From positions 1-64,000 of the forward strand of contig JAHYJC010000002.1 of NCBI GenBank assembly GCA_019429275.1: a stretch of 64,000 bases of DNA, in the 5' to 3' direction. The notes beneath the pieces are model-generated. The model worked only from the letters and a program-made list of their open reading frames with translations. It did no database searches and was not told the DNA's origin. Made by a program: the position numbers and the translations under genes. The stretch comes from Lentimicrobium sp. GTDB lineage: Bacteria > Bacteroidota > Bacteroidia > Bacteroidales > Lentimicrobiaceae. Shown one piece after another: positions 1 to 64,000 of the stretch (position 1 is the first letter of the stretch; every line of letters begins with the position of its first letter).

Positions 1-131
1 TGCAGACTTTTGCCGCCAGCTTCCTTCAGATTCCATCTCGCGATGGACACCCTTGCTCTTGGCTAACACTCCTTACTGTGAAGCGTGTTCGGGACTTACA
101 CCCTATAGCTGATATACATGCCTGACGAACC
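1..131 (-). mobile_element. 5' end of a group II intron (truncated by window edge)
   Basis: Read on the minus strand from about 131 leftwards, the sequence matches my recollection of the domain I start of bacterial group II introns: GGCATG near the 5' end, GGGTGTAAGTCCC at about 97-85, then GGGTGTCC, GAGATGGAATCTGAAGGAAG and GGCGGCAAA. The rest of the intron, including any reverse transcriptase/maturase gene, would lie left of the window. It begins immediately after the T-run of the tRNA-Arg terminator, which is the insertion preference established for class C group II introns. The exact 5' splice site is uncertain by a few bases. The short open frame across it is a shadow. Family assignment is from remembered sequence pattern, not a model search. 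Confidence 0.7.
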
Positions 132-157
132 AAAAAAGCCCTGATAATCAGGGCTTT
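132..157 (-). terminator. rho-independent terminator of tRNA-Arg
   Basis: On the minus strand there is a 10-bp perfect stem (AAAGCCCTGA paired with TCAGGGCTTT, 3-nt loop) that runs into a six-T tract. It lies 13 bases after the tRNA 3' end and directly before the group II intron sequence. Confidence 0.85.
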
Positions 158-170
158 ACGCTTCATTATG

Positions 171-244
171 TGACCCCGACAGGATTCAAACCTGTAACCT
201 TCTGATCCGTAGTCAGATACTCTATTCAGTTGAGCTACGGGGCC
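171..244 (-). tRNA. tRNA-Arg (anticodon ACG)
   Basis: The minus strand folds as a standard 74-nt cloverleaf. The acceptor stem is GGCCCCG with CGGGGTC, including one G-U pair, and the discriminator base is A. The D arm starts GCTC, the anticodon stem TCTGA/TCAGA encloses the loop CTACGGA, and the T arm is ACAGG-TTTGAAT-CCTGT. Anticodon ACG, read as ICG after deamination, decodes CGN arginine codons. CCA is not encoded. It has its own promoter upstream and terminator downstream, so it is a single-gene transcription unit. Confidence 0.97.
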
Positions 245-257
245 TTGTTTAAGGGTG

Positions 258-287
258 CAAAGATAAATACTTTTCACGATTTTCAAA
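258..287 (-). promoter_or_regulatory. promoter of tRNA-Arg
   Basis: On the minus strand a TTTG (-33 element, 287-284) is followed by 18 bases and TATCTTTG (265-258), which matches the Bacteroidota housekeeping consensus TTTG-N19-TAnnTTTG. The inferred start point falls a few bases before the tRNA 5' end. Confidence 0.75.
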
Positions 288-322
288 TAAATTCAGGGTA
301 TTTTTGATGCAAAATTTTACTA

Positions 323-661
323 ATGCAAACTAACTGGTTTAACGGAATACCGGTGGCAATTACGGTTTCAGACATTGCCGGAAATATCATTGAAATGAAT
401 GATGCATCGGCCAGAGTATTTGAAATGTACGGTGGCAGAGATCTGATCGGAAACTCTCTGACCGGCTGCCACAACCAAAATTCGGTTGCCACCATCACCA
501 GCCTGCTCTTCGAAAGTGTGGTGAATGTGTATACCATTCAAAAGCGAGGGGTAAAGAAGATGATTTTTCAAACGCCCTGGTTTAAAGATGGCAGGGCATC
601 GGGATTGGTTGAATTTTCATTCGTTTTACCCGAAGTGATTCCTCATCACATTAGGGGCTGA
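323..661 (+). CDS. small single-domain PAS protein
   Basis: This 112-residue protein consists almost entirely of one PAS fold. The opening FNGIPVAITVSDIAGNIIEM followed by a motif ending in GRDLIGNSLTGCH is the classic PAS start, where a ligand or cofactor pocket forms. No output domain (kinase, cyclase, HTH) is attached and there is no signal peptide, so it is cytoplasmic and must act through a partner or as a small-molecule sensor. It stands alone between the tRNA and the convergent arfB gene, whose stop is 4 bases away. The ligand cannot be told from sequence. The family call is good; the function is unknown. Confidence 0.8.
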   Translation: MQTNWFNGIPVAITVSDIAGNIIEMNDASARVFEMYGGRDLIGNSLTGCHNQNSVATITSLLFESVVNVYTIQKRGVKKMIFQTPWFKDGRASGLVEFSFVLPEVIPHHIRG

Positions 662-665
662 ACCT

Positions 666-1094
666 TTAATATTCAGTTTCTGGAGGTTTTCGCAGTTCCT
701 TTTTTTGTGAAACGGCTTTCTTGGTTTCAAGCCGAGCTTCTTTCTGCCTTTTTCCGGGTGCAGTCCTGATGCGCTTTTTAACAGGTTTAAGTGATTTCGC
801 AATCAACTCATAAAACCGCTTTACAACATCTTCTTTATTGTCAGCTTGACTACGCGATTTTTGTGAATACATCCTCAGATTCCCTTCCTGTGATAGCCGA
901 TGCCCCAGCCTTTGCAGCAGTAGGGCTTTCTGCTCATCATTAAGCATTTGCGAGCCGGGAATATTGAAATGTATTTCCACCCTGGTTTCGGTAGTATTTA
1001 CATGCTGCCCTCCTTTTCCGCTGCTGCGAGAGGTCATGAAATCCAACTCACGCTCAAGTTCAGGAAGATTATATAACTGGCTTAACTCAGACAT
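666..1094 (-). CDS. arfB: ribosome-rescue peptidyl-tRNA hydrolase ArfB (YaeJ)
   Basis: A small class I release-factor relative that hydrolyses peptidyl-tRNA on stalled, non-stop ribosomes. The catalytic GGQ is seen in SSGKGGQHVNTTETRVEIHF, close to the N-terminus. There is no codon-recognition domain. The C-terminus (KKRIRTAPGKRQKEARLETK and onward) is the long basic tail that family members insert into the empty mRNA channel. The ATG at 1094 is chosen because it places GGQ near residue 29, as in relatives; a TTG 18 bases upstream is the only longer start. Length (142 residues) is normal. It is convergent with the PAS gene and monocistronic. Confidence 0.92.
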   Translation of the reverse strand: MSELSQLYNLPELERELDFMTSRSSGKGGQHVNTTETRVEIHFNIPGSQMLNDEQKALLLQRLGHRLSQEGNLRMYSQKSRSQADNKEDVVKRFYELIAKSLKPVKKRIRTAPGKRQKEARLETKKAVSQKKELRKPPETEY

Positions 1095-1240
1095 TTTTAA
1101 AATTTGGGGCAAAGTAAAGGAAATTTAGTCTATGAAAATCCAAACATTTCAAAGTGAAAAAACCAGCCATTTTTCAACGACTGGTTTTTGAATTTTATTT
1201 TCGGGAATATGAAGCCCTGATATTAAGGAAACTTTATCCT

Positions 1241-1846
1241 TTATTTCGAAGCTACTTTAATGGTGCAGCCAATGGCTTTGGTAAATTCCACGGCCGGTTT
1301 TTCACCTTTCAGCAAAGCATTTACGGCCTTTTCGAGATATTTTTCGCTCACGGATGCCGCATCCTGATGATTGTTGTCGATAGCGCCAATGTAAGCCACT
1401 TTCAATGCTTCGCCTTTTTTATTCAGAAGATAAACATGTGGAGTGCGCGTTGCTCCATAAACAGGGAAAACTTTCTGGCCGTCATCAAACAGATAGGGAA
1501 AAGTAAATTCCTTCTCGGCAGCTCGTTTTTTCATATCATCGAAACCATCACCTGCCGAAACAGCGGGATCGTTGGGATTGATGGCTATTACAGGGTAGCC
1601 CAGTTCTTTGTACTTCAGATCAATTTCGATGATGCGGTCTTCGTAAGCAACAGAGAATGGACAATGATTGCAGGTGAAAATTACAATAAATCCCTTGGCA
1701 TCAGGATAATCGCTCATTGAAACAAAATTGTCGTCAACGTTTTTCAGTTTGAAATCCATGGCCTGGTCTCCAACCTGGTAACCTTGTGCAATAACAAGAG
1801 TAATAAGGGAAAAGAAGAATAGAGTGGAAAGAGTGATTTTTTTCAT
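1241..1846 (-). CDS. exported thioredoxin-fold / peroxiredoxin-like protein
   Basis: A 201-residue protein with an N-terminal signal peptide (hydrophobic stretch at residues 4-20, ending VIAQG) and an AhpC/TSA-type thioredoxin fold. The redox motif is CNHCPF in FIVIFTCNHCPFSVAYEDR, a CxxC rather than the single peroxidatic Cys of classical peroxiredoxins. TRTPHVYLLN carries the cis-proline-type segment of the fold. It is translationally coupled to the upstream TlpA-like gene: stop and start share one base in TAATG. A role in periplasmic thiol-disulfide exchange or peroxide reduction is inferred from the family. A long open frame on the opposite strand is a shadow. Confidence 0.85.
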   Translation of the reverse strand: MKKITLSTLFFFSLITLVIAQGYQVGDQAMDFKLKNVDDNFVSMSDYPDAKGFIVIFTCNHCPFSVAYEDRIIEIDLKYKELGYPVIAINPNDPAVSAGDGFDDMKKRAAEKEFTFPYLFDDGQKVFPVYGATRTPHVYLLNKKGEALKVAYIGAIDNNHQDAASVSEKYLEKAVNALLKGEKPAVEFTKAIGCTIKVASK

Positions 1847-2334
1847 TAGTTTGAGATACGTTGGTTAATAATTTGTTCGAGTTCATTGTAGGTGAAACTT
1901 TTTTCGTAAAAACCCCTGAAATTTTTGTTGTAAATGACTGTGGCCGGCAAAGCTCCTGACCATTCAGGACTGACTTCATTAATCCAGGAATTGGCATCGG
2001 GGTCATTTAAAAGGACAACCTGAGGAGTAAGCTTATGCTTTTCGATAAAAGGTTTGAGCCTTTTATCGATCTGATTTGCAAAGTCGAGGCTCACCAGCAG
2101 AACTTTAAGTTTCTTGTCGGAATAATTGTCGTTTACCTGCTGAAAATAAGGTATTTCCTTAATGCAGGGCAGGCACCATGTGGCCCAGAAATTAATGACA
2201 TAGGTAGTATCATTATTCTTTTCGAGATAAGGCCTGAATTTCTGAAAATCCAGAACACTGACTTCCTGCGAATGCAGCAATGAAATCTGAGCGGTAACAA
2301 GTAAAAGTAGCAGTATTGTCTTTTTCATCATCAT
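1846..2334 (-). CDS. TlpA-like periplasmic thiol-disulfide oxidoreductase
   Basis: A 162-residue protein with a hydrophobic signal segment (TILLLLLVTAQISLLHSQ) followed by a thioredoxin domain whose active site is WATWCLPC. This is the CxxC of the TlpA/ResA group, which reduces periplasmic disulfides, for example in cytochrome c maturation or damaged envelope proteins. Three consecutive ATG codons (2334, 2331, 2328) are possible starts; the last gives the usual MKK start. It forms a two-gene operon with the following thioredoxin-fold gene (overlap TAATG). The partner substrate is not evident. The cytochrome-like genes at 50-52 kb are broken, so cytochrome maturation is not an obvious role here. 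Confidence 0.85.
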   Translation of the reverse strand: MMMKKTILLLLLVTAQISLLHSQEVSVLDFQKFRPYLEKNNDTTYVINFWATWCLPCIKEIPYFQQVNDNYSDKKLKVLLVSLDFANQIDKRLKPFIEKHKLTPQVVLLNDPDANSWINEVSPEWSGALPATVIYNKNFRGFYEKSFTYNELEQIINQRISN

Positions 2335-2388
2335 CAATGGAGTTGAAAATAAACGAAAAAAACAGAAGAATGTTCAGATGGCAGTTTA

Positions 2389-4026
2389 TCAGTTGCGGGT
2401 ATAAACGGCCTTTCCGTCAATGTAGGTGCGGAGAACCTTCGCCCTGTGAATTTCTTTTTCGGGAACCACCATAATGTCTTTGTCAAGGATAACAAAATCG
2501 GCATTTTTACCCGGCTCCAGGCTTCCGCGCCGGTTTTCTTCAAAACAGGCCTTTGCAGCCCAAAAGGTCACTGATCTTAAGGCTTCTTCGCGGGTAAGGG
2601 CATTTTCCTTCTGGAATCCTTTTGCCGGATATCCGTTGATATTTTTCCGGGCTACCGAGGCATAAAATGTTTTTACGGGGCTTATGCCCTCAATGGGAAA
2701 ATCTGTGCCATTTGGAATCCAGTTGTTCTGAAGCATCAGTTTACGATAGGCGTAGGCATTTTTGATACGATAAGGTCCAAGTCTTTTCCCTGCCCAGTTC
2801 ATATCGGAGGTAGCGTGTGTTGCCTGTATGGAAGGAATGATGGCAAATTCGCCAAATTTTTTGAAATCGTTTTTATGTACTACCTGGGCATGTTCAATTC
2901 GCCACCTAAGGTCATTCCCCGGTAGGAGGTAATTGCTGTAAACATCCAGTACCATCCTCACTGCAGCATCCCCAATTGCATGTGTATTGATCTGATAACC
3001 ATTGTCATAGGCCAGCACACAATTTCTGCCGAGTTCATCAGGGGCAATGGTAAGAATTCCTGATGTTGATGGATCATCAGCATAAGGCTCTATCAACCTT
3101 CCTCCCCTGGAGCCTAATGCTCCATCAGCATAAAATTTTACAGAACGCACGATGAGTTTAGGCTTCACAAGAATTCCGCGCTTCATGTACCGTTCAAAAT
3201 TATCTTCGGTAGGATTGAGCATGGCGTAAATCGCCATTTTTAGCTTGCGATCGTCCTGCAATTCATCCATATGATCAATTACTGTTGCATCAAGACCGGC
3301 ATCGGCAACCATAGTAAGCCCCTCACTAAAACAATCATCGGCTGCCTCTAGTAAAAGTTTGGTTAACTGATCCCCTTCGGGTGATGGAATCAGGTTTCTG
3401 AAAAGATCGGCATAGGACTCAAGAAATACTCCAGTAAACTTACCCTTACTCACAATGGCCATTTTCTTATCTGAAATACTATCGGGTGTAAGTCCTGAAA
3501 TTTTAATCGCAGCCTCATTTACCAGCACAGCATGACCATCTACCCTGATAAGCACCACCGGGTTATCAGGAAACATTTTATTCAACGCCTCGTTAATCGG
3601 AAATCCGGTATTCCATTTGTTCTGATCCCAACCACGACCTACAATCCAAAAATCAGGATGTGCGGCATGATGTTCATTCACCTTTTCGAGCATCTGATTA
3701 AAAGAATCAGCACCTGACAAATCGGCAAATCTTTTTGTTTGAGCATACCCGTAAAAGTGACAATGCGCATCAATAAAACCAGGATAAACTGGTTTTCCTG
3801 ATAAATCAAGAATAGAATCGGATTTATAATTCTCCAGGATAAACCTATCATCCCCGACATCCAGGACTTTTCCGTTTTGCACAGCCATTGCAGTGTAAAT
3901 GGCAAATCCGCTGTCAGCGGTGTAGATTACTGCATTCTTTATGATCAGATCAGCCATTGATCGGTCACGGTTACAAGCTCCCAATACTGTGATTGTCAAG
4001 AAGGTGAATACTAATCTCTGTATCAT
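2389..4026 (-). CDS. amidohydrolase family 3 (YtcJ-like) lipoprotein
   Basis: A 545-residue metal-dependent hydrolase. The N-terminus MIQRLVFTFLTITVLGACNR is a lipoprotein signal with lipobox LGAC, so the enzyme is probably envelope-anchored. The metal-binding HxH follows the first beta strand in YPGFIDAHCHFYGYA, and INTHAIGDAAVRMVLD and WRIEHAQVV carry the later conserved His residues. C-terminal GSLEPGKNADFVILDKDI is the signature of the amidohydrolase beta-sandwich. Length and architecture fit the YtcJ group (Amidohydro_3), whose physiological substrates are mostly unknown. It is monocistronic, with divergent sequence at its 5' side. Confidence 0.88.
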   Translation of the reverse strand: MIQRLVFTFLTITVLGACNRDRSMADLIIKNAVIYTADSGFAIYTAMAVQNGKVLDVGDDRFILENYKSDSILDLSGKPVYPGFIDAHCHFYGYAQTKRFADLSGADSFNQMLEKVNEHHAAHPDFWIVGRGWDQNKWNTGFPINEALNKMFPDNPVVLIRVDGHAVLVNEAAIKISGLTPDSISDKKMAIVSKGKFTGVFLESYADLFRNLIPSPEGDQLTKLLLEAADDCFSEGLTMVADAGLDATVIDHMDELQDDRKLKMAIYAMLNPTEDNFERYMKRGILVKPKLIVRSVKFYADGALGSRGGRLIEPYADDPSTSGILTIAPDELGRNCVLAYDNGYQINTHAIGDAAVRMVLDVYSNYLLPGNDLRWRIEHAQVVHKNDFKKFGEFAIIPSIQATHATSDMNWAGKRLGPYRIKNAYAYRKLMLQNNWIPNGTDFPIEGISPVKTFYASVARKNINGYPAKGFQKENALTREEALRSVTFWAAKACFEENRRGSLEPGKNADFVILDKDIMVVPEKEIHRAKVLRTYIDGKAVYTRN

Positions 4027-4382
4027 TTTAAATGTTCAGAATTTAAGGCAAACATAATAAAAAAAACTCCAGATCGGAGAAAGTAAGACATACAATCTAT
4101 CAACAACTGTAATCATTTCTGAGCTTTATTAAATTAAATTTCAGACTGGTCTGGTAAATTGTAACTACATTTTATTGAACAACTCCTTTGAAAACATGTT
4201 TAAAGCATCTGAATTTATCGCAATTTCCTGGATGCCTGACTTCAGTTTTCGGGCAGTTGACTGGAGAAATTTACATTCTGATGCTGACAAAGTGGCTGTA
4301 AATAAAAATGTTAATAAATTCCCTGAAAAGTGGCAATTAATAGCAAAGCTTTTATAATTTTGCTGAAACTAAAACAGTGATC
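4027..4382 (+). other. intergenic region, no supported gene
   Basis: An AT-rich spacer of 356 bases between two divergent genes. It must hold the promoters of both. A 60-codon open frame from 4175 has no recognisable family, no hydrophobic or domain structure and ordinary spacer composition, so I do not call it. No hairpin or repeat stands out. Confidence 0.5.
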
Positions 4383-4910
4383 ATGGTGAAAAAATTATTC
4401 AATACCCGGAATATAATCATCTTTGTTGCCATCATTGGCGCAGCGTTTATGCGGTTGTTGCCTCACTGGCCAAATTTTACGCCGGTAGCCGCCATGGCCT
4501 TGTTCGGTGGTGCCTGGATAAACCGCAAAGCCCTGGCTTTCTTGGTCCCTCTGTCTGCCATGCTCATCAGCGACTTATTTATTGGATTCCATTCTACCAT
4601 GATAGCTGTTTATGCAGGAATTATCGTTACTGTAATGATTGGATTTGCCCTCAGAAATAGGGTAAAAGCCGGAAATGTTGTAATGGCTTCGGTGGTTTCA
4701 ACGTTAGTTTTCTACCTCATCACCAACTTTGGCGCATGGATGAGCGGCATGATGCCTTACCCGAAAGATTTTTCAGGTCTGATGCAGGCTTATATTGCCG
4801 GGATTCCGTTTTTTAATAATGGTTTGATGGGCGATATGTTTTACAGCACTGTGTTTTTTGGTGGATTTTACCTGATTAGCAAACGCTATCCTTCGGTAGT
4901 AAAGGCATAA
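4383..4910 (+). CDS. DUF6580 family membrane protein
   Basis: A 175-residue integral membrane protein with about five hydrophobic segments. The start motif (MRLLPHWPNFTPVAAMALF) and the ITNFGAWMSGMMPYP segment are characteristic of DUF6580 proteins, which resemble the membrane component of ECF-type vitamin transporters; transport is therefore suspected but not shown. A GTG lies 6 bases upstream of the chosen ATG. A strong terminator follows the stop by about 20 bases. No vitamin-related neighbour or riboswitch is seen. Confidence 0.75.
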   Translation: MVKKLFNTRNIIIFVAIIGAAFMRLLPHWPNFTPVAAMALFGGAWINRKALAFLVPLSAMLISDLFIGFHSTMIAVYAGIIVTVMIGFALRNRVKAGNVVMASVVSTLVFYLITNFGAWMSGMMPYPKDFSGLMQAYIAGIPFFNNGLMGDMFYSTVFFGGFYLISKRYPSVVKA

Positions 4911-4933
4911 TAATATATTTCTGAATACGACAG

Positions 4934-4957
4934 AGGCCGGACTTTTCCGGCCTTTTT
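4934..4957 (+). terminator. rho-independent terminator
   Basis: An 8-bp stem (AGGCCGGA with TCCGGCCT, 4-nt loop) runs into five T residues, 23 bases after the stop of the DUF6580 gene. It separates this gene from the convergent GroES-like gene. Confidence 0.8.
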
Positions 4958-4959
4958 CG

Positions 4960-5340
4960 TTATTCATTGTCTTCCTGCCGCTCAACCAGTAGTATGGAAT
5001 GCTGAGGAACAATAAAATATTTTTCGTCGTTGTAAACTATTTCAATGGCTCCTTTCTGCAGAAAAATTGCCAGATCTCCTTCCTTCACCTGAAGGGGAAT
5101 ATACTTGACATTTTCGTTTTGCTTTGATTTCCATGGTTCATCTTCAGTTTCAACTAGCGGAATGGGAAATCCCGGACCGGTTTTTAAAACATATCCCGAT
5201 TGAATCTCCTCCTTTTCGTTATATCCCGGAGGCAGAAACAACCCTCCTTTTGTCTTTTTGGAGAGTGTCAGCGGCCTTACCAAAACGCGGTCACCAATGA
5301 CCTGAAGGTTGTCAAGTTTATCAGCTATAGGCACTTTCAT
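4960..5340 (-). CDS. GroES-like (Cpn10 family) protein
   Basis: A 126-residue Cpn10-fold protein. NLQVIGDRVLVRPLTLSKKT and GGLFLPPG match the start and mobile-loop region of co-chaperonin GroES, and IFLQKGAIEIVYNDEKYFIV matches the C-terminal beta strands. It is longer than GroES (about 95 residues) because of an insert around residues 60-85, and no groEL gene is adjacent. It is therefore a divergent paralogue rather than the canonical co-chaperonin. Such paralogues are widespread in Bacteroidota; their function is not established. It is monocistronic. Confidence 0.75.
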   Translation of the reverse strand: MKVPIADKLDNLQVIGDRVLVRPLTLSKKTKGGLFLPPGYNEKEEIQSGYVLKTGPGFPIPLVETEDEPWKSKQNENVKYIPLQVKEGDLAIFLQKGAIEIVYNDEKYFIVPQHSILLVERQEDNE

Positions 5341-5591
5341 TTTTTAAATTATTGAAGTTTTTAAATTATTGATTTAAATCCGGCCAGCTTGTGGATAATA
5401 TTGTATTTTCATCAATCAGGCATTCTTAAATCTCTGAATAAAAGTCAGTAATAAAGATTTGTTATCACCGCTTTCTTCAAACAGATTATTCATCTTCATG
5501 CAAAAGTATTGAGATTTATCGGTATTTTTGTAAATTGATAAAGGATATCAAACCCAGCTGAAATTATAGATTCAGCAAACTTGGAAAAACA

Positions 5592-5852
5592 ATGAAAATA
5601 GTTGCTTTTAAAACCGGCAAACCCAGGCCTTTCAACTATCGTCCTATTTTTTACGATCAGAAAAAGGAAGAAATGGAAGAGCTTATGAAGCGTTACAAGG
5701 AGCCCGAAGAGGCAGAAAATGAACGTTTTAAGGCAAAAATCAGGGGATCGTGGAGACGCAAAGAGAGCGAAACAAAGAAAATGTCGAACAGAACATTTTA
5801 CATTTATATAATTATTGCACTTGCGCTCCTTTATTACATTTTCCTGAAATAG
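5592..5852 (+). CDS. conserved small membrane-anchored protein upstream of mutL
   Basis: An 86-residue protein with a charged, helical N-terminal half (EEMEELMKRYKEPEEAENER) and a single C-terminal membrane segment (FYIYIIIALALLYYIFLK). There is no signal peptide, so it looks like a tail-anchored cytoplasmic protein. It ends 10 bases before mutL and is likely cotranscribed with it. I recall similar small proteins beside mutL in other Bacteroidota, which suggests conservation, but no function is known. The preceding 250 bases contain no other gene. Confidence 0.7.
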   Translation: MKIVAFKTGKPRPFNYRPIFYDQKKEEMEELMKRYKEPEEAENERFKAKIRGSWRRKESETKKMSNRTFYIYIIIALALLYYIFLK

Positions 5853-5862
5853 TTAACTGTTT

Positions 5863-7692
5863 ATGTCGGATATCATACGATTACTCCCTGATTCGGTTGC
5901 CAACCAGATCGCAGCCGGTGAGGTGATTCAAAGGCCTGCATCTGCCGTAAAGGAGTTGCTCGAAAATGCCATTGATTCCGGAGCCGATAGCATTGAACTT
6001 ATTGTTAAGGATTCGGGCAAAACACTGCTTCAGGTGATTGACAATGGTTGCGGTATGTCTCCTACCGATGCCCGTATGAGTTTTGAGCGTCATGCCACCA
6101 GTAAAATCAAAGAAGCGGCAGATCTTTTCAAAATTCATACTTTCGGTTTTCGTGGAGAAGCACTTGCTTCTATTGCTGCCATTGCTCATGTTGAATTAAA
6201 ATCACGAAAAATTGAGGAAGAATTGGGCACTCAAATCCTGATTGAGGGCTCTGCCGTAAAAAGTCAGCAGGCTTGCGCCTGTGCATCAGGAACGTCAATA
6301 ATGGTTAAAAACCTTTTTTACAATGTTCCCGCACGCCGGAATTTTTTAAAATCAGAGCAGGCCGAAATGCGGCACATTCTCGAAGAATTTCACCGGATAG
6401 TTCTTGTCAATCCACAAATAGCCTTTAAACTTACCAGTAGCGGAAAAATTTTATTCAATCTTCCGGCAACGAATCTCAAAATCAGGATATCCAATGTATT
6501 TGGCTCAAATTTTCACGAAAAGCTACTTAGCGTAAACCTTGAAAGTAATGTTGTAAAGATAAGCGGCTTTATAGGAAAACCCGAAAGTGCCAAACGCACC
6601 AAAGGTGAACAGTATTTTTTTGCAAATCAGCGCTACATCAGGCATCCCTATTTAAACCATGCCGTTGAAGATGCTTTCAGTGATTTGATTCCCGAAGGTC
6701 ATTTTCCAACTTATTTTTTGTATCTGGAGGTTGATCCGGGTAATATTGATATTAATATTCATCCAACTAAAACAGAGGTAAATTTTCAGGATCACACAAC
6801 CATTTATGCCATGCTAAGGTCGGCTGTTAAGCAGGCAATCGGCCGTTTTAGTCTTTCCTCAACCCTCGATTTTGATACTGAACAAAGCATCGAAACATTT
6901 TTTCCGAAAGACAGACCGGTGGTTATGCCAGGCGTACACATAAATCCAGAATACAATCCATTCTCAAAAAATACCCAGCCCGAATTGAGACTTTCACCCG
7001 ATATGAGGGATGAAAAAAAGGATGTAAAAGGCTGGGAACAATTGTTTGAGGTAAATTCTGATAGACAGCTCTCCCCTTCCGGAAATACCGGAACTCAGGC
7101 TGCCGGTGCAGACTTAGAAACTGTACAACCCGGTAAAGCGTTTATTCAGTTGAACAACCGCTTTGTAGTAACCCGCATCATATCAGGGTTGATGGTTGTT
7201 GATCAGCAGGCCGCCCATGAACGTATTCTTTTTGAAAAATTGCTTGGGAAAGCCGAAAATAAAAAATCAAATTCGCAGCAATTGCTTTATCCTTTGACTG
7301 TAAATTTGTCAGCACCGGATGCCGAACTTGTCAGCGAACTTATTTCTGATTTTATTTCCATAGGATTCCAGATTGAACATTTTGGTGGAAATTCGTTTAT
7401 AATACAAGGCGTTCCTTCAGATTTGAATACCGAAGATGTTCAGTCACTTTTTGAGGCAGTACTTCAGACTTATAAAAATAATCAGCTGGGCCTGAAAATT
7501 GATAAGCAAACCAATCTGATCCGGTCGATGGCACGCAACCTTGCCATAAAACCAGGCAAAACAATGTTACCCGAAGAAATGCAATCGCTTATCAATGATT
7601 TATTTACCTGCAAAGTGCCTGAAGTCAGCCCCTCGGGAAAGAAAATCATCATCATGATCGGAACAGAAGAAATAGAGAAAAAATTTGGATAA
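5863..7692 (+). CDS. mutL: DNA mismatch repair protein MutL
   Basis: The mismatch-repair coordinator, a 609-residue protein. The N-terminal GHKL ATPase domain shows ENAIDSGAD, DNGCGM and GFRGEALASIAA. The C-terminal dimerisation/endonuclease domain begins near residue 420. The endonuclease motif DQHAx2Ex4E appears as DQQAAHERILFE, with Gln in place of His, and the late CPHGRP motif is VSPSGKKI, so some metal-ligand positions differ from the classical motif. Whether nicking activity is kept is open. It starts a run with two rhomboid genes and a phosphatase-fold gene (gaps of 10-15 bases), which suggests one operon. Confidence 0.96.
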   Translation: MSDIIRLLPDSVANQIAAGEVIQRPASAVKELLENAIDSGADSIELIVKDSGKTLLQVIDNGCGMSPTDARMSFERHATSKIKEAADLFKIHTFGFRGEALASIAAIAHVELKSRKIEEELGTQILIEGSAVKSQQACACASGTSIMVKNLFYNVPARRNFLKSEQAEMRHILEEFHRIVLVNPQIAFKLTSSGKILFNLPATNLKIRISNVFGSNFHEKLLSVNLESNVVKISGFIGKPESAKRTKGEQYFFANQRYIRHPYLNHAVEDAFSDLIPEGHFPTYFLYLEVDPGNIDINIHPTKTEVNFQDHTTIYAMLRSAVKQAIGRFSLSSTLDFDTEQSIETFFPKDRPVVMPGVHINPEYNPFSKNTQPELRLSPDMRDEKKDVKGWEQLFEVNSDRQLSPSGNTGTQAAGADLETVQPGKAFIQLNNRFVVTRIISGLMVVDQQAAHERILFEKLLGKAENKKSNSQQLLYPLTVNLSAPDAELVSELISDFISIGFQIEHFGGNSFIIQGVPSDLNTEDVQSLFEAVLQTYKNNQLGLKIDKQTNLIRSMARNLAIKPGKTMLPEEMQSLINDLFTCKVPEVSPSGKKIIIMIGTEEIEKKFG

Positions 7693-7704
7693 ACCCTATA
7701 CTTA

Positions 7705-8541
7705 ATGAGCTACCAGCAATACTCCCCCAGAGGTTTTAACGTTTTGCCTCCTGTTGTAAAAAATCTGTTAATCATCAATGGATTGTTTTTTCTTGCCCAA
7801 ATGACAACCGTTCAGGTTTTTAAGATCGACCTTGTTGATTACCTTGGAATGCACTATTTCGGGTCATCTAAATTTAATCCGGCTCAGCTGGTTACCTATA
7901 TGTTTCTTCATGGCGGATTTACCCACATCCTGTTCAATATGTTTGCTTTGTGGATGTTTGGCAATACCCTTGAAAATGTTTGGGGAGGCAAGCGATTTCT
8001 GACTTATTATATGGTAACGGGTATCGGCGCTGCGCTGCTACATATGCTGGTTTTGTGGATTGGAATTTCAGGGGTTCAGTCAGACATGTCACAGGTAATG
8101 ATGTCGCCAACCCCCGAGGCATTTACGGCATTTATGGCGGAGCATTTCCCTGTTTATGAAAGTCAGCTTTCCGGATTTATCAGTTCCTGGAGATTGAGCC
8201 CTGCCGATCCGAAACTCATCAATCAGGCTTCAATATATATGAATGACCTGTTGACCATCAGAATGGATATTCCCACAGTGGGCGCATCGGGAGCGGTTTT
8301 CGGCATTTTGCTTGCTTTTGGAATGATGTTTCCAAATTCACTCATTTATTTATATTTCTTCTTCCCGATAAAAGCTAAATGGTTTGTGATTGCCTATGGT
8401 GCCATGGAACTCTATTTTGGTTTTGCCAATAGATCTGGCGATAATGTTGCCCACTTTGCACATCTTGGCGGGATGATTTTCGGATTTTTCCTTATCAGAT
8501 ACTGGAATAAGAAAATGAATCGTTTTACAAACCGGGAATAG
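7705..8541 (+). CDS. rhomboid family intramembrane serine protease (1)
   Basis: A 278-residue polytopic membrane protein with the complete rhomboid catalytic dyad: Ser195 in GASGAVFG and His253 in HFAHLGGMIFGF. The LHGGFTHILFNMFALWMFG segment is the conserved His/Asn-containing helix that stabilises the oxyanion. An insert of about 70 residues (residues 115-185) lies between the oxyanion-side helices and the catalytic-serine helix. It would cleave transmembrane substrates, none of which can be named from context. It starts 12 bases after mutL and is followed 11 bases later by a second rhomboid gene. Confidence 0.93.
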   Translation: MSYQQYSPRGFNVLPPVVKNLLIINGLFFLAQMTTVQVFKIDLVDYLGMHYFGSSKFNPAQLVTYMFLHGGFTHILFNMFALWMFGNTLENVWGGKRFLTYYMVTGIGAALLHMLVLWIGISGVQSDMSQVMMSPTPEAFTAFMAEHFPVYESQLSGFISSWRLSPADPKLINQASIYMNDLLTIRMDIPTVGASGAVFGILLAFGMMFPNSLIYLYFFFPIKAKWFVIAYGAMELYFGFANRSGDNVAHFAHLGGMIFGFFLIRYWNKKMNRFTNRE

Positions 8542-8552
8542 AATATATAATC

Positions 8553-9485
8553 ATGCATGCGTCGAACTCTCCTTTAGAAAGGATCGGTATTTTCTTCAAA
8601 AGCAGGCAGCCTCTGCCCGTAATCATTCTGATTAATATTGCTGTGTGGATAAGTATTCTGCTGGTCAGCAACCTGGCTTTTCTTTTCTCCTCCCCCGAAT
8701 CTGTAAGTAGCGGGTCATACAAAGCACAACTCATTGAGTTTGTACTGAAGTACCTTGCCATACCTTCAAATATTGAAAATCTGTTGCTAAGGCCATGGAC
8801 GCTGATAACCTATATGTTTCTGCAGACCGAATTTTTCCATTTATTGTTTAATATGTTATGGTTGTATTGGTTTGGAAATATATTTGTTCAATACCTTTCT
8901 CAAAGGCAGTTGCTGGGCACTTATATTTTTGGTGGAATTGCCGGTGCGCTGCTCTATGTTTTGGCTTTTAATGCTTTTCCGGTTTTTGAAATTGCCCGCA
9001 ATTCTGCCATAGCCATGGGTGCATCAGCTTCGGTGCTGGCCATAGTCATTGCCATTTCATTTTATGTACCCGAATATACAATCAACCTGCTTTTTTTAGG
9101 TCAGGTAAAAATCAGGTATATTGCTATTTTCTCAATCGTTCTTGATATTTTAATGATAAGTTCGTCAAATGCCGGAGGACACATTGCACACCTTGGTGGC
9201 GCTTTGTGGGGGTTTTTCTGGATAAAGATGATTCCCGGCTATGATCCAACTAAAATTTTCCGGGTGTTTTTTAATCCCGATAAAAGCAGGTTTACGTTTA
9301 AAAGAAAGAAAAAATTCAGAGTTTACCACAATCAGGTACCCTTAACAGACGAAGAATACAACATACAAAAGACTCAACGTCAAATACGTATGGATGCCAT
9401 CCTCGACAAAATTTCAAGGTCAGGTTATGAAAGCCTGACGCGCGAAGAAAAGGAATTGCTATTTTCGGGCAGCAATAAAAAATAA
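8553..9485 (+). CDS. rhomboid family intramembrane serine protease (2)
   Basis: A 310-residue rhomboid with about six membrane segments, the conserved TEFFHLLFNMLWLYWFGN helix, the serine motif at residue 158 and His213 in GGHIAHLGGALWGF. The serine motif reads GASA instead of GASG, a conservative change next to the nucleophile seen in some relatives. The cytoplasmic C-terminal tail (residues 245-310) is basic and carries FKRKKKFRVYHNQ, a possible anchor or partner site. The protein pairs with the rhomboid just upstream; the tandem arrangement suggests they work on related substrates or together. Confidence 0.9.
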   Translation: MHASNSPLERIGIFFKSRQPLPVIILINIAVWISILLVSNLAFLFSSPESVSSGSYKAQLIEFVLKYLAIPSNIENLLLRPWTLITYMFLQTEFFHLLFNMLWLYWFGNIFVQYLSQRQLLGTYIFGGIAGALLYVLAFNAFPVFEIARNSAIAMGASASVLAIVIAISFYVPEYTINLLFLGQVKIRYIAIFSIVLDILMISSSNAGGHIAHLGGALWGFFWIKMIPGYDPTKIFRVFFNPDKSRFTFKRKKKFRVYHNQVPLTDEEYNIQKTQRQIRMDAILDKISRSGYESLTREEKELLFSGSNKK

Positions 9486-9499
9486 TTCAGGAGACCTAA

Positions 9500-10642
9500 A
9501 TGGTTGCAGCAAAGAAAAAAAACAGCAGCTTAACTTTTATCGGATCATTGCTTTTGCTGGCAAATGTTCTGGTAATCGTTTTGCTAATGGCCGGTTTTTT
9601 TGCTGCTTATATACCTCCCGACAAATACTGGATTTCTGCATTTTTCGGATTGGTTTTTCCATATCTGTTTGCTGTTAACCTGATATTTATCCCCATCTGG
9701 TTGTTTGTCAGAAAGAAATATGTTATTCTGCCTCTGATTTTTGTCGTATTATGCTGGAGCAGGATCAATGGATATTTTCAAATTGGCAATGAAACTAAAA
9801 ATGCATCAAAAACCGGAGACATCAGACTTATGTCATACAACGTCAGGCTTTTCGACCTCTATCACTGGGAAATGAATCAGGTTAGCAGGGATGCCTTAAG
9901 TATGTTCAGATTAATGAAAGAATACTCGCCCGATTTGCTCTTCATTCAGGAGTACCATGCAGGAAGAAAGGGGAAGATTACAATTCTGGATTCCATAATT
10001 CACAATACCGGCCTAGAGTACAACCATGTTTCCCTGGTTGAAATAAAAGGGAAAACCCAGCCTTATGGAATTGCAACTTTTAGTCGGTGGCCGCTCATTT
10101 CAAAAGGCGCAATCCGTTTCAACAGCAATCCTGCAAACGTTTGTATTTATTCCGATATTGTCAGGAATGGCGATACCATCCGTATTTTTAACATCCACCT
10201 TGAATCCATTCAGTTGAGTCAGGAAGATTATTTGTATGTGAACGAGTTAAGAACAAATGCTGAAGAGCAGGAGATACTTTCGAAAGAGCTCAAAAGCATT
10301 TCGCGAAAGTTAAAAAATGCTTTCATTCAGCGGGCTGCCCAGGCCAGGGAGGTTGCCGATGAAATAGCAAAGTCACCTTATCCTGTTATTGTCTGCGGAG
10401 ATTTCAACGACACACCTTCCTCCTATACCTATCACCAGATTTCAGAAAATCTGATTGATGCATTTATAAGTTCCGGAAAAGGAATGTCTCAGACCTATGC
10501 GGGGCCAATTCCATCGCTGAGAATTGATTATATTTTGCATGATAAATCAAAATTTGAGGCAAACAATTATACCCGGATCAGAAAAAAATACAGTGATCAC
10601 TTCCCCATCACAGCTGATATTAATGTAATTCCAGTAAAATGA
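9500..10642 (+). CDS. membrane-anchored endonuclease/exonuclease/phosphatase family protein
   Basis: A 380-residue protein. Three hydrophobic segments in the first 95 residues anchor it in the membrane. The rest is an EEP fold (the DNase I/exonuclease III/inositol phosphatase superfamily). Seen motifs are MSYNVRLF, the metal-binding Glu in FIQEYHAG, VCGDFNDTP and the terminal SDHFPI that carries the catalytic His. Substrate could be nucleic acid, a phospholipid or a phosphorylated head group; family members are often only annotated as EEP proteins. It follows the second rhomboid by 14 bases, so it is likely in the mutL operon. Confidence 0.85.
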   Translation: MVAAKKKNSSLTFIGSLLLLANVLVIVLLMAGFFAAYIPPDKYWISAFFGLVFPYLFAVNLIFIPIWLFVRKKYVILPLIFVVLCWSRINGYFQIGNETKNASKTGDIRLMSYNVRLFDLYHWEMNQVSRDALSMFRLMKEYSPDLLFIQEYHAGRKGKITILDSIIHNTGLEYNHVSLVEIKGKTQPYGIATFSRWPLISKGAIRFNSNPANVCIYSDIVRNGDTIRIFNIHLESIQLSQEDYLYVNELRTNAEEQEILSKELKSISRKLKNAFIQRAAQAREVADEIAKSPYPVIVCGDFNDTPSSYTYHQISENLIDAFISSGKGMSQTYAGPIPSLRIDYILHDKSKFEANNYTRIRKKYSDHFPITADINVIPVK

Positions 10643-10699
10643 ATTTCCGGGAATGCCATTTCCCTTTGATATTTTAAATTTGTACAAACTTACCTTCTG

Positions 10700-12721
10700 A
10701 TGGATTTTAAACTTACCTCCGAATTTTTACCAACAGGTGATCAGCCACTTGCCATACAACAATTGGTTGAAGGTTTGAAAAGAGGCGATCCTGCGCAGGT
10801 TTTGCTTGGAGTTACCGGCTCGGGAAAAACTTTTACCATTGCCAATGTAATCGCCCAGGTCAATCGCCCGGCATTGATTCTCAGCCATAATAAAACCCTG
10901 GCTGCTCAGCTGTATGGTGAGTTCAAACAATTTTTTCCGGATAATGCGGTTGAGTATTTTGTATCTTACTATGATTATTATCAGCCCGAAGCTTTTCTTC
11001 CATCAACCAATACTTACATTGAAAAAGATTTATCCATCAACGACGAAATTGAAAAGCTCAGGTTAAGTGCAACATCAGCCTTGCTTTCGGGTCGCCACGA
11101 TGTGATTGTTGTTTCTTCAGTCTCATGTATCTATGGAATTGGCAACCCCGATGACTTTGCCAACAATGTAATCAGACTAAAAACCGGAGATAAAATCAGC
11201 CGCAACAAGTTACTATGGAAATTTATGGATGGGTTATACAGCCGGACCGAAGCTGACTTTACCCGTGGAAATTTCAGGGTAAAGGGCGATACTGTTGATA
11301 TTTTTCCTGCTTATACTGATTATGCCCTGCGCATTATGTTCTGGGAAGATGAAATTGAGTCTATCGAATCTTTCAATCCTGAAAATGGGCGAATGATCGA
11401 AAAAATGGATCAGATCAATGTTTTTCCGGCCAATATTTTTGTGACCTCAAAAGAAAAATTGAAAGATGCCATTGAACAAATTCAAGCAGATATGCTTGCC
11501 CAGGTTGAATATTTTAATGAAACTGGCAAAGGATTGGAAGCCAAGAGGTTGGAAGACCGTGTGAGCTATGACATCGAGATGATGCGCGAGTTGGGTTATT
11601 GCAGTGGAATTGAAAATTACTCCAGATATTTTGATGGACGTTCACCGGGTTCCCGCCCATTCTGTCTTTTGGATTATTTTCCCGATGATTTTCTGACAGT
11701 TATCGACGAGAGTCACGTTACGGTTTCACAGGTCAGGGCAATGTCGGGTGGCGACAGATCGCGCAAGCAAACACTGGTTGAATATGGATTCCGGCTGCCT
11801 TCGGCACTCGACAACCGTCCGTTGAGGTTTGAGGAGTTTGAAAACCTGACTGGGCAGACCATTTATGTAAGTGCCACTCCTGCTGACTTTGAGCTACAAC
11901 AGTCCGAAGGTGTGGTTGTGGAACAACTGATAAGGCCAACAGGATTGCTTGACCCTCCGATTGAAATCAGACCAAGCCTTAACCAGGTTGATGATTTGCT
12001 CGATGAAGTTGATCGGACCGTAAAAACAGGCAACCGGGTTTTGGTTACCACTTTAACCAAGCGCATGGCCGAAGAACTGACAAAATACCTTACACGCCTG
12101 GACATCAAGTGCCGTTATATACATTCAGATGTGGACACCATTGAACGTGTTGAAATACTCCGCGACCTGAGACTCGGATTGTTCGATGTGCTTGTTGGGG
12201 TTAACCTTTTGCGCGAAGGCCTAGACCTTCCCGAGGTTTCTCTGGTTGCCATTCTTGATGCCGATAAAGAGGGATTTCTGAGGTCGGAACGCTCGCTTAC
12301 ACAAACAGCAGGGCGTGCTGCACGCAATCTGAACAGTAAGGTAATCATGTATGCCGATAAAGTTACTGATAGCATGCAGCGTACCATTGATGAAACCAGC
12401 CGGAGACGCGAAAAGCAGGTGGCCTACAATATCAAACACAATATTACGCCCCGGCAGATTACCAAGTCAATGGGAGCAATCATCGGGCAGACATCCATTG
12501 CAGATGGTGGCAAGAAACCTTATATTGAGCAAACGGAACTAAATATGGCTGCTGATCCGGTTGTGAAATATATGACTCCTGACCAACTGGGAAAAGTACT
12601 TTCGCAGACCCGCAAAGCCATGGAAAAAGCGGCAAAGGAGCTCGATTTTATTGAAGCCGCCAGGCTGAGGGATGAAATGTTCGTGCTTCAGGAAATGCTT
12701 AAGGAAACTAAAAAAGGATAA
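10700..12721 (+). CDS. uvrB: excinuclease ABC subunit UvrB
   Basis: The damage-verification helicase of nucleotide excision repair, which receives DNA from UvrA and recruits UvrC. It is 673 residues, the usual length. Seen in order are Walker A GVTGSGKT, the beta-hairpin region SYYDYYQPEAFLP used to probe the lesion, the helicase motif VIDESHVTVSQ, IYVSATPAD, the motif V/VI region (LLREGLDLPEVSLVAILDAD, QTAGRAARN) and a C-terminal UVR motif (EKAAKELDFIEAARLRDEM) that binds UvrC. It begins 57 bases after the preceding gene and may have its own promoter. Confidence 0.98.
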   Translation: MDFKLTSEFLPTGDQPLAIQQLVEGLKRGDPAQVLLGVTGSGKTFTIANVIAQVNRPALILSHNKTLAAQLYGEFKQFFPDNAVEYFVSYYDYYQPEAFLPSTNTYIEKDLSINDEIEKLRLSATSALLSGRHDVIVVSSVSCIYGIGNPDDFANNVIRLKTGDKISRNKLLWKFMDGLYSRTEADFTRGNFRVKGDTVDIFPAYTDYALRIMFWEDEIESIESFNPENGRMIEKMDQINVFPANIFVTSKEKLKDAIEQIQADMLAQVEYFNETGKGLEAKRLEDRVSYDIEMMRELGYCSGIENYSRYFDGRSPGSRPFCLLDYFPDDFLTVIDESHVTVSQVRAMSGGDRSRKQTLVEYGFRLPSALDNRPLRFEEFENLTGQTIYVSATPADFELQQSEGVVVEQLIRPTGLLDPPIEIRPSLNQVDDLLDEVDRTVKTGNRVLVTTLTKRMAEELTKYLTRLDIKCRYIHSDVDTIERVEILRDLRLGLFDVLVGVNLLREGLDLPEVSLVAILDADKEGFLRSERSLTQTAGRAARNLNSKVIMYADKVTDSMQRTIDETSRRREKQVAYNIKHNITPRQITKSMGAIIGQTSIADGGKKPYIEQTELNMAADPVVKYMTPDQLGKVLSQTRKAMEKAAKELDFIEAARLRDEMFVLQEMLKETKKG

Positions 12722-12751
12722 AAAACCTGCGGATTCATTTTTCTGAGAAAT

Positions 12752-12994
12752 TTAATCTACTCTTTCAATTACCTCAATGGTAAAATTGGCAGCCAATGCA
12801 GCCAATGCGCCTACTGCAGCAAGCACCGGCAGGACAACAGCGCCAATTATACCTACAGTCACCGGAATTTCAAGATAAACTTTGCCTTCCTCATTTTTGA
12901 CAATAATGCGGGTTACATTTCCCTGGTGAATAAGTTCTTTGATTTTTGCAAGAAGGTCTTCACCTTTGACATTAAACTCGTTTTTTGTTTCCAT
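12752..12994 (-). CDS. DUF4342 domain protein
   Basis: An 80-residue protein. The N-terminal part (residues 8-52) has the DUF4342 pattern GEDLLAKIKELIHQGNVTRI followed by IIVKNEEGKVYLEIPVTVG. The C-terminal part is one hydrophobic segment (residues 53-70), so it is probably membrane-attached. The function of DUF4342 is not established. It is convergent with uvrB and separated from the V-ATPase operon by a strong terminator, so it is a separate unit. Confidence 0.8.
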   Translation of the reverse strand: METKNEFNVKGEDLLAKIKELIHQGNVTRIIVKNEEGKVYLEIPVTVGIIGAVVLPVLAAVGALAALAANFTIEVIERVD

Positions 12995-13106
12995 ATTTCA
13001 AATATTGGTTTTGAACAGCAGAAAGATTCAACAGATACAGACAACTTTTCAATAAAAAATCAGTTTTTATGGTACCTGTGCGATGATTTTCTTGTCAGTT
13101 AAACGC

Positions 13107-13139
13107 AAAAAAGCACTGCCGGTTACAAACCGGCAATGC
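13107..13139 (-). terminator. terminator of the V-type ATPase operon
   Basis: On the minus strand GCATTGCCGG TTTGTAA CCGGCAGTGC forms a 10-bp stem with a G-U pair, followed by six T residues. It lies about 37 bases after the stop of subunit K, the last gene of the operon. Confidence 0.85.
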
Positions 13140-13175
13140 TGATTTTAATAACCTTTACAGCGTGTCAGCCTGTTG

Positions 13176-13649
<474 letters not shown>

Positions 13650-15461
13650 TTATGTTAATTTTCTGAAAGGATGATATTTTTTCCCGCCACCTGTAAAACC
13701 GGCGTTTTTGTAAAACTCAACAAATGTAAGACGCATGGGATGAACAAATGATCCCAGACCTGCCATAAAAAGGTTGATGCTGTGTCCGACCACCAGTATG
13801 ATCACCATAAAAAAGATGCCGACAATGCTGGTTCCGACAGAAAGAGCCAGGCTGTTGAAAACAAATCCGAGTATGGCACTTGAAATACCCAGCGCAAACA
13901 AACGAATGTACGACAAAAGGTCTCCGAGTACTCCGGTTATCATATTGTAGCTGTTCCAGAGGCCCAGCCCAAAATTCATAAAAATGTTTTTTCCAGGAGA
14001 ATTGAGAAACAAAATCATTACACCACTGACACCAAGTATTGCATACAATATGGGTTTCAGAGTTTCCATTGGAACACCTGCATATTTATTTAAACCCATT
14101 ATAACAGCCATTCCTATGAGCAAAATCATCCAGCCAATGGTTGCCAGGGCATATTTAAACCCAAACTGTACGGTTTCATTTGCAGCCTTAATTCCCATGC
14201 CAAAGAGTATCTGAATTCCGCCCAGCACCAGAGCAAGCGCAAATAAAATACTGTTAATATCAGTATTATTGGCTTTGAAAAGAGCCTGCAACTGTCTGTA
14301 GCCGGGCAATCCGGTTTCATAGAGATTGATGCCGAAAGCTGTTCCGCTGATAAGTCCAAAAACAATGGTTGAGATTCCCAGGTAGCTGACAAGTGAAGCA
14401 ATGGGTTTGAGCTCTTTCCCTACTTTTCGTTTTGCAAAAAGTGCCGCAAGTACAATTAATACACCATATCCGGCATCGCCCAGACAGAAACCAAAGAAAA
14501 TGGTATAGAACGGAGCGAAAAACGGAGTAAGGTCAAGTTCTTTGTATCCTGGTAGTGAATACAATTCGCCCAGCATCTCAAATTTACTTGAGAAGCCCTT
14601 GTTTTTTAATAAAACAGGCACGCTGTCGCCTGGAACAGGTGATTCACGAATGTACAAAACACCTGTTTTATCAAGAAAGCGATTGAGCACTTCTGCTGTT
14701 TCAGCAGGAATCCATCCTTCGAGAATGCTCAGGTGCTCATCGGCTTCTTTGATGGTAGTTTCTAAAGCCTTATCCAGTTCCACATCCTGCAGCAACTGCT
14801 GACGGTAATTAATCAAAGCCGGAAGATCATTTGCAGCTATTTCATCGAGGCGTTTATTCAGTTGGTTAGTTTGCTTCTCCAGTTCGTTTTTGCGAAGTTC
14901 AATCTGGCTGAGTGAATGAGTTGGAATTCTTATTTCATCAGCATCCATTTCAGGCAAATCTTCTCCTGCGTCAACAACAGCAAAATACACCATTCCCCCC
15001 GACTGACTGATTTCAAAAACTGATTTATTTTCTGTCCATGCAGGATCCCAGTTTCTGATCATACAGGTAAACAATCTTATATTAATTCCGTTTTCAGCAA
15101 GGTTGTGAATCTTTTCAGTCGAAAAATCTCCCCATGGCAAAACTTCCAGGGTTTCTTTACGAACATTGGCCATTTGCTGAGCAATGTGTGTAAGTTCGGT
15201 TTGAATATCGTTTACCTCATTGAACAGAGTCTCTGCCTCAGAAGTGCTATTTTTCTCAACCCGCTGAATGCCACGGGTTTCAAACCAACGGATCATTTTG
15301 TCAACCTGATCAGCTTTCTGAAGCTGTTCACGGATGTTTTCGGTGACCGTTCCCTCTTTTTCAATGAGATGAACCACACCGAGCTCACGCAATTTGAGCA
15401 GAAATGCATCATACTCTTTATGATACACCAGGAATGAATATTTTTTCATGGGAGCTATCAT
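13650..15461 (-). CDS. atpI: V-type ATPase subunit I (stator, a-subunit homologue)
   Basis: The 603-residue membrane stator. The first ~310 residues are cytoplasmic and coiled-coil rich and would hold the peripheral stalk; the remainder carries about seven or eight membrane helices that form the ion half-channels. The C-terminal SINLFMAGLGSFVHPMRLTF is strongly conserved in the family, with the essential Arg of the ion path in the last helices. The start ATG at 15461 overlaps the stop of subunit D in ATGA, so the two are translationally coupled. Length is normal for bacterial NtpI-type subunits. Confidence 0.93.
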   Translation of the reverse strand: MIAPMKKYSFLVYHKEYDAFLLKLRELGVVHLIEKEGTVTENIREQLQKADQVDKMIRWFETRGIQRVEKNSTSEAETLFNEVNDIQTELTHIAQQMANVRKETLEVLPWGDFSTEKIHNLAENGINIRLFTCMIRNWDPAWTENKSVFEISQSGGMVYFAVVDAGEDLPEMDADEIRIPTHSLSQIELRKNELEKQTNQLNKRLDEIAANDLPALINYRQQLLQDVELDKALETTIKEADEHLSILEGWIPAETAEVLNRFLDKTGVLYIRESPVPGDSVPVLLKNKGFSSKFEMLGELYSLPGYKELDLTPFFAPFYTIFFGFCLGDAGYGVLIVLAALFAKRKVGKELKPIASLVSYLGISTIVFGLISGTAFGINLYETGLPGYRQLQALFKANNTDINSILFALALVLGGIQILFGMGIKAANETVQFGFKYALATIGWMILLIGMAVIMGLNKYAGVPMETLKPILYAILGVSGVMILFLNSPGKNIFMNFGLGLWNSYNMITGVLGDLLSYIRLFALGISSAILGFVFNSLALSVGTSIVGIFFMVIILVVGHSINLFMAGLGSFVHPMRLTFVEFYKNAGFTGGGKKYHPFRKLT

Positions 15462-16060
15462 ACTTCCACCTCCATTCTTTGCTGTCTGTCTTTCACAATT
15501 TTCTGAGCCGATTTGGAAAGATTTTCCTCATCTTCCATAAATCGCTTTATTTTAAGAATGGCTTCTTCGTAGCCAGGTATCTGAACCTTCTCATACAAGT
15601 TAACCTTTTGAGTGGTTTTGCGACGGGCATGATCGAGCAGTACCATTTTACGATTAAAAAATTCACTTTCAATGCCGATACTGGCCAATTCTTTAACAAT
15701 AGCAATGCCATCGGAGAACCAGGCAGGATTGTTAAACATGCTGAACTCTTCCATCCTGAATTTTACTTTTTCAAGCACAGGAATTCTCACTCCGGCAATT
15801 TTTCTAATGCTAAGTTCCACATCATCCACCTGAACCAAGCTCATATCAAATTCGCCCCACAATCTTACCATACCCTGATAACCGGCCATAGCTGCTGAAA
15901 GTTTATCGTTTAATGCATTGGCCTGGTCTTTCGCTTTTTTTACCTCCATGCGAAGTGCCGACTCTTTATTCTTGATGGTTGGCAATGCTTTTACCCTGAC
16001 CTTCAATTGTTTGTTGAGGTCTTGCAGTGAAGTTTTGTTATATTGAAATTTTATCGCCAT
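15458..16060 (-). CDS. atpD: V-type ATPase subunit D (central stalk)
   Basis: A 200-residue, almost fully helical protein with long coiled-coil N- and C-terminal segments (FQYNKTSLQDLNKQLKVRVK at the start, IKRFMEDEENLSKSAQKIVK near the end). This is the rotor shaft that sits inside the A3B3 hexamer, equivalent to gamma of F-ATPases. It follows subunit B by 64 bases and overlaps subunit I by 4 bases. No separate subunit F gene, the usual partner of D on the central stalk, is present in the operon. Confidence 0.93.
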   Translation of the reverse strand: MAIKFQYNKTSLQDLNKQLKVRVKALPTIKNKESALRMEVKKAKDQANALNDKLSAAMAGYQGMVRLWGEFDMSLVQVDDVELSIRKIAGVRIPVLEKVKFRMEEFSMFNNPAWFSDGIAIVKELASIGIESEFFNRKMVLLDHARRKTTQKVNLYEKVQIPGYEEAILKIKRFMEDEENLSKSAQKIVKDRQQRMEVEV

Positions 16061-16124
16061 TTCCTATTTATTCAGGTGTTCGTTTGAAGAATTTCTACGG
16101 GCTTCTGACTCTGATTTTCAGAAA

Positions 16125-17444
16125 TCACGAAGGCCAGTACTGATCCATAAACTCCTGTTTGATACCCACTTCAGCTTTGCTGAAATTCTTTCCTAACAAT
16201 TCCCAGGCTTTATCCAGCATCATGGTGGTATCAATGTTTACATCTATTGCAAGCAAATCGTGAGAATATTCTTTGGCAAAACTCATGGTACGCATATCAT
16301 AATCGGTAAGGTCAAACCCGTTTTCTAGCTTGGTTTTGGCATTGGCTGCATCGGCATACAAACGCACAGCAGCATTCATCACCTGGGGATGATCACCCCT
16401 GGTTTGTTTTCCAATTACCAACTGTTTCAGTCTCGAAAGTGAACGGAAAGGATCGACAATTACTTTCCCGATATCAGAATCGCGGCGCAGAAAAAGCTGA
16501 CCTTCAGTAATGTATCCTGTATTATCGGGAATAGCATGCGTAATATCACCGCCTGACAAGGTCGTTACAGCAATAATTGTAATTGAACCACCTTCAGGAA
16601 ACTGGACCGCTTTTTCATAAATTTTGGCCAGATCGCTATAAAGTGAACCAGGCATACTGTCCTTTGATGGAATCTGGTCCATGCGGTTTGAAACAATACT
16701 TAGTGCATCGGCATATAGCGTCATATCAGTCAGAAGCACAAGTACTTTTTGCTTTTTGTCGAAAGCAAAATATTCAGCTGCCGTCAGTGCCATATCAGGA
16801 ACAAGCAATCGCTCAACCGGCGGATTTTCAGTTGTATTCACAAAGCTGATGATGCGGTCGAGGGCACCTGCATTGTCAAATACATTTTTGTAATAGAGAT
16901 AATCGTCATTGGTGAGGCCCATCCCTCCAAGGATAATTTTATCGGCTTTAGCCCTAAGTGCAACCATTGCCATTACCTGATTATAAGGCTGGTCGGGATC
17001 GGCAAAGAAGGGAATCTTCTGACCGGTTACCAGTGTATTGTTGAGGTCAATACCTGCAATCCCTGTAGCAATGAGTTCCGATGGTTGTTTGCGGCGCACC
17101 GGATTAACCGAAGGTCCACCAATTTCACGAACCTCGCCTTCCACTTCAGGGCCACCGTCAATGGGTTCTCCGTATGCATTAAAAAACCTTCCGGCCAATT
17201 CATCGCTTACTTTGAGTACCGGAGGACGGCCTAAAAATATAACTTCAGCATTGGTCGGTATTCCTTCAGTTCCTGAAAAGATCTGAAGTGTAATGTTATC
17301 TCCCTGAATTTTAACAACCTGCGCCAAACGGCCGTTCACGGTTGCCATCTCTTCGTAACCTATGCCACTGGCCTGCAATGAACAGGTAGCTTTGGTAATC
17401 TGGGTAATTTTGGTGTATATCTTTTTGAATGCCTGAGTTTCCAT
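16125..17444 (-). CDS. atpB: V-type ATPase subunit B (non-catalytic)
   Basis: The 439-residue regulatory subunit of the A3B3 head. It has the alpha/beta ATPase fold with the barrel start (YTKITQITKATCSLQASGIG) and nucleotide-binding-domain segments such as KIPFFADPDQPYN and VLLTDMTLYADALSIVSNRM. The Walker A motif is absent, as expected for B. The conserved PFRSLSRLKQL contributes to the interface site. It overlaps subunit A by one base (TAATG). Confidence 0.95.
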   Translation of the reverse strand: METQAFKKIYTKITQITKATCSLQASGIGYEEMATVNGRLAQVVKIQGDNITLQIFSGTEGIPTNAEVIFLGRPPVLKVSDELAGRFFNAYGEPIDGGPEVEGEVREIGGPSVNPVRRKQPSELIATGIAGIDLNNTLVTGQKIPFFADPDQPYNQVMAMVALRAKADKIILGGMGLTNDDYLYYKNVFDNAGALDRIISFVNTTENPPVERLLVPDMALTAAEYFAFDKKQKVLVLLTDMTLYADALSIVSNRMDQIPSKDSMPGSLYSDLAKIYEKAVQFPEGGSITIIAVTTLSGGDITHAIPDNTGYITEGQLFLRRDSDIGKVIVDPFRSLSRLKQLVIGKQTRGDHPQVMNAAVRLYADAANAKTKLENGFDLTDYDMRTMSFAKEYSHDLLAIDVNIDTTMMLDKAWELLGKNFSKAEVGIKQEFMDQYWPS

Positions 17445-19213
17445 TATGCAGCTTTCCTTTCTTTAATAATTACTTCCAGCTCTGCTTCATAGGTTTTGAA
17501 ATCTTCACTTTCGAAAAGTGAATAATTCATCTGTTTGAAAACATTGATGATGCGTTTGAAGTATGGATTGACTTCTTCGAAATTATCGAAATTGAAATCA
17601 GACCGGCAGACATCCAACACCTTCTCCAGCATTATTTTCTGACGTTTGATGGGCGATGAAGCATCGGTTTTGTCAAAAGCATCCTGCTGAAGAATCACAA
17701 AGTCAATGACTTCTGATTTCCAATACCTGAGGTGGTAATCAATAGGTACACCATCATCTCCCAGGATGTTGATCTGTTCATAAGATTCTTTACCCCGGAG
17801 CAGTATATTTTTGGTTTCCAGCACATTATCGAGCCAGCCGGGAGAAATGTTTTTTGCAAGGTATTCCTGAAGCTCAGGATATTCGAGATATTTTGAGTAG
17901 CTGTCAATGGGGTCAACCGCCGGATAGCGCTTACTGTCGGCCCGTTGTTGCGATAACGCAAAGAAACAGCGGGCGGCTTTTTTAGTCGATTCAGTTACAG
18001 GCTCTTTCAGGTTTCCTCCGGCAGGAGAAACAGTTCCGATAAAGGTAATGGAGCCGGTGCTGCCATTATTCAGGAAAACATAACCTGCGCGTGCGTAAAA
18101 ACTTGAAATAATTGCGGGCAAATCCATTGGGAATGCATCAGGACCGGGAAGTTCTTCCATGCGGTTCGACATTTCGCGCAAAGCCTGTGCCCAGCGCGAA
18201 GTTGAGTCGGCAAGCAGCAAAACCCTGAGTCCCATGGAGCGGTAATATTCTCCGATGGTCATGGCTGTGTAAACCGATGCTTCGCGGGCAGCTACCGGCA
18301 TGTTTGATGTGTTGGCAATGATGGTGGTACGTTCCATGAGTTTACGACCTGTACGCGGGTCATCGAGTTCGGGGAACTCCGTAAAAATCTCAACCACCTC
18401 ATTTGCGCGTTCACCGCAAGCTGCAACAATAATCATATCGGCTTCTGCCTGTTTTGAAAGTGCGTGCTGTAATACCGTTTTTCCTGAACCGAAAGGGCCG
18501 GGAATAAATCCGGTTCCACCTTCAACAATGGGATTCATGGTATCAATAATTCTGACTCCTGTTTCCATCAACCTGAAAGGCCTTGGCTTTTCGGTATAGG
18601 CTTTAATTGGCACTTTTACCGGCCATTTTTGAACCATGGTTACATTTACATCCGATCCATCGGCAGTAGTGAGCACAGCGATGGTTTCCGAGGCTTTGTA
18701 ATTTCCGGCTGGTTTAACACTTTTTACGGTGAATTTGCCTTCAAATTTGAAAGGCACCATAATTTTATGGCCGATCCAGTTTTCTTTTACCTCTCCAATC
18801 CAGTCTCCGGCAATTACAACATCACCGGTTTTGGCAATGGGTGTGAATTCCCATGCTTTGTCAACATCAATTGCAGGCGTGTATTCACCTCGTTTCAGAA
18901 AAGTACCTACCATCGTATCCAGATCATTCTGCAAACCGTCAAAGTTCTTTGATAGTATGCCTGGGCCGAGGGTAACTTCGAGCATATGGCCCATAAATTC
19001 AACGGTCTCACCTACTTTTAGACCGCGGGTGCTTTCAAAAACCTGTGTGTATGCCTTGTTGCCCAATACTTTGATAACTTCGGCCATTAACCTGACACCT
19101 GCCAGATTTATAAAACAGATTTCGTTTTGCGACACAGGGCCGTCAAATTCAACAATCACGAGATTGGCAATAATGCCGGATACTTTTCCGGTTGTCAATT
19201 TATTTTCTTCCAT
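17444..19213 (-). CDS. atpA: V-type ATPase subunit A (catalytic)
   Basis: The 589-residue catalytic subunit that hydrolyses or makes ATP. Walker A is GPFGSGKTVLQHA, and the catalytic Glu lies in the GERANEVVEIFTEFPEL segment. The roughly 100-residue bulge domain that distinguishes A from F-type beta is present (VGTFLKRGEYTPAIDVDKAW to about residue 190). The family signature is seen in LADSTSRWAQALREMSNRME. The gene overlaps DUF2764 by 14 bases at its start and B by one base at its end. Confidence 0.97.
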   Translation of the reverse strand: MEENKLTTGKVSGIIANLVIVEFDGPVSQNEICFINLAGVRLMAEVIKVLGNKAYTQVFESTRGLKVGETVEFMGHMLEVTLGPGILSKNFDGLQNDLDTMVGTFLKRGEYTPAIDVDKAWEFTPIAKTGDVVIAGDWIGEVKENWIGHKIMVPFKFEGKFTVKSVKPAGNYKASETIAVLTTADGSDVNVTMVQKWPVKVPIKAYTEKPRPFRLMETGVRIIDTMNPIVEGGTGFIPGPFGSGKTVLQHALSKQAEADMIIVAACGERANEVVEIFTEFPELDDPRTGRKLMERTTIIANTSNMPVAAREASVYTAMTIGEYYRSMGLRVLLLADSTSRWAQALREMSNRMEELPGPDAFPMDLPAIISSFYARAGYVFLNNGSTGSITFIGTVSPAGGNLKEPVTESTKKAARCFFALSQQRADSKRYPAVDPIDSYSKYLEYPELQEYLAKNISPGWLDNVLETKNILLRGKESYEQINILGDDGVPIDYHLRYWKSEVIDFVILQQDAFDKTDASSPIKRQKIMLEKVLDVCRSDFNFDNFEEVNPYFKRIINVFKQMNYSLFESEDFKTYEAELEVIIKERKAA

Positions 19214-20042
19214 CTTTTATAGCAAACTCATTAGGAAATTCATAACTGTTTTGTAAATCGCCGAGCAACTGCCTGAACATCTCTTCTCCTGTTGGCTTGT
19301 CAAGTCTTAACCAGCGCTCTATGATGCCCAACTTTATGTAAAATGCCATCAGTACTTCAATCGAGAAGAAGTTAAAAGTATTGATTTCGTCCAGAAAATT
19401 CCATCGTAAAGTATCGGTAGCTTTTTCGCGGGCCAGCAATTCACTGGTTTCTGAAATCTGCATTACTTTTTCAATCCAGCTCCAGTCCGATGACAATCCA
19501 AGGTCGCGGGCATTGGTTCTGCGAATGATTGCGGAAATTTCGTTCACATTAATAATCTGATTGTCATAGGGCATGCCATGATTTTTGGCTGACAGAACAA
19601 GCATTACATTTCTAAGGTTAAGTTCAAAAGTGAACCATTCGCGCAGAAAATTATGCTTTAGACCGAGCATCTCGGTATAATAAAGGGTGGTTAGTTCATT
19701 TTCGGGTGACAGATTCGGGAAAAGCCTTGTTTCATCCTGCTGACTCAGGATAAAGCTTATCATGTAAGGCCTGAGCCTGGCAGGCTCTTTCAACTCCTCG
19801 GCAAGATGTGCAATTGAATAAACACCTTCCAAACCATTTACAGGGTTCTTTTTCTGAATCAACGCCAACAGATTGTCATTGTCATAAGTCAGCAACAGAT
19901 TTTCGAATAGCTTATAATCACTTTCTGAAAGTCCGTTTTTCAGCTCTTCTCTCAATTCCCGGGTACCAAACTGAAGCTTACCCTGTTCAAGGGTAATTTC
20001 AGGAAGTCCGGCAACCAGGTAATAATAATTTTGACTAAACAT
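19200..20042 (-). CDS. DUF2764 protein of the V-ATPase operon
   Basis: A 280-residue, all-helical, soluble protein. The opening NYYYLVAGLPEIT and the internal repeat-like helices are typical of DUF2764, a family found between subunits E and A in V-ATPase operons of Bacteroidota and Chlamydiae. No subunit C (the funnel that joins central stalk and rotor ring) is in this operon. DUF2764 has therefore been suspected to take that role; this is inference from position and size, not shown here. Its ends overlap both neighbours (one base with E, 14 bases with A), so expression is tightly coupled. Confidence 0.85.
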   Translation of the reverse strand: MFSQNYYYLVAGLPEITLEQGKLQFGTRELREELKNGLSESDYKLFENLLLTYDNDNLLALIQKKNPVNGLEGVYSIAHLAEELKEPARLRPYMISFILSQQDETRLFPNLSPENELTTLYYTEMLGLKHNFLREWFTFELNLRNVMLVLSAKNHGMPYDNQIINVNEISAIIRRTNARDLGLSSDWSWIEKVMQISETSELLAREKATDTLRWNFLDEINTFNFFSIEVLMAFYIKLGIIERWLRLDKPTGEEMFRQLLGDLQNSYEFPNEFAIKDGRK

Positions 20043-20641
20043 TATTCTTCGCCGAATAAAAGGTTAATGGTCCTTGGCCTCATAAATGAGTGGAAGAATG
20101 CCAGAAAGTCATCATCTGTAAAACTGATCACATAACTTTTGTCTTTTGGCCCGATTTTGAATCCACCTTTGATTTTTTCATCGAAATTTATATCAACTCC
20201 TGATTTTAATACTTCATTCAGACGTGCTCCAAAATACTGATCAAGTGCTTTTTCATCGGCACGTGGTAAAATAAGTGCTGCATTGTTGTTGAAATTTTCA
20301 AGTGCCTTGCGAATCAAATCACCAATAAAAGCTTTGTCGTTGATGGTTTCCTTCACCGGTGAATCAGCAACTTTAGCTGTAATGAGAGCCGAAATCTGCT
20401 GTCTGAGTGCGCTGACAGCCTGCTTAGAAGTCATGCGGATTTCAGATTGTGCATTCCGCTGCATTTCCTCGGCGTTTTTTTGCGCATTTTTCACTATTTC
20501 TTCGGCCTCTTTGCGGGCATTTTTAGTCAACTCTTCTGCCTCCTTGTGTGCCTTCTCAAGAATAATTGAGGCTTCTTCCTTGGCTTTTTCCACACCTTCA
20601 CTGTAGATCTTCCGGGTGAGCTCCTGAAGTTTATTTTCCAT
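20042..20641 (-). CDS. atpE: V-type ATPase subunit E (peripheral stalk)
   Basis: A 199-residue first gene of the operon. Residues 1-90 are a highly charged coiled coil with Ala/Glu/Lys heptads (EEAEKNARKEAEEIVKNAQK-like repeats), the stator rod. Residues 100-199 form the globular part that grips the head. The usual partner subunit G/H is not encoded separately, so E may pair with itself or with an undetected small protein. A -7 box lies 25 bases upstream of the start codon. Confidence 0.9.
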   Translation of the reverse strand: MENKLQELTRKIYSEGVEKAKEEASIILEKAHKEAEELTKNARKEAEEIVKNAQKNAEEMQRNAQSEIRMTSKQAVSALRQQISALITAKVADSPVKETINDKAFIGDLIRKALENFNNNAALILPRADEKALDQYFGARLNEVLKSGVDINFDEKIKGGFKIGPKDKSYVISFTDDDFLAFFHSFMRPRTINLLFGEE

Positions 20642-20665
20642 GTTGGATATTTTTCAGATTTTGGG

Positions 20666-20673
20666 CAAAAGTA
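20666..20673 (-). promoter_or_regulatory. -7 box of the V-ATPase operon promoter
   Basis: TACTTTTG on the minus strand matches TAnnTTTG and lies 25 bases before the ATG of subunit E, placing the transcription start about 15-20 bases upstream of the gene. The -33 region is a poor match. Confidence 0.55.
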
Positions 20674-20795
20674 TGGGTAATTTTTGAATTTATAAACTAA
20701 AATCGGTGCTTCATAAACATGTTTATTCAATACAACAATATCTATTTTGCTGATATATAATTGACAATGAGGTTATCAAAAACCATCTTAAAAGG

Positions 20796-20825
20796 TTGAT
20801 AGAACCCTGTTTTGTTGTAATTTTG
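20796..20825 (+). promoter_or_regulatory. promoter of znuABC
   Basis: TTG (20796-20798), a 19-base spacer and TAATTTTG (20818-20825) match the Bacteroidota consensus. The predicted start is near 20832, leaving a leader of about 35 bases before the znuA ATG. Confidence 0.7.
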
Positions 20826-20829
20826 CAAT

Positions 20830-20850
20830 CTATAATTCTGTTGTTTATAG
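20830..20850 (+). promoter_or_regulatory. candidate operator (inverted repeat) of znuABC
   Basis: CTATAA and TTATAG form a perfect 6-bp inverted repeat with a 9-base spacer, covering the predicted transcription start. Size and position would suit a dimeric Fur/Zur-type repressor, but no consensus is known to me for this lineage. Confidence 0.35.
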
Positions 20851-20866
20851 GAAATTTCCTTTGTGT

Positions 20867-21745
20867 ATGAAAAATTATTTTTCCCTGTTACTCTTGCTCT
20901 TTCCCTTATTGTTTTTATCCTGCCAACAGAATAAGACCGATTTAACAAATGAAAAAGTATTGACGGTAAGCATATTGCCACAAAAGACCTTTCTCGAAGA
21001 AATTGCAGGTGACAAGTTCCGGATAAATGTTTTGATTCCTGAAGAGGGCAATCATGAAACCTATGAGCCAACAGCCCGCCAGATGACAGAAACCGGAAAA
21101 TCGAATGCCTATTTTAAACTCGGGCATCTTGATTTTGAATTAAACTGGCTGGATAAACTAGTTCAGAATTATCCTGATATGAAGGTTTTTAATACCTCAA
21201 AAAACATCAGTTTAATTTCTGGAAAAGAGATTATCCACGGCGATCATCTGCATGCCGGTGGAATCGACCCTCACATTTGGCTGTCGGTTTCTGCAGTGAG
21301 GCTTCAGGCCGAAAATATGACCATGGGATTGACGGAACTTGATCCGGATAATGCAGAATTCTACAAAACCAACCTGACTTTATTTAAGGCAAGTCTCGAT
21401 TCACTTGATCAGCAAATCAGAGAAATTCTTGCAGCTTCTGATGCCCGAAGTTTTATGATTTATCATCCATCGCTGGGCTATTTTGCCCGGGATTACGATC
21501 TTGAACAAATTGCCATAGAAGAAGAAGGCAAAGAGCCCAGCCCGGCTTACATGAAAAAGCTGATAGATATAGCTGCAGAAAAAAAAATAGGCACAGTGTT
21601 CGTTTCAAGCCAGTTTAATAAGCAAAGCGCACTCACCATAGCCAGTCAGATTAATGCAAAGGTTGAAGAATTCAATCCTATTGAAACTGACTGGAAAAAC
21701 AATATGATTTCAATTGCCAGGCAAATTGCCGGTTCTTCACATTAA
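20867..21745 (+). CDS. znuA: zinc ABC transporter substrate-binding lipoprotein ZnuA
   Basis: A 292-residue metal-binding receptor. The signal peptide ends in lipobox LSCQ, so it is a lipoprotein. The cluster A-I fold shows metal-ligand His residues in EGNHETYEPTARQ, KLGHLDFELNW and IYHPSLGYFARDY, and the acidic ligand region near VSSQFNKQSALTIA. The family imports Zn2+ or Mn2+; the His-rich tail of the partner ATPase and the linked operon favour zinc. The ATG at 20867 is preferred over a TTG 6 bases earlier. A HADHLHAG-like short His loop is seen as HGDHLHAGG near residue 127. Confidence 0.9.
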   Translation: MKNYFSLLLLLFPLLFLSCQQNKTDLTNEKVLTVSILPQKTFLEEIAGDKFRINVLIPEEGNHETYEPTARQMTETGKSNAYFKLGHLDFELNWLDKLVQNYPDMKVFNTSKNISLISGKEIIHGDHLHAGGIDPHIWLSVSAVRLQAENMTMGLTELDPDNAEFYKTNLTLFKASLDSLDQQIREILAASDARSFMIYHPSLGYFARDYDLEQIAIEEEGKEPSPAYMKKLIDIAAEKKIGTVFVSSQFNKQSALTIASQINAKVEEFNPIETDWKNNMISIARQIAGSSH

Positions 21746-21761
21746 AAGTTATCGATTGCTG

Positions 21762-22523
21762 ATGACAGAAATTGTTGAAATAAAAAATGCCAGTGCAGGT
21801 TACAATGCCGATGTTGTATTGCGTAACATCAGCCTCAGCATCCACGACAGTGACTACATAGGGGTGATCGGGCCAAACGGCGGTGGAAAGACCACACTGG
21901 TGAAGCTTATTATGGGACTTCTGCCGCCAATGCAGGGGGAAGTAATTTATCATAATGGCGACAAACGCAACATGATCGGCTATCTTCCGCAGGTAAGTAA
22001 AACCGACAGAAGTTTCCCGATCACAGTTAATGAGGTAGTTTTATCAGGACTCATGTCGATCAAAGGAGGTGCCGGATATAACAGGAAAGACAAGGAACGC
22101 GCCCTTGAAATCATGGAACTGATGGGAATTACAGCGTTGCGAAAAAAAAGTATTGGTGAAATTTCGGGCGGGCAAATGCAGCGTGCTTTTCTGGGTAGAG
22201 CCATTATTTCGGAACCACGATTGCTGATTCTTGATGAGCCAAATACCTTTGTTGACAATAAATTTGAGCACGATCTTTACGAACTACTGAGGCAGCTGAA
22301 CCATAAAATGGCTATAATGATTGTTTCGCATGATGTTGGAACCATTACCAGTTATGTAAAAACCATTGCCTGTGTAAACCGGAACCTGCATTATCATCCA
22401 TCAAACATCATAACGCAGAGCCAGTTAACTGCCTATAATTGTCCGATACAACTGATAACTCACGGCGATGTTCCACACACAGTGCTTGGAGAACATCATC
22501 ACCACGATCATAAACATGACTGA
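21762..22523 (+). CDS. znuC: zinc ABC transporter ATPase ZnuC
   Basis: A 253-residue ABC ATPase. Walker A is GPNGGGKTTLVK, the Q loop YLPQV, the signature ISGGQMQRAFLGRA, Walker B LLILDEP and the switch His IVSHDVG. The C-terminus is a histidine-rich tail (GEHHHHDHKHD), which suits a zinc transporter and may sense or buffer the metal. ATG at 21762 is chosen because a longer in-frame start would run back into znuA. It overlaps znuB by 8 bases. Confidence 0.93.
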   Translation: MTEIVEIKNASAGYNADVVLRNISLSIHDSDYIGVIGPNGGGKTTLVKLIMGLLPPMQGEVIYHNGDKRNMIGYLPQVSKTDRSFPITVNEVVLSGLMSIKGGAGYNRKDKERALEIMELMGITALRKKSIGEISGGQMQRAFLGRAIISEPRLLILDEPNTFVDNKFEHDLYELLRQLNHKMAIMIVSHDVGTITSYVKTIACVNRNLHYHPSNIITQSQLTAYNCPIQLITHGDVPHTVLGEHHHHDHKHD

Positions 22524-23361
22524 AAGTATTTTTCATCTTTTTGAATATGAGTTTTTCAGAAATGCGGTTTTTGCCGCACTTCTGGCCAGCCTTACCTGTG
22601 GAGTTATAGGAAGCTACATTGTTGCCAAACGCATGGTGTTTATCAGTGGCGGAATTACACATGCCTCATTTGGTGGAATTGGAATTGCTTATTATCTCGG
22701 ACTCAATCCGATTTTAGGCGCAGCTGTTTTCAGTATTCTTTCAGCCCTCGGAATTGAGTATGTTTCAGGAAAAACCAATGTACGCGAAGATTCAGCCATT
22801 GGCATTCTCTGGTCACTTGGAATGGCTGTCGGTATTATCTTTGTGTTTATGACACCCGGGTATGCACCAAACCTCATGTCGTACCTTTTTGGCAGCATTC
22901 TTACTGTTGGAAAAATTGATCTTTGGCTTATGACCGCCTTGAGTGCCGTTATCCTGGTGTTTTTTGTCAGGTTTTATCACAGCATACTCTTCATTGCATT
23001 TGACGAAGAATACGCCCGGTCGCATCGCGTTTCCGTGAATTTATTCAAATATGTTCTTATCAGTCTGGTTGCACTCACCATCGTGCTTAACATCAGGGTT
23101 GTAGGGATAATTCTGGTAATTTCATTTCTTACTATCCCTCAGTCAACGGCAAACCTTTTCACCAATAATCTGAAGCGAATGATGATTTATGCTACCATCA
23201 TCGGTGTTATTGGTTCTTTATCAGGAATTTACATTTCTTATTACATGAATATTCCTTCCGGAGCAACCATCATTTTTGTTTTTGTGATCATATTCGGCAT
23301 TGCCAAAGCCATTCAAACAGGAATGGTAGAATGGGGCATCAGAAAGCAAATCAGGCAATAA
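22516..23361 (+). CDS. znuB: zinc ABC transporter permease ZnuB
   Basis: A 281-residue ABC-3 family permease with about eight membrane helices. The opening MTESIFHLFEYEFFRNAVFA and the GGITHASFGGIGIAYYLGLN segment are typical of ZnuB/TroC proteins; EEYARSHRV is the cytoplasmic coupling loop. The start ATG overlaps the end of znuC. The stop is followed by the convergent LysM gene. Confidence 0.93.
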   Translation: MTESIFHLFEYEFFRNAVFAALLASLTCGVIGSYIVAKRMVFISGGITHASFGGIGIAYYLGLNPILGAAVFSILSALGIEYVSGKTNVREDSAIGILWSLGMAVGIIFVFMTPGYAPNLMSYLFGSILTVGKIDLWLMTALSAVILVFFVRFYHSILFIAFDEEYARSHRVSVNLFKYVLISLVALTIVLNIRVVGIILVISFLTIPQSTANLFTNNLKRMMIYATIIGVIGSLSGIYISYYMNIPSGATIIFVFVIIFGIAKAIQTGMVEWGIRKQIRQ

Positions 23362-23433
23362 AATTGAATAAGATTCAATGCTGCAGAGCCATACAACCCA
23401 TTATTATTTGCTTTGGCCGAAAATTAAACCTTT

Positions 23434-25497
23434 CTATTTCAGCGGTTCGAACTTATAATTATTCAGGCGGTACAGTCTGACGCCGGTATTATCAAATCCG
23501 CCACCTGGAGATTGGTAAAAACGAAAATCGCGGCTGAGCATGGGATTCTTTATTTCAGGAAGGCAATCCATAAAATCAGGACCGTAAAGATAGAGAGCTT
23601 CAAGAAAGTAGCGGGTTACGTCGTATCCCAGATAACCATATCGCTCGGGTTCAGGCTCACCCTGGTAGCGGCGACGAAATTCCTGAATGTAATCAATAAC
23701 AGAACCATCGCTGTAATCAACAAACCAGGGTGCAAAAAAATGAGCATTCAGGTTGTGAAGATAACTGAAGTCTATCTCCAGGTCTTTCCAGTCGCTCATT
23801 CCAACCACTGCAATATTATAACTGTTGCGAACATCATTTAACTGACTGAGCAAGGAAGGTATCAAGGCTTTACCTGACGTCAGCAATAAAATGACATTGG
23901 TTTTATTGGGGTGCAGGGTTCCGATAAGTCCCGATGCATGCTGAACGCTATAATTTACATCATGCACCAGATCGGGTGAAGAAGCGGCCTTTTTCAATTC
24001 TGATATGAAAACATCGGCCATGCTTCTATTTTCAGTATCATTCATTCGCATAACTGTAAAATTTGCGCCCGGAAAAGCAGCAGCCATATCGCGGCATATG
24101 CTGTTGTAGTAGCTCCAGCCTGAGGGCTGTATTTTGATTACAAACGGGTTCGCCTCCAGTATTTCATTCCTTTGCGACAAGGGATTCACAACAGGAATCT
24201 TATGTTCTTTTGCATATTCCGACATAAGTTCAAATCCATTGGCAAACAATGGCCCGATTATCAGGTCCATATTTTTCAATGAATTATTAGAGATAAGCCG
24301 CTGGGTTTTCATGGTTCCGCTGCCTGCATCCGTGTCGTAAACATGAATTTTTGCCCTTACACCCCTGCTTTCTGCATCGTCGGCGGCAATCAGTACCCCT
24401 TCATAAAACTGAATGAAATCGAGAGAAGGATAATCGGAAGGTAGCTTCAGTGAGCTGACTTCAGTAGTGAGAATGCTTTCGGAATAACTCAATTGAAACG
24501 GAATCAGAAGCGCGATATTAAAAACCTGATCGTGAGGGCGATTGACACAAATACTTTTCTTTGGAAAAACAGGTTCAGTAGCTTCCAGGTTAAGATCATG
24601 ATCTGGAAAAACCTCCTTTTCATTCATTTGAACAGGAGTTCCCTTTTTCTTAACCGGAATCAGGATCACATCGTTTTTCCTGAGATTTCCATGCATATCA
24701 GGATTGGCCCTCAGAATATCTGAAATATCAATTTTATATAGCTTTGAAATACTGTAAAGGGTTTCTTTGCGCTTTACTACATGCTTAATGGTTTCAGAAC
24801 CTGATGCTCCATTGGTTTTACGATCAGGTACATAAATCACCTGACCTGATTTCAGGCCGTTTTTCAGTTCGGGATTAATGTTTACCAGCTCATCCACAGA
24901 TATTTTATATCGGTTTGAAATTCCGTAAAGTGTTTCCTGAGGTGCAACCACGTGAGTAACAAATCCGGGCCTTACCGGCAATCCTGCCGGCTGTAATACA
25001 TACGAAGGAATCACAACTGTTTGCCCAATCCTCAGCGTATCCACACCCGGATTGGCTTCGATGATGTTTTTCACCGGCACATTATACAACCTCGAAAGTG
25101 CGTACCAGGTTTCTTTGGGTGCAACAATGTGCTGAGTAACGCGAGAAGTATCAGGTTTTGAAAGCTTTACAGTAATTGCTGGTGCATCTGTCGGCTTTTC
25201 GGGTTTCACAGAAATGGCAGGCTTTGCCTGAATATCTTCACTGGATACAGGTATCATCAGCATCTTGTCAACCTGAAGCACTTCTCCAATATCAGGGTTG
25301 GCAAGTTTAAGCTCATCAATGCTCACGCCATAAGCCCGCGAAATTGAAGAAATGGATTGCCCCTGATCAACAAAGTGAATGTAATACTGTTTTCCCTTGT
25401 AGGTTTCAATAACCTGAGATTTTTTTATCGCGCTTTCCTGCGAAAACAAGGCAGAAGTCAAACATATCAATAACAATCCGGTGAGGTATCTTTTCAC
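23434..25497 (-). CDS. LysM-repeat protein with type 1 periplasmic-binding domain
   Basis: A 687-residue exported protein. After a signal peptide (LTGLLLICLTSALFSQ) come four LysM peptidoglycan-binding repeats at about residues 28-75, 112-155, 168-212 and 220-265, each with a core such as KETLYSISKLYKIDISDI. A linker leads to a type 1 periplasmic-binding fold (about 310-687, starting FNIALLIPF) of the kind found in amino-acid ABC receptors. No transporter gene is adjacent, so the second half probably serves as a sensor or structural domain at the cell wall, by analogy with LpoA-like proteins. The combination is common in Bacteroidota. It is upstream of nothing on its strand but follows guaA by 28 bases. 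Confidence 0.88.
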   Translation of the reverse strand: MKRYLTGLLLICLTSALFSQESAIKKSQVIETYKGKQYYIHFVDQGQSISSISRAYGVSIDELKLANPDIGEVLQVDKMLMIPVSSEDIQAKPAISVKPEKPTDAPAITVKLSKPDTSRVTQHIVAPKETWYALSRLYNVPVKNIIEANPGVDTLRIGQTVVIPSYVLQPAGLPVRPGFVTHVVAPQETLYGISNRYKISVDELVNINPELKNGLKSGQVIYVPDRKTNGASGSETIKHVVKRKETLYSISKLYKIDISDILRANPDMHGNLRKNDVILIPVKKKGTPVQMNEKEVFPDHDLNLEATEPVFPKKSICVNRPHDQVFNIALLIPFQLSYSESILTTEVSSLKLPSDYPSLDFIQFYEGVLIAADDAESRGVRAKIHVYDTDAGSGTMKTQRLISNNSLKNMDLIIGPLFANGFELMSEYAKEHKIPVVNPLSQRNEILEANPFVIKIQPSGWSYYNSICRDMAAAFPGANFTVMRMNDTENRSMADVFISELKKAASSPDLVHDVNYSVQHASGLIGTLHPNKTNVILLLTSGKALIPSLLSQLNDVRNSYNIAVVGMSDWKDLEIDFSYLHNLNAHFFAPWFVDYSDGSVIDYIQEFRRRYQGEPEPERYGYLGYDVTRYFLEALYLYGPDFMDCLPEIKNPMLSRDFRFYQSPGGGFDNTGVRLYRLNNYKFEPLK

Positions 25498-25525
25498 TAC
25501 TTGTTCCTTTAATTATTAACCGGTT

Positions 25526-27055
25526 TTATTCCCATTCTATGGTTGCAGGTGGTTTTGAGCTTATGTCGTAAACTACCCGGTTTACACCTTTTACTTTGTT
25601 GATTATATCGTTTGATACTTTCGCAAGAAAATCATAAGGTAAATGCGACCAATCGGCAGTCATTCCATCGGTTGAGCCAACTGCACGCAATGCAATTACA
25701 TATTCGTAAGTGCGTTCATCGCCCATTACCCCAACCGATTTAACCGGCAACAGTATAACGGCTGCCTGCCACACTTCCTTGTACAAACCCGAAGATTTTA
25801 ATCCGTCTATAAAAATGGCATCCGCTTCCTGAAGTATTCTGATTTTTTCGTGGGTGATTTCTCCCAGAATTCTGATACCCAGACCAGGCCCGGGAAATGG
25901 ATGCCGGTTGAGGATATCGGGATTTATTTCAAGTGTAGCCCCTACCCTTCGCACTTCATCTTTAAACAGGCTTTTGAGTGGCTCTATCACCTTGAGTTTC
26001 ATATAATCTGGCAGGCCACCCACATTATGATGTGATTTGATGGTTGCCGATGGCCCGTTTACCGAAACCGATTCAATTACATCGGGATAAATGGTACCCT
26101 GTGCCAGCCATTCTACATCGGTAATGAGTTGGGCTTCCTGATCAAAAACTTCAATAAAAGTATTGCCAATGGCTTTGCGCTTTTGCTCAGGTTCGCTGAT
26201 GCCTTCAAGCGCAGCCAGAAACTGCTCAGTCGCATCTACTCCCTTCACATTCAGCCCCATATGCTTATATGAATCAAGCACTTTTGAAAATTCATCTTTG
26301 CGCAGCAATCCATTATCCACAAAAATGCAATGCAGATTTTTGCCAATGGCTTTATGAAGCAATACGGCCGCAACCGATGAATCAACGCCTCCCGAAAGGC
26401 CAAGAACAACCTTGTCGTTGCCAAGTTGTTGCCTAAGCTCTGAAATGGTTGAATCGACAAAAGAGGCCGGAGTCCATTGCTGGTGACACCCGCAGATACT
26501 CACAACAAAGTTTTTCAGCAACACAGCGCCTTCAGTTGAGTGATAGACTTCAGGGTGAAACTGAATGCCCCAGGTGGGCTCATTTTCAATCTCGAATCCG
26601 GCAATATCTACATCGGCAGTGCTGGCAATTATTTTAAAATGTTCGGGCTTTTTGAGGATGGTATCGCCATGCGACATCCATACCTGGCTGCCGTGGCTCA
26701 TTCCTGACAGCAAACGGTTGTTGTTATCAATAAATCCCAGGTTTGCCCGGCCATACTCTCTGCTGTTGGATGGCATTACTTCTCCGCCCGATGTCTGCGC
26801 CAGATATTGTGCTCCATAGCAAACAGCAAGAAGAGGAACTTTTGAGCGAATCACCGATAAATCGGGATAAGGCGCATCTTTATCGCGCACCGAAAAAGGA
26901 CTGCCCGACAATATCACACCTTTGATCCAGGGTGTAATTTCCGGAATCTTATTAAAGGGATAAATTTCACAATAAACATTCAATTCTCTCACCCTGCGCG
27001 CAATCAGCTGGGTGTACTGCGATCCGAAATCGAGAATAAATATAGTCTCCTGCAT
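25526..27055 (-). CDS. guaA: GMP synthase (glutamine-hydrolysing)
   Basis: Converts XMP to GMP with ATP and glutamine, the last step of guanine nucleotide synthesis. It is 509 residues, normal length. The class I glutamine amidotransferase domain has the nucleophile in [13 protein letters not shown] and the His/Glu pair in [10 protein letters not shown]. The ATP pyrophosphatase P-loop is [15 protein letters not shown]. The C-terminal dimerisation domain ends in the typical [15 protein letters not shown] -7 box lies just upstream of the ATG. Confidence 0.98.
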
Positions 27056-27060
27056 GGTGG

Positions 27061-27068
27061 CAAAGATA
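27061..27068 (-). promoter_or_regulatory. -7 box of guaA promoter
   Basis: TATCTTTG on the minus strand matches TAnnTTTG and ends only 5 bases before the guaA ATG, so the transcript would be leaderless or nearly so. A TTG 16 bases further upstream is closer than the usual 19-base spacing. Confidence 0.5.
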
Positions 27069-27278
27069 AGGATTTTGACTTCTGCAAGGCCTGATGTATA
27101 TTGTAAATGTCATTTTTTCAGATTCATTTGTCAAACTGTTTTCAAATACCGGAAGTTACCCTGAATATCCTGGCACCTATCCTCAGAAAGAAAATCGCAA
27201 TCCTTGATTTAACATCAAAAAACCATTATGTTTGACCTGTTTAAACCACAAAGATTTTAAGTTTAAAACCATCAAATT

Positions 27279-28712
27279 ATGAAATCAATCCTGTTGACTT
27301 CAATATTGGCTGCAATCCTCTCAACAGGATGCACTACTAAGACGCCACAGATAAAAGAAGAAAACCTCACTGCTTTATATCAGACAGCAACAGGAAAACC
27401 TGAAAGCATGGTTCTGGCTTGCTATAAAACTACCATGCTGGCCAATGGATTGGATGAAACCCGCCTTCGCATCAGCGTGGTTGATAGCCTTGGGCTTGAA
27501 TTGCTGGATGCTGAACTTCCTTTTACAATTTCAGTGGGTGGAGATGCTGCTGTGCTGAATGCAGATCGCACACAGGCTGAAATTATCAGCAGCAGCGATA
27601 CGCTTAAAGTGTGGCAGTCGAAACTGGAAAACGGCGTCACGAACCTTATTCTTAAAACCGGAAACACACAGGGAAAATTCAAAGTTGAGGCCAGTGCCGA
27701 TGGGGTTTGGCCGGCTTCTCACGAAATTCATCTTATTCCGGCTGATGTAAATCTGATGAAACCTTCGCCTGATCAGTTGAAGCCTTCCGGACACCTAAGG
27801 CCCAAAATGATCGGAGCCGATATTTCTTTCCTGCCTCAACTTGAAGCCGAAGGCATGAAATTCTATGACAACGGAATTGAACAGGACGCAATTGATATGT
27901 TAAAAAATCACGGGTTTAACTATGTGCGCCTGCGCATTTTCGTTAATCCAGAACATGAGAAAGGATATTCGCCCGGTAAAGGATATTGTGGCCTTGAATC
28001 TACCCTGGCTATGGCAAAAAGAGTCGGTGAAGCAGGCATGAACCTTTTGCTCGACTTTCATTACAGCGACTACTGGGCCGACCCACAACAACAGTTCAAA
28101 CCATCGGCATGGGAAGGACAGGATTTTGAAACACTTAGCGGCACATTGGGTGAATACACCAGATCGACACTGCAGAGCCTGAAAGAACAGGGCACCCTGC
28201 CTCAGATGGTACAAATAGGCAATGAAATCAACCACGGCATTGTATGGCCCGAAGGGCACATTGGCAATCCTGACAAACTTGCTGCTTTGCTGAAGGCAGG
28301 TGTTGAAGCCTGCCGAAGTGTAGACTCCTCCATTGCAGTTATGATGCATATTGCCCTGGGCGGGCAAAATGAGGAAGCTATATTCTGGTTCGACAACATG
28401 ATTGCCCGCGGTGTGGAATTCGACATCATCGGCCTTTCTTATTATCCCCGCTGGCATGGCTCCCTCGACAATCTGCAATTCAACCTGAAAGATATGGCTG
28501 CCCGATACAATAAAGATGTGAATGTGGTTGAATACAGTGCCTTTAAACGCGAAATCCATGATATAGTCTTCAATCTTCCCGATGGCAGAGGCCAGGGAAC
28601 CTGCATCTGGGAACCCCTGAATACCTGGAGCCGCATTTTTGACGAAATGGGTAATGCGCTGGAAGTTATTAATTTATATGATGAAATTTCAAAAGTGTAT
28701 GTAATAAAATGA
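27279..28712 (+). CDS. GH53 endo-beta-1,4-galactanase lipoprotein
   Basis: A 477-residue secreted enzyme of glycoside hydrolase family 53, which cleaves beta-1,4-galactan side chains of pectin (type I arabinogalactan). The lipobox LSTGC ends a short signal, so it is surface- or periplasm-anchored. Residues 45-155 form a beta-sandwich of Ig type (ARISVVDS-like strands); the catalytic TIM barrel starts at KMIGADISFLPQLEAEG. The acid/base is Glu316 in QIGNEINHG and the nucleophile is Glu418 in VNVVEYSAF, both present. There is no SusC/SusD pair nearby, so it is not in a classical PUL. Confidence 0.93.
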   Translation: MKSILLTSILAAILSTGCTTKTPQIKEENLTALYQTATGKPESMVLACYKTTMLANGLDETRLRISVVDSLGLELLDAELPFTISVGGDAAVLNADRTQAEIISSSDTLKVWQSKLENGVTNLILKTGNTQGKFKVEASADGVWPASHEIHLIPADVNLMKPSPDQLKPSGHLRPKMIGADISFLPQLEAEGMKFYDNGIEQDAIDMLKNHGFNYVRLRIFVNPEHEKGYSPGKGYCGLESTLAMAKRVGEAGMNLLLDFHYSDYWADPQQQFKPSAWEGQDFETLSGTLGEYTRSTLQSLKEQGTLPQMVQIGNEINHGIVWPEGHIGNPDKLAALLKAGVEACRSVDSSIAVMMHIALGGQNEEAIFWFDNMIARGVEFDIIGLSYYPRWHGSLDNLQFNLKDMAARYNKDVNVVEYSAFKREIHDIVFNLPDGRGQGTCIWEPLNTWSRIFDEMGNALEVINLYDEISKVYVIK

Positions 28713-28962
28713 ACTATGAAATCTTAAATCTTTATCAGGACTTTTACATTAGTTTTCCCTGAGAAATCCTGTAACCATAATAAAAATTATTTTTTTTGAA
28801 CAATTTTTATGTGTTGATGTTTAATCATCAAATTTTATACTCAGAAATTCAGAAATAAGAAAGGAGTACCTCTTCAGCAAATAAGGATTGTTATTGAAAT
28901 TCTATGCCAGATTTTTATTAATAACCAAACCCAATTATTATTAACCTAACACCCCAAAAAAA

Positions 28963-29904
28963 GTGAAATTTCTTAAAATTTTCATGAGTGTGCTTGCATT
29001 GGCCGTTGTAATGGCATCCTGCACCAAAGATCAGAATGAAACCTCACAACCCTACGAAAAGGGAATTGAAAAAGCCTCTGTTATTGGAACCGAAGGCCTA
29101 AACTACGTTAAACTATGGGCAGGGCAGAATATTTACGTTGGTACTGTCTCTTTCAATGAAAAAACAATTGAAGGAGTTACATATCTCGAAGTTTGCTACG
29201 AAATTGAATCACCCTGGCTTATGACCCAATTCCATTTTGACATCAAAGACATTGCTGTCAATTCACAGGGTTTACCTCAGATCGGGAACTTTGATTACAC
29301 CGGTGCATTCAATCCCGGCGTTGATGGACACTGCTTCCTGATCAATCTTGGAGAAGCAGGTCTGGAATGTGATGTTACCTACGAAGCTGCCGCACATGCT
29401 GTGGTTGTGAAAGATGATGGAATTGGTGGATTTATAAGCCAGACTGCATGGGGAGAAGGCACCCGTTTCAATGCCAAAAAAAGCTGGGCTACAAAATTCC
29501 AGGTTGCAATTGACGATTGTAATGATGTTACAGAATGCACTAAGGAAGAAACCGCCTTTGGCGGTTTAGTCAGAGGTGAAGGTAATAGCTGGTGGTATTA
29601 CTTTGATGCAGCAGGCGAAGCAACTCAGCCTATTTATGCCGGAGCCGAAAATGAGAATAGTAAGATTCATGTTGGAAATGTTACTTTTGATAACGGAAAT
29701 TTCTCAATTGAACTTATTGACGACTGGAGACTGCAGAATGTTGAACATTCAGTAAAAGCTCAGGGTTATGATGAACTGCCTGAACACAGGCCGGCTGCCG
29801 GACTTTTTACCATGTATAAAGGGACAAATCTCAGCTTCTCAGGGAATGGTTCCTTATTTTATGTCATTCATCTCGATGTTGAAAAAGTAGTGCCTTGCCC
29901 ATAA
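28963..29904 (+). CDS. hypothetical lipoprotein with two related beta-domains
   Basis: A 313-residue lipoprotein starting at a GTG; the signal KFLKIFMSVLALAVVMASC gives lipobox MASC. Residues 45-110 (KLWAGQNIYVGTVSF onward) and residues 215-305 (YAGAENENSKIHVGNVTFD onward) look like two copies of one beta-rich module, sharing a 'A/G-x-I-x-VG-x-V-x-F' core. I recall similar modules in secreted Bacteroidota proteins but know no function. An ATG 21 bases downstream would destroy the signal peptide's n-region. The stop is followed by a terminator; upstream are 250 AT-rich bases with no gene. Confidence 0.65.
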   Translation: MKFLKIFMSVLALAVVMASCTKDQNETSQPYEKGIEKASVIGTEGLNYVKLWAGQNIYVGTVSFNEKTIEGVTYLEVCYEIESPWLMTQFHFDIKDIAVNSQGLPQIGNFDYTGAFNPGVDGHCFLINLGEAGLECDVTYEAAAHAVVVKDDGIGGFISQTAWGEGTRFNAKKSWATKFQVAIDDCNDVTECTKEETAFGGLVRGEGNSWWYYFDAAGEATQPIYAGAENENSKIHVGNVTFDNGNFSIELIDDWRLQNVEHSVKAQGYDELPEHRPAAGLFTMYKGTNLSFSGNGSLFYVIHLDVEKVVPCP

Positions 29905-29931
29905 TTCGGGTTAAGCATTAATTCCATATAG

Positions 29932-29958
29932 GGCTGCCACATTGTGGTGGCCTTTTTT
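29932..29958 (+). terminator. rho-independent terminator
   Basis: GGCTGCCAC and GTGGTGGCC pair over 9 bp (two G-U pairs) with a 3-nt loop, followed by six T residues. It lies 28 bases after the stop of the lipoprotein gene. Confidence 0.7.
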
Positions 29959-30382
29959 ATTAAACTGATATTGTGAAGATTAAGCAATTTTTTGTGATTT
30001 CAATATATATCACGCAAAAAAAAATCCTGTGAATTCTAAAAGTGCTGCATTCCAAACCAGCAATTTTCTTTTAATTAAAATATAGAGATAAAATAATTAT
30101 CAAAATACTGCATTTCAATGATATCAGCTGATAGGCAAATTGAGGTAAAAATTACTTACCAGATATTTAAAATTTTTAATAAAGAAGGTATCACTTTTTC
30201 TGTTTTTTAGGATAAAGCATAACAGAAGGGAACCACAACTTCTTTAATTTTTTTGGAACCCGGCATGATTCGCGGGGTTTTTCTTTGCGTTTAAGGAGTT
30301 TTCGTTTGACCTCTAACCTTTATGAGGGATAACATATCGGGATAAATAAAGGTGAATGTATAAAAATAAAAAACATAAAATT
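29959..30382 (+). other. AT-rich intergenic region before the C25 peptidase
   Basis: There is no open frame of substance and no recognisable RNA. A weak imperfect hairpin (AACCC with GGGGTT and a T-rich tail, about 30253-30280) could be another terminator. The rest is AT-rich leader that must hold the promoter of the large peptidase gene; I see no good -33/-7 pair. Confidence 0.4.
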
Positions 30383-33300
30383 ATGAAGAGATTTTTCCAA
30401 ATTTCAGCATTAATGATTCTGGCTTTGATGGCCAGCCATTCACTATTTTCACAGGTTGTGATTTATGAAGACCAACAAGGCCGGCAGGGTTTTAGCCTTA
30501 CTACCGACCGGCCCGAGCGCACTGTTGTTAAATACAACATTTCAGAATTTGCGCTTTCCGATCTTGATATTTCAGGCGAAACCATGAAATCTGTCAGCAT
30601 ACCCGGTGTTTTTCTTCCTGCGGTTGAAGGTGCACCTGATTTGCCCAGCGATGGAAAATACATTGCAGTTCCGGTTGGTGCTTCGGTCAGCTACAGTTTA
30701 CTGAACAGCACCAGCGAGCTGCTCAGCAATGTAAATATTGCTCCGGCAGCGGCTATGCCTACAGGCAAAGATGATGGTCCATTGCGTCATGAAAAAGACA
30801 TGGCAATTTATTCACAAAATGCCTTCTACCCTGCCGAACCGGTTGTTTTATCAGAAATTACGCAATTCAGGGGAGTCGATGTGGTGGTACTTTCAATTTC
30901 ACCCTTCCAGTACAACCCTGTGACAAAAGATTTGCTGATTCATCGCGACCTGGAAATAGAAATCACTTTTCAGGGAGGTAGTGGTGAAGCCGGAGATAAA
31001 AGACTAAGAAGCCGCTGGTGGGATCCCATTCTATTCAATCAGGTGTTGAATACAGGAATTATCCCTATTATTGAGTATAATCTTGAGACCACTGCCAACG
31101 AAAGAAGCACTGGCTTCGAATACTTAATCATCACTCCCGATTTTCCCGAATTTCTGGCATGGGCTGATACCATCCGTAAATTCCGTACCGAACAAGGAAT
31201 TCTTACCGGTGTGGTAACCACGGCCGAAATTGGCGGAAATACGGAAGCAGCCATAAAAAGCTATGTTGACAATGCTTACAACACCTGGAACATTCCTCCT
31301 GTTGCAGTGCTGCTTCTCGGCGATTTCAGCACAGGAACTGCAGGCATTACTTCCCATTTTTATGCGCATCCCAGTGGATATCCCAATTTTCCATCAGACA
31401 ATTATTATGCTGATGTAAGTGGCAATAATTTGCCTGACATAGTATTTGCCCGTATTACAGCCAACAATGTTGAACAATTGCAGGTTATGGTTTCAAAATT
31501 TATTGATTATGAGCGAAATCCACCGACCAAGGCCACATATTACAGCAAACCAACTACTGCATTGGGTTGGCAAACGGAGCGGTGGTTCCAGCTTTGCTCT
31601 GAAATCGTAAGTGGTTATTTTTCTCAAAAAGGTAAAACCCCTACCCGCATCAATGCCATTTATTCAGGAAATCCCAATTCTGATCCCTGGTCAACAGCAA
31701 CCAACACTTCAACCCTGCTCAGCTACTTCGGGCCCAATGGTTTAAACTACATTCCTGCTACTCCCCAGCAAACCGGCGGATTTTCGGGAGGAACTTCCAC
31801 TGACATTATAAATTCAATAAACAGCGGCACCTTTATGGTTCTACACCGCGACCATGGAAGCTACACTTCCTGGGGCGAACCTGCCTTTAATACAACCAAC
31901 GTTAATTCGCTCAGAAACATTAACAATGAGCTGCCCTATGTTTTCTCAATCAACTGCCAAACGGGTGCTTACCACAGGGCAACCGAAAGCCTAACGGAGA
32001 AATTCCATCGATACACCTACAACGGCCAGAACAGTGGAGCATTGGGTGTTTTGGCTGCTTCTGAAGTATCATACTCATTCAGTAACGACACCTATTTATG
32101 GGGTGTGTTTGATAACCTTTTCCCCGATTTTCTGCCGGCCATGGGTACAACTTTTCCTGTTTCAAACGTGTTGCCAGCCTTTGCTGCATCAGCAGGCAAA
32201 CACTTTTTGTATCAGTCGAGCTGGACAATTTCGTCCACGGCAAAACTAACTACCTACCGTCTTTTCCATCATCACGGCGATGCGTTTATGAACCTGTACA
32301 CCGAAGTTCCACAGGCACTGACAGTAAGCCACCCTGCTTCACTGCAGAGTTCACAGACATCAATGCAGGTTACCGCTGATCCCGGGTCATTTATTGCCCT
32401 TACAGTTAACGGACAAATACTCGGAAAAGCCAACGGAACAGGATCACCGGTAAATTTCACCTTCCCGCCTCAAAATGCAGGCAACCAGATTATTGTAACT
32501 GTTACAAAACAGAATTTTTACAGATATTCCAGCGCTGTAACGGTTGCATCGGGTGGTCCTATGGCGGAATTTACAGCAAACCCTTTGAATCTCTGTATTG
32601 GCGGCAGCGTAACTTTTTCTGATCAGTCAACCGGCAGTCCGACATCATGGAGCTGGTCTTTCCCGGGGGGAATACCTTCATCAAGCAACCAGCAGAATCC
32701 GGTTGTCGTGTACCCTACAGCCGGAGTATATAATGTTGTGCTTACGGTTTCAAATAGTGGCGGTAGCAATACAAAAACAAAAACATCCTACATCACAGTT
32801 ATCGGAGGAGTACCTGAAGTAAATTTCTCAGCCAGCAATACAACCCTGATACCAGGTGGTTCGGTAGTATTTACCGACAATTCAAACAATAATCCACAAT
32901 CATGGAGTTGGTCATTTCCCGGTGGAAATCCATCTTCCGGAAACGGATCAAGCCATACAGTTGTTTACAACACACCGGGTGTTTATGATGTATCACTGAC
33001 TGTTACAAATTGCTCAGGTTCAGCCTCATTTACACGTTCCGCATATATTACCGTGAATCCTTCGGCTCCGGTTGCCAATTTTACTTCAGATATCGACCTT
33101 GTGTTGATTGGTAATGCAGTTTCTTTCACAGATATTTCACAGGGCAATCCCAATACCTGGCAATGGTCATTCCCGGGTGGTAGTCCATCAACGAGCAACC
33201 TGCAAAATCCGGAAATCATCTATAATGAGACTGGAGTTTATAATGTAACACTTACTGCCGGCAACTCCGGCGGCACCAACACCATTACAAAATCCGACTA

Positions 33301-34693
33301 TATAACGGTTTGGGATGGTCAGGTTCAATATTGTACCTCGGGCAGTAATTCATGGGTAAAAGAATGGATTGAAGCATTTTCATTCGGAACATTCAACAAA
33401 TTTTCGGGTGCCAGTGGGTATTCAGACTACACTGGGCAGCAAATACAAGCCATCAATGGTCAAACCTATAACATAAGAATCGTTCCGGGATTCCAGAAAA
33501 AATCGCGGCGTGAATTTTTCAAAATCTGGATCGATTACAACAATGACGGCGATTTTCTTGACGACAACGAAGAGGTATTTGCTGCCAATGGTGCCACCTC
33601 TGCTGTTTCAGGTTCTGTTACTATTCCAACTACATTCATTGGGACAACAAGGATGCGTGTTGCCATGAAATATAATTCCGCTCCTACCCCATGCGAAATT
33701 TTCGCTGAAGGCGAAGTGGAAGATTATACACTTGTGGTGACAGAAATTGTTGAACCACCGGTTGTTGATTTTTCAAGTGTACCCACAGAAATTGATGCAG
33801 GATCAACTGTACTGTTTATTGATGAATCAGAAAATAATCCGACAGAATGGCAATGGTTATTTCCGGGGGGAGAGCCTTCAACCAGCAGAGATCAAAATCC
33901 ATCGGTTTCCTATTATTTACCAGGCACTTATGATGTCACTCTTACAGCAACAAACAATTTTGGAAGCAGTACCCTCACTAAAACCGGTTACATAGTTGTT
34001 GAAGTGCCCGGTGCTGTTACCTATTGTGAATCAGGCGGTTTGAGCAATTACAAAGAATGGATTGCAGGTGTATCCGTTGGCACATTTGTGAATGAATCAG
34101 GTGCTGCCGGATACTCAGACTTTACAAGTGAGCCAATCCTGCTTGCTCCCGGCAATGCATACAACATCAGATTGAGCCCCGGATTCAGCGGCACTTCTCA
34201 AAGAGAATTCTGGCGCATTTGGATAGATTTCAACAACAACGGTTCCTTTGAAGATGCAGGTGAAACTGTGTTTACGGCTAACAACAAAAAAAACGCAGTT
34301 ACCGGATATATCAGCATACCTGCAGGTGCATCGGGAAGCGCAAGGATGAGGGTAAGCATGAAAGGCAATGGTGCTCCGAAGCCTTGTGAATGGTTCGCCG
34401 GTGGTGAAGTTGAGGATTATACCATAGAATTCGGAGACATGGATGTTGCAACCGATAACATGGATAGCCGGAAAATCAACATCTATCCTAATCCTACCAG
34501 CCAGTACCTCAACATTGAGGCAGGAAGCGATCCGGTTGAAGTTTACCTGCTCGGACTCAATGGCTGCCTGTTGAAACAATTCTCAGTTGCCAATCACCAG
34601 ATCATTGAACTCAGCGATTTAAGCAAAGGAATCTATCTGTTGAGAATAGTGGGAAGAGATTATACACAAATACAAAAAATTGTGAAAATGTGA
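30383..34693 (+). CDS. secreted C25 (gingipain-family) cysteine peptidase with PKD/GEVED repeats and T9SS sorting domain
   Basis: A 1436-residue secreted protease. After the signal peptide (ending HSLFSQ) and a propeptide of about 200 residues comes the caspase-like C25 domain. The catalytic pair is His491 in HRDHGSYTSWG and Cys525 in SINCQTGAY, 34 residues apart as in gingipains. Then follow three PKD domains (each with SWSWSFPGG-type cores, from about residue 725), a GEVED domain (YCTSGSNSW to GEVEDYTLVV), a fourth PKD, a second GEVED and a C-terminal T9SS type A sorting domain starting INIYPNPTSQYLNIE. It is therefore exported by the type IX system and probably anchored at the surface. ATG at 30383 is chosen over one 27 bases upstream because it gives a proper signal peptide. 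Confidence 0.93.
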   Translation: MKRFFQISALMILALMASHSLFSQVVIYEDQQGRQGFSLTTDRPERTVVKYNISEFALSDLDISGETMKSVSIPGVFLPAVEGAPDLPSDGKYIAVPVGASVSYSLLNSTSELLSNVNIAPAAAMPTGKDDGPLRHEKDMAIYSQNAFYPAEPVVLSEITQFRGVDVVVLSISPFQYNPVTKDLLIHRDLEIEITFQGGSGEAGDKRLRSRWWDPILFNQVLNTGIIPIIEYNLETTANERSTGFEYLIITPDFPEFLAWADTIRKFRTEQGILTGVVTTAEIGGNTEAAIKSYVDNAYNTWNIPPVAVLLLGDFSTGTAGITSHFYAHPSGYPNFPSDNYYADVSGNNLPDIVFARITANNVEQLQVMVSKFIDYERNPPTKATYYSKPTTALGWQTERWFQLCSEIVSGYFSQKGKTPTRINAIYSGNPNSDPWSTATNTSTLLSYFGPNGLNYIPATPQQTGGFSGGTSTDIINSINSGTFMVLHRDHGSYTSWGEPAFNTTNVNSLRNINNELPYVFSINCQTGAYHRATESLTEKFHRYTYNGQNSGALGVLAASEVSYSFSNDTYLWGVFDNLFPDFLPAMGTTFPVSNVLPAFAASAGKHFLYQSSWTISSTAKLTTYRLFHHHGDAFMNLYTEVPQALTVSHPASLQSSQTSMQVTADPGSFIALTVNGQILGKANGTGSPVNFTFPPQNAGNQIIVTVTKQNFYRYSSAVTVASGGPMAEFTANPLNLCIGGSVTFSDQSTGSPTSWSWSFPGGIPSSSNQQNPVVVYPTAGVYNVVLTVSNSGGSNTKTKTSYITVIGGVPEVNFSASNTTLIPGGSVVFTDNSNNNPQSWSWSFPGGNPSSGNGSSHTVVYNTPGVYDVSLTVTNCSGSASFTRSAYITVNPSAPVANFTSDIDLVLIGNAVSFTDISQGNPNTWQWSFPGGSPSTSNLQNPEIIYNETGVYNVTLTAGNSGGTNTITKSDYITVWDGQVQYCTSGSNSWVKEWIEAFSFGTFNKFSGASGYSDYTGQQIQAINGQTYNIRIVPGFQKKSRREFFKIWIDYNNDGDFLDDNEEVFAANGATSAVSGSVTIPTTFIGTTRMRVAMKYNSAPTPCEIFAEGEVEDYTLVVTEIVEPPVVDFSSVPTEIDAGSTVLFIDESENNPTEWQWLFPGGEPSTSRDQNPSVSYYLPGTYDVTLTATNNFGSSTLTKTGYIVVEVPGAVTYCESGGLSNYKEWIAGVSVGTFVNESGAAGYSDFTSEPILLAPGNAYNIRLSPGFSGTSQREFWRIWIDFNNNGSFEDAGETVFTANNKKNAVTGYISIPAGASGSARMRVSMKGNGAPKPCEWFAGGEVEDYTIEFGDMDVATDNMDSRKINIYPNPTSQYLNIEAGSDPVEVYLLGLNGCLLKQFSVANHQIIELSDLSKGIYLLRIVGRDYTQIQKIVKM

Positions 34694-34743
34694 TTTATTA
34701 ATAAATAAATACCGGCCTTAAGGGGCCATACCAAACGGGAAAG

Positions 34744-34777
34744 GGTTCGCTTTACATTAAGTAAAGCGGACCTTTTT
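34744..34777 (+). terminator. terminator of the C25 peptidase gene
   Basis: GGTTCGCTTTAC and GTAAAGCGGACC form a 12-bp stem (one T-G pair) around a 5-nt loop and run into TTTTT, about 50 bases after the stop. Confidence 0.85.
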
Positions 34778-35120
34778 GTTAAATATTCTTATCGAAAAGT
34801 ATCAACACAAGTCAAAATCACGATTTTTAGTCATTTTGTAATTACGTGAATAGGTAAAAATACGTATTATGATAAAAATTTACATTCAATTAAATATTAA
34901 TATTTATACAATATCTATATATAAATTTCCAGTAAAATAATATATTTATAAAGAATTGACCGTATTATATTGAATATCAATTTTATAAAATTATGTAAGT
35001 AAAACTCTTAATTGTCGTTGTAAATAATTTAAACTTTATAAGGCATTTATCTCTCCCTCCTTTTTTTTAAATTCTTCAGAACAGGTTTTGCTGATATTTT
35101 TTAAAAAAAATTTAAAAATC

Positions 35121-35160
35121 AGTATTTCTACCCATTTAAAAAGTAGTAATTCCACCCATT
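35121..35160 (+). promoter_or_regulatory. direct-repeat candidate operator
   Basis: Two 16-mers, AGTATTTCTACCCATT (35121-35136) and AGTAATTCCACCCATT (35145-35160), match at 14 of 16 bases and are offset by 24 bases. The second abuts the -33 element of the promoter. The layout suits a response regulator or activator bound as a tandem dimer. Confidence 0.4.
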
Positions 35161-35189
35161 GATTTGGGCATTTTGAGGCTATATCTTTG
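35159..35189 (+). promoter_or_regulatory. promoter of the adhesin-like gene
   Basis: TTG (35159-35161), a 20-base spacer and TATCTTTG (35182-35189) match the Bacteroidota promoter pattern. Transcription would start near 35196, about 140 bases before the ATG. Confidence 0.6.
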
Positions 35190-35335
35190 AAAATGAAAAA
35201 GGTCTGAAAATTTCAGCAACATGTTCTAAGTTTGATAAGCTGCTGAAAACAAGATCTGGACACGATCTACTCATTTAAATTACTGAGACCGGAATATTTC
35301 CGGATTCAGCACTTATTCATCTAAAATTACCTGTT

Positions 35336-38300
35336 ATGAAAGAAAAAAAATTACCCAAACTAATGCTGAACTGGCTATGTTTGCTGTTGTTTCTCCTGGC
35401 GAGCGGCTGGAGTAATTACTCCTATGGCCAGGCGACCTTACAAACTGACAAAGAGGATTACCAGCCCGGTGAAACAGTAATTATCAGCGGAACCGGATGG
35501 CAGCCAGGAGAAACCATCAATATGGTTCTTGAACATCTGCATTTCTATCATGAAAATGATTTGCTCACTGGCACAGCAGATGAAAACGGCAATTTTGAAC
35601 ATGATGATTACATCATTGATCCCTCTGATCTTGGAGAACTCTTTATGCTGGTTGCAACTGGTGAAGCAAGTGGTTACGTAGTAATCACCTATTTCACCGA
35701 TGGTCCGGCTGTGAGTGGGGACGGAACTATGAACATGCTTCCCCGCTTTGTGTGCGGAGGAGGTTCAGATCTGACGTATACTGCCGGTTTTACCGGAGAA
35801 TCAGGAAATTCCTGGGCTGCAGGATCTTACCTGACCATGAATATACCCTGGGTGGTTTCGGAAAGCAATGTAGCAGTAACAAACCTACAAAGAGTTATTA
35901 TTGGCACCTTGACTTTCAATCCATCTGGTGCTTCAACAATTATAACTATTCCTTTTACATCGGATGGTAATAATCCGATTTTCAATGTAGTTATTTCAGG
36001 AGTCAATATGCCTGTTGAAGCCTTTTATGAAATAGAGGTTATGACCAATTATGGTGGTACGTCATTGCAGCCCATTGATCTTAATCCTGAAATTGCCTCG
36101 TCTGCTGTTTTTAGTGGACATGTTATCGGAGGTATTAGTTCATGTTCTTCTGTAACAAGCGGTAGTCTTCATTACTACGGCACATGTGAAACCGCAGTTT
36201 CAAAATGGCAATACAGACCATTGGTTAATTTAACCACCAATCCGATTACATGGGGCGAATGGGTTGATATACAAAACTCATCAGCACAATTAAACCTGAA
36301 TCAGAGCTTTTTTAATGCTTCAGGCGTTGATATTCTTCAATTCAGGGCACTTGTAACAGCAGCTTCCTGCTGTGGTGAGCCTATTGGTACCAGCGGTTCA
36401 AACAACGTTTATGAATCGGATTATGCAATGATCGCGGAAGTGACAAACCCGATTATCCAGGCTCAGAACATAACGAGTTATACCAGTTCATCTCCGGCTT
36501 TTGGCCTGGGAGTTAATGTAAATGTATTTTCTATTGTACCCGTTAATTCGGTGGCTTATTACATTAATTATGGAACTCCGGAACAACAGGAAATTACTTC
36601 AGGTTATGACTTTGGATTTGGCACCACGACTACAGTAACTGTAGTAGCTGCCAATTTCTGTGCAGTTTCGACCGAAACTTTTACGGTTTCAACCGGTTTA
36701 CCACCTGCCATAGCATGTCCTGAAGCTATCACCCAGGATACGGATCAGGGAGTTTGCGATGCCGTGGTTACCTTTGCATTAGCATACGTTGCAGATCCCG
36801 GCCAAACACTCGTTGCTGGTCAGTACAACGGACTGCCTGAGCCAGTTATCTTTTATTCGTTCGATAACACAAACTGGACAACAGGAACCGGAAGCGGATT
36901 AACTTACCCAAAAGGCGAAACAACCGTTTACCTGAAGGCCGTAAACGCTGCCGGTGAAGCTAACTGTAGTTTTACGGTAACAGTTGAGGATAATGAGGCG
37001 CCGGTTCTAATAGATGAAGCAGAAGATTGCGCAACACTGGATGAAACCAATCTGAACCAATGCCTGAGCGAAGCTGCAGCCTTTGTTCCCAATACACTTG
37101 AGGAATCTGTTGCTGCTTTGTATTTGGACAACTGTCCTGGTGACATCACAGCCACATACACCAGCACGATTGTGCCGGTAGAACCCGAAACGCTGAACAG
37201 CAATTGTGCATGGACTTTTACCTATGAGTTTACCATTGCTGATGTGGAGGGAAATGAGACGACTTGTTCGGTGACTTATAGTGGAAGTGATCAGGACCCT
37301 GCAACTCTTGATGATGAGGAGTTACTACCCGGTGCAACCAATGTAAACGCCTGCATGGATATTGACGAAATCGAAGGTTTGTTTGCAAAAGACGATGATG
37401 AATTAGCACTTGAAGCAGCATATGTGGATGATTGCGGTACTGTAACTGCAACATTCGTAAGCGAAAGCTTCACCACAGAAAGTACCCAATGTGGCTGGAC
37501 ACTGGAAAGAATCTACACCATTTCAGACGGCTGTGTAAGCAATAACTTCAATGTTACTGTTACTTATACCGGTAGCGATCAGGATTCTGCAACTCTTGAT
37601 GATGAGGAGTTACTACCCGGTGCAACCAATGTAAACGCCTGCATGGATATTGACGAAATCGAAGGTTTGTTTGCAAAAGACGATGATGAATTAGCACTTG
37701 AAGCAGCATACATTGATGATTGCGGTACTGTAACTGCAACATTCGTAAGCGAAAGCTTCACCACAGAAAGTACCCAATGTGGCTGGACACTGGAAAGAAT
37801 CTACACCATTTCAGACGGCTGCGAAAGCAATGACTTCAATGTTACTGTTACTTATACCGGTAGCGACCAAACTCTTCCCACCGTCATCACCCAAAACATA
37901 ACTGTAAGTCTTGGAGAATCAGGAACTGTTACCATTTTGGATAATGCAGTGGATGATGGTTCATACGATAATTGTACAGAATCTGCAGATCTCATTTTCG
38001 AACTAAGTCAAACAGAATTTTCCTGTGATGATATAGGTATAAATGAAGTTACTTTGAAAGTAACCGATCTCTGCGGCAACTTTGCCACCGGCACAGCCAC
38101 CGTTACCATTACCGTCCCCACAGTAACCGAAGTATTCACCAGTGCTGAAGCTGCACGTTACATGGATGAGGTTACATTGTATGCAATAATTGATTCCTAT
38201 TGCGGAACAGAAAGTTTAACCGGAACAGTTGATTTTTATCTGGACGATGAATTGGTAGGAGAAAACATTCCCGCTTATCCAGTGCCATTTGGTGAAGATG

Positions 38301-39721
38301 ATTACGGCAAACTCAGGGCATCACTGCTTTATAAAATTGGTTATAATGCTGAAGGCACTGACTTGAATATTAATATCATGCCAAAAGATGAACCTGAAGA
38401 TAATCCATGGATTGTGAAAGCAGAGTTTACTCCCACAACTGAATATTATGTTGAAAGCGAGGATGAAACCAACTTGATAATTTATCCAAGAGATGCTTCA
38501 CCATTCAGTGCAACCGTAGGATTCTACACCGGGCCTATTTATGCCTGGACAACAACACCTGCATCCAGCACAGGTACCGTAACATTATCAGCAACCATTG
38601 TGGATACCAACGTACCGGTGGGTGATGTAAGGGGTGCTACCATAACTTTCTATTACATCAATTCCAATGGTGGCAGAACTCCTATACCAAGCGCCCAGAA
38701 TCTTCCGGTCGGACTGGTTGATCAGCTTGATGGAACCGTTGGAGCGGTAAGTGCCGATGTTCAATTGAACCTTGGTAATCAACTTTCGGCTGATTATATG
38801 GTAGGTATTGAAATCAAGGGTGGATACACTAATGATCCTGAAAGCCCGGAATCTCAGTCACTTATTACTATTTACAAACAAACGGCCGGTGGCAGAATCA
38901 ATGGTTCGGCCAAACTGGTAAACACCGAAAACACCAACGGTCAAATCAAGGGTGCAATAGGTGAAACCACCGAGGTCTCTTTTGATGTTACCTACAACAA
39001 AAAAGGCAGAAACCCACAGGGAAGAGCGACGATAATTGTTTGGAGTTGGTACGATGCTAACGGATTGCTGGATAATGTGTTGCATAAGTATATTATTACT
39101 TCCAATGCCATTAATGCTACTATTGTTAATCAACCCGAGACTGGCGATGGTTACTTTAGCAGTAAAGCCAATCTGAAGGAGGAAATAGACGGACAAACTA
39201 TTTCTATCCAGGGCAACAGTGTATTGCAGATGTGGCTATATGATGATAATAATGATGGAGGCTCGAACGGCTTGCTTGGCATTCAGTATGACAAGCAGGA
39301 AGGCGGTATCTGGTATTCAAACAACTGGAATGGATATAGCACTGAAATGGAACAGATTGCAGGAACACCTGATTATGCTGAAGGAATTGTTCAGGTTTCA
39401 GCAGACTACTCTAAAGACGTTGAGGTTACAGAAACTCCTGATGATCTGGAAGCCGGAAATGTGGGTCTATTCTCTGTTTACCCCAACCCAACCAGCGACA
39501 AAGCTACATTCCGCTTTGTACCTCAGGCCGATGGCCGTGCAAGGCTGGAACTCTACAGCACCAATGGTGCATTTATACAATCACTTTACGAAGGAGAGGT
39601 AAAAACCGACCAGGTTTATGAATTAGAATATCGCCCGGCCGATCGCGTTGCCAGTATGGTATTCTATCGCCTTATCCTTAATGAAAAAGTGATAAACGGC
39701 AAGCTGTTGATTCAGCGGTAG
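35336..39721 (+). CDS. giant secreted adhesin-like protein with T9SS sorting domain
   Basis: A 1461-residue secreted protein without a recognisable catalytic domain. After the signal peptide (ending NYSYGQ) is a beta-sandwich module with TDKEDYQPGETVIISGTGW. A Cys-containing HYR-like region follows around residues 460-560. Next comes an array of about 96-residue acidic modules: one degenerate copy (about 565-645) and two nearly identical copies (about 647-838), each with paired Cys (DDCGTVTATF, STQCGWTLERIY). Ig-like domains and a C-terminal T9SS type A domain (LFSVYPNPTSDKATFRF) complete it. Acid-rich repeats suggest Ca2+ binding or adhesion; this is inference. It has its own promoter and terminator. 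Confidence 0.88.
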   Translation: MKEKKLPKLMLNWLCLLLFLLASGWSNYSYGQATLQTDKEDYQPGETVIISGTGWQPGETINMVLEHLHFYHENDLLTGTADENGNFEHDDYIIDPSDLGELFMLVATGEASGYVVITYFTDGPAVSGDGTMNMLPRFVCGGGSDLTYTAGFTGESGNSWAAGSYLTMNIPWVVSESNVAVTNLQRVIIGTLTFNPSGASTIITIPFTSDGNNPIFNVVISGVNMPVEAFYEIEVMTNYGGTSLQPIDLNPEIASSAVFSGHVIGGISSCSSVTSGSLHYYGTCETAVSKWQYRPLVNLTTNPITWGEWVDIQNSSAQLNLNQSFFNASGVDILQFRALVTAASCCGEPIGTSGSNNVYESDYAMIAEVTNPIIQAQNITSYTSSSPAFGLGVNVNVFSIVPVNSVAYYINYGTPEQQEITSGYDFGFGTTTTVTVVAANFCAVSTETFTVSTGLPPAIACPEAITQDTDQGVCDAVVTFALAYVADPGQTLVAGQYNGLPEPVIFYSFDNTNWTTGTGSGLTYPKGETTVYLKAVNAAGEANCSFTVTVEDNEAPVLIDEAEDCATLDETNLNQCLSEAAAFVPNTLEESVAALYLDNCPGDITATYTSTIVPVEPETLNSNCAWTFTYEFTIADVEGNETTCSVTYSGSDQDPATLDDEELLPGATNVNACMDIDEIEGLFAKDDDELALEAAYVDDCGTVTATFVSESFTTESTQCGWTLERIYTISDGCVSNNFNVTVTYTGSDQDSATLDDEELLPGATNVNACMDIDEIEGLFAKDDDELALEAAYIDDCGTVTATFVSESFTTESTQCGWTLERIYTISDGCESNDFNVTVTYTGSDQTLPTVITQNITVSLGESGTVTILDNAVDDGSYDNCTESADLIFELSQTEFSCDDIGINEVTLKVTDLCGNFATGTATVTITVPTVTEVFTSAEAARYMDEVTLYAIIDSYCGTESLTGTVDFYLDDELVGENIPAYPVPFGEDDYGKLRASLLYKIGYNAEGTDLNINIMPKDEPEDNPWIVKAEFTPTTEYYVESEDETNLIIYPRDASPFSATVGFYTGPIYAWTTTPASSTGTVTLSATIVDTNVPVGDVRGATITFYYINSNGGRTPIPSAQNLPVGLVDQLDGTVGAVSADVQLNLGNQLSADYMVGIEIKGGYTNDPESPESQSLITIYKQTAGGRINGSAKLVNTENTNGQIKGAIGETTEVSFDVTYNKKGRNPQGRATIIVWSWYDANGLLDNVLHKYIITSNAINATIVNQPETGDGYFSSKANLKEEIDGQTISIQGNSVLQMWLYDDNNDGGSNGLLGIQYDKQEGGIWYSNNWNGYSTEMEQIAGTPDYAEGIVQVSADYSKDVEVTETPDDLEAGNVGLFSVYPNPTSDKATFRFVPQADGRARLELYSTNGAFIQSLYEGEVKTDQVYELEYRPADRVASMVFYRLILNEKVINGKLLIQR
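37274..37849 (+). repeat. two tandem 288-bp near-identical copies inside the adhesin-like gene
   Basis: Copy 1 is 37274-37561 and copy 2 is 37562-37849, with the first bases of a third copy at 37850. They differ at only about a dozen positions over 288 bp, some of them silent. The unit encodes 96 residues and keeps frame. An older, strongly diverged protein-level copy precedes them. Confidence 0.95.
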
Positions 39722-39748
39722 TTCATAATTTGTTTATTTGAGGTTTCA

Positions 39749-39787
39749 ATGGGTTTCCTGCGCCGGGAAACCCATTGTTTTTTATAT
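39749..39787 (+). terminator. terminator of the adhesin-like gene
   Basis: ATGGGTTTCC and GGAAACCCAT pair over 10 bp with a 7-nt loop, followed by a T-rich tract. It starts 28 bases after the stop. Confidence 0.8.
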
Positions 39788-39855
39788 CTTACTACTTTAA
39801 CATCCAGAGGTCGCCACCTAACAGAATTGTTGCAATCTGAAATCTGATTTACATA

Positions 39856-40144
39856 GGGCCTGCTGAAAAACTATTATGACATTGAATGCCAGTATGGTAT
39901 ATTGTTATTTTTTTATGTTACATGCAAGGTTTTTATGCTATACGCCCACATTCCATGCTTTTATATTACGGTGCGCTGCACCTTATGATCATTCTGACTC
40001 ATTCTTTCTGCAAATATTACGGTGCTCTGCACCTAAAAAATAGCCACAGAGTGGCGAAATATTTGTAGAAAATGCAAGTCGAGTGATTTTGGGAGGTGCA
40101 GAGCACCGAAATATAAAAAAGATTGTGAGTTTTTCAGCAGGCCC
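39856..40144 (+). mobile_element. MITE-like non-autonomous element, 289 bp
   Basis: Perfect 17-bp terminal inverted repeats, GGGCCTGCTGAAAAACT at 39856-39872 and its complement at 40128-40144, are flanked by a 6-bp direct repeat TACATA (39850-39855 and 40145-40150) that looks like a target-site duplication. There is no transposase. Inside are four 13-nt palindromes with 5-bp stems and 3-nt loops: 39970-39982, 40021-40033 and 40095-40107 (all GGTGC/GCACC) and 40043-40055 (GCCAC/GTGGC). The termini resemble those of some DDE insertion sequences, but I cannot name the parent. Short open frames across it are chance products of the repeats. Confidence 0.85.
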
Positions 40145-40190
40145 TACATAATTCACTAATTTCGTAATTGAATTATAAAACACAACCGAA

Positions 40191-40790
40191 ATGAGCCCGG
40201 TCTTTTTCAGAGATAGCAGTGAATTCAGGGCCTGGTTGGAGCAGAATCACAGCCATGCCAAAGAAGTGTGGGTTGGATTGCTGAAAAAGCGGAAAGGTCA
40301 CACACTTGCTTTCAGTTATTCCGATGCCCTGGAACTCGCCCTGTGTTACGGATGGATTGACGGAAAACTAATGTCGGTTGATGATGCGAGCTATATGATA
40401 AGGTTCACCCCTCGGAGGGCAGACAGCATCTGGAGCAATAAAAACTTAAAAAAAGTTGGGGAGCTGATAAAGGCCGAAATGATGCAGCCCTCGGGCAAAG
40501 CCATCTATGAAAAGAGAAATCCCGAAAAAACAGAAAGCTACCTGAATCAGTGCGCAAATTCAGTCTTCAGCCGTGAAATGCAGGATGAATTGGAAGAAAA
40601 TCCAAAAGCTCATGCCTGGTTCCTAAGGCAATCAGAAAGCTACCGTAAAATCTGCATTTTCTGGATTATGCGTGCAAAACAGGAAGCAACGCGGCAAAAG
40701 AGAATGAAGATTCTTATTGACTGCCCGGCATTGGGCCTGAAAATTCCATTATTGAGAAACGACTCAGGCCACAAAAAAGGGAATTTATAG
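40191..40790 (+). CDS. YdeI/OmpD-associated family protein
   Basis: A 199-residue cytoplasmic protein. KEVWVGLLKKRKG, ALCYGWIDGKLMSVDDASY and RFTPRRADSIWSNKN are the family signature motifs in order. Members include proteins linked to bacteriocin resistance in Gram-positives and to stress in enterobacteria, but the biochemical function is unknown. The gene starts 47 bases after the MITE-like element, so its original promoter may have been replaced or altered by the insertion. A gene-free AT-rich stretch of 250 bases follows. Confidence 0.85.
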   Translation: MSPVFFRDSSEFRAWLEQNHSHAKEVWVGLLKKRKGHTLAFSYSDALELALCYGWIDGKLMSVDDASYMIRFTPRRADSIWSNKNLKKVGELIKAEMMQPSGKAIYEKRNPEKTESYLNQCANSVFSREMQDELEENPKAHAWFLRQSESYRKICIFWIMRAKQEATRQKRMKILIDCPALGLKIPLLRNDSGHKKGNL

Positions 40791-41041
40791 TTGGCTTCAT
40801 TTTTTTCAGCACTGCTTTTTCAAAAAAATAATGTCGAATTCTGTGATTACAATTTGTTTATATGTCAACTTAATGATAAATGAACCGCTCAATTGTTGTG
40901 GATTTTCCCGTTCTGTGCATTTAATTCCACACTTTCTGATTTTCAGTAAAATATTTAATAGCTGATTTTCAGTATTTTACAAAATATACCTTTTCATGGT
41001 AGGCAATTTGCCAATTGCAGCATTAACCAAAATAAACAACC

Positions 41042-41914
41042 ATGAAAAAATTATTTTTAATCGTACTTGCCTTACCCCTTTTGCTGGCATCATGCGAAAA
41101 CAAAAAACAAACTGAAAAAATCATGCAGCTTGAGACTGAGCATTACAATCTCATGAGAGATGCAGCTTCAAAAGACTCTCTGATCAATGATTTTTTGCTG
41201 ACGCTCAATGAAATTGAATCCAATCTGACTGAAATCAGAACCCGTGAAAAACTCATCAGTTCAAAAACCGATCAAGGCCAGGAACTCAGCAAACCTGCCC
41301 GTGAGCAGATCAATGCAGACATAAGGCTCATCAATGAACTTATGCAGGAAAACAAGAATAAGGTAGCTGAATTGAACCGTAAACTGAAAGAATCGAGCCT
41401 GAAAATTTCGGAATTCGAGAACATGGTCGCCAACGTAAACAGCCAGTTGGCCGAGCGCGATGCCGAAATCATATCACTTAAAAATGATCTCACAAATCTG
41501 AACTTCTCGATTGCATCGCTGAATGATACCATTTCGCAGATCAAAGATCAGAACCGTAATCTGAGCAACACCATTACCCGCAAAACCGATGAGTTGAATG
41601 TTGCACATTTCATAGTCGGAGAAAAAAAGTCATTGATTGAAAAACAGATCCTCAACAAAGAAGGTGGTTTTCTTGGCATCGGCCGCACTCAGAAAGTTAC
41701 CGGCGATGTAAATCTTGACGAGTTTACTCAGGTTGATATCCGCAACCTCACCTCTATTCCATTGGGTGTAAAAAAAGCAAGCCTGATTACAACACATCCG
41801 GCTGGATCATACGAGTTGGTCGAGTCTGACAAAAAAATTCAGGAACTCATCATTAAAGATGCTCAGAAATTCTGGGAAAAGTCAAGGCTTCTGGTAATTT
41901 CAACAGAAAATTAA
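41042..41914 (+). CDS. coiled-coil lipoprotein
   Basis: A 290-residue lipoprotein (lipobox LASC after LIVLALPLLLASC). Residues 22-190 are an almost unbroken coiled coil (heptads such as ELNRKLKESSLKISEFENMV), followed by a compact C-terminal domain with the segment KEGGFLGIGRTQKVTGDVN. Similar proteins occur across Bacteroidota without assigned function. It would form an extended rod anchored in a membrane. It is monocistronic, with a clear terminator 55 bases after the stop. Confidence 0.75.
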   Translation: MKKLFLIVLALPLLLASCENKKQTEKIMQLETEHYNLMRDAASKDSLINDFLLTLNEIESNLTEIRTREKLISSKTDQGQELSKPAREQINADIRLINELMQENKNKVAELNRKLKESSLKISEFENMVANVNSQLAERDAEIISLKNDLTNLNFSIASLNDTISQIKDQNRNLSNTITRKTDELNVAHFIVGEKKSLIEKQILNKEGGFLGIGRTQKVTGDVNLDEFTQVDIRNLTSIPLGVKKASLITTHPAGSYELVESDKKIQELIIKDAQKFWEKSRLLVISTEN

Positions 41915-41968
41915 TATCTGAAAGAATTAAGTTCTTTTGATCTTCTGACAGGAAGAGATACAAGATGG

Positions 41969-42004
41969 AATGACCTCCGCCAGATGATGCCGGAGGTCAT
42001 TTTA
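41969..42004 (+). terminator. terminator of the coiled-coil lipoprotein gene
   Basis: AATGACCTCCG and CGGAGGTCATT pair over 11 bp around an 11-nt loop, followed by a short T run. Confidence 0.75.
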
Positions 42005-42086
42005 TTAAATCGTAACCGAAAGTTGATAACCCAAGGCATAAGCAACAGACTTTTTTTTCCTTAGATTTGTAATTCAATATAACCCG

Positions 42087-44615
42087 ATGAAAAGCCCAGG
42101 CAGACAAGTACGTATTAAGGGAAAAGTCTTTACCGGCTTTGTATTGTTGCTTCTACTGGCCATTTCGGCGGTTATCATACTTATTCAAATTGCCTCACAG
42201 CTTTCGCCGCCCGATACCGGGGGTTCGCAATCGGTAACCAAGCTTTCGATTGTAAGCAACATGCTTTCCACGCTGATTGATGCCGATGGTCAGGCCAGGG
42301 CATACATCACCACCGGGCAACGAAAATTCATGATCCGTTATAAGGAGGTTGAGAACGATGTGAGGGTGCTTGCCGATTCATTGAAAAACCTTAGCATTGA
42401 AAACCCGGAGCAGTACAATCGCATGATTACCGTTGATAGTCTGCTCGATTTGAAAAAAGCTGCCCTTGAAAATTATTTCAGGCTAAAACCTCCCGGCACG
42501 CCTTCTATTATGCGTCCCGAAAGATTGCAGGAACTGGTTGACAGATTTTCTGACACCATAGGCATTTCATACAAAACCATTCCGGATCATCCTGAAGCAG
42601 AAGATGATGAAGCTAAAGAGACACCAGAGCAGAAAAAGGAAAATTTCCTGAAAAAGCTTTGGAGCAGCATTAGCGGAAAGCAGCAAAAATCTGATTCTGT
42701 AGTTCAACCGCTTGTGATTAAAAGCTCAGGCGACACACTTCACTCATACACAAAGATCAATGATTCCGCCATACTTCTGATAAGGAAGCAATTACAACTC
42801 ATGAGCGACGAAGAAAGGGTTGAAAGACAGCTGGCCATTGAGCGCGAAATGATGCTTTTGCGAGCCGATCAGGATATACTGGATGAGATAAGAAATGTGC
42901 TGCTTCTTTTTGAAAAAGAAGAGATCAACCGCACCATTGCCGGCGCTGAACACTCCAGGGAAATTCTCAGAAAACTGTGGAACACTGCACTTATAGCAGC
43001 ACTTACAGGTTTGGCAACCATGCTGATATTTCTGTTCCTGATATGGAAAGATATTGCAAGAAGCAATTTTTACCGGAAAAAACTTGAAGAAGCCCGAAAA
43101 CTGGCCGAAAAACTGTTGAAAGTCAAAGAGATGTTTCTGGCAAACATGAGCCACGAAATCCGGACTCCAATTACCAGTATCATAGGATTTTCGGAACAAA
43201 TGTCGGGAACACGACTGAATAAAGACCAATCTAAATATCTGAAATTCATCAACACATCATCGGAGCATCTGCTTCGGCTGGTTGATGATCTGCTGGATTT
43301 TTCGCGCATTGAAAGCGGAAAATTAAACCTTGAAGAAAGGCATTTTTCGCCTTTCGCCCTTATAGCCGAGAGCTTTGAAACCATTACGGGACCAGCCCGA
43401 CAAAAAGGTCTGCAGACGGTGCTAAATCAAAATATAGATCTTGAACTCAAGGTAACCGGCGATGATTTAAGAATACGGCAAATAATATTTAACTTACTCA
43501 ATAACAGTATAAAATTCACCTCTACCGGATCAATTACTTTAGATTCAAGTGCTGTCAAAGATGACGAAGTTGTAATGCTGAGCATTTGTATATCTGATAC
43601 AGGCGTTGGTATTCCAGAGGAAAAACAGAATGAGATATTCAGTGAGTTTACCCAGGCCGATACCGGCATTACACGGAAATTTGGTGGCTCCGGTCTGGGA
43701 TTGGCCATAAGCCGCAAACTCACTGAGATGATGAACGGCGAAATAAAGCTTGAGAGCAAAGCCGGAGTTGGAACCTCAATTACTGTTAAAATACCTCTAC
43801 CCATATACTCAGCTGTTCTTCCTGAATCAACAAATGAAAAGATGAATATACTCCCTGATTTAAGCGGATTCAGGATACTGCTTGCCGAAGATGATGAGAC
43901 AACACGTATATTGTTGACTGAAAATCTGATGTCCACTGGAGCCATCATTCATGAAACGGCAAACGGTCTTTTGGCGTGGCATGCATTTCTGGAACGGGAA
44001 GGCGATTTTGATCTGGTGATTACAGATATTCAAATGCCTGACCTGAGTGGACCTGAACTTACCAAAAGAATTATTGAATGGACAAAAAACAATCAGGCTG
44101 AACCATGTCCGATACTTGGGTTAACGGCTCATTCTACACCTGAAGACCTCAAATTTTACCGTGAACTCGGCATGTCTGATATCCTGCTTAAACCTTTCAG
44201 GCAAGCCGCTTTATACAGTTTACTCAGAAATTTACTCAATGTAAAATCTGTAGCTACTCTTCAGGATGATAAAAAAGTAGGCCATCAGTTGCCTGACCTA
44301 TCAATTTTCAGGCAATATGCCAATGATGATCCGGATGCATTACAGCGCATCCTCAGTTCTCTTTCAAAGGGTTTGGATGAAACCATTAAAGAATTAAAGC
44401 AGGCTTCAGAGGAGGGTAATTTTTTAAAAATCAGCAGGGTGGCTCATCGTATGTTGCCCAATGTCCGCAACCTCGGCGATAAGGAAACGGCTGCATTACT
44501 GCTTCAACTTGAGAATCTCAGAAATGAAGAGAAACCTGATCTCTTAAAAACCAGAGGAATAATTTTTGAGGCAATAGAGAACCTGACTAAACTCAGGGAG
44601 AAGCTTCGTCAATAA
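42087..44615 (+). CDS. hybrid sensor histidine kinase with receiver and HPt domains
   Basis: An 842-residue membrane sensor. A membrane helix near residue 20 and another near residue 310 bracket a periplasmic sensor region of about 280 residues with no family I recognise. The kinase core has the phospho-acceptor His356 in NMSHEIRTP, an N box NNSIKFTSTG, and G boxes DTGVGIPEE and GSGLGLAISRK. A receiver domain carries the phospho-acceptor Asp647 in ITDIQMPD. The C-terminal HPt domain carries His787 in VAHRMLPNVRNLG. A full His-Asp-His relay is therefore in one chain and needs an outside response regulator. The NtrC-type regulator encoded tail-to-tail next door is the obvious candidate. Confidence 0.93.
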   Translation: MKSPGRQVRIKGKVFTGFVLLLLLAISAVIILIQIASQLSPPDTGGSQSVTKLSIVSNMLSTLIDADGQARAYITTGQRKFMIRYKEVENDVRVLADSLKNLSIENPEQYNRMITVDSLLDLKKAALENYFRLKPPGTPSIMRPERLQELVDRFSDTIGISYKTIPDHPEAEDDEAKETPEQKKENFLKKLWSSISGKQQKSDSVVQPLVIKSSGDTLHSYTKINDSAILLIRKQLQLMSDEERVERQLAIEREMMLLRADQDILDEIRNVLLLFEKEEINRTIAGAEHSREILRKLWNTALIAALTGLATMLIFLFLIWKDIARSNFYRKKLEEARKLAEKLLKVKEMFLANMSHEIRTPITSIIGFSEQMSGTRLNKDQSKYLKFINTSSEHLLRLVDDLLDFSRIESGKLNLEERHFSPFALIAESFETITGPARQKGLQTVLNQNIDLELKVTGDDLRIRQIIFNLLNNSIKFTSTGSITLDSSAVKDDEVVMLSICISDTGVGIPEEKQNEIFSEFTQADTGITRKFGGSGLGLAISRKLTEMMNGEIKLESKAGVGTSITVKIPLPIYSAVLPESTNEKMNILPDLSGFRILLAEDDETTRILLTENLMSTGAIIHETANGLLAWHAFLEREGDFDLVITDIQMPDLSGPELTKRIIEWTKNNQAEPCPILGLTAHSTPEDLKFYRELGMSDILLKPFRQAALYSLLRNLLNVKSVATLQDDKKVGHQLPDLSIFRQYANDDPDALQRILSSLSKGLDETIKELKQASEEGNFLKISRVAHRMLPNVRNLGDKETAALLLQLENLRNEEKPDLLKTRGIIFEAIENLTKLREKLRQ

Positions 44616-44624
44616 AAAATGGAA

Positions 44625-46016
44625 TTATTGAAGCGGAATGTCATATTGCTTCATTTTGTTATAGAGCGTTTTACGATCAATATTGAGCAAACGGGCAGCC
44701 TTTGATTTATTGAATCTTACCTTTTCCAGGGCTGAAATAATAATTTCCCGCTCGCTGCGGCGGGCGGTTTGTTTCAGGCTAAAATCATCATTGACAGCAT
44801 TTTCATGAATTGGAGTATGGATATTCTCAACAATTACAGGCTCTTTAACATGCATAATTCCTGATTCAGAAATCAACTCATCAGGTAAAGTATCGGAAGT
44901 AACTTTTTCGGATCTGGAGAGCAGCACAGCCCGCTTTATTATGTTTTTCAATTCCCTGAAATTTCCGGGCCATGAATATTTCCTGAAAATTTCCATTACC
45001 TCTTCCGAAAAACCGGCAACTTCACGGCCAAGTTCCTGGTTTGCCTGTTTCAGGAAATGATTGGTAAACATGATCAGATCTTCAGGACGGTCGCGCAATG
45101 GCTGAACCTGAATGGAGAACTCATTGATCCGGTGGTACAAATCCTCACGAAAATCACCCCGCGACACTGCTTGTTTCAGGTCTTCGTTGGTTGCTGTTAT
45201 GATGCGGACATCAATCGGTATTTCAACCGTTGAGCCAATTCGCCTGATTTTTCTTTCCTGAATTGCTCTAAGCAACTGTACCTGAATTTCATAGCTCAGG
45301 TTTCCAATCTCATCAAGGAAAATGGTTCCACCGTTTGCAGCTTCAAACTGTCCCTCTTTATCGTTATATGCCCCTGTGAATGAACCTTTTAAATGTCCGA
45401 AAAATTCACTGCCAGCCAAATCGCGCGGAAGTGCACCACAATCGATAGCTACAAAAGGCTTTTCGTTTCTTGCACTTTGCTGATGAATGCGGCGGGCAAC
45501 AAACTCTTTACCTGTGCCACTCTCTCCCAATATGAGTACCGACATTCCTGTTGGTGCCACCAGGCGGGTATGCTCATTGATGCGGGCTGATGCGGCACTT
45601 TCTCCTTCGAGATAGGTTTCTGTAAACCCTGCAGCCTTCCCCTTCTCCCCCGCTTCGGCCGACTTGAGTGCCCGTTTGACAGTTGAAAGGATTTCATCAG
45701 GATTTACCGGCTTTGTAACATAATCAAATGCACCCATTTTCATGGATTTCACGGCAGTGCGTATATCGCCATAACTTGTCATTAAAACCACCGGAATTTC
45801 GGAATATTCGGCTTTAAACAGCTTCAGCAGATCAAGGCCATCATGGTCGGGCAAACGCAAATCAGTAAGAACCACATCGGGCTTTAATTCCAGAAATTTT
45901 TTCCGGCCATCTTCAAAAGTAAATGACTGGTCAACAACATATCCATTTTTGACCAATAGCGTATCGAGCATCATGCAAAACGTTACATCATCATCTATAA
46001 TCAGTACCTTACTCAT
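44625..46016 (-). CDS. sigma-54-dependent response regulator (NtrC family)
   Basis: A 463-residue regulator with a receiver domain (phospho-acceptor Asp52 in VVLTDLRLPDHDG), a central AAA+ domain (Walker A GESGTGKE, the sigma-54 contact loop as GSFTGA, Walker B TIFLDEIG) and a C-terminal Fis-type HTH (ALEKVRFNKSKAARLLNIDR). It would activate sigma-54 promoters when phosphorylated. The contact loop has Ser for the first Ala of GAFTGA, a tolerated variant. It is convergent with the hybrid kinase (9-base gap) and likely its partner. Targets are unknown. Confidence 0.94.
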   Translation of the reverse strand: MSKVLIIDDDVTFCMMLDTLLVKNGYVVDQSFTFEDGRKKFLELKPDVVLTDLRLPDHDGLDLLKLFKAEYSEIPVVLMTSYGDIRTAVKSMKMGAFDYVTKPVNPDEILSTVKRALKSAEAGEKGKAAGFTETYLEGESAASARINEHTRLVAPTGMSVLILGESGTGKEFVARRIHQQSARNEKPFVAIDCGALPRDLAGSEFFGHLKGSFTGAYNDKEGQFEAANGGTIFLDEIGNLSYEIQVQLLRAIQERKIRRIGSTVEIPIDVRIITATNEDLKQAVSRGDFREDLYHRINEFSIQVQPLRDRPEDLIMFTNHFLKQANQELGREVAGFSEEVMEIFRKYSWPGNFRELKNIIKRAVLLSRSEKVTSDTLPDELISESGIMHVKEPVIVENIHTPIHENAVNDDFSLKQTARRSEREIIISALEKVRFNKSKAARLLNIDRKTLYNKMKQYDIPLQ

Positions 46017-46275
46017 GAACCGTAATGTTGTTAACCGGATACAAATTTAGCAGATTAATTCTCATTTGCTCCATATCTCTGAAAAACATATCCTGTTTTT
46101 ATCAAAAATATATCATTACTGAAGATTTTCTGACACCGGGTAATGCTATTCTGAAAGCTGAATTAAAGTATAAATGGGGCGCTACCTGACAGAGTTTCCC
46201 TTCCGCTATTTTTCCGGTGTATTGAGCTGAAAATGAATTGATGAATCAAAACAGAAATGGTTAATTTTGTCATTG

Positions 46276-47510
46276 ATGAATATCCAGAAACATTTTTAAA
46301 CCATCATCATTGGTGCCGGACCTGCCGGTTTATTTGCTTCTGCCAATATAAAAAAGGGCAAAACGCTTATCATTGAAAAAAAAGAACTTCCCGGACGTAA
46401 ACTGATGATCTCCGGGACTGGTCAGTGTAATTTTACGCATGCCGAAACTATGTCTGATTAAGAGAATCATTATGGTGAAAATTACAATTTTATAAAAAAT
46501 GCCCTCAAAAGCTTTACCAATCAGGATTCGGTTTCTTTTTTCAATAAGCTTGGAGTCAAATCGTTTACTGACAAAAATGGGAAAATTTTCCCGGTGCCTT
46601 TGATGGCTGGAGATATTCTCAACGCCCTGCTGACCGTGAGAGAAGAAACCGGAGCAATGATAATGAAAGGAATGGCGGTAAAAAGCGTGACTACTGACAA
46701 CGGCCAGTTTATCGTAAAAACTGAATCGGATATTTTTACAGCCCGGTTTCTGATCATTGCCACTGGTGGAAAATCCTATCCATCAACCGGATCTACAGGC
46801 GATGGTTACCGTTTTGCTGAAGCACTTGGGCATACGATTGTAGAGCCCCGGCCTGCGCTTGCAGCTGTTGTTACTGAATCTTATGAACTTACAGCCTATG
46901 CAGGTAACAGCTTTCCGGAGGCTGAAATATCTCTTTGGAGGGATTCAAAAAGAATCAGAAGCTTCTCAGGTGACCTGCTGCTTACGCATAACGGCCTTTT
47001 CGGGGCCAGCAATACTGAATTCTTCAAGGTGTTTCAGAAATGGAGACACACTCACCATTAACTTCAGTAAAAATGAGTGATTCAGAGTTCGAAAAAAGGT
47101 TCATTTCTCAGGCTGCAATTGAAGGGAAAACGACAATTATTTCATTTCTTAAGTCGGTGAATATTTCCAGGAATATTGCTACTGCAATTCTACAGAAGTC
47201 GAAGACCAGCCCTCTGAAACCCATAGCTTAAATATCAAAAAGACGCCGCAAGCTGTTGGCAGAACTCTGTTGTGTTTATCCGTTTGTTATAAAGCAGGTA
47301 GGTGGATTTAAATCATCAATGGCCACCACAGGCGGAATATCGCTGAATGAAATAAATCCTTCAACTGTAGAATCTCTGATTGTCAGAAACCTTTATCTTT
47401 GTGGAGAAGTCATTGATATTGATTGTGATACAGGTGGGTACAACATACAGGCAGCCATGTCAACGGCCTGGCTTGCTGCAATTGACATAAACAAGAAGGC
47501 CGGCGCATAA
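46276..47510 (+). pseudogene. broken HI0933/YhiN-like FAD-dependent oxidoreductase
   Basis: The translated frames together spell a family-typical flavoprotein: a Rossmann dinucleotide motif (TIIIGAGPAGLFAS), SGTGQCNFTHAE, ATGGKSYPSTGSTGDGY, and the C-terminal YNIQAAMSTAWLAA. The gene is broken by in-frame TAA codons at 46297 and 46459, by a one-base insertion in the T-run near 46994-47000 (after THNGL, before SGPAIL), by another frameshift near 47070 and by further damage near 47220-47260. It cannot make a working protein. The total length is right for the family (about 405 codons), so it decayed in place. Confidence 0.9.
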
Positions 47511-47545
47511 GTGCCGGCCAGAAAAAAGTAGTTATTTGTTCAGGA

Positions 47546-48532
47546 TTACTCAATTCCTGCAAAATGCTTCATAAACTGCACCCTTTCGTATGCACCGGGA
47601 TTCTCAGCCTTTTTAAAACTCATTAAACCATTAAAATCTTCGATTTTTGAATAATTGTGTTCTTCCATCCAGGAAGCAAGTCCGGCATTCATCTCATCTA
47701 TTCGGCCAAAACCATTTTTATAAAGCGTTGAGGCAATCTGTACTGCTTTGGCTCCTGCCAGCAATTGCTTGATAAGGCCCTGGCTATCGTGTATTCCTGT
47801 TGAAGCGCAAACGTCACAATATACCCTGTCACTAAGCATTGCCACCCAGCGCAGTGAAATTGAGATTTCTTCAGGCGTACTGAACACATTGGTTGCAACC
47901 ACCTTCAGGGTTTTAATATTGATATCAGGTGAATAGAACCTGTTGAACAGCACCAGACCTTTGGCACCAGCCCAGGATAGCTTGAGTGCCATTTTTGCCA
48001 GACCCGAAAAATAATAACTTATTTTCAGTGCAATGGGTATGGTTATCAGCTTTTTAACTTCATCAAGGATGGTAAAATAAATTTTCTCGTTATGATCGGC
48101 ACCAAAAGATGGATCGCTTGGCATGATGAAAACATTCAGCTCAAGGGCATCGGCACCGGCATCCTGAATTTTCCGGGCAAATGAAACCCATTCTTCGGAA
48201 GACACACAATTGATGCTGGCAATTATAGGGATCGAGACTTCCTGCTTAGCTTTTTTGATGAGATCAAGATATTCTGTAACGCGGTGGTTACGGCTGTAAT
48301 TTGCAATATAATCCTGAGCTTCAGGGTACATATTGGCCACATGATCATGCGATGATGTTTGTGCAATCTCATGCCTGATTTGTTCTTCGAACAAAGATTT
48401 CAGCACCACAGCACCTGCACCACGGGCTGCAAATTCCTTAATATTTTCTATTGAACTTGTCAGGCCTGAACTGCCAATGATTACAGGACTGGAAAGTTTA
48501 AGCCCCATATAATTTGTCGAAATATCTACCAT
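47546..48532 (-). CDS. dihydroorotate dehydrogenase-like protein
   Basis: A 328-residue FMN-dependent TIM barrel of the DHOD superfamily. The start MVDISTNYMGLKLSSPVIIG, the INCVSSEEWVSFARKIQDAG segment and ALELNVFI fit the group usually annotated 'dihydroorotate dehydrogenase-like' rather than PyrD itself. No pyrimidine gene is adjacent and the true substrate is not established. ATG at 48532 is chosen because it fits the conserved N-terminus; an earlier in-frame ATG adds 23 residues without similarity. The gene is intact although it lies in a zone of pseudogenes. Confidence 0.85.
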   Translation of the reverse strand: MVDISTNYMGLKLSSPVIIGSSGLTSSIENIKEFAARGAGAVVLKSLFEEQIRHEIAQTSSHDHVANMYPEAQDYIANYSRNHRVTEYLDLIKKAKQEVSIPIIASINCVSSEEWVSFARKIQDAGADALELNVFIMPSDPSFGADHNEKIYFTILDEVKKLITIPIALKISYYFSGLAKMALKLSWAGAKGLVLFNRFYSPDINIKTLKVVATNVFSTPEEISISLRWVAMLSDRVYCDVCASTGIHDSQGLIKQLLAGAKAVQIASTLYKNGFGRIDEMNAGLASWMEEHNYSKIEDFNGLMSFKKAENPGAYERVQFMKHFAGIE

Positions 48533-48718
48533 GATCCGGTTAATTGTATGATTTTTTTTTGTCCTTTGCCTGAGAACATAGCTTCTCAAAACTGAAAACA
48601 AATTTAGTGATTGAATTGAAATGTCCTACTATGCTTGCATTTTTCTGAATAAAAAGATCATGAAATAATCAGAAAATACAAAAATTCAAGGAAGTATCCG
48701 GTTCAAACAAACTGATAT

Positions 48719-50335
48719 TTACATAGATAAAGAAAGTTTTCTGAAATTAGAATCATCGTTCATCACTTCCATAGCTTTCATCAGTTCATGATCAACCGGA
48801 CTGATTATTTCGAAATAAGCACTGACATCAAACAGATTTCTGGCCAGAAGGCCGCTGATGATATGTTTTATCTCCTTGCCTGATCGCTCAATACCGGACG
48901 AATCTTCAGCTACACCTTTGCCTGAAGCATAATCAATTAATTCGCGCATCAGGCTTTCATCCACCGTAAATTTGTTTTTGAAAGTTTTCAGATCAGGGTA
49001 TTTATTTTCAAGGATTTTCCTTTCTTTTTCGAGATAATCCATGGTAAAATCGTTGAATACGCCTTTTCGCCACAAATCGTTGTAATATTTTGAAGAGGAT
49101 GATGTGTCCATTGGAATAAAGATATCGGGCATTATTCCGCCACCGCCGTACACCACTCTTTTGGCCGTTGTAAAATATTTAATTGAATCAGGAAACTTAA
49201 TGCTATCGGCAGAAACAAATTCACCGTGTTTAAACCTGTTGGTGAGATCGGCATAATAATCTTCAATGTCATCATAGGGCTTTTGGATGCTTCTGCCTGA
49301 GGGAGTGTAGTAACGGGCAGTAGTAAGCCGAACCACCGAACTGTCGGGCAGCATAAATGGTCTTTGCACCAGACCTTTTCCAAACGAGCGGCGTCCAAGC
49401 ACAATGCCTCTGTCCCAATCCTGAACCGCACCTGATACAATTTCGCTTGCTGAGGCGCTGCCCTCATTGATCATAACAATGATTTTACCTGTCTCATATC
49501 CACCTCTGCTGGTTGCCCTGTAATCTATTCTTGGGCTCCGGATACCTTCGGTGTAAACAATCAGTCTGCCCGAAGGCAGAAATTCATCGGCCAGATCAAT
49601 GGCAATATCCAAAAAGCCACCTGAATTGTTGCGAAGATCAAGAATCAGGTTTTTCATTCCCATCGCATTAAGGGTTGCGATAGATTGCCTGACTTCGGTG
49701 AGAGAAGTACGTGCAAAACGGGTAAGTTTGATGTAACCAATATTATTTTCCAGCATAAAAGTTGCATCAACACTGTTAATGGGAATTTTGTCTCTGACAA
49801 TGGTGTAATCAATCAGTCCTTTGGTGCCTTTGCGCAAAACTTCAATGGTTACTTTGCTGCCTTTGCTTCCCCTGAGGCGCTCCATAACAAAATTATTATT
49901 GATTTTAGACCCATAGGCCACCTCGCCATTGATGGTTATTATTTTATCGCCAGCCCTTATTCCAAGTTTATCAGAGGGACCTCCGGGAACGGCCGCAACC
50001 ACCAGTATAGTATCATTGAACAGCTGAAACTGTATGCCAACTCCTTCAAAATTACCCTGCAGCGGCTCATTGGCTTTGGCTACTTCGTCTTTCGAAAGGT
50101 AAACCGAATGCGGATCGAGTTCCTTTAACATAGAAACAATGGCTTTCTCAGTAAGATCGGGCTGATTTGTTGAATCAACGTAATAGTAGTTGATGATCTG
50201 CAGCAGGGAGGCAAATTTTTGTGAAGTCGAGCGTGTGTCGCTTCTCAATTGCCCGAAAGAGGATGTAGAAGTGAGCAGTAGGATTGCTATAATTGCTTTG
50301 GCAGTGAATCTGGCTTTTAAAAAAGATTTTATCAT
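48719..50335 (-). CDS. carboxy-terminal processing protease (S41, CtpA-like)
   Basis: A 538-residue exported serine protease. After a signal peptide (AIIAILLLTSTSSFGQ) comes a PDZ domain (about 85-175, GVGIQFQLFNDTILVVAAVP). The S41 catalytic core follows, with the nucleophile in EGSASASEIVSG and the general-base Lys in RSFGKGLVQRP. The roughly 200-residue C-terminal extension is typical of the Bacteroidota type. It degrades or trims periplasmic proteins from the C-terminus. It is monocistronic and intact. Confidence 0.94.
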   Translation of the reverse strand: MIKSFLKARFTAKAIIAILLLTSTSSFGQLRSDTRSTSQKFASLLQIINYYYVDSTNQPDLTEKAIVSMLKELDPHSVYLSKDEVAKANEPLQGNFEGVGIQFQLFNDTILVVAAVPGGPSDKLGIRAGDKIITINGEVAYGSKINNNFVMERLRGSKGSKVTIEVLRKGTKGLIDYTIVRDKIPINSVDATFMLENNIGYIKLTRFARTSLTEVRQSIATLNAMGMKNLILDLRNNSGGFLDIAIDLADEFLPSGRLIVYTEGIRSPRIDYRATSRGGYETGKIIVMINEGSASASEIVSGAVQDWDRGIVLGRRSFGKGLVQRPFMLPDSSVVRLTTARYYTPSGRSIQKPYDDIEDYYADLTNRFKHGEFVSADSIKFPDSIKYFTTAKRVVYGGGGIMPDIFIPMDTSSSSKYYNDLWRKGVFNDFTMDYLEKERKILENKYPDLKTFKNKFTVDESLMRELIDYASGKGVAEDSSGIERSGKEIKHIISGLLARNLFDVSAYFEIISPVDHELMKAMEVMNDDSNFRKLSLSM

Positions 50336-50497
50336 TGTTTGGATTAAATAGGGTGAAATAATCAGGCAAAACTATCGTTTTACAAAGGTAATTACAATAA
50401 TCGGTACTACTTTTAAACAATTAGATTATAAATAGGTTTTAACACTTTTTAAGATTTATCTTTCCCTTTGTTTTCAAATGACATACCCTCAACCTGC

Positions 50498-51216
50498 ATG
50501 ATATTAAAAACATCCTTCAGAGATATTTTTCTCCTGATTTTTTGAGTCTTGTTTTTGCTTCTGATATCCTGTAAGCATGAACCTGAAAATAATCCGGGCC
50601 CCGAACCACCGGTTGAAACAACAATCACAGGAATTGCCTGCAATCCTGATACAGCTTATTTCCAGAATGATGTTTTACCGATTTTGCAAAGCAGTTGTGC
50701 AATGTCGGGATGTCATGATGCAGTTACTGCAACCGTTGGTGTGATACTTACTTCGTATCAGACCATAATGAATACTGGAGATGTCAGGCCGGAAAATCCA
50801 GGAAACAGTGACCTCTATAAAAAAATCACTGACAACGATCCTGAAGACTGGATGCCACCTCCTCCACGACAGGCTCTATCGCCAGCTCAGACTGAAACTT
50901 TAAGAAAATGGATTGCCCAGGGAGCCAGAAACAATAAATGCTACAGTGGATGCGACACCACACAATTCACCTTTAATACAACAATTCTTCCTATCATCAA
51001 CGACAATTGTTAAGGCTGCCACAGCGGAGCCACTCCATCGGGATGCTTTAACCTTGACGGATATACTGCCATTAGAACTATTGCCGAAAGTGGAAAGCTG
51101 CTCGGTAGCACCTCTTATTTGCCCGGATTTGCAGCCAAGCCTAAGGGAGGTAAACATCAGATTGCAACATCACTCAAATCAGAAAATGTATTGAAAATGG
51201 CACACCCGACAACTAA
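50498..51216 (+). pseudogene. broken cytochrome-c-like lipoprotein (1)
   Basis: The remains of a lipoprotein with two haem-binding segments. From ATG 50498 the frame reads a signal peptide that is interrupted by TGA at 50543 and continues in frame to LLISC. The first haem motif is SSCAMSGCHD. The second, NDNC*GCHSG, is interrupted by TAA at 51011 inside the CxxCH. Near 51153 a one-base deletion shifts the frame, after which SDC, QIRK and IENGTPDN* restore the expected family ending at 51216. Three independent lesions make decay certain. Confidence 0.85.
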
Positions 51217-51238
51217 GACGCGATCCGTACTTTTTCTC

Positions 51239-51600
51239 AAAACATTAAAAATCGCACTCATGGCGATTTCTTTGAATTCCTGCTATTACGATAAAGAGGA
51301 ATACCTTTACCCCGATTTACCGGGAGGTGAATGCGACACTACAACTGTTTTTTATTCAGCTTTTGTTGCTCCTCTCCTGGCTTCTGGTTGCAACTCGTGC
51401 CAAAGCCCGGCTTCACCTTCGGGCGGTGTAATAACGAGTACAAACGATGGACTTAAGACAGCAGTCAACAGCGTGCAATTCCGGAAAGCAATAAACCATG
51501 AGGCAGGAGCTTCGCCAATGCCTAAGAATGGAAATAAATTATCTGCCTGTGAATAAAAAAAATAAAAGCCTGGATTGATGCCGGTGCTCCACAAAACTAG
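51239..51600 (+). pseudogene. broken cytochrome-c-like lipoprotein (2)
   Basis: A second, shorter relative: a lipoprotein signal (KTLKIALMAISLNSC) with no ATG at the expected site (the codon there reads CTC), followed by the haem segment SGCNSCQSPASPSGG. The haem-ligand His of CxxCH is replaced by Gln. A one-base deletion in the A-rich tract near 51553 shifts the frame; with one base restored, the family ending EIKKIKAWIDAGAPQN* appears, with stop at 51598. The gene lies between two other broken genes of the same set. Confidence 0.8.
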
Positions 51601-51619
51601 AATATTAAAATTTTCCTTT

Positions 51620-52520
51620 ATGATCTTAAAAATCAAGGCAATACATCTTATCCTTCTCATGGTTGGTGGGCTTATCCGGCCAATTTCAGCACAGGATCTT
51701 TTTGATTTACTGGGAGAGGATGAACCTGTAACAGATTACTCCATAGCAACTTTTAAAACCACACAGCTTATCAATGGTCATTCTGTTGAAAAACCCGCAG
51801 ATGGGGTTTTGTTGTTCATGATTTCTCATCGCTTCGGCAAACTGAATTCAGGGGCTTACGATTTCTTCGGATTAGATCAGGCAACCATCAGGCTGGAGCT
51901 TGAATATGGCAGAGGTGAACACCTGAGTGTAGGCATTGGCCGAAGCTCATACCAGAAAGCATTTGATGGATTTGTTAAATACAAGATTCTGAGGCAAAGC
52001 AGTGGCAAACAAACCATGCCTGTAGCAGCAACCTGTTAATCCTCAATGGATTTATTTTCATTGAAATGGCAGGATCCCGAACGAAAAAACTACCTTTCAT
52101 CGCGTCTTTCATTTGTACATCAGCTGCTGATTGCCCGTAAGTTCAACGATTACCTTTCATTGCAGGTTGAACCGACCTATATTCACAAGAACCTGGTCGC
52201 CGGCAAAACGGATGACGACGATACCTATGCTCTTGGTTTAGGAGGCAGGTACAAATTAACACAAAGGGTGAGTATGAACGTTGAATATTTTTACGTTATG
52301 CCCGGCAGTGTTTCAGAATTGTTCATTAATCCTCTTTCGGTTGTTTTGATATTGAAACCGGTGGTCATGTTTTTCAGCTCCACCTCACCAACACCAACCT
52401 ATTTTAGAGCGTGGATTTATTAATGAAACAAAAGGAAAATGGACAAACGGAGACATTTATTTTGGCTTTAACATCAGCAGGGTATTTACTCTCAAAAAAC
52501 CGGCAGCATTCAGGGAATAG
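51620..52520 (+). pseudogene. broken DUF5777-family beta-barrel protein
   Basis: The frames together give an exported protein of about 300 residues: signal peptide ending RPISAQ, MISHRFGKLNSGAYDFFGLD (a DUF5777 hallmark), and the C-terminal DIYFGFNISRVFTL. It is broken by TAA at 52037, which is followed in the same frame by the rest of the protein, and by one-base deletions near 52343 and 52397. DUF5777 proteins commonly follow cytochrome-c-like lipoproteins, as here, so the three formed one decayed operon. Confidence 0.85.
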
Positions 52521-52563
52521 TTTTTGATTGATGGAGAAACAATCTGTCACTCAACTCATTTAA

Positions 52564-53292
52564 ATGGTTTATTCTGAAGAAAAAAGACGCTTTTTTACCG
52601 GAATTTACCTGGCGCTGATTGTTGTTGCAATCATGTGGCTGGTAAAGGCTGTAGAACTTATCGGTGGAATTTCTTTCGTATCTTTTGGTGTGCTGCCTTT
52701 ACAGATAAAGGGACTATGGGGAATTATTTTCTCCCCGCTCATTCATGCCGATATGGCTCATCTCACTGCCAATTCGGCACCCATGTTTCTTTTGACTGCT
52801 GCCCTTGTTTATTATTATCGAAAAGAGGCATTCAGGCTTTTTTCTATCTTGTGGATTCTCACAGGTCTGTGGGTCTGGCTGTTTGCCAGGGGAGAAAGTT
52901 ACCATATTGGAGCCAGTGGTGTGGTTTATGGCTTGGCTGCATTTCATTTTACAGGTGGGTTTATCAGGCGTGAACCGGGGTTGATGGCTTTTAGTATGCT
53001 TATCATTTTTCTTTATGGCAGTATGATTTGGGGTTTCTTTCCGGAATTTTTTCCAAAGAAGAACATCTCATGGGAATCGCATCTGATGGGAGCCGTGGCA
53101 GGCGTTCTCCTTGCTGTTTACTACAGGAAAACAGGGCCTCAGGCTAAAGTTTACCATTGGGATGAGGAGGAAGAAGAAGAAGATGATTTTAGTGATACCG
53201 GAACACCTGGAGGAGAGACTAAACCAGAACCTGAATCCAGTAAAAGCAAAGAAAATTCAATTATTTATCACTATAAAAATGAAGATAAATAA
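52564..53292 (+). CDS. rhomboid family intramembrane serine protease (3)
   Basis: A 242-residue compact rhomboid with six membrane helices. The dyad is Ser118 in GASGVVYGLAA and His173 in WESHLMGAVAG. The conserved SPLIHADMAHLTANSAPMF helix is present. The cytoplasmic C-terminal tail (residues 195-242) is very acidic (EEEEEEDDFSD) and then polar, unlike the basic tail of the second rhomboid in this window. It is intact, starting 43 bases after the broken DUF5777 gene. Confidence 0.92.
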   Translation: MVYSEEKRRFFTGIYLALIVVAIMWLVKAVELIGGISFVSFGVLPLQIKGLWGIIFSPLIHADMAHLTANSAPMFLLTAALVYYYRKEAFRLFSILWILTGLWVWLFARGESYHIGASGVVYGLAAFHFTGGFIRREPGLMAFSMLIIFLYGSMIWGFFPEFFPKKNISWESHLMGAVAGVLLAVYYRKTGPQAKVYHWDEEEEEEDDFSDTGTPGGETKPEPESSKSKENSIIYHYKNEDK

Positions 53293-53310
53293 TTTCGACA
53301 TCAGCACTGT

Positions 53311-54657
53311 CTAAGTATATTTGTTTTTCGCTATAAACCACACAATTACAGCAACAAAAACAAGAGTTAATCCATAAATAAGGTAAAACCAGATTTTATC
53401 GTTTTCAACTTCCTTGTTCACCGTTTGTTCCACAGCCAGTTCCTGCTTTCCATTATGCTCCGTATACCATGAAGAATCTATGGTTGAATTGAAGTGTGCA
53501 AAATAGACATAAACACTGTCTAATTGATGAATGGCAGCATAGGATACCAGCATATTGGCAAACATTGATCTTGCTTCCTGCCTGAGTTCAAGTTTCCTGG
53601 CGATCGGAATACTCTTATATAAATATTCAATGGCAGCATTAAAGTCATTTTTTTTCATCAGCAATTCTGCAATTGAATTCAATGAAATTGCAATACTGCG
53701 TTTATCGTCTATTTGCTGGTTATATTGTAGTGCCTGAAAGTAAGAATCCAAAGCCTGGTCGTAAAGGTTCAGCCGAGCATACATTTTTCCAAGGTTATTA
53801 AGTGTTGTTGCCAGCCCGGCAATATCGCTGAGGTCATCTCGCAAAGCCAGTGCCATATTGAAGTAGGTAATGGCTTTGTCATTCTGAAACGTGTTTTGAT
53901 AAACGCCTCCGATATTGTTAAAACAATATGAAAGGCTGTAGTTATCACCGGTAATTTCCGATAATTCCCTGGCCTTATGCAAGAGCACCAGCGCATTCTG
54001 AGGCTTTCTTTCATTGATCCATACCGTGCTCAGGTTGATGCTGGCATCAATAAGCCTTGCTGTATCCCTTTTCAAGGTGGTAATCCTTATTACTTCTTCA
54101 AATGTATCAATTGCTCTCCTGTTGTCGCCTGTGTAGCTGTGTATTGTAGCAGTATTTACCATTCCACTGGTTGCTCCCAGTGTATCGCCAAGCCTGAGTT
54201 TGATGGCTACTGATTCTTCAAAGTACTCCAGAGCTTTTGGGTAATAGCTTCTTTCCTGATAAATAACACCCAGGTTGTTCAGACTGGCAGCGATGCCTTT
54301 TTCATCATTAAGTTTTTTGTAAAGAATGAGAGCAGAATCAAATTGTCTTTCAGCAATATCCAGATTTCCAGTCATAAAATTAAGCGCACCAATAAAACGG
54401 TAAACCCTGGCCATTGAAGGTTCATGGTTGAGTTTTAAGGCTTCTTTGAGTGCAGATGATGCCAGTGAATAGGCTCTTTGAGGTTCGGAATTCCGGTAGA
54501 TTTGTGCTTCTTCCACAGCAGCTTCAATTCCCGGCAATACCTGGGTATGTGCCAATGAAGAAAAACCAAGCATAAGGAAAAGCAGAAAAGATGATTTTCC
54601 GGGTAAAAACAGCCGGCAAAATCTTTCAAGTTCCGATAATGTTAATATTTTATTCAT
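53311..54657 (-). CDS. TPR-repeat protein with C-terminal membrane anchor
   Basis: A 448-residue protein with an N-terminal hydrophobic signal segment (SFLLFLMLGFSSLAHTQ), about seven tetratricopeptide repeats between residues 70 and 350 (for example ASLNNLGVIYQERSYYPKAL), and one C-terminal membrane helix (FYLIYGLTLVFVAVIVWFIA) followed by a very short tail. This is the architecture of Bacteroidota TPR sensor proteins that lack the usual kinase or HTH output. It would act as a periplasmic scaffold. Its start overlaps the stop of the upstream HHH gene in ATGA. Confidence 0.85.
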   Translation of the reverse strand: MNKILTLSELERFCRLFLPGKSSFLLFLMLGFSSLAHTQVLPGIEAAVEEAQIYRNSEPQRAYSLASSALKEALKLNHEPSMARVYRFIGALNFMTGNLDIAERQFDSALILYKKLNDEKGIAASLNNLGVIYQERSYYPKALEYFEESVAIKLRLGDTLGATSGMVNTATIHSYTGDNRRAIDTFEEVIRITTLKRDTARLIDASINLSTVWINERKPQNALVLLHKARELSEITGDNYSLSYCFNNIGGVYQNTFQNDKAITYFNMALALRDDLSDIAGLATTLNNLGKMYARLNLYDQALDSYFQALQYNQQIDDKRSIAISLNSIAELLMKKNDFNAAIEYLYKSIPIARKLELRQEARSMFANMLVSYAAIHQLDSVYVYFAHFNSTIDSSWYTEHNGKQELAVEQTVNKEVENDKIWFYLIYGLTLVFVAVIVWFIAKNKYT

Positions 54658-55586
54658 CGGGTATTATTTATCGTTAAATAAGGACTCAGTTTCATGAAGA
54701 GCGATTCATAAATCAACTGAATTTCTTTCAATTCATTTAGATCGTTATATGCTCCCTTTTGTATCCTTTTATCAATAATTGCTTTTGCTATGTAATAATC
54801 TATATATGGATGTGACCGAAGTTCATCGAGCGATGCCGAATTTACGTTAATTTTCCTGATCAGATCTGGATTTGTAAACATGTAATCCTGAATAAGTATA
54901 AAACGTGCGCTATCCATGCCATAAACATCCTGAAGCTGGCCAATATCGCTTAGCCCGCCAAGTTTGTCACGAAAGCGAATGATGCGTCTTGCAAAAGCCG
55001 GCCCTATTCCCCTCACTTTTACCAGTGAGGCAGAATCTGCACCATTCAGTTCCACGCGATAAGTTTCGTAATTCCTGTATTCAGACTTTCCGGTTTTACC
55101 TTCATCGGTTTTAGCCAAAGGCTCAACTTTGTCAGGAAGCTGAATGTATGACTCTAATAGTCTATATATTTCATCATCAAATACATACAACTTCTTTACG
55201 TCTTCTTTAACTTTGAATTTTCCTCCTTTTTCCCTGAATTTTATAATACCGGCAGTTTGCTTTTCAGTAAATCCAAGCCTGACCCAACCATTCTGATCCA
55301 GTATATTGGGATCGAACGAAAAGGGCTTGATCCGGTTTAAAGCAATATATTTATCGGGCCGCGTAAAATCAAAATCACTTTGATCGGCCGGAGCAGCTTT
55401 TTCAGATTTTTCAAGGAAAGCATCAATTTCAGCAGCAAAATCCCCATTATAAATCTGTTCAGGCTTTCTCAGGCTATCAACATAAGCAGGCACCAGAAAT
55501 GCAGCAAACATTACCATAATCAACAGGGTAATGGCATTTCTTTCAGATTTTCCAAAATGGAAATATTCTTTTATTTTATCCTTCAA
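54654..55586 (-). CDS. membrane-anchored helix-hairpin-helix protein (ComEA-like)
   Basis: A 310-residue protein with one N-terminal membrane helix (AITLLIMVMFAAFLVPAYVD) and three HhH DNA-binding segments: around residues 98-140 (NILDQNGWVRLGFTEKQTAG), 172-230 (LNGADSASLVKVRGIGPAFA) and 240-300 (KINVNSASLDELRSHPYIDY). This matches ComEA-like proteins, which bind incoming DNA at the envelope, but many Bacteroidota have such proteins without known competence. It is coupled to the TPR gene by a 4-base overlap. Confidence 0.85.
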   Translation of the reverse strand: MKDKIKEYFHFGKSERNAITLLIMVMFAAFLVPAYVDSLRKPEQIYNGDFAAEIDAFLEKSEKAAPADQSDFDFTRPDKYIALNRIKPFSFDPNILDQNGWVRLGFTEKQTAGIIKFREKGGKFKVKEDVKKLYVFDDEIYRLLESYIQLPDKVEPLAKTDEGKTGKSEYRNYETYRVELNGADSASLVKVRGIGPAFARRIIRFRDKLGGLSDIGQLQDVYGMDSARFILIQDYMFTNPDLIRKINVNSASLDELRSHPYIDYYIAKAIIDKRIQKGAYNDLNELKEIQLIYESLFMKLSPYLTINNTR

Positions 55587-55600
55587 AGTTCAATCAATAA

Positions 55601-55744
55601 TCACCGTTCTATTTCATCGTTTTCGCTGTATGAGTCAGGTTCAGGTTTTGGTTTGGTTACCAATACCTTATAAAAAAACCATACTGTGAGTGCGGTTACC
55701 ACCACCTGCACCGTTAACATTAAAATTAGTGCTGAACTATTCAT
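55601..55744 (-). CDS. MetS-type small subunit of the NSS transporter
   Basis: A 47-residue protein, too short for most gene calls. It has one membrane helix (ALILMLTVQVVVTALTVWFF) and a polar, acidic tail (PKPEPDSYSENDEIER). Its ATG overlaps the stop of the upstream sodium symporter gene by 8 bases. A small one-helix subunit in this position is known for MetPS of Corynebacterium, where MetS supports the NSS transporter MetP. Size, topology and coupling all fit that family, but sequence identity has not been tested. Confidence 0.75.
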   Translation of the reverse strand: MNSSALILMLTVQVVVTALTVWFFYKVLVTKPKPEPDSYSENDEIER

Positions 55745-57575
55745 TGATCAGGTCTCCTTTCCTTATCCTTTTGCGCCACGCATAAGATACCAGTCCTGCA
55801 ATCATTAAAAATACTGATAATAATAGCAATCTTGCCATGTCAATGTAAAATACACGGTTAATCACTTTTCCGGTAAAGAGCGTATTTCCGGTGTCAACTT
55901 CATCACCGGGCTTTACCAGAAGGTAATGTTTAGGCGGTTTATATATGTAATCTTTATACTGTTTAAAACCATTTCCGCTTGTACTGGTGACCCTGATGTA
56001 ATTTTTCTCACGCAATAAAAAAACCGAGTCAACAACTCCTGGTACTTCGGCATAAAAAACATCGGCGAAATAATCTTTATTGGGACCTATACCTTTGTGC
56101 TGAAGTTGTCCGATAATGCTCTCATTGTGAAAATTCCAGTTTCTGAGACTCAGATTACTCCAATCATCATTGGCAGGCCTGATGAGGGCGCCGACAAAAA
56201 CAATGATCAAAACAACAGGCGTAATATATTTAATAATAAACCTATAGATCAATGGAATTTTAATATCAGCTCCAGCGGCAATTTCCCTCCATCCTTTATT
56301 CAGACCAAAAACCCACGAAAACAAAATGGCTTCAAGCATTGCAAAAACAACCAATGAAACAGTGCCTGCCCAGTAGTCATATTCGTCAAAAACTCCTTCA
56401 GCAAAAAAGAATATGGTAGGCAATCCCAGCAGCAAAATGGTTGTTCCAAAAGCAAGGGCTGATTTAGGCCTCGACCATTTGAATTCATCCATCAGGAAAC
56501 CCATGCCTGGCGTGCCCATGGCCAGTGATGAAGTGATTCCAGCGAAAAACAGTAAACCAAAGAAACTCACTCCAGCCATTGCTGAAAATATTGGTCCCCA
56601 TTGCTCAAAAAGGAAAGGCATGGTTCTGAATCCCAGTCCCAAACCCCCAATTCCGGTAAGCTCAACCACCCGATCGATTCCAAGATAGCCAATTGCAATC
56701 GGGATAATTACTGCACTGCCAAGCACAATTTCAACAAACTCATTCATCCATCCTGCCGACATAGCATTCAGGGCAATATCATCTCGTTTTTTAAGATAGG
56801 AAGCATAACATTGTATAGAACCCATTCCAACCGAGAGGGTAAAAAATATCTGTCCGGCAGCAGCCAGCCAGACCTTTGGGTTGGCAAGTGATGAATAGTC
56901 TGGTGTCCACAGGAAATTCAGCCCTACAACTCCGTCATTGATGGCACCATCCTGCCCGGCTTTAAGTGTTATTCCCCTGTAAGCCAGAAAAATGCCGAAT
57001 ACAATGAGCATGGGAACACCGATTTTGGCTACTTTTTCAACCCCGCCACTGAGGCCACGGCTTAGAATCCAGGTATTAAGGGCAAGACAAAGTATAAAGA
57101 AGATAAGTGCTTCATAAGGTATTCCGGTGGTAGAGGTAGTAACATCAAGGTAATTGCTGAAAAAACCGGCAACCTGAAACTGGTCCATGTTATTAAATGT
57201 ACCAAACAACGAGTGAAATATATAGGAAATGGTCCAGCTTTCGAGATAACAGTAATAGGAAGCAATGGCAATATTTGAAAAAATTCCGAAAACACCTACA
57301 TATTTCCAAATCCATCGCTTGTCCATTGAACCCATTATGAAAGGCGTGGAATGGTGCCCAAACTGACCTCCGAACCTTCCCGAAGCCCATTCAATCATCA
57401 ACAGTGGAATTCCCAAAATTAAAAATGAAATCAGGTAGGGAATTATGAAAGCTCCTCCACCGTTTTGAACTGCCTGAACCGGAAATCGCAAAAAATTACC
57501 AAATCCAACTGCATTTCCAGCCATTGCGAGTACCAAACCCACCCTTGATCCCCATGCTTCAGTGTTCTTAACCAT
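55737..57575 (-). CDS. NSS family sodium-dependent transporter
   Basis: A 612-residue sodium symporter of the neurotransmitter:sodium (SLC6) family with about twelve membrane helices. The opening WGSRVGLVLAMAGNAVGFGNFLRFP is the unwound helix 1 that binds Na+ and substrate in LeuT. The C-terminal extension (about residues 480-570) contains an extra extracytoplasmic domain before the last helix. Amino acids are the usual substrates (methionine and alanine in MetP). Together with the small subunit it forms a two-gene operon. Confidence 0.93.
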   Translation of the reverse strand: MVKNTEAWGSRVGLVLAMAGNAVGFGNFLRFPVQAVQNGGGAFIIPYLISFLILGIPLLMIEWASGRFGGQFGHHSTPFIMGSMDKRWIWKYVGVFGIFSNIAIASYYCYLESWTISYIFHSLFGTFNNMDQFQVAGFFSNYLDVTTSTTGIPYEALIFFILCLALNTWILSRGLSGGVEKVAKIGVPMLIVFGIFLAYRGITLKAGQDGAINDGVVGLNFLWTPDYSSLANPKVWLAAAGQIFFTLSVGMGSIQCYASYLKKRDDIALNAMSAGWMNEFVEIVLGSAVIIPIAIGYLGIDRVVELTGIGGLGLGFRTMPFLFEQWGPIFSAMAGVSFFGLLFFAGITSSLAMGTPGMGFLMDEFKWSRPKSALAFGTTILLLGLPTIFFFAEGVFDEYDYWAGTVSLVVFAMLEAILFSWVFGLNKGWREIAAGADIKIPLIYRFIIKYITPVVLIIVFVGALIRPANDDWSNLSLRNWNFHNESIIGQLQHKGIGPNKDYFADVFYAEVPGVVDSVFLLREKNYIRVTSTSGNGFKQYKDYIYKPPKHYLLVKPGDEVDTGNTLFTGKVINRVFYIDMARLLLLSVFLMIAGLVSYAWRKRIRKGDLINE

Positions 57576-57906
57576 TTTCAGTGTATTAAATATCCATTGA
57601 ATCTACTTTATAATTCAATCTGCACTAAATGAGATATTTATGCATTGGTTAATAAACATCCCGGCGCTGGCATTACTGATTATTAAATCCGCTAAATTAA
57701 TAACTGTAAAATTTTAGTTGCAACCCATACTTCACTATTGCAATATTAAAAAAAATAAAGGTATGCCGGTTTATAAAAAAATGCAAGCCATAAAAATGCA
57801 TTTCTGATAATTTTATCAAAAATATTTTCCGTTCTTTAATCCTCAAATAATTAATAAAAATCACGAAAATAAAACCGAGTAATAAATCTCATTATTGATC
57901 GAACCT
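57576..57906 (+). other. AT-rich divergent intergenic region
   Basis: 331 bases between divergent genes, strongly AT-rich, with runs of A and T. It must hold the promoters of the NSS transporter and SGNH hydrolase genes. I see no open frame, hairpin or good -33/-7 pair worth reporting. Confidence 0.5.
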
Positions 57907-58617
57907 ATGAAAATATTAAAACCCTTTATATTGAATTTAATGTTTGTTGTAATTTTCTCTACAACATTCATAAGTGCCTCAGCTCAGCAAAATCAGGAGA
58001 TTACAAAATGGGAAAATGAGGTCATGAACCTCGAAAAACTTCCATTTTCAGATAGCGAAAACACCATACTTTTTGTCGGTAGTTCGAGCATAAGATTGTG
58101 GGAAAGCATTGCCGAGGATATGTTTCCTTATCATGCAATGGCCAGAGGATACGGAGGAGCAAAACTGTCAGATTTTATTTACTATGCCCACAGGATTATC
58201 GGTCAGCATCGCTGTGGAGCCATTGCAATATTCGTGGCAAACGATATTACAGGACAATCAGGGGATCCAACTTCAGGCCAGGTGCTTAAACTTTTCAGGA
58301 AAACCGTTAAAGAAATCAGAAAAAGCCACCCCGAAATCCCGGTTTTCTGGATTGAGATCACACCTACCCCATCGCGGTGGAAAAGTTGGGAACAGATTAA
58401 TCAGGCTAATCAACTCATAAAAAAGCATTGTAACAAAAACAAAAACCTTCATTATATACCGACCAGCCAATTTTTTATGAATGAACAGGGTTTGCCTGAT
58501 GAAAAATATTTTATTTCCGACATGCTTCACCTGAATACTGAAGGTTACCGCTTATGGAGCAGTTGCATCAAGGTAACTTTTGACAAAACTGTGCCTCAAC
58601 TCAGGTCGCCAAAGTAA
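57907..58617 (+). CDS. exported SGNH/GDSL-type hydrolase
   Basis: A 236-residue protein with a signal peptide (LNLMFVVIFSTTFISASAQ) and an SGNH esterase/acyl-hydrolase fold: the block I Ser in FVGSSSIRLWE, Gly in ARGYGGAKLSDF, Asn in FVANDITGQ, and Asp/His in DMLHLNTEGY. All catalytic positions are present. Substrate could be an acetylated glycan or a lipid. ATG at 57907 gives the best signal peptide. The prophage remnant begins within about 40 bases of the stop. Confidence 0.88.
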   Translation: MKILKPFILNLMFVVIFSTTFISASAQQNQEITKWENEVMNLEKLPFSDSENTILFVGSSSIRLWESIAEDMFPYHAMARGYGGAKLSDFIYYAHRIIGQHRCGAIAIFVANDITGQSGDPTSGQVLKLFRKTVKEIRKSHPEIPVFWIEITPTPSRWKSWEQINQANQLIKKHCNKNKNLHYIPTSQFFMNEQGLPDEKYFISDMLHLNTEGYRLWSSCIKVTFDKTVPQLRSPK

Positions 58618-58655
58618 AGTAATACCTGATTTCCTAAGCTCGAAAAAAGCAATAA

Positions 58656-58742
58656 AGTAAAGCCCTCACCATAACTTTTAATCATGGTCCTGTTCCGGAA
58701 CCTGATGTCACCCCTGAGCCGGGTACGAAAAAAAAAGCCTGA
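58656..58742 (+). pseudogene. C-terminal tail of a phage protein (probably portal/gp29)
   Basis: A 28-residue open frame without a start (FNHGPVPEPDVTPEPGTKKK is its main part, then A and a stop) directly precedes and overlaps the MuF gene frame. This position is where the portal protein (Mu gp29, DUF935) ends in Mu-like prophages. The identification is by position and Pro/Lys-rich tail only. Confidence 0.3.
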
Positions 58743-59881
58743 GCCTAAATAGAGAAACCCCACTTGCAACGTTATATTTTAGCCCACACGGCGAAAATTG
58801 CGAGTGCGGGGGAAATGTACCTGTTAGGCTTAGTTTAAGCCGCAAAACAGAGATAAATACGGCCATAAGCGATATTCTTACCAACGAAACAGTAATTGCC
58901 AACCCGGGGCTTTTCAATCTCTATTTTAACGATTACCAGAAGGCCATTAACCAGGTATTCCCAAATGGGGTTAATGATGACCTTGCACGTCGGTTTAAGC
59001 TTAACATGGCTGAATTTGCCGCACACAAATCATTTAAGGCCAGCGCCGAAATTAAAGAGATTGCCAACGCCAAAGACGCACAGGCCATAGCCCGTAAATA
59101 CGAACGCTTTCAGCAGGCCGAACTAACCAGTGTAACAGCCAGGGCACGATCAGCCAGGCAGTGGCAACGTTTTGAAGAGGAAAAAGACCAGTTCCCAAAC
59201 CTCACCTGGATACGAACCCGATCCGCAACGCCACGCGAGCTGCACGCCGGTTACGTGGGCATTACCCTGCCCATGAACCATGAATTCTGGCAGAGTAACC
59301 AACCCGGAAACCTGTGGAATTGCAAATGCGACTGGAAAACAACCGATGCACCCGTAACCAACGCACCTGGCAAAATTGCTCCACCGGCACGTGGCTTAGA
59401 GGGCAACCCCTATACTACCGGTGAGCTGATTACAAATAAGCATCCATATTACAGAATTGGAGCGGATGAGGCTGAAATGATTGCTGCCGAAACGCCAATA
59501 CTTATAAGACGCCTGATGACAAAAAGTGTACTTGAATCTTCGCTGCGAAGTATTACAGTGCCGCAAACTATTATTGTGGAGGGCGTAAAAGTCAATATTA
59601 AGGTTGGCTTTAGCAGGGCGGGCATAAATCATTTTGCCCATGACTTCCATGACAACCCGGGGTATAAGAACTTACTCATAGGAGAGCTGGATAAGGTTAT
59701 GGTCAAATCAACCTTTGAAAAGAGCGCAAAGAGTTATCACATAGACAATGAAATGGTGCCTAATTACCATTATTTCAGCATTGATATACTCGGCAAAACC
59801 TGGTATTTAAACGTTAGGGAAGTGATTGGGAAAGGACAAAATAAATACATCTTACACTCAATTACTGAATATATAAAATAA
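58718..59881 (+). pseudogene. phage MuF / gp30 minor head protein with C-terminal possible nuclease domain
   Basis: An open frame of 387 codons with no ATG, GTG or TTG before 59006; a product from 59006 would have 291 residues and lack the N-terminus. Residues after the start resemble Mu gp30 / SPP1 gp7 head-morphogenesis proteins: ARRFKLNMAEFAAHKSFKA, ITLPMNHEFWQSN and the metal-site-like NLWNCKCDW. The last ~115 residues (from VEGVKVNIKVGFSRAGINHF to HSITEYIK) are unlike the head protein. They recall the Barnase/EndoU/colicin/RelE-type nuclease domains fused to MuF proteins as toxins. The gene may be a decayed fragment or may use a distant start; the domain call is tentative. Confidence 0.55.
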
Positions 59882-59951
59882 AATAGCGTCTAATCCATCA
59901 CACAAAGCTACAGGCAAAGGCTGAAATTAAACGCTATCTCGAAGTACAAAG

Positions 59952-60015
59952 ATACATTAAAAAACATCATTTACAACAAAACACTAAAAATTAATGCTAT
60001 GGAACGTAAAATTAA
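59952..60015 (+). repeat. leader direct repeat, copy 1
   Basis: A 64-base segment, starting ATACATTAAAAAACATC and ending in the codons for MERKI, is repeated 182 bases downstream at 60134-60197. Only a few positions differ, so the leader and start of one small gene were duplicated. Confidence 0.85.
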
Positions 60016-60079
60016 GAGGCTGGTGATTATCAATAATGATAAAATTTACGATTTCCCTGTAACATCAACGGCGAATTAA
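59999..60079 (+). CDS. 26-codon small open frame in the prophage remnant
   Basis: The frame starts ATG in leader copy 1 and encodes MERKIKRLVIINNDKIYDFP then VTSTAN before TAA. It shares its first five residues and the whole upstream leader with the 86-codon frame at 60181. It could be a real small phage protein or the leftover of the duplication. Its stop lies inside the left arm of a 13-bp hairpin. Confidence 0.3.
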   Translation: MERKIKRLVIINNDKIYDFPVTSTAN

Positions 60080-60100
60080 CTAAAAGCTAATTCGCCGTTG
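60066..60100 (+). other. strong hairpin (13-bp perfect stem)
   Basis: CAACGGCGAATTA and TAATTCGCCGTTG pair perfectly around a 9-nt loop. The hairpin is symmetric enough to act on both strands but has no T-run, so it is not a standard terminator. It overlaps the stop of the 26-codon frame and lies between the two leader repeats. Confidence 0.75.
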
Positions 60101-60133
60101 GATCGCCCGAGCCGCAGCCCCGACATTGCAAAT

Positions 60134-60197
60134 ATACATTAAAAAACATCATTTACAACAACCCCGCAAAAATTAATGCTATGGAACGTAAAATTGA
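60134..60197 (+). repeat. leader direct repeat, copy 2
   Basis: The second copy of the leader repeat described at 59952. It supplies the leader and first codons of the 86-codon frame at 60181. Confidence 0.85.
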
Positions 60198-60441
60198 GAT
60201 TAATCTTCAGCGGTTAATTGATTTAACAAATCCTCAAAATCGCTCTGCGCGAGAGGAAGCTCTGCAAGAAAAAATCGAAGAGCTTGTTTTTCAGCAATTT
60301 CTAAGCCTTTTAAAAACTCATGGCGTTGGCCAGGCTTCAGTTGCTCCACCAGTGCAACAACGCCTCCCTTCAAAGCTTCTTGCCTGGCTTTTGGCAGTAA
60401 AAGCTCGCCTAAGAGGTAATGGTTCAATTCATTTTGAGTAG
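60181..60441 (+). CDS. small phage open frame, 86 codons (one of two overlapping options)
   Basis: It uses the start supplied by leader copy 2 and encodes a helical, charged N-terminal half (SAREEALQEKIEELVFQQFL) and a more basic C-terminal half. It points the same way as the neighbouring head-region genes. An equally long frame on the minus strand (60200-60463) overlaps it fully, so only one is likely real. No family is recognised for either. Confidence 0.4.
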   Translation: MERKIEINLQRLIDLTNPQNRSAREEALQEKIEELVFQQFLSLLKTHGVGQASVAPPVQQRLPSKLLAWLLAVKARLRGNGSIHFE

Positions 60442-60463
60442 TTTGCATATTCTCTTTATTCAT
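60200..60463 (-). CDS. small open frame, 87 codons (alternative to the plus-strand frame)
   Basis: It starts ATG at 60463 (or 60448) and encodes a helix-rich acidic protein with segments such as ELNHYLLGELLLPKARQEAL and AEKQALRFFLAELPLAQ. Residue composition looks more protein-like than the opposite frame, but the neighbouring head genes run the other way. The function is unknown. It could be a regulator or a moron. Confidence 0.4.
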   Translation of the reverse strand: MNKENMQTTQNELNHYLLGELLLPKARQEALKGGVVALVEQLKPGQRHEFLKGLEIAEKQALRFFLAELPLAQSDFEDLLNQLTAED

Positions 60464-60505
60464 TAATTGGAATAACCATGCATTGTAACCCAAAACACAA
60501 AATAA

Positions 60506-60961
60506 ATGACACCGGACGAGTACAAGAAGATACTGCAAAGGCAGGCGCAAAGAATTAAAAAGGCCGTGACACGCAATCTTCCAATCAGTATTGGCAAGAA
60601 AGCCGTTGATATTTATACCGAAAACTTTCAAAAAGAGGGCTTTCAGAATGCCAACTTTGAGCCCTGGAAGGAGGTGAAGCGGCGACAGAACCCACGTACC
60701 AAAGGGGCAGCGAAAAAGCGCAAAATACTCACCGGCAAAACCGGCGACCTTGGCCGAAGCATTAAATATGAAACAGGCTCCGCACAGGTAACCATTTATA
60801 GCGATGTGCCTTATGCCGCCGTGCACAACGAAGGGTTAAGGGCTGGCCGTGGCAAAGGTTTTCAAATGCCCAAACGGCAGTTTATTGGCGATAGCCTCGA
60901 AGTGGACGAAATGATTGAGCGTGAAATTGACAATGTGTTGAACCAAATACTAAATATCTGA
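60506..60961 (+). CDS. phage virion morphogenesis protein (Mu gpG-like)
   Basis: A 151-residue protein of the phage virion morphogenesis / tail completion family. The basic region NFEPWKEVKRRQNPRTKGAA, then KILTGKTGDLGRSIKYE, SDVPYAAVHNEGL and MPKRQFIGDS are the family pattern in order. It joins heads and tails in Mu-like phages. Full length and intact, on the plus strand after the MuF frame, which is the normal order in Mu-like phages. The next frame starts 2 bases after its stop. Confidence 0.85.
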   Translation: MTPDEYKKILQRQAQRIKKAVTRNLPISIGKKAVDIYTENFQKEGFQNANFEPWKEVKRRQNPRTKGAAKKRKILTGKTGDLGRSIKYETGSAQVTIYSDVPYAAVHNEGLRAGRGKGFQMPKRQFIGDSLEVDEMIEREIDNVLNQILNI

Positions 60962-60963
60962 TT

Positions 60964-61158
60964 ATGGATACCTACACCGCTTTTTCGCTATTGAAAGAAC
61001 GTTTAAACGACATTGCAAGCGTTTTTCAATACACAGGGCAGTACCTGACCGACAAAACAAAAACCCGATATAAGGTACCGGCGTTATACGTTGAGTTTGT
61101 GCCAAACCCTGCAGTGGTAAACTTTCAAGCCGCTGAAGCTCCCTTTGCGTTTGCCTGA
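60964..61158 (+). pseudogene. truncated phage protein downstream of gpG
   Basis: The 64-codon frame starts MDTYTAFSLLKERLNDIASV and includes KVPALYVEFVPNPAVVNF. The N-terminal part looks like a genuine phage tail-region protein. After about codon 55 the sequence turns into the complement of a tape-measure gene, so the gene is cut by a rearrangement near 61120. Confidence 0.6.
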
Positions 61159-61390
61159 TCATACCGTTATACTTGCGGATATGATCTTCCCTGAATGCGC
61201 TATTGCGGGCTGTGGTCATACGGTCGAGCCTTGACCTTAAGTCGTCAATACTATTTTTAATGGGTTTCACCGCACCGTTCATCTTGCGGGCCTGCTCTGC
61301 AGCCTGCCCCATTTTATCAGCTATCTCACGCATTGGGCGTGAAATTTTGTCAATAAAACTGAAAATTACTTGAACATTGCGATTACCCAT
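61125..61390 (-). pseudogene. N-terminal fragment of a phage tape measure protein
   Basis: On the minus strand from ATG 61390 the frame begins MGNRNVQVIFSFIDKISRPM and continues through a coiled-coil start (ADKMGQAAEQARKMNGAVKP) for about 88 codons, typical of tape measure proteins, which are normally many hundreds of residues long. It is cut near 61125, where it meets the plus-strand fragment. The upstream genes on the same strand (chaperone with frameshift, tail tube) are in the normal phage order. Confidence 0.75.
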
Positions 61391-61413
61391 TGTCTTTTTT
61401 GTACTTTTGTTAC

Positions 61414-61692
61414 ATGCAAGTTATTTTTACCATATTGGCCATAATTGGCACTTTAGCACTGGGGTATTTAATCTTACGGGGGCTTGGCTATTCCTTCCTG
61501 GCACTTGTAAAGGGGCTTTTTATTTTCCTCACTCGCCCGGCTATCCTTTTGTTTTGCCTTGCACTTTCAGCCGGAGCCCTGGCTATTTTAATCTATGGCC
61601 ATTTTTCCTTTTTGTCGGTGGTTATCGCCGGTGGCATGGTGGGCTTTGTGGTTGGCATTGCCCGTAAGTGGATTGCCAGGGTTTCAGATTAG
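61414..61692 (+). CDS. small membrane protein within the prophage remnant
   Basis: A 92-residue hydrophobic protein with about three membrane helices (VIFTILAIIGTLALGYLIL, PAILLFCLALSAGALAILIY, FLSVVIAGGMVGFVVGIARK) and a basic C-terminus. It lies opposite to the tail genes, between tape measure and chaperone, and overlaps the end of the frameshifted chaperone product by 4 bases. Such opposite-strand insertions in phage genomes are often morons; a holin is another option. No family is recognised. Confidence 0.5.
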   Translation: MQVIFTILAIIGTLALGYLILRGLGYSFLALVKGLFIFLTRPAILLFCLALSAGALAILIYGHFSFLSVVIAGGMVGFVVGIARKWIARVSD

Positions 61693-61858
61693 CCTTTATT
61701 TTCGCCCTCCTTTCTTCTGATAATTTTCAACCGGGCTAATGCTGCACACCATTCAACATCCGTAAGTTGCGAGGCATCAACGTGCAAGTAATATTGTATA
61801 GCTGTGTCATAGAGCCCTACCCAGTTTTTAGGCTCGTTTTTATCAGCCTCGGTTAAAG
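61689..61858 (-). CDS. -1 frame extension of the tail assembly chaperone (gpGT-type)
   Basis: After slippage at the heptamer the ribosome would read about 56 further codons (ALTEADKNEPKNWVGLYDTA onward, to KEGENKG) and stop at 61689. The extension has no start codon of its own at a useful place, and protein-like composition. Together with the 99 zero-frame codons it gives a fusion of about 155 residues. This is the gpGT arrangement established for lambda and for many tailed phages, though the two phages' heptamers differ. Confidence 0.7.
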
Positions 61859-62155
61859 CTTTTTTAGCTCGGCCTCCTTCACCTCAACCAGTTCGGCAAG
61901 TTTGCCGGCAACGCCAAGAAAAAGTTCATCGTTGGTTTTGATTTCCTCATCACCGGCCACCCAGCAGTTGGTGAGCATCATTTCTGAAAACTTAATGGGG
62001 TCATTGGCGCCTACAGTGGTGGCCATTGATATTACTTTAAGGCTGGGCTTTTTGAGAATGCAGGATTTATCTTCCACGGTTACCATGAATAGGTCGCCGT
62101 GCTGTTTTTTCCAAACATCAATTTGTTCCTGGGTGGGGTTGAATCTTTTTTCCAT
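61853..62155 (-). CDS. phage tail assembly chaperone (gpG-type, zero frame)
   Basis: A 100-residue protein (MEKRFNPTQEQIDVWKKQHG start, KLAELVEVKEAELKKL end) between the tail tube and tape measure genes, the invariant place of tail assembly chaperones. A slippery heptamer A AAA AAG sits three codons before its stop, in the correct frame to give a longer -1 product (next entry). The chaperone would coat the tape measure during tail assembly. The reading frame is intact although the surrounding prophage is not. Confidence 0.75.
   Translation of the reverse strand: MEKRFNPTQEQIDVWKKQHGDLFMVTVEDKSCILKKPSLKVISMATTVGANDPIKFSEMMLTNCWVAGDEEIKTNDELFLGVAGKLAELVEVKEAELKKL
61859..61865 (-). promoter_or_regulatory. 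programmed -1 frameshift site A AAA AAG
   Basis: On the minus strand the zero-frame codons are CTA AAA AAG CTT TAA, so the heptamer A AAA AAG is in register. It is the same heptamer as in E. coli dnaX. The zero-frame stop follows two codons later, and the -1 frame stays open for 56 codons. Confidence 0.75.
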
Positions 62156-62180
62156 GTCAGTTGCATTTAAAGATTAAGCC

Positions 62181-62203
62181 CCCGCCACGTTTTTCGTGGC
62201 GGG
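62181..62203 (-). other. intergenic hairpin between tail tube and chaperone genes
   Basis: CCCGCCACG and CGTGGCGGG pair over 9 bp with a 5-nt T loop. No T-run follows on the minus strand, so it is more likely an mRNA stability or partial-termination element than a full terminator. Confidence 0.55.
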
Positions 62204-62210
62204 AGGCGGG

Positions 62211-62441
62211 TTAAACGTTATAATCAATGGCTAAGCACTTGAAGGGCATCGAAACTTCCATATCGCTATCTCCCTGCTTCATGGCTTTTTCAAATTCCTG
62301 AAGCTTCACGCCTACCAATACATCGGTGCGTAATACGCCAAGTTTTTCAAAACTGATGGCCACGTTGAACTGTGGCAGGTCGGTGGGGTCGCTTCCGGGA
62401 ACAACTTGTTGCGACTTGATTAAAAATCCGGGTATATCATG
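62211..62441 (-). pseudogene. C-terminal fragment of a phage tail tube protein
   Basis: The minus-strand frame has no start and enters from the junction with the dipeptidase gene. It reads DLPQFNVAISFEKLGVLRTD, VLVGVKLQEFEKAMKQGDSD and MEVSMPFKCLAIDYNV before TAA. This resembles the end of major tail tube proteins of contractile-tail phages, and position before the chaperone supports it. The 5' part was lost when the remnant's right end formed. Confidence 0.6.
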
Positions 62442-64000
62442 CTATTTCTTTGCAGGAGTCAGTAATTTTTCGCCGGTCTGTTCAATTACTTTTTGTTTCC
62501 ATGCATCAGGGTAGCCGGGGAAAGAAGGTGGCTGGGGATAACCCCATGGGTTACGCAGAAATTCACCATCCTTTTCCTGCTTTACATTTCCATCGAGATA
62601 TTTTACCAGCAAAAATTCTCCCAGTTTACGCCAGCGCGAAACCGTTGACTCCGCTGTTTTGCCCGAATAAGCCGTAAGATGTTCTCTGGCCCTGTCGGGA
62701 TCTGATTTATAAATTTCCAGGGCTTTGCGATCTACTTCCGGAATTTCAGCAATAAACTGATTCTCAAGTTCCGATTGCAATTGCCTTAGATCGGGCATTA
62801 CCCGGTTATAAAAAAGATAAGTAAAATGAGCCACCCTGTTAAAAACCCAGAAAGCGGCTGTTTCGGAATAAGTCAATATATCGCCATTTCCTTCAGCAAC
62901 ACAGGTTGGAACGCTTTGTATTCCACAATAAAACGGCATATAAACTGTAGAACCTGCATCATCAACTCCAAACCAGAAAATGCCTCCGATATGATCGGGC
63001 AGCCAGTCGCGCATCTGGGCTATGAAGGAAAAACCGGTTTGTTGAGTTGCAGTTACACGCTCATTAAAATACTCTTTTCCTTCATATTTCCATGTGAGTG
63101 GACGCCAGCGGTATGGTAGTCCAAAGGGGCCTGCGCCTATATCCTGCGACATATCCAAAGCAGTACCCTGCAGGTAATCGCGTTTGAAATTCATCAGGTC
63201 ATTCACGCTTAGTTTACGGTCGGGTTTAATATAAAGTGGCATTCTTTCATTTTCTATTGCTCCGGCAGCGTAATCATAGTATTTATGCATCTCACTACTA
63301 ACATGGTTAAACATTGACCAAACCCTGAGTTCACAAAACCGGGCAGCGCTAAACTCCAGGGGAGCATAAACATCACTGAAACTAAATTCGCTGTCTTTTC
63401 CGGTAAAGTAACCCTTTTCACGGGCAAATGAAATGACATCATGTGCATAAATTACTTCAACATCAGGAGTATTAATTAATTTGAAATTTTTACTACTAAT
63501 GGAGGTTTTGCCATCATCGGGTTTGAAATTTGTTATGCGTGCATGATTTGCATGAGCTGAAATATACCCATCGGGAATGCGGATTGCCACCCATACTGCA
63601 CCTTTATCGGCATTGATCAGCTTTTTGGTTTTCTTATCAGTTACCATTCGATTACCTTTTCCAATGATTTCCATTATCCAGACTTCGTTGGCATCGGCGA
63701 TGGAAAAAGATTCTCCCGAACTTGCATAACCATACTTTTCAACCAATTCAGCTATGACCTGTATGGCTTCCCTGGCGGTTTTTGAACGTTGTAAAGCAAG
63801 GAACATCAGGCTTCCATAATCAACGATTCCGGTAGTATCAACCAGCTCGCTGCGGCCATCAAACGTTGTTTCACCCATAGCAACCTGGTGTTCATTCATA
63901 AAACCAATTACCTGATAGGTGTGAGACGGCTGAGGGATCTGACCCAAAGGTTTGGCAGTGCCCCTGTCATAAAGTGTTATCATGCTACCTTCGGGCCAAT
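62442..64000 (-). CDS. C69-family dipeptidase (partial, 5' end beyond window)
   Basis: A partial gene of about 519 codons. The visible part starts WPEGSMITLYDRG at the right edge and contains HTYQVIGFMNEHQVAMGETT, the PDRKLSVNDLMNFKRDY region and DHIGGIFWFGVDDA, all typical of peptidase family C69 (U34). The catalytic N-terminal Cys and any signal peptide lie outside the window. Members hydrolyse dipeptides, often in the periplasm. The stop codon TAG at 62442 directly abuts the prophage remnant, so the element inserted or rearranged exactly at the gene's end without cutting it. Confidence 0.9.
   Translation of the reverse strand, partial: WPEGSMITLYDRGTAKPLGQIPQPSHTYQVIGFMNEHQVAMGETTFDGRSELVDTTGIVDYGSLMFLALQRSKTAREAIQVIAELVEKYGYASSGESFSIADANEVWIMEIIGKGNRMVTDKKTKKLINADKGAVWVAIRIPDGYISAHANHARITNFKPDDGKTSISSKNFKLINTPDVEVIYAHDVISFAREKGYFTGKDSEFSFSDVYAPLEFSAARFCELRVWSMFNHVSSEMHKYYDYAAGAIENERMPLYIKPDRKLSVNDLMNFKRDYLQGTALDMSQDIGAGPFGLPYRWRPLTWKYEGKEYFNERVTATQQTGFSFIAQMRDWLPDHIGGIFWFGVDDAGSTVYMPFYCGIQSVPTCVAEGNGDILTYSETAAFWVFNRVAHFTYLFYNRVMPDLRQLQSELENQFIAEIPEVDRKALEIYKSDPDRAREHLTAYSGKTAESTVSRWRKLGEFLLVKYLDGNVKQEKDGEFLRNPWGYPQPPSFPGYPDAWKQKVIEQTGEKLLTPAKK

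Follow-up and report, generated by a model that had tools for sequence, protein, structure and literature searches.

On the minus strand of the window, by which we mean the whole 64,000-nucleotide stretch of Lentimicrobium DNA analysed here, two overlapping reading frames very probably form a real -1 programmed-frameshift cassette of the gpG/gpGT type, lodged in a 3.8-kb relic of a phage. An earlier note on this DNA, made from the letters alone, had read the pair in the same way, and the reading is now supported by a frame-specific profile match, by synonymous fixation of the codons at the slip position, by the gene order and by a predicted fold. Programmed frameshifts are found widely in tail chaperones, and ribosomal slip-back is a well-known trick. 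From the slip site, the open -1 frame, the homology of both frames, the gene order, the constraint on the slip codons and a Shine-Dalgarno (SD)-like element, we infer that ribosomes slip here, at some rate and possibly with stimulation by the SD-like element or a hairpin.

The frame pair in the window

The zero frame, G, encodes a gpG-like tail assembly chaperone of 100 aa (61853..62155, minus strand), recognised by its ORF translation, PHROG 19076 and the fold model. Read from 62155 to 61853, it ends in the codons GAG CTA AAA AAG CTT TAA, of which TAA occupies 61855..61853. Within these codons lies the slippery heptamer A_AAA_AAG (61865..61859, minus strand), in register as X_XXY_YYZ. The -1 frame opens at 61883 and its stop ends at 61689. 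Its extension, the T domain (61689..61859, minus strand), consists of 56 codons, counted after the re-read G, and a stop; it was delimited by the open frame, a profile match and a two-helix model. The ORF, the in-register heptamer and the 56-codon frame are found in the sequence exactly where the earlier note had put them.

Most ribosomes would thus read G and terminate at TAA 61855..61853, whereas a minority, with tRNA-Lys on AAA AAG, would slip back by one base at A_AAA_AAG and stay in the T frame as far as 61689. According to the computed translation, a slip by one base gives a G-T fusion of 155 aa. If the two products act as their lambda counterparts do, the tape measure protein would be coated by G, and T would bring in the tube subunits.

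Gene identity and gene order

The window G matches PHROG 19076 (2.8e-35), a family labelled as of unknown function, and so do all 28 relatives scanned; a Pfam match for G is absent from 28 of 28 sequences. For T, no PHROG match was obtained in 35 of 36 sequences. PHROG 38106, which the window T matches at 0.001, was dropped as an assignment, since only one of the 36 T sequences matches it. Because T is without PHROG and G without Pfam, the pair has probably been missed by annotation in Bacteroidota phages. The AlphaFold2 model of the window G (pLDDT 92.9) has structural matches to 3fgx (Z 8.9), YqbN 3klu (Z 5.1) and the HK97 TAC 2ob9 (Z 4.9), of which 3klu and 3fgx are chaperone relatives. Foldseek run on the same model places 3fgx first (E 1.2e-2) and gives E 1.9 for both 2ob9_B and 3klu, so that by Foldseek alone no PDB match falls below E 0.01. 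The predicted structure argues with moderate confidence for a TAC protein fold.

Two annotated relatives have, in this order, a DUF2586 tail sheath gene, a small gene resembling a tube gene, G/T and the tape measure gene. The tube homologues in these two relatives, 138 and 141 aa long, lie between sheath and G, and the tape measure protein of relatives has about 470-960 aa. The small gene matches a 'major head protein' PHROG more strongly than a 'tail protein' PHROG; its label as tube is based on the 'tail protein' match and on its position, which favours tube over 'major head protein'. Fragments of both neighbours flank the pair in the window, as the earlier note had it when it placed G/T between tail tube and tape measure. 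On one side are ~74 C-terminal residues of the tail tube protein (62211..62435, minus strand), identified by similarity to the tube gene of relatives. On the other are ~95 N-terminal residues of the tape measure protein (61102..61390, minus strand; phrog_28 8.7e-5, and tblastn to the starts of the relatives' proteins), which break off at a junction around 61,100-61,160. Of the three relatives' records tried, two, both of the Parabacteroides type, contain a Mu portal along with the chaperone, and none was found in the third (G160). The order of sheath, tube, G/T and tape measure, together with the Mu portal in the Parabacteroides-type records, identifies the relatives as Mu-like contractile-tailed phages. 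Judged by these sequence relationships, G/T is the tail assembly chaperone of a Mu-like, contractile-tailed Bacteroidota phage.

A phage relic between two host genes

The phage-derived insert (58618..62441, 3.8 kb) separates a hydrolase gene (57895-58617, plus strand), SGNH-hydrolase-like by motif reading, from a C69 peptidase gene (62442-63983, minus strand; Pfam 8.2e-67). Four of the genus's 18 other genomes have the two flanking genes side by side with no insert; for the remaining 14, no hydrolase turned up within the ~1.5 kb examined beside the peptidase gene. In addition to the tail genes, the insert carries a Mu F-like minor head protein with an LPD3-like C-terminus (58718..59881, plus strand, with the frame open from 58718 and an ATG at 59006; phrog_19194 2.3e-32). 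Its Pfam matches to Phage_Mu_F (1e-5) and LPD3 (5.5e-4) are both under the curated cut-off, and it matches the corresponding gene of a Parabacteroides prophage at 2.3e-19. A phage virion morphogenesis protein (Phage_tail_S; 60506..60961, plus strand) is matched in Pfam over the cut-off (5e-15) and by phrog_26 (9.2e-23). Neither a DUF2586 sheath nor a Mu portal was found in the genome by searches that were positive in 3 of 3 and 2 of 3 other records, respectively, and a search of the genome for a second copy of the insert found none; one of the searches behind these negatives was run without a positive control.

The earlier note was therefore right to speak of a decayed prophage: tube and tape measure are broken, and sheath and portal were not found in the genome. 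Its statement that the system is intact goes too far, because both expected partners of G/T are reduced to fragments and only the chaperone ORF pair is undamaged. Since its product is without a complete partner, we regard the window cassette as a relic rather than as a working tail system. Undamaged frames need not imply selection or function, and the window copy of G/T probably has no function. The contrary idea, that the relic is held by selection, for example for a domesticated tail-derived function, and is not simply decaying by chance, seems to us very improbable. The G, T, Phage_tail_S and F-like ORFs are indeed undamaged within 3.8 kb, but searches of the genus's 18 other genomes gave no G relative, and both partners are truncated. 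Moreover, the damage consists of deletion and rearrangement, so that a recent event may be all that the undamaged ORFs reflect.

Head and tail modules are divergent in a Parabacteroides relative and convergent in the window, and simple truncation is therefore not enough to explain the relic. The convergent order may result from a deletion across two neighbouring copies or from an inversion; in a repeat search the internal junction showed no strong repeat to which it could be traced. That head and tail genes lie on different strands was discarded as a sign of inversion, the modules being naturally divergent in the Parabacteroides relative, and what is abnormal in the window is only their convergent order. 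Between the F-like and Phage_tail_S genes there is a 71-nt direct repeat (59947-60017 and 60129-60199, plus strand; 90% identity, copies 182 nt apart), and between its copies a 16-nt inverted repeat with a 3-nt loop and 94% complementarity (60066-60100).

It is also worth describing the gap between T and tape measure, which in the window holds a hydrophobic opposite-strand ORF of ~100 aa (61390..61692, plus strand, ATG near 61414), known from its translation. The tape measure start could be located in 76 related loci, and in 22 of these the gap at this place exceeds 150 nt. In 18 of those 22 gaps there is an opposite-strand ORF of at least 60 codons with a hydrophobic 19-residue stretch (mean hydropathy at least 2.4), including L024 (6445-6759, minus strand), L042, L068, L085, L090, L123, L132 and others. 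The ORFs of L042, L085 and L132 have a similar ending, which in L042 reads WLSYPSPLNSWGLWN. Possibly the gap is a hot spot for membrane genes of an accessory kind, superinfection exclusion being one example.

Collection of relatives

Relatives of the zero-frame protein were found in 15 of 198 related genomes. Searched with a G profile, the phylum gave 13 matching genomes out of 395 and the class 15 out of 395, the window's own genome being among the matches in each. A single-sequence G search contributed 23 viral contigs and 17 genome contigs, and of the 186 viral contigs obtained with the G profile the best 80 were kept. Of 167 loci, 162 had a G match (L057 and L152-L155, without a match, were dropped). 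After exact and over-95%-alike copies had been removed, 129 copies remained, window included. They are not independent samples, and the p-values given below ignore shared descent. Folding and the SD randomisation used 111 of the 129 copies, leaving out 16 'other' and two open-ended ones; the SD-motif count is based on 108 copies, the Glu codon count on 122 and the tree on 106 rows, which exclude the copies with a long G and the majority of the 'other' ones.

One slip position in several forms

Alignment with related tail chaperones, which the earlier note had proposed as a check, indicates that the slip position is held across the family. At the homologous place 57 of the 129 copies have A_AAA_AAN (A_AAA_AAG 36, A_AAA_AAA 17, A_AAA_AAC 2, A_AAA_AAT 2), another 56 have a different A_AAN (A_AAG 41, A_AAC 10, A_AAT 4, A_AAA 1), and 16 have neither. 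Fifty of the 56 (40 A_AAG and 10 A_AAC) are without X_XXY_YYZ in the last codons. The remaining six do have a heptamer: G_GGA_AAG in L125, A_AAT_TTN in the four AAT copies and A_AAA_AAC one codon later in L166. As for copies without A_AAN at the place itself, L117 has T_TTT_TTG nearby, L005 and L044 have A_AAG one codon earlier, and L014 and L148 have A_AAA_AAA further upstream. L150 has GGGGGAA, which is no formal heptamer and has been reported as a common pattern among tail chaperone sites (PMC10885494, in excerpt). In L013, L130, L145, L163 and L165 the slip site is unexplained, which counts against the explanation that we favour.

Altogether, A_AAA_AAN is missing from 72 of the 129 copies. 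The earlier note had considered that homologues lacking the heptamer would speak against a frameshift; such homologues are in the majority, yet 67 of the 72 retain a -1 ORF of at least 45 codons and 56 of the 72 have A_AAN at the same place, and so they do not refute it. Because A_AAN and the -1 ORF persist without the heptamer, the latter is best seen as one form of a conserved slip position. Placed on the tree of 106 rows, the two main slip classes imply no fewer than 10 changes, 2 of them enforced by well-supported branches. Codon choice at this position is strikingly uniform. Where Lys-Lys stands at the slip place, counted regardless of motif, the first Lys is AAA with a preceding A in 53 of 53 copies. 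Val before Lys or Asn is always GTA (34 of 34, compared with 32% of Val codons elsewhere in G), and Glu before Lys is always GAA (18 of 18, compared with 65% elsewhere). In 38 of the 129 copies just 13 nt lie between the opening of the -1 frame and the G stop, which confines any shift to the last four codons. In intact relatives, a slip at A_AAA_AAG or another A_AAN would yield a minority of G-T fusion for tail assembly, stimulated by an SD-like pull from upstream in many of them and by a hairpin in some.

T might instead be a separate protein, translated from its own start codon or by termination-reinitiation, and SD-like stretches do lie upstream. We give this little credence. An ATG, GTG or TTG occurs in the -1 frame near the junction in 42 of 122 copies, but the kinds are mixed, 80 of the 122 copies (window included) have none, and the fixation of A_AAN would be left unexplained. 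In the window these three codons are absent from the -1 frame between its opening and ~15 codons beyond the G stop, which makes independent initiation of T there unlikely and led us to reject an own start codon for it. Even less probable is a joining of the frames by transcriptional slippage on the A-run. Runs of A or T are able to cause it (PMC3711429, in excerpt), but the run in the window is only six A, and runs of just three or four are found in 55 of the 56 copies that have a different A_AAN. As to the short forms of the site, shifting of a single tRNA on A_AAG is already known (excerpts of PMC5009743 and PMC4066793).

One branch of the family is odd in this respect. A_AAC is one of ten tetramers that are barely or not shift-prone in E. 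coli (PMC4066793, in excerpt), but ten copies (L006, L010, L077, L081, L105, L106, L112, L126, L129 and L133) have GTA AAC followed by TT, without a two-tRNA heptamer. What follows GTA AAC or GTA AAT is TTA, TTG or TTT in all 14 copies that have either pair of codons. After GTA AAT the TT creates a formal A_AAT_TTN heptamer (4 of 4), whereas after GTA AAC it creates none and may reflect only the avoidance of proline in the T frame.

Conservation of the -1 extension

A -1 extension of at least 50 codons is present in 122 of the 127 G ORFs with a closable extension, window included. Taken singly, such features are not rare: among 750 other plus-strand ORF ends from related loci (ORFs of at least 100 codons), 262 have a -1 extension of at least 50 codons and 31 have an in-register X_XXY_YYZ (Y = A or T) in the last five codons, although only 9 combine the two. 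A profile built from the extensions of 110 relatives, with the window excluded, gives 58 bits (1.7e-19) for the window's -1 frame, -1.4 bits for its 0 frame and -3.0 bits for its +1 frame, in keeping with the earlier note's impression that the -1 frame is protein-like. A merely chance-open frame behind a G that simply ends at TAA is scarcely credible and was rejected, given this frame-specific match, a -1 protein conserved in more than 100 diverged copies and slip codons that are synonymously fixed. The 36 aligned T extensions share the core LRYYxHIDPDxLxDEEWA, and the window extension is modelled as a two-helix unit (mean pLDDT 88.7). Extensions shorter than 20 codons occur in L034, L143, L144, L146 and L147, all five from among the 16 copies without A_AAN at the homologous place, and they too count against the favoured explanation. 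In L034 (2519-2764; the same as L048, Prevotella aurantiaca) the zero frame stops early, there is no slip site and the -1 extension has 18 codons; this is a broken G.

A Shine-Dalgarno-like element upstream

An upstream SD element, which the earlier note had suggested looking for, has a candidate in the window: AAGGAGG (61873..61879, minus strand) ends 7 nt before the heptamer and pairs with CCUCCU at -8.6 kcal/mol (spacing 7). Its candidacy as a stimulator rests on this pairing energy and on a family-wide bias. By a close version of the published rule, an SD-like stimulator is present in 66 of 108 copies, compared with 20% of 6912 control positions in G. Much of this count could be explained by the Lys-Glu-Ala-Glu peptide alone, and for this reason synonymous codons were redrawn according to the family's own usage. 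The real stretches pair with the anti-SD at a mean of -4.80 kcal/mol and the redrawn ones at -3.18 (n=111; one-sided p 3e-9, shared descent ignored), while eight control windows along G show no excess of pairing (smallest p 0.077). In the same vein, Glu at the seventh codon from the G end is GAG in 51 of 76 cases, compared with 33% of Glu codons before G elsewhere. On these codon statistics, the SD-like element is favoured beyond coding need, by synonymous codon preference. It is common and not universal, since strong pairing (-6 or better) is found in 35 of 111 copies, with the spacing at 7 nt in 28 of these, and in the ten long, Flavobacterium-type G copies the bias was not seen (p 0.58).

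The element is of wider interest because the anti-SD of Bacteroidia ribosomes is reported to be sequestered, leaving them largely SD-blind, and yet in 523 of 726 Bacteroidia genomes prfB has kept its +1 site together with an SD-like element (PMC8710568, in excerpt).

Folding downstream

The other element that the earlier note had proposed to search for, a downstream stem-loop, is supported for a class of relatives and is a candidate in the window. The window's candidate, predicted from folding energy (61800..61848, minus strand; first pair at the 11th nt past the heptamer), is weak at -13.1 to -13.8 kcal/mol, with a z that varies between -0.07 and -2.4 according to which stretch is folded. For the heptamer class (n=55) the downstream stretch has a mean z of -1.67, compared with 0.06, -0.01 and -0.51 in three control stretches. 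In the class with another A_AAN (n=56) it is -0.70, compared with -0.15, -0.23 and, in one upstream control, -0.71. On predicted folding, family-level support for a hairpin is thus limited to the heptamer class. SD strength and hairpin strength show no link (rho 0.15, p 0.12).

In Flavobacterium-type relatives (L033, L035, L036, L038, L050 and L053-L055) G is ~180 aa long and has extra sequence ahead of the slip site. In this group a hairpin follows just past the heptamer, and three of its pairs are changed on both sides. The covariation score was reached by 0 of 500 shuffles and the number of pairs by 60 of 500. These figures come from 7 distinct rows, L033 being identical to L038, and the structure used is that of a single row.

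What the family may tell about slippage

The locus itself is ordinary phage biology: mechanism and gene are of known kinds, and the chaperone family is a poorly annotated branch. What makes the family useful is that it offers a natural series of slip sites at a single codon position. One may speculate further that the SD-like stimulator ~7 nt upstream drives the -1 shift in hosts that hide their anti-SD, and that the GTA_AAC branch shifts as well. An anti-SD hidden on the 30S subunit at initiation would then become available during elongation or stalling, and the GTA_AAC branch (10 of 129 copies, without X_XXY_YYZ at the site) would mean that Bacteroidota ribosomes or tRNAs follow other slip rules. 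We put forward this combination tentatively and would sooner expect it to fail than to hold; such odds as it has are carried by its SD part. The SD-like preference could provide, beside prfB, a second test case for a hidden anti-SD acting in elongation.

Comparison with known systems

In one library of open-access papers we found no description of a frameshift in this chaperone family. Among the closest systems described are phages of the Flavobacterium phage fF4 type, which are likewise Mu-like transposable myoviruses of Bacteroidetes (PMC7761591); in the main text of that paper the words 'frameshift' and 'chaperone' each occur 0 times. What links the family to Mu is the Mu portal of the two Parabacteroides-type relatives, the F-like and Phage_tail_S homologues and, among the relatives, DUF2586 and the tail sheath. 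However, the chaperone of Mu shifts by -2 (PMC5009743, in excerpt), whereas the conserved extension of the window lies in the -1 frame. The earlier note had called the place between tube and tape measure the invariant site of gpG/gpGT. This holds for the position and not for the mode of shifting, seeing that, besides the -2 of Mu, a haloarchaeal virus very likely uses +1 (again PMC5009743, in excerpt) and that no chaperone frameshift was found in the Mu-like phage KS10, according to an excerpt of its description (PMC2628397).

The G fold is what the window pair shares with lambda gpG/gpGT and the HK97-type chaperones, as judged by the matches to the HK97 TAC and YqbN given above. The pair differs from them in belonging to a contractile-tail phage, in having a G without Pfam and in having a T mostly without PHROG. 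Lambda's own slip motif also differs from that of the window.

In the layout of its signals the window resembles sites of the E. coli dnaX and IS911 type, which likewise combine A_AAA_AAG with an SD-like element upstream and a stem-loop downstream, the latter a candidate in the window (excerpts of PMC3711429 and PMC4066793). Here, however, the hosts are Bacteroidota, with the anti-SD of Bacteroidia reported as sequestered (PMC8710568, in excerpt), and 56 of the 129 copies use another A_AAN. In this respect a parallel is prfB of Bacteroidia, where a conserved SD-like element also accompanies a frameshift in largely SD-blind hosts (same excerpt). The prfB shift is +1 and serves an autoregulatory release-factor gene, whereas that of the window cassette would be -1 and belongs to a phage morphogenetic gene.
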